40,740 nt of DNA from Lachnospiraceae bacterium (lineage in GTDB: Bacteria; Bacillota; Clostridia; Lachnospirales; Lachnospiraceae). Where the stretch lies: NCBI GenBank assembly GCA_022796475.1, contig JAAWIS010000026.1, positions 1 to 40,740 on the forward strand. The letters are read 5' to 3'. Position 1 is the first letter of the stretch, and every line of letters begins with the position of its first letter. Positions 1 through 40,740 of this stretch are shown here, piece by piece. The notes below the pieces were generated by a model. It worked only from the letters and a program-made list of their open reading frames with translations. It had not been told where the DNA came from and did no database searches. Both the position numbers and the translations under genes were made by a program.

Positions 1-60
1 TTGTTATTGACTTTTCAAGAATTTTATAGTAATGTTGTTAAAGTTGATGAAAGAAAAAAA

Positions 61-93
61 TTCTCAAAACATATACGTTTTGAGAATTTTTTT
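61..93 (+). terminator. Rho-independent terminator, probably bidirectional
   Basis: A perfect 10-bp inverted repeat (TTCTCAAAAC / GTTTTGAGAA) with a 6-base loop is followed on the plus strand by seven T. It is preceded by seven A, so it could also work on the minus strand. It probably ends a gene lying left of the window. Confidence 0.7.
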
Positions 94-268
94 CATCACA
101 GCAAATTTTATATGATAATGATAATGTAAATATAACATTCTATAATTGGTAGCAGAAAAAACCGTTTCTTCCTCTAAATATAAATCAAAACTACAATTTT
201 AAAACATTAGTTTCCAGATATCATCCATGTTGGTTTTGTTATATCAGTAAATAAGTCCATCTATGTAC

Positions 269-315
269 AAAAATGGGATTAAAAAGGAAAAATATTCCTT
301 TCCAATCCCATTTTT
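269..315 (-). terminator. Hairpin terminator downstream of the glycosidase-like gene
   Basis: The arms AAAAATGGGATT (269-280) and AATCCCATTTTT (304-315) are perfectly complementary, and an inner GGAA/TTCC stem continues the helix. The T-rich arm end serves as the U tract on either strand. It lies about 70 bases past the stop codon of the minus-strand gene ending at 383, so it most likely ends that transcript. Confidence 0.65.
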
Positions 316-382
316 ACACAATGAAAGGACAAATCACAAAATTGACAGGAAACTTTCCTAAGTCCAGTTATAAACCCTTCTG

Positions 383-1732
383 CTATCTGTCCTTTAAAAC
401 AGGAATTAAATTTGCCACTTCATTTGCTGAAGTTTCCTCCAAAAAAGAACTGTAGCTGAAAAAGCAAAATCCGGATACCTGACCGCTGGCTCTTCCTGCA
501 TCTACCTGACGTTTTATAATATCCTGATACCGAAGCCACTCTGACACTTCATTATTGTCTTTGACATCCGTTCCGGCCCGATACATTCCAAGGCCCAGGT
601 ATAAGGTAACATTTCCCTTCTTTTTTAACGAAATCCAAGATTCCAGATTTTGACCAAAAGCGAACTCTGCCGGCATCCGCTCAGAAGTCATAGCCTCAAA
701 TCCCCAGTAAAGCTGAGGCATAATATAATCTACATAACCTTCTGATTCCATCCAATGGTCAATATCGATAAACATGCTGGTATTGCTCCGCAAATTTCCC
801 AGATATCCCTGGGGGCTGATTCCGAACACTGCTGACGGCTTTACTTCTTTTACAGTTCGATACACTAAGGAAACCAACTGATTTACGTTCTCCCGCCGCC
901 ACTCTGCAATCGGAAGTACACTTCCAGACAAATCATATTCCGGCTTATCAAACCAGGCATCTTCCCTGTTGTCATCTACAGACGGATAAAAATAATCATC
1001 AAAATGAATCCCATCTACATCATACTTTTCCAGCACTTCCCGGACGCTTGCCGCCACCAGTTCCCTGACCTGCAAAACAGAAGGATTTAAATAATACTCA
1101 TTTTCCTGTTTTAAAACCCAGCGATCATTTTCGGCTGTCCCATCCATAAGCCACTGTTTTACCAGGCTTTGTTCCGAAACTTCATCCCAGCTCATCAGAT
1201 ATCCGGTAACCCGGTAAGGGTTAAACCAGGCATGTATTTTAAGCCCCCTTTCATGGGCAGCTTCCACAAAGTATCCAAAGGGATCAAATCCCGGATTCTG
1301 TCCCTGCACTCCTGACACAAACTTAGACCAAGGCAGAAACTCCGAAGGGTAGGCAGCATCTGTATGGGAATGAGCATGAAGAAAGACTGCATTCATCCCC
1401 CAGTCAATGCAATGATTCAGCATGGCGTCTGCTGCCTGTTTAAACTCCTGCTCTGTTTTTGGCAAGGTATTCCATTCCAAATAGGAAATCCAGACACCTT
1501 TTAATTCCTGATCTTCTATCGGATCCGAAACATTTGCTGTTTCCTGAATTCCCGTTTCAGCTCCTGGCCCTATGTAAGTTACCGGCTCCATAAGCAGATT
1601 CTTGTTTTGATACAAGTCTGGTCTGCCGCCGCCATATGCTGCTGCCAAGCTTCCGATACTGAACCCCACTGCCAGGCACAGGACTGCTGCTGCTTTTATC
1701 ATTCTTTTTCTTTTTTTCTGTAATAATTTCAT
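383..1732 (-). CDS. Exported family-10-like glycosyl hydrolase (DUF187/GHL10)
   Basis: This 449-residue protein resembles the GHL10 (DUF187, Pfam glycosyl hydrolase-like 10) family of secreted proteins thought to cut glycans, in some members denuded peptidoglycan. Residues 1-32 form a signal peptide: a Lys/Arg-rich start, then an Ala/Leu/Val core. The (beta/alpha)8 domain starts near residue 75 with ELKGVWISYLEW. It continues through FLHAHSHTDAAYPS, HAWFNPYRV and YDVDGIHFDDYFYP, where the paired Asp residues after His are typical of the family active site. The C-terminus is complete (PQLYWGFE and LYLGLGMYRAG near the end). The ATG is preceded by AGGAAA at a suitable distance. The gene is monocistronic, with its own promoter (1811-1839) and terminator (269-315). 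Its substrate cannot be told from sequence. No lipobox Cys is seen, so it is probably secreted or N-terminally anchored. Confidence 0.85.
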   Translation of the reverse strand: MKLLQKKRKRMIKAAAVLCLAVGFSIGSLAAAYGGGRPDLYQNKNLLMEPVTYIGPGAETGIQETANVSDPIEDQELKGVWISYLEWNTLPKTEQEFKQAADAMLNHCIDWGMNAVFLHAHSHTDAAYPSEFLPWSKFVSGVQGQNPGFDPFGYFVEAAHERGLKIHAWFNPYRVTGYLMSWDEVSEQSLVKQWLMDGTAENDRWVLKQENEYYLNPSVLQVRELVAASVREVLEKYDVDGIHFDDYFYPSVDDNREDAWFDKPEYDLSGSVLPIAEWRRENVNQLVSLVYRTVKEVKPSAVFGISPQGYLGNLRSNTSMFIDIDHWMESEGYVDYIMPQLYWGFEAMTSERMPAEFAFGQNLESWISLKKKGNVTLYLGLGMYRAGTDVKDNNEVSEWLRYQDIIKRQVDAGRASGQVSGFCFFSYSSFLEETSANEVANLIPVLKDR

Positions 1733-1810
1733 ACGGTTTCCTTTCCCGGCTCACAAAATTTTATATATATTTTAGCAAAAACACGTCCTTCCATGTGTTT
1801 AATTCATAAA

Positions 1811-1839
1811 AGTATACCACATATTTCCTTTCCTTCCAA
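1811..1839 (-). promoter_or_regulatory. Promoter of the glycosidase-like gene
   Basis: Reading the minus strand, TTGGAA (1834-1839) and TATACT (1811-1816) are separated by exactly 17 bases. The start codon lies about 80 bases downstream, with no competing gene between. Confidence 0.55.
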
Positions 1840-1904
1840 TCCCTGACAACCGTTTTTTCATTACAGTTTTCTTACACGATATTGTTATTTTTTTAACAAT
1901 CCTA

Positions 1905-1934
1905 TTGCTATTATACAATCCTTTATGCTATAAT
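1905..1934 (+). promoter_or_regulatory. Promoter of the nicotinate phosphoribosyltransferase gene
   Basis: The -10 box is a consensus TATAAT (1929-1934) with an upstream TG one base before it (extended -10). A weak -35, TTGCTA (1905-1910), sits 18 bases upstream. Because this promoter lies inside the longest open frame starting at 1905, the true start must be downstream, which supports the ATG at 1968. Confidence 0.6.
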
Positions 1935-1967
1935 CTGAAAAAACACAGGATACAAGGAGAATTTGCC

Positions 1968-3440
1968 ATGAGCCAAAGAAATTTAACACTACTCACTGAT
2001 TTTTATGAACTTACTATGATGCAGGGGTACTTCAAAGAAAAAGATGCAAATGAAACGGTAATTTTTGATGTATTTTACCGGAATAATCCATTTGGCAATG
2101 GTTTTGCCATCTGTGCAGGGTTAGAGCAGGTAATTGAATATATCAACAATCTGCATTTTGAAAAAGATGATGTGGACTATCTTCGCTCTACCGGCATGTT
2201 CGAGGAAGATTTTTTAGATTATCTGTATCATTTTAAGTTTTCTGGTGATATTTATGCGATTCCGGAAGGTACTGTTATATTCCCCCGGGAACCTCTTATA
2301 AAAGTAATAGCCCCCATTATGGAAGCTCAGTTAGTAGAAACAGCTCTTTTAAATATTGTAAATCATCAAAGTTTGATTGCTACGAAAACTTACCGTGTGG
2401 TTCATGCTGCCCAGGGCGACGGTGTAATGGAGTTCGGCCTGCGAAGAGCTCAGGGGCCGGATGCAGGAATTTACGGAGCCCGGGCTGCTATGATTGCAGG
2501 CTGCATCGGCACTTCCAACGTACTTGCAGGAAAGATGTTTGATGTTCCGGTAAAGGGAACTCATGCCCATAGCTGGATCATGAGCTTTCCTGATGAGCTG
2601 ACAGCTTTCCGCACTTATGCAAAAATGTATCCTGCTGCATGTATTCTGCTGGTAGATACTTATGATACCTTAAATTCCGGCATCCCCCATGCGATTCAGG
2701 TCTTCCAGGAAATGAGGGATGCAAATATTCCCCTTACCTTTTATGGAATCCGTTTAGACAGCGGCGACTTGGCATACCTTTCTAAAAAAGCAAAACAAAT
2801 GCTGGATGCTGCCGGATTTTTTGATGCCATTATTTCGGCCTCCAATGATTTAGATGAAACATTAATCAACAGCTTAAAAGTCCAGGGAGCTGCTATTAAT
2901 TCCTGGGGCGTAGGAACCAACCTGATTACGGCCAAAGACTGCCCATCCTTTGGAGGTGTTTATAAATTAGCTGCGATTCAGGATAAAGCCACTGGAAAAT
3001 TCATTCCCAAAATCAAACTTTCCGAAAATGTAGAAAAAATTACAAATCCCGGAGATAAAACCATCCGGCGTATCTATAACCGGGAAACAGGTAAGATTAT
3101 TGCCGATTTAATCTGTCTGACAGATGAAGCCTTTGATGAGTCCAATTCCCTTTTACTGTTTGATCCCATTCAAACCTGGAAAAAAACCCATCTGGCACCC
3201 AGAAGCTACACCATGCGGGAGCTTTTTGTCCCGGTATTTAAAAAAGGAACCTGTGTTTACCACTCTCCGAAAGTTATGGACATCCAAAAATACTGCAAAC
3301 AAGAGCTTTCCACCCTTTGGGAAGAATCTCTTCGTTTAGTAAATCCCCATAAAGTCCATGTAGATTTATCAAACCAGTTATGGCATATTAAAAACCAGCT
3401 TTTAGATTCCTATAACTTTAACAGTCAAAAAGAATCTTAA
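1968..3440 (+). CDS. pncB: Nicotinate phosphoribosyltransferase
   Basis: The enzyme joins nicotinate and PRPP, with ATP use, to give nicotinate mononucleotide, the first step of the Preiss-Handler NAD salvage route in the cytosol. The 490-residue length is typical of the larger Gram-positive form. Visible family landmarks are the N-terminal LTDFYELTMMQGYF, RRAQGPDAG in the first third, KGTHAHSWIMSF with the conserved His residues, RLDSGDLAYL in the phosphate-binding barrel, and SWGVGTNL. The start was placed at the ATG preceded by AAGGAGAATTTGCC. The upstream TTG start would begin before the promoter's -10 box. The gene stands alone, divergent from the glycosidase gene and followed by a palindromic repeat element. 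Confidence 0.95.
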   Translation: MSQRNLTLLTDFYELTMMQGYFKEKDANETVIFDVFYRNNPFGNGFAICAGLEQVIEYINNLHFEKDDVDYLRSTGMFEEDFLDYLYHFKFSGDIYAIPEGTVIFPREPLIKVIAPIMEAQLVETALLNIVNHQSLIATKTYRVVHAAQGDGVMEFGLRRAQGPDAGIYGARAAMIAGCIGTSNVLAGKMFDVPVKGTHAHSWIMSFPDELTAFRTYAKMYPAACILLVDTYDTLNSGIPHAIQVFQEMRDANIPLTFYGIRLDSGDLAYLSKKAKQMLDAAGFFDAIISASNDLDETLINSLKVQGAAINSWGVGTNLITAKDCPSFGGVYKLAAIQDKATGKFIPKIKLSENVEKITNPGDKTIRRIYNRETGKIIADLICLTDEAFDESNSLLLFDPIQTWKKTHLAPRSYTMRELFVPVFKKGTCVYHSPKVMDIQKYCKQELSTLWEESLRLVNPHKVHVDLSNQLWHIKNQLLDSYNFNSQKES

Positions 3441-3458
3441 TGTAAACGTGTCAGAACA

Positions 3459-3624
3459 CTAGAGTGTGTCTGAAAATTCATTCCCTCCATCTGCTCTTTC
3501 CACTTCGCGGCATATTGTGGCCAAATTTAGTCAATATAGCCCACTATGCCTCCTTCATTTGGCACAAATCTCCTGCGAAGTGGAAGATACATCTGACGGA
3601 AAGCAATTTTCAGATGCGCTCTAG
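3459..3624. repeat. 166-bp palindromic intergenic element
   Basis: The ends are long imperfect inverted arms of about 50 bases (3459-3508 and 3575-3624). They begin CTAGAG and end CTCTAG, and share TCTGAAAATT and TTCCACTTCGC in inverted order. The centre (3509-3574) has a further weak inverted pair (GGCATATTGTGG / CCACTATGCC). No open reading frame is present. It sits between convergent genes and could fold into one long hairpin when transcribed. It looks like a non-coding MITE-like or REP-like element. A 20-base motif ending at 3462 recurs at 28646-28665 with one mismatch. Confidence 0.7.
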
Positions 3625-3728
3625 CTCATGAAAATATAGCCAAGGGCCGGAGGTTTTTCAGAGATTCCTTTGTAATATGCCACTCCTAACGCTGCTGAAT
3701 AGCCAGCAAAAAACAGCAGGCATGTTTT

Positions 3729-5303
3729 CTATGGGGTTCCATTTTTTTTGCCGGAATGGCCTTCTTTCTTATCTCTCCTAAAACGTTCTTCCAGCATCCG
3801 ATTAAACTCTTCTTCTGAGTATCCGATCTCAGCAAGCCGCTGACGCCGTTTTTCCCTTCGTTTTTCTTCTGCTTCCCGGCGTTTCTTTCTCTGTTTCTTT
3901 ATGAAAAAGCCAATTGCCCCGCTAATGCCTACCAGCGCTGCTGCTCCCAGCGCAATTGGTCCGATTTTTTTCAAGGTTTCCATTACCTTAGGAGAAATGC
4001 CTTTTCTGACTTGCGGCTGGCTGGCCCTGTCTGTTTCCCCTTCAGTCTGATCCGTGCCTTCCGAATCTCCTTCACTGCTGCCGGTGCCTTCTGTATTGAG
4101 CTCTCCTGCCCCTACTTCCACAAGCTCATCTTCTTTCAGTGCCAGGCTAACCAGGTAGCTTCTTCCTACAATCCGGTCATCATACGTATAACGAATCTCT
4201 GCAACTGCCCCTTTGGGAGCCTGAATATAAATTTCTTCCCCTGTCACCAATTGTTTATTTACATCTGCCAGTGAAGCGCCCATGGGAACGGTTACTTTTC
4301 GAATGCCTGACACTTCCAGTTCTTCTTTTTTATACACCGTATCCCCCACCTGAAGGGAACCATCTTCACTAAAAAAAGTAATTTCATCACCGGATGTATC
4401 CAAATTCTGGAACTGTCCAAACCCGAAATTCATCAAAGCAATGGTATCTGAGTAATGAGTCCAGTTACTTTTTAAAATTACCGCAATTTGTCCCCTGCCA
4501 TTATCTCTTGCACACGTAACCAGCGTGTTTAATGCGATGGAAGTATAACCTGTTTTCCCGGCTATGGCAGCAGGATAATAAGTATCGCTGGCTTGGTCCG
4601 TGGTAATCAAAAGCTTATGCTCCATGGTCATTCCCACACCTTCCGGATTGTGAATCGTGGCCGGAAGGCGATAGCGCTTGCTGGAGCTGATTTCCAGCAG
4701 CGTTTCATTTTCAAACGCCGCTTTTCCGATTACCGCCATATCGTAAGCAGATACGTACTGATTTTCATCATTCAGTCCGGAAGGATTGGCAAAATTGCTT
4801 TCTGTACAGCCCAATTTCCGGATGGTTTCATTCATTAAAGCTGCAAAGTTTTCCCTGGTTCCGCTGATATGCTCCGCCAGAGCATTTGCCGCCTGGTTGG
4901 AGGAACGCAAAAGCAGGAGATACAGGCAGTCCCTTATGGTAAGCTGATCTCCCTCATCTATAGACAGAGGATTACTGCTGCCCTCTTCCACATTATAAAC
5001 GGCGTCATGAGAAAATGTTACCATATCATCCAGAGATTGGCAGTTTTCGATTACAACTAGTGCAGTTAACAGCTTCGTAATACTGGCCGGGGCATAAGGA
5101 AGATGAATATTTTGCCCAAACAAAACGGCGCCGGTTTCTTCATCAATGATAATACCTGCCTCTCCTTCAATTCCCACATCATACGGCCATGCTGGTTTTG
5201 CAAATGCCGGAAACACACCTGCCTGCAAAAAAAGCGCCAGGCATGTTCCAAAAACTGCCAAACTATTTTTTGTTTTTCTCAGATATGATTTCATTCCCTT
5301 CAT
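3729..5303 (-). CDS. D-alanyl-D-alanine carboxypeptidase, DacF type (peptidase S11)
   Basis: This low-molecular-weight penicillin-binding protein removes the terminal D-Ala from peptidoglycan stem peptides outside the cell. All three active-site motifs are visible: SITK (Ser74, Lys77), SSN (134-136) and KTG (250-252). An N-terminal signal peptide ends near AFA (about residue 35). A PBP5-like C-terminal beta domain is followed by a Ser/Thr/Glu-rich linker (about 405-435). Next come one membrane helix (about 450-472) and an unusually long basic cytosolic tail rich in KKQRKKRREAEEKRREKRR. Family members often anchor by a C-terminal helix; the roughly 50-residue charged tail is less usual. The first ATG (5303) was chosen because AAGGAAG lies about 9 bases before it. 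The gene is monocistronic with its own promoter at 5344-5372. Confidence 0.92.
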   Translation of the reverse strand: MKGMKSYLRKTKNSLAVFGTCLALFLQAGVFPAFAKPAWPYDVGIEGEAGIIIDEETGAVLFGQNIHLPYAPASITKLLTALVVIENCQSLDDMVTFSHDAVYNVEEGSSNPLSIDEGDQLTIRDCLYLLLLRSSNQAANALAEHISGTRENFAALMNETIRKLGCTESNFANPSGLNDENQYVSAYDMAVIGKAAFENETLLEISSSKRYRLPATIHNPEGVGMTMEHKLLITTDQASDTYYPAAIAGKTGYTSIALNTLVTCARDNGRGQIAVILKSNWTHYSDTIALMNFGFGQFQNLDTSGDEITFFSEDGSLQVGDTVYKKEELEVSGIRKVTVPMGASLADVNKQLVTGEEIYIQAPKGAVAEIRYTYDDRIVGRSYLVSLALKEDELVEVGAGELNTEGTGSSEGDSEGTDQTEGETDRASQPQVRKGISPKVMETLKKIGPIALGAAALVGISGAIGFFIKKQRKKRREAEEKRREKRRQRLAEIGYSEEEFNRMLEERFRRDKKEGHSGKKNGTP

Positions 5304-5343
5304 TTCAGCTTACTTCCTTTTTCCTGTTTTGCTTCTGCTTATC

Positions 5344-5372
5344 ATCATAGCACGGTTTTTCGTTTCTGTCTT
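5344..5372 (-). promoter_or_regulatory. Promoter of the D,D-carboxypeptidase gene
   Basis: On the minus strand AAGACA (5367-5372) and TATGAT (5344-5349) are 17 bases apart, and TG precedes the -10 by one base (extended -10). It lies about 40 bases before the start codon. Confidence 0.5.
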
Positions 5373-5386
5373 TATAAATATTTCAA

Positions 5387-5414
5387 TTCATAAAACTTTG
5401 CTTCATAAAACTTT
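5387..5414. repeat. Short direct repeat at the end of the response regulator gene
   Basis: TTCATAAAACTTT occurs twice (5387-5399 and 5402-5414) with two bases between. The second copy overlaps the stop codon of the response regulator gene. No function is evident; it may be a slippage duplication. Confidence 0.5.
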
Positions 5415-6075
5415 AGGTATCCAAATGATTCTTTACGGTAAAAACAGCCAGTTGAGTCCGATCTTTTAATTTCAGTTTTTCCAAAAGCCTGGATATGTTA
5501 TTCCGCACCGTTCCTTCTGCAAGGAATAGCTTTGCAGCAATTTCCCTGTTATCCATGCCCTGGGCCACACACCGCATAATATCCTTCTCCCGCTCCGTAA
5601 TTCCGGCACGCTGCGGATCAAAAGAGGATGCCAGTGCAGCCTTGCTCATCCCCTCCTTCCTGGCCATAGTCTGACGAATTCCTTCAAACACCCGGTCTCC
5701 GAATACACGGATCCCTATGTAAACTGCTTTAATGGATCGTATCACCTGATCCCCGTCCATTTCCTTTAAAATATACCCCTCTGCTCCCTTCTGGATGGCA
5801 GCTTCTACCGTTTCCTGGTCATTAAAGGTGGTAAGAACCAATATCTTTACTGTGGGCAGCTCACTCTTTATTTTCTCAATCCCCCAGATTCCATCATACT
5901 CTGGCATCCGCATGTCCATTAAAACCACATCTGGCTTCTGAGTTCTGCTCAGTTCCCATGCTTCCTTTCCATTAGAAGCAAGGCCAACAATTTGTATCTC
6001 CGGATCCTTACTTAAGATTGCCCAAAGCCCCTGCCTTAAAATCTGGATATCGTCTGCAATCACCACCCGAATCAT
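5413..6075 (-). CDS. NarL/FixJ-family response regulator
   Basis: This 220-residue cytosolic transcription regulator has an N-terminal receiver domain with the acidic pocket D8/D9, phosphoacceptor D54 (in VVLMDMRMP) and K104 (YILKEMDG). The C-terminal LuxR-type helix-turn-helix (about 153-215) includes ITEREKDIMRCVAQGMDNREIA and AEGTVRNNISRLLEKL. The ATG overlaps the stop of the sensor kinase gene by four bases (ATGA), so the two are translationally coupled and form a cognate pair. No neighbouring promoter shows an obvious recognition site, so its targets are unknown. The kinase and regulator follow the chorismate-synthase-like genes after only 32 bases and may be co-transcribed with them. 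Confidence 0.93.
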   Translation of the reverse strand: MIRVVIADDIQILRQGLWAILSKDPEIQIVGLASNGKEAWELSRTQKPDVVLMDMRMPEYDGIWGIEKIKSELPTVKILVLTTFNDQETVEAAIQKGAEGYILKEMDGDQVIRSIKAVYIGIRVFGDRVFEGIRQTMARKEGMSKAALASSFDPQRAGITEREKDIMRCVAQGMDNREIAAKLFLAEGTVRNNISRLLEKLKLKDRTQLAVFTVKNHLDT

Positions 6076-7709
6076 CCTATTTCCCCCTCTTTAAACATTA
6101 CTGGAAGCCGAATATAAATCTGAAATCCTTCCCCTTCTGCTGAAAAGATTCTTACCTGCCCGCCAGCCTGTTCTACCCGTTTACGGATTCCGCGGATCCC
6201 ATGGCTTTCTGTAATCTGGCTGCATCCTTGTCCATCGTCAAAAATGTACAGGCTTACCTGTTCTTTTTCAAATTTTACAATTACATCCATCCGAAGGGCT
6301 TTTGCATATTTTAAGCAATTTGTAATCGCTTCCCGCAGGCACTCATAGAGAATCATTGATAAATGGGAGTATTCCGGTCCGTCCTCCCCCTGGATTTCAA
6401 CCTCTACGGGAATTTCTTTTACACTTCCTGTTAGCTGCCGCACTCCCTGGGTAACCAGTTCCCAGGAAGCTTCCTGACGCAGATGATTAATGGCCAGACG
6501 CAGATTCCGAATTCCGTCGGAAGCCAGCCCCTGAGCCTGATCCAAATATCCCTTTAAAGGTTCCTGATCCGTTCTGCTCTCCAGACGGATTAATTGGATC
6601 AGTGAATGGATCATAGTCAAGGTATGTCCTGCTGTGTCATGAACTTCCTGGGCAATCCGATTCCGTTCCTGCTCAATTGCCAGGCGCTGAGAAGATACCG
6701 CAAGTTCCCGTTCCTGCTGGATCCTTTTGTAATATTCTTCTACATTGGAAAGAAGAATCGTTCCAGCGCACATGGTTCCCTTTTTATTCCGGTGTATGTA
6801 TTGCTTAACGCGTATCCGTTCCCCTTCCTGTAACGTAAGTTCCATCGTTTCCGATAGGAATTCCCTGTTTAATTCCATCTTACTTCCTGCCTGGCCAAAA
6901 GCAGCTTTCAGCTTATCAAATCCATCTCCAGCCTCAAGTCCCAGCCATCTTCTGGCAGACTGGTTGCAGTACATAATCTCCCCTCTTTTATTATAAACGA
7001 TTACGCCTTCCGCTATAGACTCTAAAATTGGTTCAAAAGCCAGTACATTCACATCTGGAAAATCATACCGGAATACTGCTAAAAGCATAAAAAAGCTGGA
7101 CAGCGCAAAGGCAGGAGGAGTTAGATCGAATCCAGTATGTACAAGGCCGGAAAGATACAGCAGATTAAAACAAAAGGGCACCGCTGCTGTTAAAAGAAGT
7201 AAGGCCATGTGAACTGCCGCCACCTGCTTGCGCCGAAAAGCCATCAGCAAAAGAAGCATTCCAAACAGCACGCAGCTATAGGTGTAGACCATATGGAAGT
7301 AAAATACCGGACCATACACCACCTGTTCCACTTCAAATACGAGATAAAACAAATGATGGGATTCATTGGTCAGAAACATGGAATAGTCAAATACAGAGAT
7401 GCCGAAAATTAAGTCCCTGGTCAGGTGATTCAAATTCCGCCTGCAGTAAAAGCAGGAAAAGATCAGCCAGGCTGGCCCGATAAAGCTGATTCCAATATAG
7501 GAAATCCCATAAAGCACATATTTCATTTCCCTGTCCACAGGAAACGGCAGAAAAAGCTGGGGAACGCACCAGATAATCACCAAAATCTGGCAGGCTGCCA
7601 GCGCTCCTGTAACCCGGTTCCTGTTTGCCCGCAGAATCAGCCAACACGATGTATAAAGACAAAACCCAATCGCAGACAGATAAGCGACGGAAAGCAAACT
7701 GTGAATCAT
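6072..7709 (-). CDS. Membrane sensor histidine kinase (7TM-PAS-HisKA_3)
   Basis: The 545-residue protein starts with about seven hydrophobic helices (residues 5-215), matching the histidine kinase N-terminal 7TM type. A PAS-like segment follows (about 225-325, with ILESIAEGVIVYNKRGEIMYCN). Next is a HisKA_3 dimerisation helix with the phosphoacceptor H357 in RIAQEVHDTAGHTL, and then an ATPase domain with the N box LREAITNCLKYAKA and the G box DDGQGC / HGIRGIRKRV. It would phosphorylate the response regulator encoded just downstream, with which it overlaps by four bases. The ligand is unknown; the 7TM sensor suggests a membrane or small-molecule signal. The start follows AGGGTG five bases upstream. 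Only 32 bases separate it from the glutaminase-like gene, so a link to the metH operon is possible but not shown. Confidence 0.9.
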   Translation of the reverse strand: MIHSLLSVAYLSAIGFCLYTSCWLILRANRNRVTGALAACQILVIIWCVPQLFLPFPVDREMKYVLYGISYIGISFIGPAWLIFSCFYCRRNLNHLTRDLIFGISVFDYSMFLTNESHHLFYLVFEVEQVVYGPVFYFHMVYTYSCVLFGMLLLLMAFRRKQVAAVHMALLLLTAAVPFCFNLLYLSGLVHTGFDLTPPAFALSSFFMLLAVFRYDFPDVNVLAFEPILESIAEGVIVYNKRGEIMYCNQSARRWLGLEAGDGFDKLKAAFGQAGSKMELNREFLSETMELTLQEGERIRVKQYIHRNKKGTMCAGTILLSNVEEYYKRIQQERELAVSSQRLAIEQERNRIAQEVHDTAGHTLTMIHSLIQLIRLESRTDQEPLKGYLDQAQGLASDGIRNLRLAINHLRQEASWELVTQGVRQLTGSVKEIPVEVEIQGEDGPEYSHLSMILYECLREAITNCLKYAKALRMDVIVKFEKEQVSLYIFDDGQGCSQITESHGIRGIRKRVEQAGGQVRIFSAEGEGFQIYIRLPVMFKEGEIG

Positions 7710-7741
7710 ACCATCACCCTAAATGGATAAAAAAGCCTTAA

Positions 7742-8395
7742 CTACATCTCTTCTTCCGATTGCCTTTCCTTTAGGATCTCCTTAATTTTGCTTAAAATCC
7801 GGCTGGAAGCCATTTTGCTGAATACCTCTTCCTTCAGAACATATTCAATCAGCTTCCGCCCGTCTTGCGTCAGGATCGATTCCGGCTGAAACTGGACTCC
7901 GTAAACGGGATATTCCTTATGCTCTACTGCCATGATATCATTATCCCTGTTTTTTGCCGTTATCCTCAGACAGTCTGGCAGGCGGGTTTCGTCTGCTGTC
8001 AGGGAATAGTATCCCCCTGCTTTCATACAGGGTTTTTCTATTTCCCGGAACATCCTTGATTGTGTATTCACCACAATCTCCACGGTTTCCCCGTAAACCT
8101 GCCGTTTGGCATGAACCAGCTCTGCCCCAAAAGCCAGGCAGACTGCCAAACAGCCTGTCCCTGCGCCAAAAATCGGAATTCCCTTTCCAAAGGTTTTTAC
8201 CGTCTGGACCAAAAGGCTGTCCTCCTCCGGTTTTCCTCCTCCGGAAGAAAGGAAAATCATCTGAGGTTTCATCTGCCGGATTTCCTCTATGGTTATCTGA
8301 TCGCTGCGCACAATAGAAACATCCGAATGGATTTTTTTAACCAGTTGATACAAATTATAAGAAAAACCGTCATAATGGTCAATTAAGAGAATCAT
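7742..8395 (-). CDS. Class I glutamine amidotransferase-like protein (PabA/TrpG fold), catalytic residues missing
   Basis: The 217-residue protein has the length and motif order of the glutaminase subunit of anthranilate or aminodeoxychorismate synthase. It begins MILLIDHYDGFSYNL (family: LLIDNYDSFTYNL) and retains GVQFxPESILT. The active site is altered. The nucleophile elbow, usually GVCLGHQ, aligns without a gap to GAGTGCL, so Gly takes the place of the Cys. The usual FHPE reads FQPE, so the catalytic His is Gln, with only the Glu kept. The oxyanion motif SPGPG reads SSGGG. By family knowledge such a protein should not hydrolyse glutamine. The frame is intact and full length, and it overlaps the upstream gene by four bases (ATGA), so it is probably still a partner of that protein. 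It could be a structural or regulatory subunit, or bind another ligand. Calling it pabA or trpG would overstate the evidence. Confidence 0.85.
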   Translation of the reverse strand: MILLIDHYDGFSYNLYQLVKKIHSDVSIVRSDQITIEEIRQMKPQMIFLSSGGGKPEEDSLLVQTVKTFGKGIPIFGAGTGCLAVCLAFGAELVHAKRQVYGETVEIVVNTQSRMFREIEKPCMKAGGYYSLTADETRLPDCLRITAKNRDNDIMAVEHKEYPVYGVQFQPESILTQDGRKLIEYVLKEEVFSKMASSRILSKIKEILKERQSEEEM

Positions 8396-9870
8396 AATTC
8401 CTCTCCCTTCTGGACAATTTCCAATGCCTGCAAAACAGCTCTTGCCTGGTTAACATACTGCTGATAAACCTGCTCCGGCTGGCTGGATACACCAATCCTT
8501 CCGCTGCTTCTTACAAACAGCTTCCCATCTTTTGCAGAAACAAGCTGGACAGGCGTGCAAAAATCCATATCTCCGGAAAAATCCAGATAACCGATCATGC
8601 CTCCGTAAAGTCCTCTTTTGTGCTGTTCCAGCTCATAAATCAACTGGCTGTTTTTTAATTTCGGCCCGCCGGATGATATTCCTGCCGGAAGGAAAGCCTC
8701 CACTGCATCCAGACCGTCCAATCCCTTTAAAATCCGCCCGCTGACAGCAGAGCTTAGATACATCCTGTGCAGACAGCGGCAGATTCCTCCATATGATTCC
8801 TGCTTTATAGTATTAATCCGGCATATCTTTCCCATATCATTTCTTCCCAAATCAAGAAGAACATGGTGCCATGCCTGTTCTTCCTGATTTGCTGACAGCT
8901 CCCGCTCCAGCCTGACATCTTCTTTCTTTGATTCTCCACGGGAACATTTCCCAGTCAATATTGAGGTATACAGCCGTTCTCCGCTAAGCTTTATGAAAGA
9001 TCCCGGGGATGTGGCGGCAATTTCCATTCCATCCACAGAAAGATAACACATGTAGGGCTGTGGGTTAAACATCCGCAGTACCCGGTACACATCCAGAATG
9101 CTTCCCTCTATCTCTGCCTCCATGCAGTTGGAAAGTACCATTCCAAAGCTATCGCCTTCCCGAATATACTCTCCGCACATTTCTGCTGTCAGGCAGTAGT
9201 CCTCCTGATCAAGCATTGGTTCGAATTCCTTTGTAACCTGAAAGGTTTCACGGGAGTTTCTGGAGTCAGGACTTTTCCGAATCAAATCTTCCAGCTCCTT
9301 TAACTCATTCTCTGCCCGGAAATAGTCTGCTTCTAAATCAGTTGCATCGATATTTGCGATAAGCATAATCTTTTGGCGGAAATGGTCAAAAGCAATCACC
9401 TTATCAAAAAGCATTAGCTGGGCGTCAAAAAAACCCTCCTTTTCTTTCGCGCTCCCCAAAACAGAAGGTTCTTTATATTTCATAAAGTCATAAGAAAAAT
9501 ACCCTGCAAAACCGCCTGTAAAACCTGGCATCTCAGGCAGCTTCAAACTTCGGTAATCCTTTAAAATATTCCGGATCACTGCCTTTGGATCCTTGGTTTC
9601 CTTGGTCTTTGTCCGTTTCGGCCCGTTAATCGTAACCACGCCGTCCTTACATGTCAGCCTCATAACCGGAGCGTAACCTAAATACGTATACCGCCCCCAA
9701 TTGGCTCTGTCATCTCCGCTTTCAAACAGATAGCAGGGTTCTCCTGTTCCTTTTAGTATTTTCAGAACTTCCACAGGCGTCCTTAAATCTGCATATAATT
9801 CCCGGCTCACAGGGATCCGTTTATAAGCTCCTGTTGAAGCCAGCTTTTTTGCTTCCTCCATGGTTATCAT
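8392..9870 (-). CDS. Anthranilate/aminodeoxychorismate synthase component I-like protein, probable pseudoenzyme
   Basis: The 492-residue protein has the chorismate-utilising fold of TrpE and PabB: an N-terminal domain (1-200) and the core (about 225-485). Scaffold motifs remain: LDLGRND, PAGxSSGGPK and GLYGGMIGYL. Positions conserved across the family are changed: QVVLSQR to GMVLSNC, SSPE to TSPG, AGT to TGK, AEH to AWH (a Mg-binding Glu), VMH to RMY (the catalytic His), PAGT to PAGI, AIRT to PVQL (the substrate-binding Arg), and the final ExEYEE Mg-binding Glu residues to Val/Gln. Family knowledge predicts no chorismate amination. No stop or frameshift is present, so the loss of residues is not simple decay. 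The start has AGGAGG seven bases upstream. It follows metH by 20 bases and is coupled to the glutaminase-like gene. The true role is unknown. Confidence 0.85.
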   Translation of the reverse strand: MITMEEAKKLASTGAYKRIPVSRELYADLRTPVEVLKILKGTGEPCYLFESGDDRANWGRYTYLGYAPVMRLTCKDGVVTINGPKRTKTKETKDPKAVIRNILKDYRSLKLPEMPGFTGGFAGYFSYDFMKYKEPSVLGSAKEKEGFFDAQLMLFDKVIAFDHFRQKIMLIANIDATDLEADYFRAENELKELEDLIRKSPDSRNSRETFQVTKEFEPMLDQEDYCLTAEMCGEYIREGDSFGMVLSNCMEAEIEGSILDVYRVLRMFNPQPYMCYLSVDGMEIAATSPGSFIKLSGERLYTSILTGKCSRGESKKEDVRLERELSANQEEQAWHHVLLDLGRNDMGKICRINTIKQESYGGICRCLHRMYLSSAVSGRILKGLDGLDAVEAFLPAGISSGGPKLKNSQLIYELEQHKRGLYGGMIGYLDFSGDMDFCTPVQLVSAKDGKLFVRSSGRIGVSSQPEQVYQQYVNQARAVLQALEIVQKGEEL

Positions 9871-9890
9871 ATCATTTCCTCCTAAGCGCC

Positions 9891-12416
9891 TTATGCTTCC
9901 TTCCTGCTATTTCCAATTATTTCTTCAGCAAAATTCACGGAAGCCATTGCATCCCGGCAATACCGGTCAGCTCCGATGGTGTCTGCGTATTCCTGAGTTA
10001 ATACAGCCCCGCCTACCATAACGTTCACCCATGGCGCTTCCTTACGCAGCCTTTGTATCGTTTCTTCCATACTGGGAACGGTAGTGGTCATCAGAGCACT
10101 AAGGCCCACCACCAGCACATGATCCTGAACCGCCGCTTCCACCACCGCCTGAGGCGGCACATCCTTTCCCAAATCAATTACTTCATAGCCGTAGTTTTCC
10201 AGCAGTACTTTCACTATATTTTTTCCAATATCATGAATATCGCCTTTCACTGTGGCTAAAATTACCTTTCCTTTCGGCTCCTGAACCTGACCAGAACGGC
10301 TCATATGCTCTTTTATCACCTCAAAAGCACTTTTGGCCGCCTCAGCGCTCATCAAAAGCTGAGGCAAAAATACAGAACCTGCTTCAAACCCTTTCCCCAC
10401 CTGATCCAATGCCGGAATCATCTCCTGTCCAATCATTTCCAAAGCATCCCGGCTTTCAAGCTGTTCTCTGGCAGCCAGGGAAGCGGCTTCCTTTAATCCT
10501 CTGACAATTGCCTCAAAAAGTCCTGTTTTTTTATTGCCTCCCTGCCAGTTTTCTTTTCCTCCCAACGTATTGGAACTGACCTTAACCTCTTTTCTGCCGC
10601 TTACGGTATTTTTCGGCTCTGTCTGTACATTGCCATAAATCCGGATGTAATCCCCACACTGGGGATCCATATCTGCTAATGCCCGAAAACTGTAATACGC
10701 CTTCATCATGGCCTCATTATTTGGATTAATGATAGCGGCGCTTAACCCGTCATGAAGGGCCATAGTAAAAAAGGCGGCATTTATGATCTCCCTTTGGGGA
10801 AGCCCAAAGGAAATATTAGACACCCCTAGTACGGTTTTTCCATGCAGCTCATCCCGAACCATGCGAAGTGTTTCCAGGGTAGTCAGCGCTCCCCTGCTGT
10901 CAGAACTGACTGTCATGCAAAGCCCGTCGATTATAATATCTTCCGGTCCAATTCCATAGCCAGCAGCAGTTTTATAAATTTTTTTTGCTACCTGAATCCG
11001 CCCCCTGGCAGTTTCCGGAATTCCGTTTTCATCCAGGCACAGCCCTACTGCTACTCCTCCATATTTGGCCACAAGAGGAAATACGGCATCCATTACTTCC
11101 TGCTTTCCATTTACTGAATTTACCAGTGCCTTTCCATTATAACACCTAAGGGCCCGTTCCATTGCCTCAATATTTGATGTATCAATCTGCAGAGGGAGAT
11201 CCAGCACTGACTGCAGCTCTTTTACTACTTCTTCCATTATGGAAGGTTCATCTATGTCCGGCAGGCCAACATTTACATCTAAAATATGGGCTCCGTTCTC
11301 CTGCTGTGCCACTCCTTCTTTCAGAATATATTCCAAATTATGCTCTTTTAAGGCCTGTTTCAATTTGGGCTTTCCGGTAGGATTGATCCGTTCTCCGATC
11401 AAAACAGGGGCAGCACCGATTACGACAGCCTGGGAATAGGAAGTGACTACTGTACGATTCTTTTTTGGAATCGGTTTTACTTCTAATCCGGAACAAAGGC
11501 TGACGGTTTTTTCAATATGTTCCGGCGTGGTTCCGCAGCAGCCTCCTACCATAAACACTCCCATCCGGGCAATTTCCTGCATTTCCCGGGCAAATTGATC
11601 CGAATCAATATCATAAACCGTTTTGCTGCCTTCGCTTCTGGGCAGGCCTGCATTTGGATTAACAATCACTGGTAAAGAAGATACCTCTAAAAGCTTTTTT
11701 GCAATCGGCTTCATTTGCACTGGCCCAAGTCCGCAGTTTAATCCCAGGGCATCTACCCGAAGCCCCTCTAAAAGGGCTACCACAGTTTCCACATTCCCTC
11801 CGGTTAACAGCTTTCCTTTTTCATCAAACGCCATTGTCGCAAAAACAGGCAGGCTGCAGGTTTCTTTCGCTGCTAACACCGCTGCCTTAACTTCCAGCGT
11901 ATCGCTCATGGTTTCAATTAAAATCAGATCCGCTCCTGCCTCACAGCCAATTTTAATCACTTCTTTATAAAGCTCCACTGCCTGCTCAAATTCCAAATCA
12001 CCCATTGGCTTTAAAAGCTTGCCCGTGGGACCTAAATCCAATGCCACATAATAAGGTTCCAAATCCTGTTCTGCATATCCCTTTTCTCTTTCCTTTTCTG
12101 CTGCTAAAAGCCGTCTTTCTTCAATAAATTCCTTTCTGGCTCTCATTCCGTTTTCCACAGCAGCCTGCAAAATCTCTTCCAGTTTCCACATCCCGCCCCT
12201 GGGATACTTTAACCGGTTTGCACCAAAGGTATTCGTGGTAATGATATTGGCCCCTGCCTGCAGATAGCTTTTATGAATGTCCACAAGGGCCTGAGGATGG
12301 AGAAGATTCCAGGTTTCCGGAAGCTCCCCCGCCTTTAATCCTTTTGCCTGAAGAAGGCTTCCCATTCCGCCGTCAAAAAATACATAATGTTCTTTCATCC
12401 ATTGTAATATGCTCAT
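9891..12416 (-). CDS. metH: Cobalamin-dependent methionine synthase, short form without activation domain
   Basis: MetH moves the methyl group of methyl-tetrahydrofolate to homocysteine through protein-bound cobalamin. The domains appear in the standard order. The homocysteine domain (about 5-310) has zinc ligands in GLNCGLGP and GGCCGTTPEHI. The pterin domain (about 345-600) has LIGERINPTGK. The cobalamin cap and binding domains (about 645-840) have DIHDIGKN with the cobalt-ligating His. The protein stops there, at about 841 residues, so the S-adenosylmethionine-binding activation domain of the E. coli form (about 1230 residues) is absent; a separate gene 36 bases upstream supplies it. The ATG at 12416 was preferred to an in-frame TTG at 12428, although AGGATAGGAAAG just upstream could serve either. 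It lies in a run with metF, which makes its methyl donor. Confidence 0.94.
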   Translation of the reverse strand: MSILQWMKEHYVFFDGGMGSLLQAKGLKAGELPETWNLLHPQALVDIHKSYLQAGANIITTNTFGANRLKYPRGGMWKLEEILQAAVENGMRARKEFIEERRLLAAEKEREKGYAEQDLEPYYVALDLGPTGKLLKPMGDLEFEQAVELYKEVIKIGCEAGADLILIETMSDTLEVKAAVLAAKETCSLPVFATMAFDEKGKLLTGGNVETVVALLEGLRVDALGLNCGLGPVQMKPIAKKLLEVSSLPVIVNPNAGLPRSEGSKTVYDIDSDQFAREMQEIARMGVFMVGGCCGTTPEHIEKTVSLCSGLEVKPIPKKNRTVVTSYSQAVVIGAAPVLIGERINPTGKPKLKQALKEHNLEYILKEGVAQQENGAHILDVNVGLPDIDEPSIMEEVVKELQSVLDLPLQIDTSNIEAMERALRCYNGKALVNSVNGKQEVMDAVFPLVAKYGGVAVGLCLDENGIPETARGRIQVAKKIYKTAAGYGIGPEDIIIDGLCMTVSSDSRGALTTLETLRMVRDELHGKTVLGVSNISFGLPQREIINAAFFTMALHDGLSAAIINPNNEAMMKAYYSFRALADMDPQCGDYIRIYGNVQTEPKNTVSGRKEVKVSSNTLGGKENWQGGNKKTGLFEAIVRGLKEAASLAAREQLESRDALEMIGQEMIPALDQVGKGFEAGSVFLPQLLMSAEAAKSAFEVIKEHMSRSGQVQEPKGKVILATVKGDIHDIGKNIVKVLLENYGYEVIDLGKDVPPQAVVEAAVQDHVLVVGLSALMTTTVPSMEETIQRLRKEAPWVNVMVGGAVLTQEYADTIGADRYCRDAMASVNFAEEIIGNSRKEA

Positions 12417-12452
12417 TTTTTTGCCCAACTTTCCTATCCTGAACTCTTCTCT

Positions 12453-13100
12453 TTAAGATTCTCTCCGGTAACTGCAGTCAGTCGCTTCACAGCCTTCACA
12501 GCCTTTTACCTGGCAGGATCCCGGTTTTTGGCTTATGCCCATTACTGCTGTCACCGATTTTGACGGCATCATCAAGTAACTGTCCGTCAGTTTAATTCCA
12601 ATCCGCTTTCCTGCCTCCAGTGCATCCAAAAGATTAGGCTGGCACTCCAGCGGAAAATCTCCGTAGCCAGGACTGAATCTAGGCCGAAGATACTGTTTTT
12701 CTTGTTCCAGTGCAGTTTTCATACTGGTGCAAATGCGGTTGCAGTAGTCTTCTATCATGGCTGCTGATGCCGCCTGAAGCACAACAGCCCGGCTAACCTG
12801 GATCTTGTTATACCTCTGAATCAAATGATCGGCTCCTGTCCCTAAGGTAGCAGCAAACACAATTACTTGGTCACAGTCTTTCAGGCTGCGGCTTAAATGC
12901 CTGCTTTTTACGTGAAAACAGCCGCCGTCAACTTCATGATCCGGCAAAAGCTTTAACGGATATGTCCGGCTCAAATATTTCGTACAAACTGCCTGCTCTA
13001 ATTCTTTTACACAGTCTTCAACGAAATCTTTCATCTTTTCATCTGGCTCTGCCCTGCCATATCCTAAATACCGAAAAATTTCTTTTCTGTCTGCATCCAT
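12453..13100 (-). CDS. MetH activation-domain protein (separate subunit)
   Basis: The 215-residue protein resembles the vitamin B12-dependent methionine synthase activation region, encoded here as its own gene. In the fused enzyme this domain binds S-adenosylmethionine and helps the reductive remethylation of inactivated cobalamin. Features seen are an N-terminal YLGYGRAEPD segment, VFAATLGTGADHLI, RPRFSPGYGDFPLECQ (matching the RPApGYpacPdh type motif region) and LTDSYLMMPSKSVTAVMGIS. The C-terminus is rich in Cys (CQVKGCEGCEATDC), which could bind metal. AGGAGG lies eight bases before the ATG. It is 41 bases from metF and just upstream of metH, consistent with one operon. Split MetH systems are known in other bacteria (for example Thermotoga); the exact redox partner is not visible here. 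Confidence 0.85.
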   Translation of the reverse strand: MDADRKEIFRYLGYGRAEPDEKMKDFVEDCVKELEQAVCTKYLSRTYPLKLLPDHEVDGGCFHVKSRHLSRSLKDCDQVIVFAATLGTGADHLIQRYNKIQVSRAVVLQAASAAMIEDYCNRICTSMKTALEQEKQYLRPRFSPGYGDFPLECQPNLLDALEAGKRIGIKLTDSYLMMPSKSVTAVMGISQKPGSCQVKGCEGCEATDCSYRRES

Positions 13101-13141
13101 TTGCCTTCCTCCTGCTTTCTGCCACCCGCCCGGCAGGAACT

Positions 13142-13999
13142 CTATAAAATTTCAGATAAACTGTCCTGAATCCTGGCAGCCACATCTGGCTTATTCATGG
13201 TATAAACATGAATTCCATTTACTCCATTTGCAATCAGATCGATAATCTGTTCCGTCGCATATACGATCCCTGCCTGTTTCATGGCTGCCGGATGATCCCC
13301 GAACCGATCTACAATTGCCTTAAACCGTGTTGGAAGATAGGTTCCGGACATCTGGCAGATCCGTTTAATCTGGGAACGGTTGGTAACTGGCATAATTCCT
13401 GCAATTACTGGAACGGTAATCCCTTTCTCCCGAATCCGGTACAAATAATTATATAAAATATTATTGTCAAAAAACATCTGGGTTGTAACAAAATCGCAGC
13501 CGGCTTCCACCTTTTCCTTTAAATGAAGAATATCTTCTGTTTTATTGACCGACTCAATATGGCCTTCCGGATAACAGGCTGCTCCAATACAGAAATCCCC
13601 AGCCTGTTTAATGTCATTGATTAACTGGGAAGCATATTGATAATCCTTTTCCACCTTGCCGTCTGCCGGAATATCCCCTCTAAGAGCCAATACATTTTCA
13701 ATCTTTTTTTCCTGCAGCTCACGCAGTACTTGTCCCACCTTTTCCCTGGTTGAAGACACACAGGTTAAATGTGCAAGAGTCGTCACGCCAAATCGTTCCT
13801 GGATGCCGGAAGCTATCTGTACGGTATACTGGCTTGTTCCTCCTCCTGCCCCATACGTAACACTCATAAAAGACGGCTTTCGTTCTGCAATCTGCAGGGC
13901 CGCCTGTTCTACACTGTCATATTTATCCTCTGTTTTTGGAGGAAATACCTCAAAAGAAAGGGTCGGCTGGCCCTTTGATAAAATATCCCGAATTTTCAT
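13142..13999 (-). CDS. metF: Methylenetetrahydrofolate reductase
   Basis: This cytosolic flavoprotein reduces 5,10-methylene-tetrahydrofolate to 5-methyl-tetrahydrofolate, the methyl donor for MetH two genes downstream. The 285-residue barrel has the family features: LSFEVFPPKTE at the start, FMSVTYGAGGGTS, LAHLTCVS, NVLALRGDIP, IGAACYPEGH, and FVTTQMFFDN (flavin and folate contacts). The length matches the bacterial enzyme (about 290). The in-frame ATG at 14008 has its GGGG motif one base away, so the second ATG at 13999, with that motif about ten bases upstream, was chosen. No Cys-rich MetV-like partner gene is adjacent, so nothing here points to the acetogen-type MetVF complex. Confidence 0.94.
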   Translation of the reverse strand: MKIRDILSKGQPTLSFEVFPPKTEDKYDSVEQAALQIAERKPSFMSVTYGAGGGTSQYTVQIASGIQERFGVTTLAHLTCVSSTREKVGQVLRELQEKKIENVLALRGDIPADGKVEKDYQYASQLINDIKQAGDFCIGAACYPEGHIESVNKTEDILHLKEKVEAGCDFVTTQMFFDNNILYNYLYRIREKGITVPVIAGIMPVTNRSQIKRICQMSGTYLPTRFKAIVDRFGDHPAAMKQAGIVYATEQIIDLIANGVNGIHVYTMNKPDVAARIQDSLSEIL

Positions 14000-14080
14000 A
14001 AGTATCATTCCCCTTTTATAGCAAACGGATTGATCTTCCGTTTTCTTCTCTTTTCTTTATAAGCAGTACCATTTCTGCCG

Positions 14081-14953
14081 TTATGAATGATGAAGTATAA
14101 TTTCTGCAATGGGAGAATCAGCCGGCAGAACCAGTATATTCTGATTTCCTGTAAGGGAAGCCTTTGCTGCTTCCAGCGCCCGCATAAACCCATAAAACTC
14201 TGCCTTTTCCGGCGATCCGTAAGCTTCGGCTAAAATCCTCATATATTCAGCCTCTCCTTCCGCCGTAATGGCGGCAGCCTTAGCCTCTGCATCTGATATT
14301 TGGATTGCTATCTCCCGGTCAGTTGTATTCTGAATCACTTTTGCCTCTGCCTGTCCTTCAGCCTCAAAGGTGGCCGCAATCTTATCCCGTTCGGAAATCA
14401 TCCGCTCATAGACAGCAGATTTGTTGTCTGCCGGAAGATCCAGACGCTTTGTTTCTACTGAGAGAACGGTTAAACCGTACTGACTCATATTGCTTCCAAT
14501 ATGGGCCATAATAGCCTGGGAAAGTTCTCCGTCCCTGCCGCTGATTACTTCATTTTGATTCATACTGCTGATTACATTTTTAATGGCATTATATACCGCT
14601 GTATCAATCCTTCGCTCTGCATTTGCCACAGAGCCATTGAGTGTCTGAGCAAAAGTTAAGGGATCGGTAATTCTCCACAAAGCATAGGAATCGCACAGCA
14701 TGGTTTTCTTATCTGCAGTAATTACATCGGAAGGAGCCAGATCGTAAATCAAAAGTTCCTTAGGCAGCGTATCTGCCGACTGGATAAAGGGCAGCTTAAA
14801 GCTTAGGCCTGCAGAATTAATTACTGTTTCAATCCGGCCAAACTGCCGGATTAATTTATATTCATTTTCCCCAGTTACCACCACTGCATTTCCGCCTGCC
14901 ACAATAAGACAGAAAAGCAGTCCCCAAAAAACGATTCTTTTTACTGTCTTCAT
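14081..14953 (-). CDS. hflC: SPFH/band 7 protein HflC
   Basis: HflC pairs with HflK to form a membrane-anchored cage which, in E. coli, surrounds and modulates the FtsH protease. The 290-residue protein has one N-terminal membrane helix (about 8-27). The band 7 domain follows (EYKLIRQFGRIETVINSAGLSFKLPF). A coiled-coil region rich in Ala/Glu comes next (AEGQAEAKVIQNTTDREIAIQISDAEAKAAAITAEGEAEYMRILAEAY, within about 195-250). The C-terminus (LVLPADSPIAEIIL) is typical of HflC. The start codon follows an AGGAGG that lies inside the last codons of hflK, five bases before it. No ftsH gene is present in this window. Confidence 0.9.
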   Translation of the reverse strand: MKTVKRIVFWGLLFCLIVAGGNAVVVTGENEYKLIRQFGRIETVINSAGLSFKLPFIQSADTLPKELLIYDLAPSDVITADKKTMLCDSYALWRITDPLTFAQTLNGSVANAERRIDTAVYNAIKNVISSMNQNEVISGRDGELSQAIMAHIGSNMSQYGLTVLSVETKRLDLPADNKSAVYERMISERDKIAATFEAEGQAEAKVIQNTTDREIAIQISDAEAKAAAITAEGEAEYMRILAEAYGSPEKAEFYGFMRALEAAKASLTGNQNILVLPADSPIAEIILHHS

Positions 14954-14958
14954 CCAGT

Positions 14959-15975
14959 TTACTCCTCCTCTCCAGGCACAGACCCGCTGCTTTCCCGGGT
15001 GCTTCCCTCCTGAATAAAGCTGTCTAATGGCAGCATCGTGCTCACTTCTCCCGTTCCGTCAATCACCACTTTCATTCCTGGCAGCACGTCTTCCATAGTT
15101 TCATAAAACATTCGCTGCCTGGTAACTTCCGGGTTCTTTGCATACTCTGCATACATGGCATTAAACTTTGCTACTTCGGCATTGGCTTCATTAATCCGTT
15201 TTGCTTTGGCAGACTCTGCTTCCTGCATGATCTGATCCACCCTGGCCTCTGCCTGGGGAAGCTTTTCATTCCGGTATTTATTGGCATTATTAATGGCTGT
15301 TTCTTTTCCTTGTTTGGCTGTTTCCACTGCCTTAAATGCTTCCATTACTTCCACAGTAGGCGGTTCCGAATCCTGAATCGTTACATTCACCACCTGAAGG
15401 CCAATGTCCTGCTGCTCCAGCTTATTAATCACCAGCTCTTTAATCTTCCCCTGAATCTCTGTTTTCCCTGTTGTCAAAACTGAATCCACATCATAACCGC
15501 CAATCACAGTGCGGATACAGGCCTGGCTGATATTTCTTAAAATCAATACGGGATCCTGGGAAGCATAGACGGCCTTTACCGGATCTGCCACCTTATACTC
15601 CACAAAAAAATCTACGTTGACAAAATTATAGTCATTGGTTATCATCAGGGAATCTTCTTCCAGGCTTTCATTGCTTTCCTGACTGTAGCCTACGGCAAAC
15701 CCCTGGATCGTCGTATTTACTTTCCGCACCTTCTGAATCAAAGGAATCTTAAAGTGAAGCCCCGGTTCTGCAACAGCCTTGGCTATGCCAAAGGTGGTAA
15801 CCACTGCTTGTTCCTGTTCCTGAATATTATAAAATGACCCAGTTCCAAAAACCAGTGCCAGAATAATCAGCAAAAAAAGCGTTCCGGTTTTCCTCATAAA
15901 ATGCCTGGCTTTTCCTGCTTTCTGCTTCATCTCCTTTTTCATTTCCTCAAATCTTGGATCCACTGTTTCCATCAT
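14959..15975 (-). CDS. hflK: SPFH/band 7 protein HflK
   Basis: The 338-residue partner of HflC has a short cytosolic N-terminus and one membrane helix (about 30-49). The band 7 domain includes NIQEQEQAVVTTFGIAKAVAEPGLHFKIPL. A helical region follows (GKETAINNANKYRNEKLPQAEARVDQIMQEAE) with LPLDSF near the C-terminus. Motif order and length fit HflK better than stomatin or flotillin. It is the first gene of the hflKC-metF-metH run and lies 50 bases after the hybrid kinase gene, from which it may be read. The start has AAGG five bases upstream. A functional link between hflKC and the methionine genes is not known to me and may only be shared transcription. Confidence 0.9.
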   Translation of the reverse strand: MMETVDPRFEEMKKEMKQKAGKARHFMRKTGTLFLLIILALVFGTGSFYNIQEQEQAVVTTFGIAKAVAEPGLHFKIPLIQKVRKVNTTIQGFAVGYSQESNESLEEDSLMITNDYNFVNVDFFVEYKVADPVKAVYASQDPVLILRNISQACIRTVIGGYDVDSVLTTGKTEIQGKIKELVINKLEQQDIGLQVVNVTIQDSEPPTVEVMEAFKAVETAKQGKETAINNANKYRNEKLPQAEARVDQIMQEAESAKAKRINEANAEVAKFNAMYAEYAKNPEVTRQRMFYETMEDVLPGMKVVIDGTGEVSTMLPLDSFIQEGSTRESSGSVPGEEE

Positions 15976-16024
15976 TTCTGCCTTTCTTTCGTTTTAGCTT
16001 ATTAGTGCCCCCGGACCGGCAGAT

Positions 16025-17890
16025 TCATACATTCAGTACGTCAGCCAGCACATCGTTAAGCTGTTTTAAGTCAATAGGTTTTGCAATATGCCCATCCATG
16101 CCAGATTCGAAGGCCCGTTTCCTGTCCTCTTCAAAAGCATTGGCCGTCATTGCTACAATGGGGATTTTGGCATGTGCCGGGTCAGGAAGCATCCGTATTT
16201 TTATAGCCGCCTGATAGCCGTCCAAACGAGGCATCTGAATATCCATCAGCACCAGATCATAATAATCCGGCGCTGAACCGGAAACCTTTTCCACAGCTTC
16301 TTCCCCATTTTCTGCACATTCTACTTCAAATCCCTTTTCTGAAAGAATCACTTCTGCAATTTCCCGGTTCAACTGGTTATCTTCTGCCAAAAGCACCCGT
16401 TTTCCATCAAAAGACACTTCTTCTTTATGTTCCCTGTGTGCCATGGCAGCCGGCTGTTCTTCGATCACCTTTAGACAAAACTCTACTACAAATTCCGTTC
16501 CTTCCTCTTTCTTGCTGTTTACCCGGATTGTTCCTCCGTGCAACTTAACAAGCTGTCTGGTAATGGCAAGTCCAAGGCCGGTTCCCTCTACGCCGCTTTC
16601 TGTGGCGCTTTTCTCACGTTCAAAGGCTTCGAATATGTGATTCATAAATTCTTCTGTCATGCCAACTCCGGTATCTTTCACATGGATCTCATAAGTGGCA
16701 TGTCCCTGGTGATTTTTTCCAGTCTGTATCACCTGGTACGTTACCGTTCCGCCTGTTTTTGTATACTTTAACGCATTTGACAGCAAGTTCAAAACAATCT
16801 GCTTAATCCGAAGAGCATCACATAGCACACAGTTATCCTGAATATTCTCAGCGCTGACTTGAAAGGTCAGCCCCTTTTCTCCCATATCCAGAGCAAGCAT
16901 CTGCTCTGTTTCCATAACAGCTTCCCGGATATTGCATGGCACAAGCTCAATTTCAAGCTTTCCGTTTTCAATCCTTGCCATATCCAAAACGTCATTAATT
17001 AGTCTTCTCAAATGCTTGCTGGCATGTTCCACTTTCGTAAGACTGTCTTCCACCCGTTTTTTATCATCCAAATGCCCCTTTGCAATCTGAGTAAACCCGA
17101 TAATCGCATTCATTGGAGTCCGAATATCGTGTGACATGTTAAATAAAAAGGAAGATTTTGCCTTGCTTGCCACTTCCGCCTTATGGAGGGCATCTGCCAG
17201 AGCTTCTCTCTGCTCTGCCTCTTTTTCGATTATGACATTAACATGACGGAACAGCCGCCTGGAAGTGATAAATGCTAAAGAGGTAAAAATCAAAACTGCA
17301 AAAGGCACAAAAAGTTTTAGTTTCTGATAGGTAACGTATTGATGTTCTGCTTCAAATTCAATACCTAAAACACCCACAATCTCCTTTTGGTTATAAAGGG
17401 GCAGATAACAGATGAAAATATCTCCCCAACTGGTATGTACAATCTTATTTGGATATACTTGTTCTCCGCCTAACGCCCGATCCATATCGTCATAAATTTC
17501 CGGCTCGATCCGATCCCCCGGATAGCGGAAATCCGGACTGTCCGGGTCCAGCCCGTCCACTACATATACGTAGCTGCCATCCTTATTTTTCCTGGCTGTA
17601 TAAAGATACATAACGCCAGTTGCCTCTTTCACCATGCTGAACACATCATGCATCACGATGTAGTCCGGATTTTTCATATCTTCACTGGTTTCAAAATCAG
17701 AAAAAGCAGCTAAATCCAACTGCTCTTCCAGATAGTCATATATAATCTCTGTGCGTTCTTTTAGACTAAGACGCATATCGTTATACGTCACTTCATAGGA
17801 TACAAAAAAACAGGTCAAAGCTACAGCCGCCACAAAAACAGCTAAAAGTATCGATACCTGAAGATCTACCCGATAGTCAATGCGTTTCAT
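16025..17890 (-). CDS. Hybrid sensor histidine kinase with C-terminal receiver
   Basis: The 621-residue membrane protein has two helices (about 12-31 and 193-211) flanking an extracellular sensor of about 160 residues. This sensor contains the Cache-like feature of a PLYNQKEIVGVLGIEFE end. A HisKA domain follows (FLFNMSHDIRTPMNAIIGF, H254), then an ATPase domain (NLLSNALKYT, DTGVGM, EGTGLGLAI) and a receiver (about 498-621) with phosphoacceptor D550 in LVLMDIQMPRLDG and K604. No HPt or output domain is fused and no partner regulator is adjacent, so the outputs lie elsewhere. The ATG follows GGAGG at six bases. Upstream are a TATAAT-like -10 (17921-17926) and a 12-base direct repeat (17937-17968). 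The ligand is unknown. Confidence 0.9.
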   Translation of the reverse strand: MKRIDYRVDLQVSILLAVFVAAVALTCFFVSYEVTYNDMRLSLKERTEIIYDYLEEQLDLAAFSDFETSEDMKNPDYIVMHDVFSMVKEATGVMYLYTARKNKDGSYVYVVDGLDPDSPDFRYPGDRIEPEIYDDMDRALGGEQVYPNKIVHTSWGDIFICYLPLYNQKEIVGVLGIEFEAEHQYVTYQKLKLFVPFAVLIFTSLAFITSRRLFRHVNVIIEKEAEQREALADALHKAEVASKAKSSFLFNMSHDIRTPMNAIIGFTQIAKGHLDDKKRVEDSLTKVEHASKHLRRLINDVLDMARIENGKLEIELVPCNIREAVMETEQMLALDMGEKGLTFQVSAENIQDNCVLCDALRIKQIVLNLLSNALKYTKTGGTVTYQVIQTGKNHQGHATYEIHVKDTGVGMTEEFMNHIFEAFEREKSATESGVEGTGLGLAITRQLVKLHGGTIRVNSKKEEGTEFVVEFCLKVIEEQPAAMAHREHKEEVSFDGKRVLLAEDNQLNREIAEVILSEKGFEVECAENGEEAVEKVSGSAPDYYDLVLMDIQMPRLDGYQAAIKIRMLPDPAHAKIPIVAMTANAFEEDRKRAFESGMDGHIAKPIDLKQLNDVLADVLNV

Positions 17891-17936
17891 GTCATTCCTC
17901 CACTCTTTCTATACGCAGCTATTATAATCATAACAG

Positions 17937-17968
17937 ATTACGGAAAAAAAGCAAGAATTACGGAAAAA
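17937..17968. repeat. 12-base direct repeat upstream of the hybrid kinase gene
   Basis: ATTACGGAAAAA occurs at 17937-17948 and 17957-17968, 20 bases start to start, about two helical turns. It lies just upstream of the minus-strand -10 candidate (17921-17926), a placement expected of a paired activator site. No known regulator consensus is matched. Confidence 0.5.
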
Positions 17969-18197
17969 TTACCTGGAGGATCGAGTATGATGTTTTTGTG
18001 ATTTCTGTTCTGGCAGCATATTTTCTTTGCTTTTTTAAGAACCTGTCTTCTATCCATTCAGACGGTATATTTTATTCCTGTAAAATGCAGAAACGAAAAT
18101 TTAGCTGGTACTTTAACTTACAAACCAGCCAGATGTGCAAAATGCACGCAAAATCCCAGGCTGCTTTAGCAGTTACTCTAAATTGAGGGAAAGTCAG
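17969..18197. other. Intergenic region before greA, no gene recognised
   Basis: The 427 bases between the hybrid kinase gene and greA hold no convincing gene. A short plus-strand frame (about 60 codons, 17998-18186) has no family resemblance and no placed ribosome site. A GGAGG does precede ATGATG at 17986, but that frame stops after four codons. Small hairpins are seen (GCTGGT/ACCAGC around 18103-18130, CTGCTTTAGCAG around 18164) without a T run. Confidence 0.5.
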
Positions 18198-18226
18198 TTG
18201 ACAATCGAATCACTTTAAGCTATAAT
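18198..18226 (+). promoter_or_regulatory. Near-consensus promoter of greA-lysS
   Basis: TTGACA (18198-18203) and TATAAT (18221-18226) are both perfect and separated by 17 bases. Transcription should start near 18233, leaving a leader of about 90 bases. This is the strongest promoter by eye in the window. Confidence 0.85.
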
Positions 18227-18323
18227 ACCTTGAATGCAGCGGAAGCCACATAAATAAAGGACATTTTTTCGCTGACGGGGAGCCGCTTTGCGGTAGTATT
18301 TAATTAAGGAAGGTATTGTGAAG

Positions 18324-18809
18324 ATGGCAGAGAAGAAAAACATTTTAACTTATGCTGGATTAAAACAGTATGAAGATGAGCTCCATAATCTGAAAGTATT
18401 CAAACGTCAGGAAGTAGCCCAAAAAATCAAGGAAGCCAGGGAGCAAGGCGACTTATCCGAAAATGCAGAGTACGATGCTGCAAAGGACGAACAAAGAGAT
18501 ATTGAACTTCGGATCGAAGAACTGGAAAAACTTCTGAAAAATGCGGAAGTTGTGGTAGAAGACGAAGTTGACTTAGATAAAATTAGTATTGGCTGTAAAG
18601 TCAGGGTATATGACCTGGAATTTGCAGAAGAAATGGAATTTAAAATCGTAGGTTCCACGGAAGCCAACAGCCTCCAGGGAAGAATTTCCAATGAATCACC
18701 TGTAGGTCATGCCCTGATCGGCAAACGTGTAGGCGATGTTGTTAACGTGGAAACCCAGGTAGGTATGGTTCAGTACAAAGTATTGGATATACAGAGAGTA
18801 AATCAGTAA
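18324..18809 (+). CDS. greA: Transcription elongation factor GreA
   Basis: GreA enters the secondary channel of RNA polymerase and stimulates cleavage of backtracked RNA so that stalled complexes can resume. The 161-residue protein has the two expected parts. The N-terminal coiled coil (about 1-75) has [12 protein letters not shown], the acidic tip [23 protein letters not shown] and [11 protein letters not shown]. The C-terminal FKBP-like domain ends in [18 protein letters not shown]. The ATG at 18324 gives the usual MAEKK-type start, ten bases after AAGGAAGG. A GTG at 18318 is four bases after the same site and would add two residues. It is followed 19 bases later by lysS. Confidence 0.96.
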
Positions 18810-18828
18810 TTACGAAAGGATGGTAACA

Positions 18829-20334
18829 GTGGCAGGAGAAAACCAGAATCAAAACCCAAAAAAGGCCCAGGCGGAAGACTTAAATCATGTGCTCTTAGTC
18901 CGCCGTGAAAAACTTGCCGAACTTCAGGCAGCCGGAAAGGATCCCTTCCAAATCACAAAATATGATGTAACGGAACACAGCATGGATATTAAAAATCGTT
19001 ATGAAGAATACGAAGGAAAAGAGGTTTCCATAGCAGGCCGCATGATGTTTAAACGGGTAATGGGAAAAGCCTCCTTCTGCAATATACAGGATAAGGAAGG
19101 CAGTATCCAGGTTTATGTGGCTCGTGACAGCATTGGAGAGGAGTCTTACAAGGACTTTAAAAAGATGGATATCGGCGACATTGTAGGGGTAAAGGGATGT
19201 GCATTTACCACGAAAACCGGTGAAATTTCCATCCATGCTGACAGCATAATCCTCCTGTCCAAAAGCCTTCAGGTACTGCCTGAAAAATTCCACGGCCTGA
19301 CGGATACGGATATGCGTTACCGCCAGCGCTATGTCGATTTGATTGTAAATCCTGAGGTAAAGGATACCTTTATCAAACGTTCCCGGATTATTTCCACAAT
19401 CCGCCGTTATCTGGATGGACAGGGCTTTATGGAAGTGGAAACTCCTATGCTGGTAAACAATGCCGGCGGCGCTGCTGCCCGTCCCTTTATAACTTATTTT
19501 AACGCTTTAGATGAAGAAGAAAAGCTGCGGATTTCTCTTGAATTATACTTAAAGCGTCTGATTGTAGGCGGTCTGGAGCGGGTTTATGAAATCGGCCGGG
19601 TATTCCGGAATGAAGGAGTGGATACACGGCATAATCCGGAATTCACTTTAATGGAACTTTATCAAGCCTATACCGACTACCATGGTATGATGGATTTAAC
19701 AGAGAATTTATACCGCTATGTGGCTCAGGAAGTATTGGGAACTACAGAAATTGAATATAATGGGATTCGCATGGATTTAGGAAAGCCATTTGAGCGGATC
19801 ACCATGGTAGATGCAGTAAAGAAATACTCCGGCGTAGACTTTTCCAAGATCCATACCCTGGAGGAAGCCCGGGCTGCGGCAAAGGAACACCATGTAGAAT
19901 TTGAAGAACGTCATAAAAAAGGTGATATCTTAAACCGGTTCTTTGAAGACTTTGTGGAAGAGCATCTGGTACAGCCTACTTTTGTGATGGATCATCCGAT
20001 TGAAATTTCTCCTTTAACTAAGAAAAAGCCGGAAAATCCAGAATATGTGGAACGGTTCGAATTCTTTATGAATGGGTGGGAAATGGCAAACGCTTACTCG
20101 GAGCTGAATGACCCCATTGATCAGAGGGAACGGTTCGCTGCCCAGGAAGAAATGCTTGCACAGGGCGATGAAGAAGCAAATCATACGGATGAAGATTTCA
20201 TCAATGCTTTGATGGTTGGGATGCCTCCAACTGGCGGAATCGGATTTGGCATCGATCGAATGGTAATGCTTTTAACAGATTCGGCAGCAATCCGGGATGT
20301 TTTGCTGTTCCCGACGATGAAGAGCCTTAATTGA
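18829..20334 (+). CDS. lysS: Lysyl-tRNA synthetase, class II
   Basis: LysS charges tRNA-Lys with lysine. The 501-residue enzyme has an N-terminal OB-fold anticodon-binding domain (about 50-155, [26 protein letters not shown]). The class II core follows, with motif 2 ([23 protein letters not shown] region) and motif 3 ([16 protein letters not shown]), ending in [10 protein letters not shown] as usual. The GTG start at 18829 was chosen because GAAAGGA lies eight bases before it; the in-frame ATG at 18820 overlaps that site. It is cotranscribed with greA from 18198. No T-box leader is seen. Confidence 0.97.
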
Positions 20335-20364
20335 CTTTAGAACCGGGAAAGGGATTGTCGCAAA

Positions 20365-20432
20365 CGGGCAAAGATACACAATATATAGTTTAAATTTGAT
20401 GTGGTTTTTACTATATATTGTGTAAATGCCCG
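20365..20432. repeat. Long inverted repeat downstream of lysS
   Basis: The perfect arms ACACAATATATAGT (20376-20389) and ACTATATATTGTGT (20410-20423) are nested inside CGGGCA (20365-20370) / TGCCCG (20427-20432). Weaker pairing continues outward to about 20348 and 20455. The apical loop is 20 bases. There is no clear T run, so it is not a standard intrinsic terminator. It could still fold strongly in the 3' end of the greA-lysS transcript, or be a small palindromic repeat. Confidence 0.65.
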
Positions 20433-20477
20433 GTATTGTGACCTCCCCTTATTGTTCTTTCTAGCAAAATAGCTTTT

Positions 20478-21119
20478 TTATGAGTTCACCATTTCTTCTG
20501 ATAATTTTCGTAATTGGCGGCACTCTTTCTCAATATCTTCTGCTGCAAATATAGCACTGACCAGAGCTACACCATCCACACCAGTACCAGCAAGCTGCAT
20601 AATATTGGATTGATTAATACCGCCAATAGCTACCACAGGAAGTTCTACAGCCTGGCAAATATCACTCAGCACATGCAGGGGCAGCACATCTGCGTCTGTT
20701 TTTGTCGCAGTAGCAAACATGGCGCCTGCGCCAAGACAGTCAGCGCCATTTCTTACAGCCTCTATTGCTTCCTCGACAGAATGAACCGAAACACCAATCA
20801 TCATGTCATCTCCTACCAACTGGCGAACGTTAGCTGCATTCCTATCTTTCTGCCCCACATGAATCCCGTCTGCTTTACATTTTATGGCAATCTCTACATG
20901 ATCATTTACAAAGAAGGGAACGCCATACTGCCTGCACAGAGAAGCAATTTCCATTGCTTCTGTAAGAAAGTCAGCATCATTCAGCTCTTTTTCCCGCAGT
21001 TGTATGCAGGTTGCACCTCCCTTCAAAGCAGATTCTACCTGCTGGCATAAACTTTGTTTTCCGACCCATGTTCTGTCTGTTACTGCGTATAACCGCATAT
21101 AGCTTCTATCGCACTTCAT
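20478..21119 (-). CDS. thiE: Thiamine phosphate synthase
   Basis: ThiE couples hydroxymethylpyrimidine diphosphate to hydroxyethylthiazole phosphate, giving thiamine phosphate. The 213-residue TIM barrel shows LYAVTD at the start, ATCIQLREKE, FFVNDHVEIAIKCKADGIHVGQ, MIGVSVHS, LGAGAMFATATK and VVAIGGINQSN (phosphate binding). The start was placed at ATG 21119, eight bases after AGGAAGG. A GTG three codons upstream abuts that site. It overlaps the end of thiM by 14 bases and is the last gene of the riboswitch-controlled operon. In the usual motif FGPVFPT-K the equivalent here is LGAGAMFATATK, a normal kind of variation. Confidence 0.94.
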   Translation of the reverse strand: MKCDRSYMRLYAVTDRTWVGKQSLCQQVESALKGGATCIQLREKELNDADFLTEAMEIASLCRQYGVPFFVNDHVEIAIKCKADGIHVGQKDRNAANVRQLVGDDMMIGVSVHSVEEAIEAVRNGADCLGAGAMFATATKTDADVLPLHVLSDICQAVELPVVAIGGINQSNIMQLAGTGVDGVALVSAIFAAEDIEKECRQLRKLSEEMVNS

Positions 21120-21927
21120 AATTTGCACCTTCCTTCAATCCCTTTGCCTCAAGATGATAAACGGCATCAATCATATAATTTCTGTAGGCAGCATTGCCGT
21201 CTAATGGCATAAGTCTTTGATAAGCAATTTCCCCGGCAAGCCCCATTGCACATACAGCAGCCCCGGCTGCTTCTAATGGCTGAGCTGGATTGGCGGCGAC
21301 AAAAGCAGCCGTCATTGCAGACAACTGGCATCCGGTGCCAGTGACAGAAGACATCATTGGATTTCCGTTGCGGATACAGTATGCCGTTTTCTCATCTGCT
21401 ACAATATCAATAGCACCTGTAATTGCCGCTACAGCTCCCGTTTTTCTGGCAAAAGATTTGGCAAGGATTACAGCCTGATTTAGATTTTCTTCTGTCACCT
21501 GATCCATCCTGTCAGCATCCACACCTTTTGTTGTGCTGCTTCCGTATGCCAGCGTTTTTATCTCCGAAATATTCCCGCGGATAACGGTAAATTTCACTTC
21601 CTCCAAAAGGTTCAATGCAGTTTCTGTGCGAAAGGCAGACGCCCCTGCTCCGACAGGATCCAGCACAACTGGATGATTCAATTCATTGGCCTTTTTACCG
21701 GCAATTTTCATAGAAGAAATGGTTCTGCAGTTTAAAGTACCCATATTAATATTTAATCCAGAACAGAGCGCCGTGATTTCTGCAGCTTCAGCCTCATCAT
21801 CTGCCATAATCGGAGAAGCGCCGCAGGCAAGTATGATATTGGCACAATCATTAACCGTTACATAATTGGTAATGTTATGGATTAAAGGGCGGATCCTTCT
21901 CACATTTTCAAAAATAGCTTCAAACAT
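21106..21927 (-). CDS. thiM: Hydroxyethylthiazole kinase
   Basis: ThiM phosphorylates salvaged 4-methyl-5-(2-hydroxyethyl)thiazole to the form used by ThiE, encoded next. The 273-residue ribokinase-like protein shows PLIHNITNYVTVNDCAN at the N-terminus, SPIMADD, LDPVGAGAS, IRGNISEI and the C-terminal anion-hole motif VTGTGCQLSA with its catalytic Cys. AGGAG lies five bases before the ATG. It is the middle gene of thiW-thiM-thiE. No thiC or thiD is present here, so this cluster serves thiazole salvage, and pyrimidine must come from elsewhere. Confidence 0.95.
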   Translation of the reverse strand: MFEAIFENVRRIRPLIHNITNYVTVNDCANIILACGASPIMADDEAEAAEITALCSGLNINMGTLNCRTISSMKIAGKKANELNHPVVLDPVGAGASAFRTETALNLLEEVKFTVIRGNISEIKTLAYGSSTTKGVDADRMDQVTEENLNQAVILAKSFARKTGAVAAITGAIDIVADEKTAYCIRNGNPMMSSVTGTGCQLSAMTAAFVAANPAQPLEAAGAAVCAMGLAGEIAYQRLMPLDGNAAYRNYMIDAVYHLEAKGLKEGANYEVR

Positions 21928-21942
21928 ACCGGCTCCTCTTTC

Positions 21943-22461
21943 CTATTGCTCTAAAATTTCCTGCATCGAATGCAGCGCTTTTGATTGTTTCAGACTATAG
22001 AGCACCACAGCAGAGCAAACAGCTCCTGCGGCTGTAGAAATTAAAAATGGAAAAATATACGCATAAACAGGGATCTGGCTGGCATTCTGCCCCATTATAA
22101 AAACTGCAACCGGATATGCACATAGCCCTCCCAGAACTGCCGTTCCAAATACTTCACCAATAAGGGCTGCAAAAATGCTTTTATACTTCCAATATGCCAA
22201 TCCGCACACCAATGCCCCAAACATGCTTCCGGGAAAAGCCATCATACTTCCTAAGCCCAGCAAATTGCGAATCCATGCAGCAGCAAATGCTGCCAGCAAG
22301 CCATATCCCGGCCCAAGCAATATAGCACAGAGAATATTTACCATATGCTGTACAGGAGAACATTTGCTTCCAAAAACCGGAAAAGAGAACAAGCTTCCTA
22401 CAACAGCAACTGCGCAAAAAGCGCCGGAAATTGCAAGTTTTTTCGTATTTAATGTTTTCAT
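21943..22461 (-). CDS. thiW: ThiW, thiazole-specific S component of an ECF transporter
   Basis: ThiW is a small integral membrane substrate-binding subunit thought to import the thiazole precursor with a shared ECF energising module, which is not in this window. The 172-residue protein has about five to six hydrophobic helices. ThiW-family sequence features include KKLAISGAFCAVAVVGS at the start and the SPVQHMVNILCAILLGPGYGLLAAF, IRNLLGLGSMMAFPGSMFGAL region. The ATG is preceded by AAAGGAG at a good distance. It is the first gene after the TPP riboswitch, so it should be shut off when thiamine pyrophosphate is plentiful. Pairing with thiM and thiE supports the thiazole assignment. Confidence 0.92.
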   Translation of the reverse strand: MKTLNTKKLAISGAFCAVAVVGSLFSFPVFGSKCSPVQHMVNILCAILLGPGYGLLAAFAAAWIRNLLGLGSMMAFPGSMFGALVCGLAYWKYKSIFAALIGEVFGTAVLGGLCAYPVAVFIMGQNASQIPVYAYIFPFLISTAAGAVCSAVVLYSLKQSKALHSMQEILEQ

Positions 22462-22545
22462 TGTTCACACTCCTTTGATTTTAATTGGAAACTGCTGCAT
22501 GCATACAGAGTTTTTTTGATTCATAGGACATATTTTCCTATGAAC

Positions 22546-22582
22546 TAAAAAACAGAAGAATACCTTCTGGGTATCCTCCTGT
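22546..22582 (-). terminator. Riboswitch expression-platform terminator
   Basis: On the minus strand, a stem of about 13 bp with two G-T pairs (22570-22582 with 22552-22564) is followed by TTTTTTAG. It lies between the TPP aptamer and thiW, the place expected of a terminator formed when ligand is bound. A second small hairpin (CATAGGA/TCCTATG, 22522-22542) follows and may flank the ribosome site. Confidence 0.85.
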
Positions 22583-22597
22583 AAAAAATCGAATCAA

Positions 22598-22688
22598 TGA
22601 CTTCCTACGGCGGCATTATCCGCATCAGGTTAAAGGGTCGAAGTTTGATTACTTCCTCTCAGCCTGCCAATACAAGCTCCCCTGTTTT
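22598..22688 (-). promoter_or_regulatory. TPP riboswitch (THI element)
   Basis: Reading the minus strand, the conserved core elements appear in order: ACAGGGGAGC, GGCTGAGAGGAAG, GACCCTTTAACCTGAT, GGATAATGCCG and GTAGGAAG. These are the pyrimidine- and pyrophosphate-sensing helices of the TPP aptamer. Promoter (22704-22732), aptamer, terminator (22546-22582) and thiW follow in order, which indicates control by transcription termination. Confidence 0.95.
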
Positions 22689-22703
22689 TATTAATATGGC
22701 TTT

Positions 22704-22732
22704 AGTATACATCAGTATTGCGCATAATTCAA
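22704..22732 (-). promoter_or_regulatory. Promoter of the thiW-thiM-thiE operon
   Basis: On the minus strand TTGAAT (22727-22732) and TATACT (22704-22709) are 17 bases apart. Transcription would begin just before the TPP aptamer. Confidence 0.7.
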
Positions 22733-22813
22733 GTATTTTCGATCTATGTTTTTGCCTATGTTTTTGTATCTGATTGTTGTAAGATTTTTGTATCTGTTTT
22801 TTGCTTAGTGATT

Positions 22814-24010
22814 TTAAGGCCATTCCAATGATTCCGCTTTTGCTTTCCTGGAAAGAAGAATTCCAATTAGCAGCAGCACCGGAAATACAATTCCTGCCAA
22901 AACTCCCATTTTTAAGTTATCGCCCAGTCTGCCGGACACCATTCCAACTAATGTAGGCCCAACTGAACAGCCGATATCCCCGCCTAAAGCCAACAGTGCA
23001 AACATGGCTGTTCCCCCTTTTGGCAAAGCTGCCGCCCCTTTACTGAAGGCGCCAGGCCACATAATCCCTACTGACAGCCCACAAACTGCACATGCCATCA
23101 AGCTAAACAGCGGAATGGGGAAAAGGGAAATCCCCAAATAAGCAAGAATGCACAAACAACTGCTGTAAATCATAACGCGTTCCAGACGGAAGCGTTCACC
23201 ATATTTCCCATAAAGAAGTCTGGAAATCCCCATCAAAATTGCAAATGCCATTGGCCCGGCCAAATCCCCTGCTGTTTTCGAAATCCCAAGCCCCTTCTCT
23301 GCAAATGTGGAAGCCCATTGGCTTACTGCCTGTTCGCTTGCCCCTGCACATATCATCATTGCCATCAAAATCCAAAATATTTTATATCGGAACAGTTCCT
23401 TTAAACTCAGCCCTGTTTCCCCCTCTTCTATCAATGCGGCGATGGGAACTTTCGTAAAAGCAAAGGCATTTGCAATTGGAATCAGCGCCCATAAAAGCGC
23501 CAAAATTTTCCAGTTTCCAACCCCCGCCACATAAAAAAACAGTGTTGAGAGCAGCACAACTCCCGCATGTCCCCAGCAGTAAAAAGAATGCAGCATACTC
23601 ATGGCCTTTTCCTTATTATCAGAAGGACAAGCTTCCACAATTGGACTGACCAGCACTTCTAAAAGTCCGCCGCCAATGGCATATATCATAACAGAAATCA
23701 AAATTCCGGCAAATGGTAGCGGTAAGATCTCTGGCAGAATTGTAAGAAATATCAGTCCGGCTGCTGAACATACATGGGCAGTCACCATAGATGCACGATA
23801 TCCGATTTTATCTGCAAATCCTGCTGAAAGAAGATCGATCAATAACTGTATTCCAAAATTAAAGGTCACCAGCAGCGTAATCTGGGACAGCGGAATATGA
23901 TACCTTCTCTGAAAGAATAAAAACAGCAGCGGTGCAAAATTATTGATGACAGCCTGCACGATACTTCCTGTAAAGCAGGCTGCAACTGTTTTATTATATT
24001 GGTTTTTCAT
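22814..24010 (-). CDS. Major facilitator superfamily transporter
   Basis: The roughly 398-residue protein has about 12 hydrophobic helices with a central charged loop (about 190-210), the MFS layout. The A-motif-like SAGFADKIGYRASM follows helix 2 and a weaker counterpart, ISRLLYGKYGERF, occurs in the second half. Overall it resembles fucose-permease or YfnK-like MFS members found in clostridia, but the substrate cannot be read from sequence. Of two adjacent ATG codons the second (24010) is five bases from GGAGG and was preferred. It is upstream of the thiamine operon in the same direction, but the riboswitch promoter lies between, so a role in thiamine uptake is only a guess from position. 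Confidence 0.85.
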   Translation of the reverse strand: MKNQYNKTVAACFTGSIVQAVINNFAPLLFLFFQRRYHIPLSQITLLVTFNFGIQLLIDLLSAGFADKIGYRASMVTAHVCSAAGLIFLTILPEILPLPFAGILISVMIYAIGGGLLEVLVSPIVEACPSDNKEKAMSMLHSFYCWGHAGVVLLSTLFFYVAGVGNWKILALLWALIPIANAFAFTKVPIAALIEEGETGLSLKELFRYKIFWILMAMMICAGASEQAVSQWASTFAEKGLGISKTAGDLAGPMAFAILMGISRLLYGKYGERFRLERVMIYSSCLCILAYLGISLFPIPLFSLMACAVCGLSVGIMWPGAFSKGAAALPKGGTAMFALLALGGDIGCSVGPTLVGMVSGRLGDNLKMGVLAGIVFPVLLLIGILLSRKAKAESLEWP

Positions 24011-24055
24011 CATTTCCTCCCCGCAAAGAGGATTATATCATATTTTTGTCAAAAG

Positions 24056-24652
24056 TCACTGCAAATTATCACAAATTTTGTTTGCCGTTTTATAGTGTAT
24101 TTTGTCCTTCCTTACATTAGCACAATTTTTCTTGTGGGCTTTCAGCTTCTTCATGGCCCAGTCGTAATGACTTGATGTGGTGCTGACAAAATAAGACCCC
24201 AGTGTGCTTCCAGGAACCCATTTTATCATCCCTTTGGAAAATAATTCATCATTGGAAAAGCATTCCGCTAACGCAGCAACTTCCCTATGGGATTTTTGAA
24301 ACATGTTTCTGGCATCCTCCAAAGATGTGCCCTGGTGTTTGTTCCAAAATTCCATGTTCATTTCTCCATAAGTTCTCCAGTTATAGGGCTGAGGCAGAAA
24401 TGGGGTGCTGTGGCCATTTTGATTTTGCTGCACCCAATTAAGCAAAAGCTGGTGCCATTCGTAAAGATGAATCAAAATATCACGAAGATTTTTATCCCTT
24501 TTCCAATGTGCTTCTTTCTTCTTCTCATCATTGGAAAAATCCAGGGGCATACTCAGCTCTGTTTCTGTCAGTCCCAAAATAAGAGTATTCAGCTTCTCAA
24601 AATTTACAGTTGCTGCGGTTAATAAATCTGTTTTCGTTGTCGGCCTGCTCAT
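24056..24652 (-). CDS. ClbS/DfsB family four-helix bundle protein
   Basis: The 198-residue cytosolic protein matches the ClbS/DfsB group (DinB-like four-helix bundle), a family that includes the colibactin resistance hydrolase ClbS as well as many proteins of unknown role. Seen are RPTTKTDLLTAATVNFEKL at the start, RDILIHLYEWHQLLLNWV with the usual metal-site-like His region, LPQPYNWRTYGEMN, and a HYDWAMKKLKAH end. The start at 24652 is eight bases from AAAGGA; an ATG two codons upstream is only two bases from it. It lies about 120 bases after the WYL regulator in the same direction and may be controlled by it. No toxin genes are nearby, so the substrate is unknown. Confidence 0.85.
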   Translation of the reverse strand: MSRPTTKTDLLTAATVNFEKLNTLILGLTETELSMPLDFSNDEKKKEAHWKRDKNLRDILIHLYEWHQLLLNWVQQNQNGHSTPFLPQPYNWRTYGEMNMEFWNKHQGTSLEDARNMFQKSHREVAALAECFSNDELFSKGMIKWVPGSTLGSYFVSTTSSHYDWAMKKLKAHKKNCANVRKDKIHYKTANKICDNLQ

Positions 24653-24774
24653 GTTCATTTTCCTTTCTTCATACAATTGTTGTTTCGTATTCCTATGGTT
24701 TTTAATATTCTGTCAGCATAAAAAATTGGAAATTTACATGAATCAGGATAGCAAAATAATCCTGACATCTTATG

Positions 24775-25671
24775 TCATATTTTATTTTTTTCATATATTA
24801 ATTTTGCCTGCTCTGCCAGTACATGTTTTAAATAGGCTGGAGAAAGGACTTCTGCCTGTGCCCCAAATGACAGCAGATAACCTACCAGCCACCCGTCTTC
24901 CGGCATTTGTGCAGAAGCAATGATATCACCATTCTCCTGCTGCTGTATCTGAGTTTCATCAAACTCATCATATACGCGGTATGCCATTTCTTTCGGGAAG
25001 CGAAGTGTAATTTGATGATATTCTCCTTCAAATCTGTCAATTGGTTCCGGAAAATTTCGGCGGGGAAAACACTGATCCAGAACTTCCAGATCTAACATAC
25101 GATTTAATTTGAATATCCGCCAGTCTTGTTTTTTTGTGCAAAAAGCTTTCAAATACCATTCCTTACCTTTGTAGCTGAGCTTACAGGGCTGCACAATCCG
25201 CTCACTTATGCCGCCGCTGGAGCCTGCGTAATGAATTTTAACACTTTTGCAATGGATAATTGCCGATTTCAGCAGCTCAAATCTCTTATTATCAAATTCC
25301 CTGCTTCCCCATCTGGAAAAATCCACTTCAAGCCAATTTTCTGAATGAAGATGAAACATTGCAGAAAGTTTCTGTAATGTTTGGCTGTTATTTTTGTTTT
25401 GGGTTATGTTGATGCTCTGTAAGGCTGCAAGAATATCCTGTTTCTCCTGTTCTGAGAATACCGCTTTATCCAAAACAAAATCATCCATCAAATGAATTCC
25501 CCCATTTCTGCCTGTTTCTGTATAAATGGGAATTCCTGCTCCGCTCAGGGAATCAATATCCCTGTAAATTGTTCGGACTGATACTTCAAATGTTTCTGCC
25601 AATTCCGAAGCTGTAGCCTGCCCCTTATCAAGCAGATAGTACACAATCTTAAATAGCCTGCTTTCCTGCAT
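24775..25671 (-). CDS. WYL-domain (YafY-type) transcriptional regulator
   Basis: The 298-residue protein has an N-terminal DeoR/HTH_11-type winged helix (1-60: FKIVYYLLDKGQATASELAETFEVSVRTIYRDIDSLSGAGIPI). A WYL ligand-sensing domain follows (about 130-200, CKLSYKGKEWYLKAFC), then a C-terminal WCX extension (about 215-298). Such regulators bind nucleotides or other small ligands through the WYL domain. AGGAGG lies eight bases before the ATG. The downstream ClbS/DfsB gene is the natural first target, as in many clostridial pairs of this kind, but no operator was identified. Confidence 0.9.
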   Translation of the reverse strand: MQESRLFKIVYYLLDKGQATASELAETFEVSVRTIYRDIDSLSGAGIPIYTETGRNGGIHLMDDFVLDKAVFSEQEKQDILAALQSINITQNKNNSQTLQKLSAMFHLHSENWLEVDFSRWGSREFDNKRFELLKSAIIHCKSVKIHYAGSSGGISERIVQPCKLSYKGKEWYLKAFCTKKQDWRIFKLNRMLDLEVLDQCFPRRNFPEPIDRFEGEYHQITLRFPKEMAYRVYDEFDETQIQQQENGDIIASAQMPEDGWLVGYLLSFGAQAEVLSPAYLKHVLAEQAKLIYEKNKI

Positions 25672-25832
25672 TCACGCTGCCTCCTGGTAACTAAAAAATA
25701 TTCTGATCAATTTAGAATAGCACTTAAATTATGTCATAGTATGTCAAGATTTATTATACTTATTTGTTTTCCTAATGGCAACCATTCACTTGCAATACTG
25801 GCCTTAGCGGATAAGAAAAGTTACTGTTCACA

Positions 25833-25962
25833 CCTGACGAATCACCACGCTGATTCGTCAGGAGCCAGTACAGTTATGGGTGGCAAAGTATATGCCCCAT
25901 CGCCGCCAGGCGATTTTAAAGGGCATATGCGGTTACGTTCACAGGATACCTGTGAACGTAAC
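25833..25962. other. Cluster of three strong hairpins, possible structured RNA or repeat element
   Basis: Within the gene-free region 25672-26076 three inverted repeats follow one another. Hairpin 1 is CCTGACGAATCA / TGATTCGTCAGG, perfect 12 bp with a 6-base loop (25833-25862). Hairpin 2 is ATATGCCC / GGGCATAT (25890-25928), enclosing ATCGCC / GGCGAT. Hairpin 3 is GTTACGTTCACAGG / CCTGTGAACGTAAC, perfect 14 bp with a 3-base loop (25932-25962). An outer TACTG/CAGTA pair may close hairpin 1. A 74-codon frame crosses the region but its codons are forced by the repeats, so it is not called a gene. The flanks hold no other feature. Confidence 0.65.
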
Positions 25963-26076
25963 TAAGAAGATACAAACGATAAATGAATTATGATTGACAA
26001 TACCAATCAATGAAAGTAATATATAGCTAACAAAGAAACTCTGAGAGTACATGCAAGATATATGGAGGAATTTTCT

Positions 26077-26319
26077 GTGCGGACATGTAAAATAATATTT
26101 TCAGTTTTGACAATCCTTTTTAGTGCTCTTGGCATGATGAAGCTGTTATCTTATGATATTGCACTGGCTGTTGCCTTTGTTTCTATGGGATTGCTCATGT
26201 TAGTATCTGCAAAAGAATGCTATGAAACAGGCTCCAATCGGGATGCCTTAATTTTCGTAGGCGTTACCGTTTTTATTTATATCATTACGGCATATAATTT
26301 GATTTCGCGTATGCTGTAA
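26077..26319 (+). CDS. Small membrane protein, uncharacterised
   Basis: This 80-residue protein has three hydrophobic stretches (about 6-22, 29-46 and 58-75) separated by the polar AKECYETGSNRD, so it is probably a three-helix membrane protein. I do not recognise a characterised family; DUF3953-like proteins have this size and layout. The GTG at 26077 was chosen because GGAGG lies eight bases before it. The upstream ATG at 26062 overlaps that GGAGG. It precedes a DUF4177-like gene by 23 bases, and the shared terminator at 26567 suggests a two-gene unit. Confidence 0.7.
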   Translation: MRTCKIIFSVLTILFSALGMMKLLSYDIALAVAFVSMGLLMLVSAKECYETGSNRDALIFVGVTVFIYIITAYNLISRML

Positions 26320-26342
26320 GTCAGAAAATAAGGAGAAATGCT

Positions 26343-26528
26343 ATGAAAAAGTATGAATATGTAAATCTTCACATTAACAAATTTTTTGGTGCAGGATCCG
26401 ACGAACACAGGAATATTATTAACCAATATGCAGCAAAGGGATATCGCTATGTTGGGTACATCCCTACCAATATTTCTGATTACGGAAAAATAAAAGATAT
26501 GGATTTAATATTTGAAATCGATATCTGA
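26343..26528 (+). CDS. DUF4177-like small protein
   Basis: The 61-residue protein begins MKKYEYVNLHI and continues with INQYAAKGYRYVGYIPTN, a pattern of the small DUF4177 family (a single alpha/beta unit of unknown role). AAGGAG lies six bases before the ATG. It follows the small membrane protein and ends 38 bases before a strong terminator. Function unknown. Confidence 0.8.
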   Translation: MKKYEYVNLHINKFFGAGSDEHRNIINQYAAKGYRYVGYIPTNISDYGKIKDMDLIFEIDI

Positions 26529-26566
26529 ATTTAAAATTTATACCTAAAATTCTTTTAACAGCAAAC

Positions 26567-26628
26567 AAAAACCACCTTGCAAAGCAGCAATGCAAACTTG
26601 CTATTTGCTTTGTAAGGTGGTTTTTATA
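26567..26628 (+). terminator. Rho-independent terminator of the small-protein pair
   Basis: A stem of about 19 bp with one mismatch (arms 26567-26585 and 26606-26624, core ACCACCTTGCAAAGCA / TGCTTTGTAAGGTGGT) is followed by T-rich sequence. The A run on the other side could make it work on the minus strand too. Confidence 0.8.
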
Positions 26629-26746
26629 TTGAAATAGTAAATCAAAATCATTATGTTGTTTATCGTTTTTAATAACGCTCATAGAGTAAACCTTAATATT
26701 ATCTTTTATCACAAGCCGGTGACAGTTTACACCCCTAACAGCAAAA

Positions 26747-26816
26747 ACGGTATATTTGACTTAAATAAATGGGACGCAGCAGATTGTGTTAAATAATTTT
26801 TAGTCAAATATACCGT
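26747..26816. repeat. Spaced perfect inverted repeat
   Basis: ACGGTATATTTGACT (26747-26761) and AGTCAAATATACCGT (26802-26816) are perfectly complementary and separated by 40 bases. The surrounding 330-base gene-free stretch (26529-26858) holds this repeat and the terminator only. It resembles the ends of a tiny non-autonomous element or a regulator site; neither can be settled here. Confidence 0.6.
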
Positions 26817-26858
26817 AAAGCAGGCCCCATTTTAAGACAGTCCCCTTCTTTCAGCTCC

Positions 26859-27542
26859 CTATCTTGCAGGCATCTGAAAACCATCAAGAGCACGGTTTAA
26901 ATAGTCATTGAAAGGCTTCATAATCTCAAAAATTCTTGCCGCTTGACGGACAAACTCTTCTCCTTCCATGACATCATGATCCGAAACCGGATATTCCAAA
27001 TACCAGCTTTTGAATTTTAAATAGGATGCCTGAGGGTGTTCTTTGTCAAAACCTGCCGGAACATTTTTCAGTGCTGTCCCTTGTACCGTAAACACATTCT
27101 GAAAATCCGGCGCCTGCAAAATTTCCTCCCATTCCCTGCCGTTTTCGGCAATAAAATTTCTCACCATGGAAGTAGCATCCTTAAACATATCTGCAAACAA
27201 TCCTCCTCCCAGAAAAGAGCCGTTCCCCGGCCTAAGCATCAAATAATACCCTACCGGCACCGGCAGCTTTCCTCTGGCAGAGATGTGGGCCCGAAATGCC
27301 GGATTGTAGGGAGATTTGTCACGGCTGAATCTGGTATCTCTCACCAGCTTAAAGGTCAGATCCTTTGGAATATTGTGAAGGACGCTTATGTCAAATGCTC
27401 CGATTCTTACTATCAGTTCCTGTATGAGGGACTCAAATTCCTCATTTGCTTCCTTATATTCCTGCTTATGGGCATGATACCATTCCCTGTTATTATTCTC
27501 ACTTAAATTTCCCAGATAGTTTAAAATCTTTTTTGTATCCAT
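26859..27542 (-). CDS. DUF2461 family protein
   Basis: The 227-residue protein matches DUF2461 (TIGR02453). Features seen are ILNYLGNLSENNNREWYHAHKQEY at the start, FKLVRDTRFSRDKSPYNPAFRAHIS and GYYLMLRPGNGSFLGGGLF. The family is widespread but its biochemical role is not established. The ATG at 27542 follows AAAGGAGGG by four bases; the longer frame from 27575 has no such site. It starts 35 bases after the sigma factor gene, so the two are probably co-transcribed and the sigma factor may control it. Confidence 0.88.
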   Translation of the reverse strand: MDTKKILNYLGNLSENNNREWYHAHKQEYKEANEEFESLIQELIVRIGAFDISVLHNIPKDLTFKLVRDTRFSRDKSPYNPAFRAHISARGKLPVPVGYYLMLRPGNGSFLGGGLFADMFKDATSMVRNFIAENGREWEEILQAPDFQNVFTVQGTALKNVPAGFDKEHPQASYLKFKSWYLEYPVSDHDVMEGEEFVRQAARIFEIMKPFNDYLNRALDGFQMPAR

Positions 27543-27577
27543 GTTTCCCTCCTTTTGTCTGTGTATCACCAGCATTC

Positions 27578-28423
27578 CTATCCATTTTCCACAACTGAAA
27601 AAACTGCCCCGTTTAAAAAGTTTTCAATGAACTGTTTCAGTTTCTCCGGAGCCTCATAGAGCCGGCAGAAAGAAAACTCCTGGGAAATTGCATCAATCTC
27701 CTCCATGGCTGCTGTCACATCAAGCATCACCTGCTTTGGCACAGCATTGTAAAAATCCAGCCTGGCAGGATGAATCCTGTGGTTTTTGATCGCATAGTTG
27801 ACTCTTTCCTTACAGTGACAGCTTCCCTTTCCGTACTCGCCGCAGTATTCCTTTAAAAAATCTGCCATCTTCCTGCGTACTCTGGACAGGCGCTGCCGGT
27901 ATGCCTCAGGCGTAATTCCCAGGATATCCCCGGCAATCCTGCTGTCCACCTGAAACATGGTTCCCAAAATAAAGATGCATCTGCTTTCTGTATCAAGACA
28001 CTGAAGCATAACATTGGTGCAGGACAGTTTCAGCTCCTCTGCCAGGATAGCTTTCTCCACATTTTGAGTCAGATCCGGTACTTCCCGGACCTTTGCATGA
28101 AGAATATCATCCCCATAGTAGTCAAAACTTAAAGGATATCTGGCAAACATATGTTTCTTATAGTTTTTCAGATGGTTCACAGCAATGGCAAATACCCAGG
28201 TGGAAAAGGAGCTCTCTTTCTTAAATGATGAAAGATGAGTCATAACCTTCAGCAAAATATCCTGGGAAGCGTCCTCCGCGTCTGGAAAGGTTCCAAGCAT
28301 TCTTAAAGAAAGGTTAAACACTAAATCCTGTACACCTGCAAGCAGCGTTTCCAAAGACTGTTTGTTTCCGGCCGTAGCCTGCTCAATCAAAATCTGTAAT
28401 TCATTGTCTGTTGATTGTTTCAT
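27578..28423 (-). CDS. ECF-type sigma factor with C-terminal extension
   Basis: The 281-residue protein has sigma region 2 (about 30-95: LVFNLSLRMLGTFPDAEDASQDILLKVM, FSTWVFAIAVNHLKNY) and region 4 (about 130-190: LDTESRCIFILGTMFQV, ILGITPEAYRQRLSRVRRKM). An extension of about 90 residues follows region 4, starting with a Cys cluster (C-x7-C-x-C). Classical ECF factors stop after region 4, so this tail could be a sensory or autoinhibitory domain, perhaps metal binding. No membrane anti-sigma gene is adjacent. The second of two ATG codons is five bases from GAGG and was chosen. A candidate ECF-like promoter (28488-28516) suggests self-regulation. Confidence 0.85.
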   Translation of the reverse strand: MKQSTDNELQILIEQATAGNKQSLETLLAGVQDLVFNLSLRMLGTFPDAEDASQDILLKVMTHLSSFKKESSFSTWVFAIAVNHLKNYKKHMFARYPLSFDYYGDDILHAKVREVPDLTQNVEKAILAEELKLSCTNVMLQCLDTESRCIFILGTMFQVDSRIAGDILGITPEAYRQRLSRVRRKMADFLKEYCGEYGKGSCHCKERVNYAIKNHRIHPARLDFYNAVPKQVMLDVTAAMEEIDAISQEFSFCRLYEAPEKLKQFIENFLNGAVFSVVENG

Positions 28424-28487
28424 CATTTCCTCTCTTTCTGCTGTTCTTTAGACAGTCTTTTATCAGGACTTTATCTCCTGTATTGAA

Positions 28488-28516
28488 TTAGACAACCGAA
28501 ACTCTGGTGTGTGACA
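28488..28516 (-). promoter_or_regulatory. Candidate ECF-type promoter upstream of the sigma factor gene
   Basis: On the minus strand TGTCACA (28510-28516) and GTCTAA (28488-28493) are 16 bases apart, the spacing and GTC-rich -10 expected for ECF sigma factors. It lies about 65 bases before the sigma gene. The assignment rests on resemblance only. Confidence 0.3.
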
Positions 28517-28622
28517 GAAAAATTTAATTTTCAAAAAATCTTTACTCCCCCACTATTTTTCCAGTTGCCTTAACTGTCTGGAAAGGGATCTTTAAAAGGC
28601 AAAGGGATCTTTTTGTTTTATA

Positions 28623-28665
28623 CTAGTGACACATTTACTTTCAGCTAAATGTGTCAGAACACTAG
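28623..28665. repeat. Bulged inverted repeat at the end of the Crp-like gene
   Basis: CTAGTG + ACACATTTA (28623-28637) pairs with TAAATGTGT (28646-28654) and CACTAG (28660-28665), leaving CAGAA as a bulge. The right arm overlaps the last codons of the minus-strand regulator gene and matches, in 19 of 20 bases, the sequence at 3443-3462 that borders the palindromic element there. Confidence 0.55.
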
Positions 28666-29277
28666 CTTATAGGTTCCCTTTCCTGTCTTTTTGACCAATC
28701 CGGAGGCTTCACTTTGATTCAAAACTCTTTGAAGTTGTCTTGCGCTGCAATGCAGATGAAAAGCAGTCTTCTCTATTCCTTTTAATGTTTTATCGCTGCA
28801 TTTATACTTCATGTAGGTTATAACCCGTTCTGTAAGAGAAGCAGGGATTGCATCGATAGCGGTCATTTCTCCGATTTTGGCAGAAAGGCTATTGCATATG
28901 AGTATAAGAAACTGGTTTTTAGAGAACAGCATTTCTTTATGTTTTTCAATGGAAAATGAAATACAGGTCATCCTTTCAGCCGCTTCCGCATAAATATTTC
29001 TGCTTCTGGGATAAAAGATCTCCATATCGCCAAGAAAATAATCTGTAGTTCCGGTTGACAAGGAATAACGTGTACCATCATCACGAATCAGATAGATATT
29101 GATAGAACCTTGTTCCACAATTTGAAATAACAATTCATTTTGAAAAGGCGAACTTACCAATTCGCCTTTTTCATATCTTATAAGGTAAAAATCTATATCC
29201 AATGATTCCAGTACAGCCTGATATTTGCTTTTCGCAATATAGCTTGCAATTTGCTTTTTATCATATATTCTTTCCAT
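28654..29277 (-). CDS. Crp/Fnr-family transcriptional regulator
   Basis: The 207-residue protein has an N-terminal cyclic-nucleotide-binding-like beta barrel (about 20-120: FLIRYEKGELV, FQIVEQGSINIYLIRDDGTRYSLSTG, FLGDMEIF). The long dimer helix follows, with a C-terminal winged helix (about 150-205: SLTERVITYMKYKC, TAFHLHCSARQLQRVLNQ). It lacks the Cys set of Fnr and a clear cAMP phosphate motif, so the ligand is unknown. It is divergent from the MATE exporter gene with 88 bases between their starts. A palindrome in that gap (29296-29305) is a likely site of action. The stop codon lies inside a repeat motif shared with another place in the window. Confidence 0.87.
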   Translation of the reverse strand: MERIYDKKQIASYIAKSKYQAVLESLDIDFYLIRYEKGELVSSPFQNELLFQIVEQGSINIYLIRDDGTRYSLSTGTTDYFLGDMEIFYPRSRNIYAEAAERMTCISFSIEKHKEMLFSKNQFLILICNSLSAKIGEMTAIDAIPASLTERVITYMKYKCSDKTLKGIEKTAFHLHCSARQLQRVLNQSEASGLVKKTGKGTYKLVF

Positions 29278-29295
29278 AAAATTTTCTCACAATCG

Positions 29296-29335
29296 GACAT
29301 ATGTCTTGTTTTCAAAATTTATTCTACATTATACT
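29296..29335 (+). promoter_or_regulatory. MATE gene promoter with adjacent palindromic operator candidate
   Basis: The palindrome GACATATGTC (29296-29305) abuts a -35-like TTGTTT (29306-29311). TATACT (29330-29335) follows after 18 bases. The palindrome also lies about 20 bases before the start codon of the divergent Crp-like gene, so one site could control both genes. Confidence 0.45.
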
Positions 29336-29365
29336 ATTAAAAATTTCAAGGGAGGAACAAAAAAT

Positions 29366-30703
29366 ATGGCATCCGTTTTTGAAGAAAAGAATCTTTCCAA
29401 AGCAATTATGAGAGTAGGACTGCCTGCTATGCTGGGGCAGCTTACAACACTGATTTATAATATTGCTGATACCTTTTTTATTTCTTTAACAAAAGAACCT
29501 GCGATGATTGCGGCTGTAACATTGTGTACGCCGCTGCTGCTTATTATAATGTCCATTGCCAGCATTTTTGGAATGGGAGGCAGCAGTGTAATTGCCCGAT
29601 TATTAGGAGAAGAAAAGAAGGAAGAATCTGGCACAACGATGAATTTTTGTACATATGCAATGGTTATTGCAGGCATTATTACACTTGCTTTAGGGCTGGC
29701 TTTTTTGCAGCTATTGGCAAAATTATCTGGTGCAGATGCGGATAATATTACTTATACCTGCAATTATCTGAAATGGATTTTTATCGGTGCTCCTTTTATT
29801 ATGCTGGCAAATGGATTCGTCCATTTGTTCCGCTCAGTTGGTCTGATCAAAGAAAGCACTATAGGACTGGTACTTGGAAATCTGATCAATATGATATTCG
29901 ATTATGTTTTTATCGCTATTCTGGGCTGGGGAACAGCAGGAGCCGCGCTTGCAACATCTCTGGGATTTGTATGTGCAACCATATATTATATTATTTGCAT
30001 GTTTCGTGAAGAAAGGAAGAAAAATCAATTAGTACCATTAACGCCTAAACGTTTTTCGCCAAATGCAGCAATCATTCGAAATGTAGTAAGTATCGGTATT
30101 CCTGGTGCTCTCATTACAGTGCTTATGAGCGTTTCTAATATCGTACTTAACAACTATATTAGCATTTACGGGTCTGATGCGGTAGCTTCTTATGGAATAG
30201 CATATAAACTTGACATGGTTCCAATTTTACTGTCAGTAGGATTATCACAGGGGGTTGCTCCTTTAGTAGGCTATTGCTATGGAGGAAATAAGAAAAAACG
30301 AATGTCTGATATCATGAAATATACGATATTGTATGGCGTTTTCATGGGTGCAATCTTTACTGCTGTCTTTATACTTTTTGGAAAGCAGCTTGCTGCAATA
30401 TTCCTGCAAAATAATCTTTTGATTGAACAGACAGGTGATTTTCTGAAAATCCTTTGCTTATCAGCTCCTATGCTTGGTGTTATCAATATGATGACTAGTT
30501 ATTTTCAGGCACTAGGAAAAGCAGTCAAATCACTGACAATTACCGTTTTAAGAAATGCTGTACTATTTATTCCAGGTGTAATTATTTTGAATTATTTTTG
30601 GAAACTAAATGGCGTGATTGCAGCTCTGCCCGTTGTTGAAGCAATTTTAACAATAATCTGTATCGCTATGTATATTCAAGATACAAATTCCAATAGTAAA
30701 TAG
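29366..30703 (+). CDS. MATE family efflux transporter
   Basis: The 445-residue membrane protein has 12 hydrophobic helices in two similar halves, as in MATE exporters that expel cationic compounds in exchange for Na+ or H+. Features seen are VGLPAMLGQLTTLIYNIADTFFIS at the start, MGGSSVIARLLGE, FHLFRSVG-like and NLINMIFDYVFIAILGWGTAGAALAT in the first half, and GLSQGVAPLVGYCYGG in the second. The ATG at 29366 was chosen because GGGAGGA lies about ten bases before it; the longer frame from 29306 starts inside the promoter. Divergent pairing with a Crp-like regulator suggests induction by that protein. The substrate is unknown. Confidence 0.92.
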   Translation: MASVFEEKNLSKAIMRVGLPAMLGQLTTLIYNIADTFFISLTKEPAMIAAVTLCTPLLLIIMSIASIFGMGGSSVIARLLGEEKKEESGTTMNFCTYAMVIAGIITLALGLAFLQLLAKLSGADADNITYTCNYLKWIFIGAPFIMLANGFVHLFRSVGLIKESTIGLVLGNLINMIFDYVFIAILGWGTAGAALATSLGFVCATIYYIICMFREERKKNQLVPLTPKRFSPNAAIIRNVVSIGIPGALITVLMSVSNIVLNNYISIYGSDAVASYGIAYKLDMVPILLSVGLSQGVAPLVGYCYGGNKKKRMSDIMKYTILYGVFMGAIFTAVFILFGKQLAAIFLQNNLLIEQTGDFLKILCLSAPMLGVINMMTSYFQALGKAVKSLTITVLRNAVLFIPGVIILNYFWKLNGVIAALPVVEAILTIICIAMYIQDTNSNSK

Positions 30704-30784
30704 TGTGCAGACAAAACACTGGCAGCGAAACAAGATTGATATAGACTTGCAAATATGTTAAACTGTATTTGTCACAGCTTATCT

Positions 30785-31152
30785 TCTCTCTCTACCTATC
30801 CATTCCCTATATTTTTTGAAGAATGGAATTTAGACCCTGAAGACATCACTAACGCATGGGACAACAAAGGTGATATCATTGTCGAAAATGATGTTTGGAT
30901 TGGTTATGAAGCAGTTTTTTAACAGGCGTTACGATTGGAAACGGTGCCATTATGGGGGCACGGGCAGTCGTTACAAAAGACGTCCCACCATATACAATCG
31001 TTGGTGGTGTTCCGGCAAAACCTATAAGAAAACGATTTGCCAAAGAAACGGTAAATACTTTACTTAAAATAAAATGGTGGGATTGGCCGATTGAACGTAT
31101 TACACAGAACATAGCCGAGATACAGGCTGGAAATATTGATTATCTAATATAA
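30785..31152 (+). pseudogene. Broken Vat-type xenobiotic acetyltransferase (hexapeptide repeat)
   Basis: The remnant encodes the C-terminal half of a left-handed beta-helix O-acetyltransferase of the Vat/CatB type. Part one reads STYPFPIF...[18 protein letters not shown] and stops at 30920. Part two, in another frame, reads [40 protein letters not shown] and continues to [14 protein letters not shown] and a normal stop at 31152. The break lies in a run of six T (30915-30920); an indel there would restore the frame. About 80-110 N-terminal residues, including the start and active-site His region, are missing, so the gene is dead even if the frameshift were a sequencing error. Intact relatives inactivate streptogramin A or similar drugs. 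Confidence 0.85.
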
Positions 31153-31760
31153 ATTTGTATTGCATAACCATATCCGTCCTCATTTATATCATGGAGAACG
31201 GACTCTATTTGAGGCACGAACTGCAAGATGATTTTTCGTACTAAATATTACAAAATATCTTGGCTACTGCAATAAGTCTACACCAAAATGACTTCCTGTC
31301 CCATATATCCATCAAGTAGAAATCTGCCTGGAAAACTCACTATTTTCATACTCTCGGAATTGTATTAGTAATGAAAATAACAGAGTGATAAGCCGGGGGG
31401 GCAGGAATTGTATTTCATTTTAACAGAAATGTCCTAAAATCGACACTTTTCAGAAAGGCAGATGCACCCTCCCTTGATTACAAAAATACAGCAGTAAAGT
31501 ATGAGATCCGCTTCTTAGAAATGAATCTCTGCCTTTTGGTTTCTAATAAATAGGAATTCTGATAAGACACTTTTTATAGCATTTATTAACTGTTATATCT
31601 TCTCTTCAAAAAGTCCGCAAACCCTTGAAAATACTAAATTTATAACAAGTGAGTTTGCCCTTAGACTTTCCCTTGTGTTATATCCTTTTCTCTCATGTTA
31701 CGAACCCTCATAAGGGCAAAAATAAGGGAAAGAAAAACCTGTAACAAATTATAACATGAA
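31153..31760. other. Gene-poor scar region
   Basis: About 600 bases without a recognisable gene on either strand; only short broken frames are seen. GCCCTT (31657-31662) and CTTTCCCTT (31666-31674) are complementary to AAGGGC (31712-31717) and AAGGGAAAG (31724-31732), in an interleaved order that could give a pseudoknot or alternative folds. The region lies between a decayed resistance gene and the accessory island, so it looks like debris of a past insertion. Confidence 0.5.
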
Positions 31761-31832
31761 ATGAACAGGACAGAAAGAACTGATTGGAATGCTTTCACAA
31801 ATTTCTCCAAAACACAGACAAGAAAGGGCTGA
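31761..31832 (+). CDS. Possible 23-residue leader peptide
   Basis: A short frame, MNRTERTDWNAFTNFSKTQ ending in RKG, stops six bases before the DUF6061 gene start. It follows the interleaved repeats at 31657-31732, an arrangement seen in leader-peptide attenuators. No good ribosome site is visible before it, so translation is uncertain; it may be debris. Confidence 0.25.
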   Translation: MNRTERTDWNAFTNFSKTQTRKG

Positions 31833-31838
31833 TAAGAT

Positions 31839-32087
31839 ATGAGATTTATTTATGCAGTGTATAATATGCTCCATAATTGTATTGATGTAACCACTTTTGA
31901 CGGATATATTTTACGCATAGACTGTGGAAAAGCGGAAGAAGGATTAAAAACAACACCATCCTCTGAGTGTGCCTTAAATGCTTTGGCAATAGATAATCCC
32001 CTTGAATATGCAAGGCTATATCTTGAGGGTGATATTCAGATATGGGTAACCGAGGAAGATTCATTAGAAGTTTGGCAATCCTCCTAG
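31839..32087 (+). CDS. DUF6061-like small protein
   Basis: The 82-residue acidic protein begins MRFIYAVYNMLHNCIDVTTFDGYILRIDC and has NPLEYARLYLEGD near its end, the pattern of DUF6061, a family of unknown role often found in mobile or accessory regions of Lachnospiraceae. An AAGGG motif lies about 11 bases before the ATG. A hairpin (32179-32208) follows about 90 bases after the stop. Its position beside a scar region fits an accessory gene. Confidence 0.7.
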   Translation: MRFIYAVYNMLHNCIDVTTFDGYILRIDCGKAEEGLKTTPSSECALNALAIDNPLEYARLYLEGDIQIWVTEEDSLEVWQSS

Positions 32088-32178
32088 AGATCCCCCAAAT
32101 TGTGTGAATTCCTATATTTCCCTTTTTGATTCAAATCCGTCTAATCTATGCATCATTGCGAGCTACAAGTTACCACCA

Positions 32179-32208
32179 AGAGCAGGGAATTACTTGAATC
32201 CCTGCTCT
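32179..32208. terminator. Hairpin between convergent genes
   Basis: A perfect 10-bp stem, AGAGCAGGGA / TCCCTGCTCT, with a 10-base loop, lies between the DUF6061 gene (plus) and the large nuclease-like gene (minus). There is no long T run on either side (plus strand continues CTTAATTGTT), so termination strength is uncertain. Confidence 0.5.
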
Positions 32209-32246
32209 CTTAATTGTTATTAGTCACATAACTGTATTACTTCAAA

Positions 32247-35200
32247 TTAATTTACTTTACGAATACGCTCCAGTGAAAGCTCTGCTTTAGAAATTATCTC
32301 AACATTCAAATTATATACCTGATTGCTAATAATTAGTTCTTCGACAATAAATAATCCAATTACAGACCATAAATCCGTATTCCCAAGCTTGAGCTCTGTA
32401 CAAACATCATGCAAATGATTTTTTACCCACTCAATACGTCTCTTATGCTTTGTTATATAGCACTTCTTTTTTCCTTTATCAACAAACATTTCATTATATT
32501 CTAAATACATCTCATATGGGTTTCTTGAAAATGGAAATGCCTTTGTTTCCGCTACATATATTCTCTTTTCAGAAACATCTACAAAAAGAACATCTATATC
32601 TCCTAGTGTTTCCCCATTTTCATTACAAATACTTTTTTTATTTATCTCTGTTCGATTAGGATATACTTGAAACTCCCCTATATCATTTAGTATTTCCACA
32701 ATACGATTATTGAACAATTTTCCTCTTTGATTACTTATCTTTCCAATCAATTTTGACATTTTTTTATCTTTTGTAGAATATGTCCCATTATAAATTAATC
32801 CCGTAACATACTCCATCATATGATACAACTGTCTGTTCCCCCATATAATTTCATCATCCCTTTGAATAATTGGCCTTCTATTAAAAGAATATGCACGATT
32901 AAACCTCCAAGGATATACATCTTCTTTTCTATACGGTTTAGGTAATTTCATAAAATCTTCTCGTGCCTTTATACTTATATCTTCTATCACTCTTGTTATT
33001 ATCTCTGCTGTTATTTTTTCAATATTTTGAGTCAAAATTTCTATTACATCTGAATATTTTTTTACATATATCTCGTTATCATCTATCTCCTCACCGATTA
33101 TAATGATTCCCGAAATAACACTTATAAATTGCTGATATGTATATCCTCTTTCAGATTTAAAAGCCTCATCCAGTTCATTTGTATAATCATCCATCTTCTG
33201 CGTGCTACTCTTTCTGAACGCAAAAGAAGAGTTATACTCCAATTGTTCCTGCCTATATACTTCCCCATATTGAAACATATCTACAAATTCCTTTTGTTTC
33301 ATCCCAACTCTATCAGATGGCAGTATTTCAATTGGCGTATCAAATATATTATAATAAAACAGGTCATTCTTATAGGCCCAGTCTATTATTGTCGAGCAAA
33401 TAGCCAATATATATTCATATTGTCCAATTCCTAATAACTTCTGCCCCTTTGGTGGTTTTGCAGCAATATATTCCATTAAGAACTTTAATGCTAAAGATGT
33501 TCTGTTGCATTCATTATAATCATTCAAGATTTCATTTTTCTTTTCTGGATAGCAACTTACATCAAAAGCATATCGTTCTCTTGCAATCATAAGTCGATAA
33601 AGTGTTTTTTCCAAATCCAAATATATTAATTCCACAACATATTGAGGATTTATTTGTTCCACTTCCTCTTGAAGCATATTGTATAATACTCCAACTATAT
33701 AGTTTGCCAATTCTCCCCGCTTTTCTTTTGGTATTACTCCATATGTCCATTTATTTGATTCCAACAATTTTTTTCCAATCAAATCCAAAAGAAAGTCCTC
33801 ATCCTCACAATGAACAGATATGTAATCAGTAAACTCAAATGGCTTAAGATATGGTTGCTTATGAAAATCAAAAGAAAACATTTTCTTTTTCATTGGATTA
33901 CTAAATATTTTTTCTATATAGCTTTCATAATCAAAATTATCACTTGCAAAATCGCACAAAGTACCTATCACAAATTTACACAATTCTTTTTCTGAAGAAT
34001 TATCCGTTTTATTGAGTCTCCAATAAAAATTTGGATTTATTACAATTTTTATATGATTATTTTCAATATCTAAATTAAGCAATTTAGATATCTCTCGTTC
34101 TTCTGGTATATTATAAAAATATTCTACAGCTTTTCCTGAAATCAAAATATCAAAATGAAATATATTATAAGAAAAAAACAATTTATTTATCAATTCTCTA
34201 CATTCTGCCAGCCAATAAGTCATAGTATCCAGAGTCGAATAATATATACTTAACTCATCAAGTGTCGTAATAAGTCCCGATGTTACCCATATAACACAAT
34301 TTTCAAAAGAGACTACCAAAGCATTCCTTTTCTCTTTGCTTCTTTCATCTTCTATATATATCTTTCTCTCATTATCACTTGCCACAACTTCTGCATATAG
34401 TCCATCAACATAAGATAAAACTCGTTTTCTATCTTCTTTTTCAAGTGCTTGCCTAATATAATCAATCGAATCACCGGGTGCTATAAATATGTTTAAATTA
34501 GCTGGATTAAGATCATCGGACATATAAAATGAATAATGATTACTCGTATATATGCTAACTGTATTTAATTCACTAAATGCCTCTAATCCATATGTATGAA
34601 GTTTTGTTTTTGCTCTAATATATCTTGGTAGAAAATTATTTTTTTCATTTATACTGAGACATTCTAGTTCCATAGGAAAAAATTTTATAGTTTTATACAC
34701 TGATAGAGATTTTTTAATTCCCAAAAGCATTCCTCTTCCGAATCCGCTTATTATTAACAAAAACATAATATTCTCAGCCCCGATTCTCACCTCTGCGAAT
34801 TTATCTCTTAAATATGAGATACGTTTTTCCAACATTGCTTGATGCCTATCATCTGGGTAATAATCATGCATTGTTGCTCCTGTATAACCTTCACCATCGT
34901 CTGCCAAGTATATAACAAGCATATATTGATTATTGTAAACAGAAACAAGCATCTCTTTGTAATATTCATTATTTATTAGTTCAAACCCCTTATTTTGTTC
35001 TTGTATCTTGTAATGTCCTAATTTAACAAGATATTCTCTGCATCTCTTCCATATAAATTCATGATACCTTCCAATAACCGCTTCCTTTATGTCGTATTTT
35101 TCAGCTAACACAATTGTCATATAAAACGCAAATGTTGGCAATACTGATATATTCAATATAATAATGGAATTATTTTTCTTATTTCTTAAAAAAGGTCTTT

Positions 35201-35918
35201 CATAAAAAGGTCTATGATTTGTTTCTCCAGCATCTTCATTCCCAAATTCACTTAAAAAGTTTTTTGTATCTGTTTCTCCAAAAAATTCATCAAAATAATC
35301 CCCATCAAGCGTAACCAAATGCGCACACTCATTTATTATTTCAGAATTTGGAACGAATAGTCTATTATTTTCTTCAATATCATTATTTGTGTTACTTGCA
35401 TTTATCCTTTGTGCGATACCATCTGACACTCCCAAAACAAACACATATAATTTATGAACACATTGTATAAAATCATCTGGAAAATCATTTTGATATTCAA
35501 AAATTATACGAATCATATTTTGAAGATTATATGCCGGAGTTTGGTCTATACCATTAAAAACCAAATAGTTTTTATGGAACATTACATTTTGAACATACAA
35601 ATTTTCATTTGGATCTATCATCATACATAAATCAGAATCATTTACTTGCGAAATAAGTTTTCTAAATTTACCAGCACTCATTATATTATCATTGATTATG
35701 CCTTCATTATATACATTAACACAAAGTAATTCTGCTATGACAGCATCCAATAAAATAGATTTATTTTGATTTACAGGCAGTAAATTAAGACCTGCTATTC
35801 GGGCTATGATATCATATAAATCATATTTTTTCATTTCTTTAACAATGTTATCAAATTTTTTTGTTGGTTTTTCATTCTCAATATTAAAATCAAATTCTTC
35901 TAAATCCCTAAAATCCAT
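32247..35918 (-). CDS. Large AT-rich protein with C-terminal PD-(D/E)XK nuclease-like motif
   Basis: I do not recognise this 1223-residue protein as a whole. No signal peptide, membrane helix or P-loop is visible; it is rich in Asn, Ile, Tyr and Lys, reflecting low GC. The last 150 residues fit a PD-(D/E)XK nuclease: Glu1075 in RIVEIL, Asp1107 and Asp1109 in LGDIDVLF, and E1124-T-K1126 in YVAETKAF, each at the end of a predicted strand or helix. The N-terminal 1050 residues are probably helical with mixed alpha/beta segments and no clear repeat. The ATG at 35918 is six bases after GGGAG; the longer frame from 35996 crosses a hairpin. It lies 142 bases downstream of a type III-like restriction gene in the same direction, which suggests anti-phage or DNA-damage work. 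The nuclease reading is inference from motif spacing. Confidence 0.7.
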   Translation of the reverse strand: MDFRDLEEFDFNIENEKPTKKFDNIVKEMKKYDLYDIIARIAGLNLLPVNQNKSILLDAVIAELLCVNVYNEGIINDNIMSAGKFRKLISQVNDSDLCMMIDPNENLYVQNVMFHKNYLVFNGIDQTPAYNLQNMIRIIFEYQNDFPDDFIQCVHKLYVFVLGVSDGIAQRINASNTNNDIEENNRLFVPNSEIINECAHLVTLDGDYFDEFFGETDTKNFLSEFGNEDAGETNHRPFYERPFLRNKKNNSIIILNISVLPTFAFYMTIVLAEKYDIKEAVIGRYHEFIWKRCREYLVKLGHYKIQEQNKGFELINNEYYKEMLVSVYNNQYMLVIYLADDGEGYTGATMHDYYPDDRHQAMLEKRISYLRDKFAEVRIGAENIMFLLIISGFGRGMLLGIKKSLSVYKTIKFFPMELECLSINEKNNFLPRYIRAKTKLHTYGLEAFSELNTVSIYTSNHYSFYMSDDLNPANLNIFIAPGDSIDYIRQALEKEDRKRVLSYVDGLYAEVVASDNERKIYIEDERSKEKRNALVVSFENCVIWVTSGLITTLDELSIYYSTLDTMTYWLAECRELINKLFFSYNIFHFDILISGKAVEYFYNIPEEREISKLLNLDIENNHIKIVINPNFYWRLNKTDNSSEKELCKFVIGTLCDFASDNFDYESYIEKIFSNPMKKKMFSFDFHKQPYLKPFEFTDYISVHCEDEDFLLDLIGKKLLESNKWTYGVIPKEKRGELANYIVGVLYNMLQEEVEQINPQYVVELIYLDLEKTLYRLMIARERYAFDVSCYPEKKNEILNDYNECNRTSLALKFLMEYIAAKPPKGQKLLGIGQYEYILAICSTIIDWAYKNDLFYYNIFDTPIEILPSDRVGMKQKEFVDMFQYGEVYRQEQLEYNSSFAFRKSSTQKMDDYTNELDEAFKSERGYTYQQFISVISGIIIIGEEIDDNEIYVKKYSDVIEILTQNIEKITAEIITRVIEDISIKAREDFMKLPKPYRKEDVYPWRFNRAYSFNRRPIIQRDDEIIWGNRQLYHMMEYVTGLIYNGTYSTKDKKMSKLIGKISNQRGKLFNNRIVEILNDIGEFQVYPNRTEINKKSICNENGETLGDIDVLFVDVSEKRIYVAETKAFPFSRNPYEMYLEYNEMFVDKGKKKCYITKHKRRIEWVKNHLHDVCTELKLGNTDLWSVIGLFIVEELIISNQVYNLNVEIISKAELSLERIRKVN

Positions 35919-35974
35919 AGTAATCTCCCATTCTTGCCAAAGTCTGCGAATTTGGGCGTAAGCACAAATTTGCC

Positions 35975-35998
35975 CTGTGAAAAATTTATTTTTCACAG
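35975..35998. terminator. Hairpin between the restriction gene and the large nuclease-like gene
   Basis: A perfect 10-bp stem, CTGTGAAAAA / TTTTTCACAG, with a TTTA loop. On the minus strand it follows the restriction gene and precedes the large gene, so it could partly terminate the first transcript or stabilise the leader of the second. A second weaker GGGC/GCCC hairpin follows at about 35954-35974. Confidence 0.45.
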
Positions 35999-36060
35999 TA
36001 ATATCTCCAAATTATTCCCTAATGATTTGTGCAAATATGATATATACACAATGCAATCTA

Positions 36061-38892
36061 CTATTCAAAAAATCCATCTGTTTCAAAAATGTGATCAATC
36101 TCATCCGTATTTATCGCTTTTAATACCTTTTGCCTGATACTTCCATGTGACATATCAAGCCGTTTAAACTTATCTTTGCCAGATGCATCTTTCTCACGCC
36201 GGATTAATTGAACACGTCCTATTTTGGGTTCTTCCTCTGCATATTTAGCCAATGCCTTGGCTTTCCCAAGATTGTCTTTGTAATCAGGGTTATGAGGTTC
36301 TAATATATCCATAACATAACCCAGAACAGAATCTTTTCTGACAATAATAAAGTCCGGATATGCAGCCTTTGTTTCGCCTTTCATCTCATAAGGCATACAC
36401 ATAGACCATTTTTCTCTAGGCGGATTCCGCAACCAGCAAACAAAATCAGAACGTCTTGATTCTTCGTCTATTAATCCGCTTTCCCAACCATTTAATTTTA
36501 TTTGTGCCATTCCGTCCGCATATGCAAATAAGTGATTATCATATTTTTTACCAGTTAAATCTATCTTCACACTGACTGTTTCCGGCAGCGTGAAATTGTG
36601 TCTGCTGACAATATCGCTGTTTGCCACGATATCATCATATTGTTTCCTGCATTTTTCAGACTTCCCGACAACATAACGACGATACTTATCATTCAATTCA
36701 TAAAATTTCTTTTCTGCATATCTGTTCAAATTTGCAATACAGTTATCATCTGCGGCAAATAAGATACAGTCAATTTTATACGCATTCACATCCATGATAT
36801 CCAAGTAACGCCGACCATATAAGTTACAAAAACCATAATTACCGATTCGCGCATCAGCTGCCCTTAATTGACGGTCAATATCCGAATCAGAAATTGCCGT
36901 AAAATTTAGCTGGCCATAATTTCTAATAGACTGCCCGAAAACATCAAACACATCTACAAGCAGCTTAAATTCAAGCACTTTGGCAGAAAGTGCTTCATAT
37001 TCTCCTGAATGGTGCAGTTCATCTACATATTCTCGCATCATATTAAGAATATCTTCCTCAACCTCGTCCTTTGCGCCTTGATATATCATGTTATATGTCA
37101 GCAAGCCTGTAAGATCAAGCAAAGATTTTAAATAGCTGTGAATTTTAGCTGTTTTTACAACATAGGTCAAAAAACCTTGGTCATTAATAAATTTTGTGAT
37201 TCCCTCGTGGTCAATTTCAGGCAAAAGTGAAAGCTGTTCACCCTCTACAATCTGCACTTCTGCCTCCATATCTGTATTCACTGGAACAGAAATAACCGGA
37301 AGTGGCTCGCTTTGCAGATATGGTTGCTGCAATGGAAACAAATTATCATTCTCCGTTCCTCGTTCCACACTATCTATATCTTCTAATTTACTTTTCTGCT
37401 GATTATCAGGCTCTATTTGGCTCTGACCTAAAACTGCGTTATCGGGCATAAATTCTTCCAAGCCAATTTGTCCCGGAATGTGTGCTTTTTCTTTTCTATG
37501 CTGTGTCGTATGAATCGTCCAAGGTACATATACAACCTCCTCAAGCGATTCACTATCAACAACTGTTGGAATATCTTCACCCTCTGAATTTTGCAATTCT
37601 TTTACAACATCTTCTACTGTATATGCGTTGAAATATGGCAGATATAATCGGACATCATTTAAATAGTCATCTACAAGGATATGACTTTGCAAAGGGGTTC
37701 TGACCATTCTCCCTAATAACTGGGCAATATATGTAGCATCCTCTGCATGGCGAAATGACATCATTGTTTCAGCTCTCGGGCAATCCCAGCCTGTAGAAAG
37801 ATTTTCTTTAAACAATACTACTTTTATCCGTCTGTCATCTGTAATTTCAGACGGTTCAATATGTGGCACATTCAAACCATTGACCAAAAGCGTGGCTGTC
37901 GAACCAAATGTATGTACCACCTCATTTTCCTTGAAAGTCACTCCTATACGTTCCTCAATTTTAGCAATTACGTCATCAAGATTTGTGTTGGAAATCAATT
38001 TTCCACTGCCAGCCTGAACCTGTATTACGAAAACCGGATTGACCTGCGCATAATGCTGTTCGTAACAATATTGGCGCCAATGATCGCATTTGCTTTTCCA
38101 TTCATCAGTAGCAGCCTGCAACACTGCCATATCATTATTTTTCGCCGGATCATCAGGATATGTAATCAAAATACGGTCTTTCAGTAATCCTGATGCCCGA
38201 ACGTCATTTGGTGTAATAATAACCCTCTGCAAGGTTGAATTGGTATCTCCTACAAGCTGGTTAAATCTTGCAGAAGTTGCACTCATCCCTATAACTAATG
38301 GTATTGGAGAAAGTTTATGCGGAACACTTCCCTTGATAAATCTTTGCATAATTGATGTTGCTGTTCCTGCCGCTGTCCCCTGCATTCCCCTATGTGCTTC
38401 ATCAATGATAAAATACAGTCTGTCTGCTTTTTTCTTCGCCGTATTCTCTAATGTTTCCCAAATGGTATACTGTCGGTTATCCGAATGTTTTCCAAGATTC
38501 CCTGCTTTCCCTAATTTCTGAGTATTCAAAAAATAGATATGCCCATCCTGCAATTCTTCCATATCAAAAGAGTCATCCTCAATGACAACGCATTGCCCGA
38601 ATTTAATGCGGTCCGCTTTTAAATCTATCTTCTGCTTGGACTGTTCATTTAAAGCTGGAGAATCTGAAAGCCAAACAAATATTGCCTCTGGCTGATCCGC
38701 ATAGTTTTCCGTTCCAAAATAAATATCTTCTATCAAGGCTGCCATAATAATCGTCTTACCTGCACCTGTTGGAGCCTGTAGGGAAATCACTTGGGGAATA
38801 TGCGTGTTTTGATACATCCCAAGCGCTGCCGCAGTCCTTGTCCTAAGTTCATAAACAGCTTTCTTTTGAAATGGGAATAATTCTACTTTCAT
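36061..38892 (-). CDS. Type III-like restriction enzyme Res subunit (SF2 helicase with C-terminal nuclease region)
   Basis: The 943-residue protein has superfamily 2 helicase motifs: Walker A APTGAGKT (40-47), DEAH (164-167), SAT (204-206), GWDCPRAE near 368 and QLLGRMVR (391-398). In type III systems Res translocates on DNA and cuts it when bound to the methyltransferase Mod. A linker of low complexity (about 440-545) precedes a C-terminal region with YPDFIIVRK and GYVMDILEPHN (PD at 846-847, D862, E865). The usual second motif (D/E)xK is not seen there; the reading DILEPH appears instead. The start overlaps the mod stop by four bases (ATGA), with GGGGAG upstream. The reading frame is intact even though mod is broken, so without another Mod it should be inactive. 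Confidence 0.88.
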   Translation of the reverse strand: MKVELFPFQKKAVYELRTRTAAALGMYQNTHIPQVISLQAPTGAGKTIIMAALIEDIYFGTENYADQPEAIFVWLSDSPALNEQSKQKIDLKADRIKFGQCVVIEDDSFDMEELQDGHIYFLNTQKLGKAGNLGKHSDNRQYTIWETLENTAKKKADRLYFIIDEAHRGMQGTAAGTATSIMQRFIKGSVPHKLSPIPLVIGMSATSARFNQLVGDTNSTLQRVIITPNDVRASGLLKDRILITYPDDPAKNNDMAVLQAATDEWKSKCDHWRQYCYEQHYAQVNPVFVIQVQAGSGKLISNTNLDDVIAKIEERIGVTFKENEVVHTFGSTATLLVNGLNVPHIEPSEITDDRRIKVVLFKENLSTGWDCPRAETMMSFRHAEDATYIAQLLGRMVRTPLQSHILVDDYLNDVRLYLPYFNAYTVEDVVKELQNSEGEDIPTVVDSESLEEVVYVPWTIHTTQHRKEKAHIPGQIGLEEFMPDNAVLGQSQIEPDNQQKSKLEDIDSVERGTENDNLFPLQQPYLQSEPLPVISVPVNTDMEAEVQIVEGEQLSLLPEIDHEGITKFINDQGFLTYVVKTAKIHSYLKSLLDLTGLLTYNMIYQGAKDEVEEDILNMMREYVDELHHSGEYEALSAKVLEFKLLVDVFDVFGQSIRNYGQLNFTAISDSDIDRQLRAADARIGNYGFCNLYGRRYLDIMDVNAYKIDCILFAADDNCIANLNRYAEKKFYELNDKYRRYVVGKSEKCRKQYDDIVANSDIVSRHNFTLPETVSVKIDLTGKKYDNHLFAYADGMAQIKLNGWESGLIDEESRRSDFVCWLRNPPREKWSMCMPYEMKGETKAAYPDFIIVRKDSVLGYVMDILEPHNPDYKDNLGKAKALAKYAEEEPKIGRVQLIRREKDASGKDKFKRLDMSHGSIRQKVLKAINTDEIDHIFETDGFFE

Positions 38893-40740
38893 GTCTGCTT
38901 TCTCCCCTGGTTAATTCTGAAATTGTCAAGATAATCCCGATATAGCTGATAAGTATTTTCTACAGCAAGATTTTGTATCATAGTACGATATCCTGCTTCA
39001 TAATCCGTTACAATAAAAACGGTTTCAATGTTAGAATCCTGATTCACTTTTTCTTCAAATTCCGAGAAATAATTTTCATCTAACAATACTGCAAACTTAT
39101 TTTCTGATAAAATCATCATTGTTGGGAGCTGTTCTGTATCAAGTGACGGACAAGACCCTATTGCCCCTGCTTTCATCCAAATTACCGGCAAAAGTTCCCG
39201 AAACTGTCTGCCTAAAGATACTGTCGTTTTATCTAAAAAACCAAGTTTAAAAAATACTGCGTTCGTTTTAAATCCTTCTGACATTGGCTGATTACTTCCA
39301 ATGTAGTTCCCTTTTAGGGGACTTCCATTAATGTCATGTCCTTCTATGCTGCATATAGTCCGCGGCCATGTAACATATCGCGCTATTCCAAGTTTGTCCC
39401 ATTCATCATCGCCAGGATGTAAGCCTTTTTCTGAAAGAATTTTAGCTTCGTCTACCGACACTTCATTATTTGTCACCATAATGCAGCGACGCTGTCCATT
39501 ATCTTCTGCATTTAGTAGGTTGACAGCGTGTAAAGTCGTACCAGAGCCAGCAAAAAAGTCAATGATAAGGGCATTAGGTTTATCTGATACGAAAAATTTC
39601 AATGTATCTTTTACTGCATAAATGGACTTCGGAAAGGAAAAACGCCTATCATAAAATACACCATTAAGATAAGTAGTTCCATACTCACTGGCAGAATGTG
39701 TTTTTTATTCCAAATTGTCATTGGGCGGACATCCTTATCTTCAGTTGATTTTAATTCTATGATATATGCTCCATCATCATCCTGCCCTATTACATTATAG
39801 AGTCCATTTTTAAAGTTCCTTTCCTGACTTTCGGAAAGATAATAACCAGTACGTTTTTTTCCATCCCACTTGCCAAAACTCAAAAAATGCTGCCTATGTT
39901 TTTCCATTAAAGTCGAAGGCTGTAAATTCCAAGTTAATTCTGTTCCATTAGCACCAATAGGCCACATAGCTACGACACCTTCTGGCGGAATATAAGAATT
40001 TCTATTCTCTAAACTATCAAGAACAGGACCATGCCCTATAAATTTTCCTGATTTTTTTTCAAATAACAATGGATAAAACAAATTTGGTCTGTCTGTTCGC
40101 TTTCCATGATTACTCGCCTGTCTTAACAATGCCCTTAGTCGTACACTTTTATCTTCATATAACTTTTCACTATTGCTATTATCCATGCTTTCTCTCAACA
40201 TATCAGTTCCATTAGAAACAATAGCTGCCCTTCCCAAATAGACAAAAAATATGTATTCCTCGCATCTTGAAAATTCATTGTCTCGCCTATTGCCTTTTGG
40301 ATTTATTACCGAAGTAATCATTTGCATTCTTGCTTCTGGAAACAACTCCTCCAACAAGCACCCCAAATGCAAATATTCCTTTTCATCAATCGTCACAATC
40401 AGTACAGAGTCTTTTGGATTCAAAAGCCGTTTCGTTTCTGCATCATACTCAACCACTTACTATGGCGGTAACTGTCATTTCCATCCACATAATCATTGTT
40501 GTACTTCCAATCTTTTGCACCTGTATTATATGGCGGATCAATATAAATACAATCTACCTTTCCTGCATAAAGATATTCGAGCAGTTGCAGCGCATGATAA
40601 TTATCCGCTTCAATCAATGTATGCCATAAATTACTGTCCGGCGCATTGCACACGCTATCTATCTGTTTCAAGTATGGATAGATTGGCTCTCCAAATTTTG
40701 CAACTACCACTAAGTCAGCAATGTTCCATTCTGCCTGCTC
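38889..40740 (-). pseudogene. Type III-like DNA adenine methyltransferase Mod, broken by two frameshifts, partial at window edge
   Basis: Three minus-strand pieces make up one beta-class N6-adenine methyltransferase. Piece one (40420-40740, open at the edge) has the catalytic DPPYNTG and ends SKWLSMMQKR. Piece two (39611-40456) resumes at KRLLNPKDSVLIVTIDEKE and includes the target recognition region. Piece three (38889-39602) has the AdoMet-binding motif IIDFFAGSGTTLHAV. Between pieces one and two, micro-repeats AAACG abut near 40428-40437 and about 13 bases seem to be lost. Between two and three, frame is lost in a run of six A (39701-39706, T on the plus strand); seven A would restore TIWNKKTHSASEYG. 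The family needs all three parts for DNA methylation, so the gene is predicted inactive. It is coupled to the intact Res gene by an ATGA overlap. Confidence 0.88.

Follow-up and report, generated by a model that had tools for sequence, protein, structure and literature searches.

A gene on contig JAAWIS010000026.1 of a Lachnospiraceae bacterium (GenBank assembly GCA_022796475.1) probably encodes a stand-alone, distant Upx-type anti-phage defence nuclease, with a C-terminal PD-(D/E)XK domain preceded by a sensing or clamping part of about 1000 residues. We put the probability of this reading at roughly 0.77. Upx is an already known, poorly understood one-protein anti-phage defence. The evidence behind our reading consists of homology to Upx over the whole length of the protein, conserved active-site D, E and K residues, a predicted nuclease core, and a patchy distribution among genomes; from these we infer DNA cleavage, a sensing role for the N-terminal part, and anti-phage action. 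The whole stretch of DNA that was analysed, 40,740 nucleotides long, is called the window here, and its relevant features are collected in Table 1.

Table 1. Features of the Upx-like gene and the adjoining type III locus (window coordinates)
Feature	Position	Strand	Remarks
Upx-like gene	32247..35918	minus	1223 residues; ATG at 35918, stop at 32247-32249
Residues 1-880 (N-terminal and middle region)	33279..35918	minus	Homology with Upx-type proteins; lacks Pfam domains and ATPase motifs
Predicted PD-(D/E)XK nuclease core	32319..32765	minus	Residues about 1052-1200 in the model
D1107-I-D1109	32592..32600	minus	D1109 invariant in 15/15 aligned proteins; position 1107 has 14 D and 1 E
E1124-T-K1126	32541..32549	minus	E and K in 15/15 aligned proteins
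Alternative in-frame GTG start	35994..35996	minus	Upstream of the ATG; protein would be 1249 residues (+26)
GGGAG, putative ribosome-binding-like sequence	35925..35929	minus	6 bases before the ATG
Type III restriction subunit, Res-like (ResIII, DEAD)	36061..38892	minus	943 residues; neighbour gene, separate from the nuclease
Type III methyltransferase (Mod)	38889..40740	minus	Three frames; cut by the contig end

Reading frame and base composition

The minus strand at 32247-35918 holds a single frame that runs from ATG to stop without an internal stop codon, as an earlier note on this DNA had claimed for a protein of 1223 residues, and the plus strand over the same interval contains many stops. 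A G-rich stretch lies a few bases ahead of each of the two candidate starts (ATG 35918 and GTG 35996). The G+C content of the gene is 0.291 (29.1%) versus 0.407 (40.7%) for the window as a whole and 0.361-0.463 for 27 other measured reading frames in it, confirming the earlier remark that the gene is more AT-rich than its neighbours. Promoter scans (43 found versus 43.7 expected) and terminator scans (3 found versus 4.0 expected) returned no more than chance, so spacing alone informs any statement about operon structure.

Homology to Upx

Two Upx profiles match the window protein: PADLOC PDLC02221 with an E value of 6.5e-25 (best stretch, residues 903-1183) and NCBIfam NF042954 with an E value of 5.2e-25 (best stretch, residues 886-1178). 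The NCBI match scores 86.9 bits, well under the cut-off of 1900 bits, and for this reason the protein is not filed as an Upx equivalog. Given that score and an identity to canonical Upx of 16-17%, the trigger and the target of the window protein may differ from those of canonical Upx. When PDB sequences were searched by phmmer with the window protein, a single chain, 9wuf, was matched (7.1e-9, mainly over residues 908-1183), and a profile of five clade proteins likewise retrieved 9wuf alone at up to E 1, with an E value of 1.4e-70. The structure library gives 9wuf as 'Cryo-EM structure of Upx', released 2026-02-11; in one printed stretch its letters are, by eye, the same as those of a Salmonella plasmid protein, P0020.

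Several relatives bridge the distance to Upx, among them two proteins encoded on Deinococcus plasmids (tblastn E values 1e-51 and 8e-54), a Bosea plasmid protein that matches 9wuf over 25-1213 at 3.8e-45, and proteins from genomes of the window's phylum. Through these relatives the homology to Upx extends over the entire window protein. BLAST with residues 1-880 alone, at a database size set to 1e8, matched P0016, P0009, P0008 and P0015 with E values from 4.1e-40 to 2.1e-6. The same search gave no match to the other three of the seven relatives (P0010, P0019 and P0020), which include the canonical Salmonella protein, compared over its later part only. An HMM built from the N-terminal parts of three relatives matched the corresponding part of the window protein at 9.3e-65, P0015 at 3.3e-40 and P0010 at 4.7e-16, and matched 0 of 25 controls. 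A profile-profile comparison, which the earlier note had proposed, was made with hhalign between an alignment of the window's clade (A3: P0016, P0002, P0009 and P0008) and one of seven Upx-side proteins (A2), and yielded an E value of 1.6e-83 over 1160 columns. The protein had been described as unrecognised, with some 1050 N-terminal residues matching nothing; the PADLOC and NCBIfam results overturn the first statement, and the N-terminal HMM, hhalign and 9wuf results the second, and at the level of sequence it is well supported that the window protein is a distant member of the Upx superfamily over its whole length.

We built a tree of 16 proteins, from which, as from the alignment, fragments L018, L019 and L021 were left out. 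The window protein falls together with its 99% copy from Lachnospiraceae bacterium 3-1 (L002) and with L033, L020, L031, L004 and L003, at a support of 93/93, which is below the 95 starred by the tree tool. Canonical Upx (L007 and L027) groups with L005, L006, L017, L022, L023 and L024 at a support of 100/99, and L034 forms a long branch whose place is unsure. The tree is rooted at its midpoint, and the tool flags long branches as well as uneven composition. As read from this tree, the window protein is in a deeply separate branch of Upx (93/93).

Active-site residues and predicted nuclease core

Fifteen aligned proteins reach the active site, L031 being uncounted there since it has no C-terminal end, and D1109, E1124 and K1126 are invariant among them (Table 1). 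E1075 is E in only 5 of the 15, two of these being the window protein and its near-copy; it is therefore unlikely to be catalytic, and we rejected it as a catalytic residue. Thus, although the positions given earlier for E1075, D1107, D1109, E1124, T1125 and K1126 are all correct, the nuclease core proposed at 1075-1126 stands only in part: the core itself, with D1109, E1124 and K1126, is upheld by homology, by the structure model and by invariance, whereas E1075 drops out. We also rejected the motif as stand-alone evidence for a nuclease. Shuffling the protein 300 times produced G[DE]xD-x(12-18)-[DE]xK in 13 cases, and 300 other shuffles produced it, with a preceding E at 25-60 residues, in 17, so it is homology, and not the motif, that carries the nuclease case. 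Within the family, L034 departs at G1066, F1069, H1158 and other columns.

Structure prediction on the C-terminal part, as suggested earlier, produced a moderate model (mean pLDDT 62.6, pTM 0.51) with a PD-(D/E)XK core. Its best structural match is 9wuf, on which it superposes loosely, with an rmsd of 11.5 over 202 residues and a TM-score of 0.38 by the model's length. The structural rows also include Hjc, EndoMS and RecB nuclease domains, and among the VIA-align rows of middling Z are the cyclic-nucleotide-activated nucleases Cdn1 (6.8), Can2 (6.0) and Card1 (5.7). These last rows bear on a possible, if tentative, alternative that overlaps with our preferred reading, under which the DNA cut may be that of the phage or of the host. 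In this alternative the protein is an abortive nuclease that responds to a phage by degrading the DNA (or RNA) of the host, so that the cell is halted and the phage itself is not cleared. Effectors of this sort with PD-(D/E)XK domains are known from other defence systems, which also favors this alternative, but no second-messenger domain was found by Pfam in the Upx-like protein.

The N-terminal region

Pfam returned three matches to the Upx-like protein, all below cut-off (best E, 0.085), and by the same search the protein contains no ATPase domain and no SEC-C motif. It also contains no Mod or Res domain, by Pfam matches reaching cut-off and by PADLOC, which lists Upx only. A Walker A pattern was not found by a simple motif scan, in agreement with the earlier claim that an ATPase motif is absent, and a PHROGs search gave no match up to E 1. 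In the alignment, D102, G123, R1008 and P1016 are conserved on both sides of the family in all aligned proteins reaching these columns, while P103 has one exception and W1004 two. These six residues point to portions of the unexplained N-terminal and linking regions that are worth testing. The conservation profile was made without L002, L031 and L034. Residues 1-880 may constitute the sensing or clamping part of the protein. A variant architecture, with an N-terminal SEC-C motif (PF02810), was seen in two Upx-like genes, L031:2-3004 and L034:6165-9893.

The type III restriction locus and the neighbours of relatives

The Upx-like gene lies 142 bases after the Res gene and on the same strand, so the earlier placement of it downstream of a type III-like Res gene was accurate. 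The Mod reading frames of the window (40740-40432, 40435-39704 and 39701-38892) run off the contig end, and their division into three may be either biological or an assembly fault; Mod in L002 is one open frame of 735 residues. Window positions 31548-39263 share 98.7% identity with L002, Res and the nuclease remaining linked, while the middle part of Mod has diverged between the two (33% identity over 255 columns). The locus is interesting in that the Upx-like gene has here joined a type III restriction cassette, and the cassette looks shuffled.

Two further observations concern the surroundings of the cassette. In L002 (1917-4746), a SLFN_AlbA_2 gene stands directly before mod and is itself preceded by a gene that, by eye, looks like a Mob relaxase. 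In the window, apparent remains of an acetyltransferase gene, also recognised by eye, lie at 30800-31150, with a MATE transporter gene on one side and the nuclease cassette on the other.

Flanks were counted at 11 loci in which the genes are whole or nearly so (L002, L003, L004, L005, L017, L023, L024, L027, L033, L034 and L035), excluding the partial-gene loci L006, L007, L018, L019, L021, L022 and L031. Defence-library neighbours are present at 6 of the 11, a count made on chosen neighbours and without a background rate. They are a type III Mod in L002; an Avs2-like NACHT protein on a Deinococcus plasmid (L004:3866-7711, 316 bits); a HamB-like helicase (118.7 bits) and a weak TIR match in L005; GmrSD_N (Pfam) and PDC-M55C in L017; an AAA protein in L024 that weakly matches REase_II (51.9 bits); and an OLD/GajA-like AAA-TOPRIM gene with a Fic gene (PDC-S72) at L033:12993-16470, upstream of the Upx-like gene and on the same strand. 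No defence-library match was found among the tested neighbours of L023 (two) and L035 (one). One of those beside the viral-contig Upx of L023, a small protein at L023:3202-3855 without a defence-library match, shows by eye a GDID...EVK motif of its own and is possibly a second nuclease. The neighbours of Upx-like genes differ between relatives, as far as their flanks were scanned.

The neighbour survey that the earlier note had called for brought up varied defence genes at several relatives, but type III genes were recognised in the near-identical L002 alone (profile scans covered neighbours at all of the 11 loci but L003, L027 and L034). This leaves without support the suggestion that the protein is an accessory to the restriction locus, acting jointly with Mod and Res, perhaps as a nuclease for DNA on which the Mod mark is present, or for DNA on which it is absent. 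We judge such a role unlikely. It would agree with the shared strand and order and with the joint retention of Res and the nuclease in L002 while the middle of Mod diverged; against it stand the lack of recognised type III genes at the other loci scanned, a window Mod in three frames next to a nuclease gene that is open throughout, and the fact that canonical Upx is a one-gene system. A further possibility, which we consider quite improbable, is a three-gene defence unit, inherited as a whole and made up of Mod, Res and the Upx-like nuclease, with the nuclease too being licensed by the type III mark or by the lack of it. If that were true, Mod would be free to alter its recognition part without any change in Res or the nuclease.

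Distribution

Protein searches of 98 relatives and of 392 genomes of the order gave no match beyond the window's own genome, nor did a DNA search of 11 genomes of the genus with the res-nuclease stretch. With the clade profile, matches were obtained in 4 of 391 genomes from the class and in 7 of 398 from the phylum; both counts include the own genome, and the second also takes in Upx-side proteins. The NCBI Upx profile matched 6 of the same 398 (own included), with 0 above its cut-off. Two copies from the phylum search, L039 and L040, each carry one stop codon, which hints at decay in some copies. One further copy, L002, at 99% identity, came from scanning public genome contigs, and there are plasmid-borne relatives in Deinococcus and Bosea. 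No relative was found in phage records by tblastn or in viral contigs by a single-sequence scan, and alignment A3 found no locus in the viral contigs, where A1 picked up 3 loci and A2 picked up 5, these being nearest to Upx.

The distribution of the Upx-like gene is patchy. Together with the plasmid copies, the low G+C content and the defence neighbours, this patchy spread argues against a nuclease for housekeeping DNA repair or recombination with no tie to phages, an explanation that we consider very improbable despite the Hjc, EndoMS and RecB nuclease domains among the structural rows.

Discussion

The earlier guess of a single-protein anti-phage nuclease gains qualified support from the whole-length homology to Upx, the predicted C-terminal fold and the defence-type neighbours of several relatives. 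For such a stand-alone Upx-type nuclease, we propose that the roughly 1000 N-terminal residues would recognise or clamp a target, detecting a phage product or a form of DNA. They would hold the nuclease inactive in the absence of a phage and, once one is present, release or position it. The C-terminal PD-(D/E)XK domain would act as a metal-dependent DNA nuclease in which D1109, E1124 and K1126 hold the metal ions. The protein would need no ATPase of its own and probably has no fixed partner, and its gene may move between genomes along with other defence genes.

Upx was reportedly first described and named by Gao et al. in Science in 2020. Our literature search, which covered no preprints and few subscription papers, found no paper on its mechanism or structure. 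In a table of a Pseudomonas aeruginosa paper, Upx is listed among systems of nucleic acid degradation with the label 'experimentally validated or predicted' (PMC10855318), and passages in two other papers place it in genomic islands or integrative elements (PMC12629846, PMC12824646). With the present analysis Upx gains a deep group, represented in the window's phylum and on Deinococcus plasmids, which the curated profile hardly catches (6 of 398 genomes of the phylum match and 0 pass). Beyond that extension, the window protein is an ordinary distant member of the known Upx family.

McrC acts together with the GTPase McrB; this nuclease subunit of McrBC was not found in PDB-chain sequence searches with the window protein or its clade. 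The clade profile matches most of the length of the SEC-C-tipped protein L031, which is cut at its contig end, and matches L034 mainly over its last 600 residues; both carry an N-terminal SEC-C motif, which Pfam did not find in the window protein. The Upx-like proteins L003 and L004 (Deinococcus plasmids) and L020 and L033 (the window's phylum) fall in the same group as the window protein at 19-29% identity but have other neighbours where these were recognised, an Avs2-like NACHT protein in L004 and OLD/GajA-like and Fic genes in L033. Upx itself (NF042954, PDLC02221, 9wuf) differs from the window protein in sequence (16-17% identity; 86.9 versus 1900 bits), in its separate tree group and in that the window gene lies beside a type III locus. 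It resembles the window protein, in which no ATPase motif was detected, in length, in near whole-length alignment, in a mobile or defence setting and in having identical D, E and K residues in a C-terminal PD-(D/E)XK domain.
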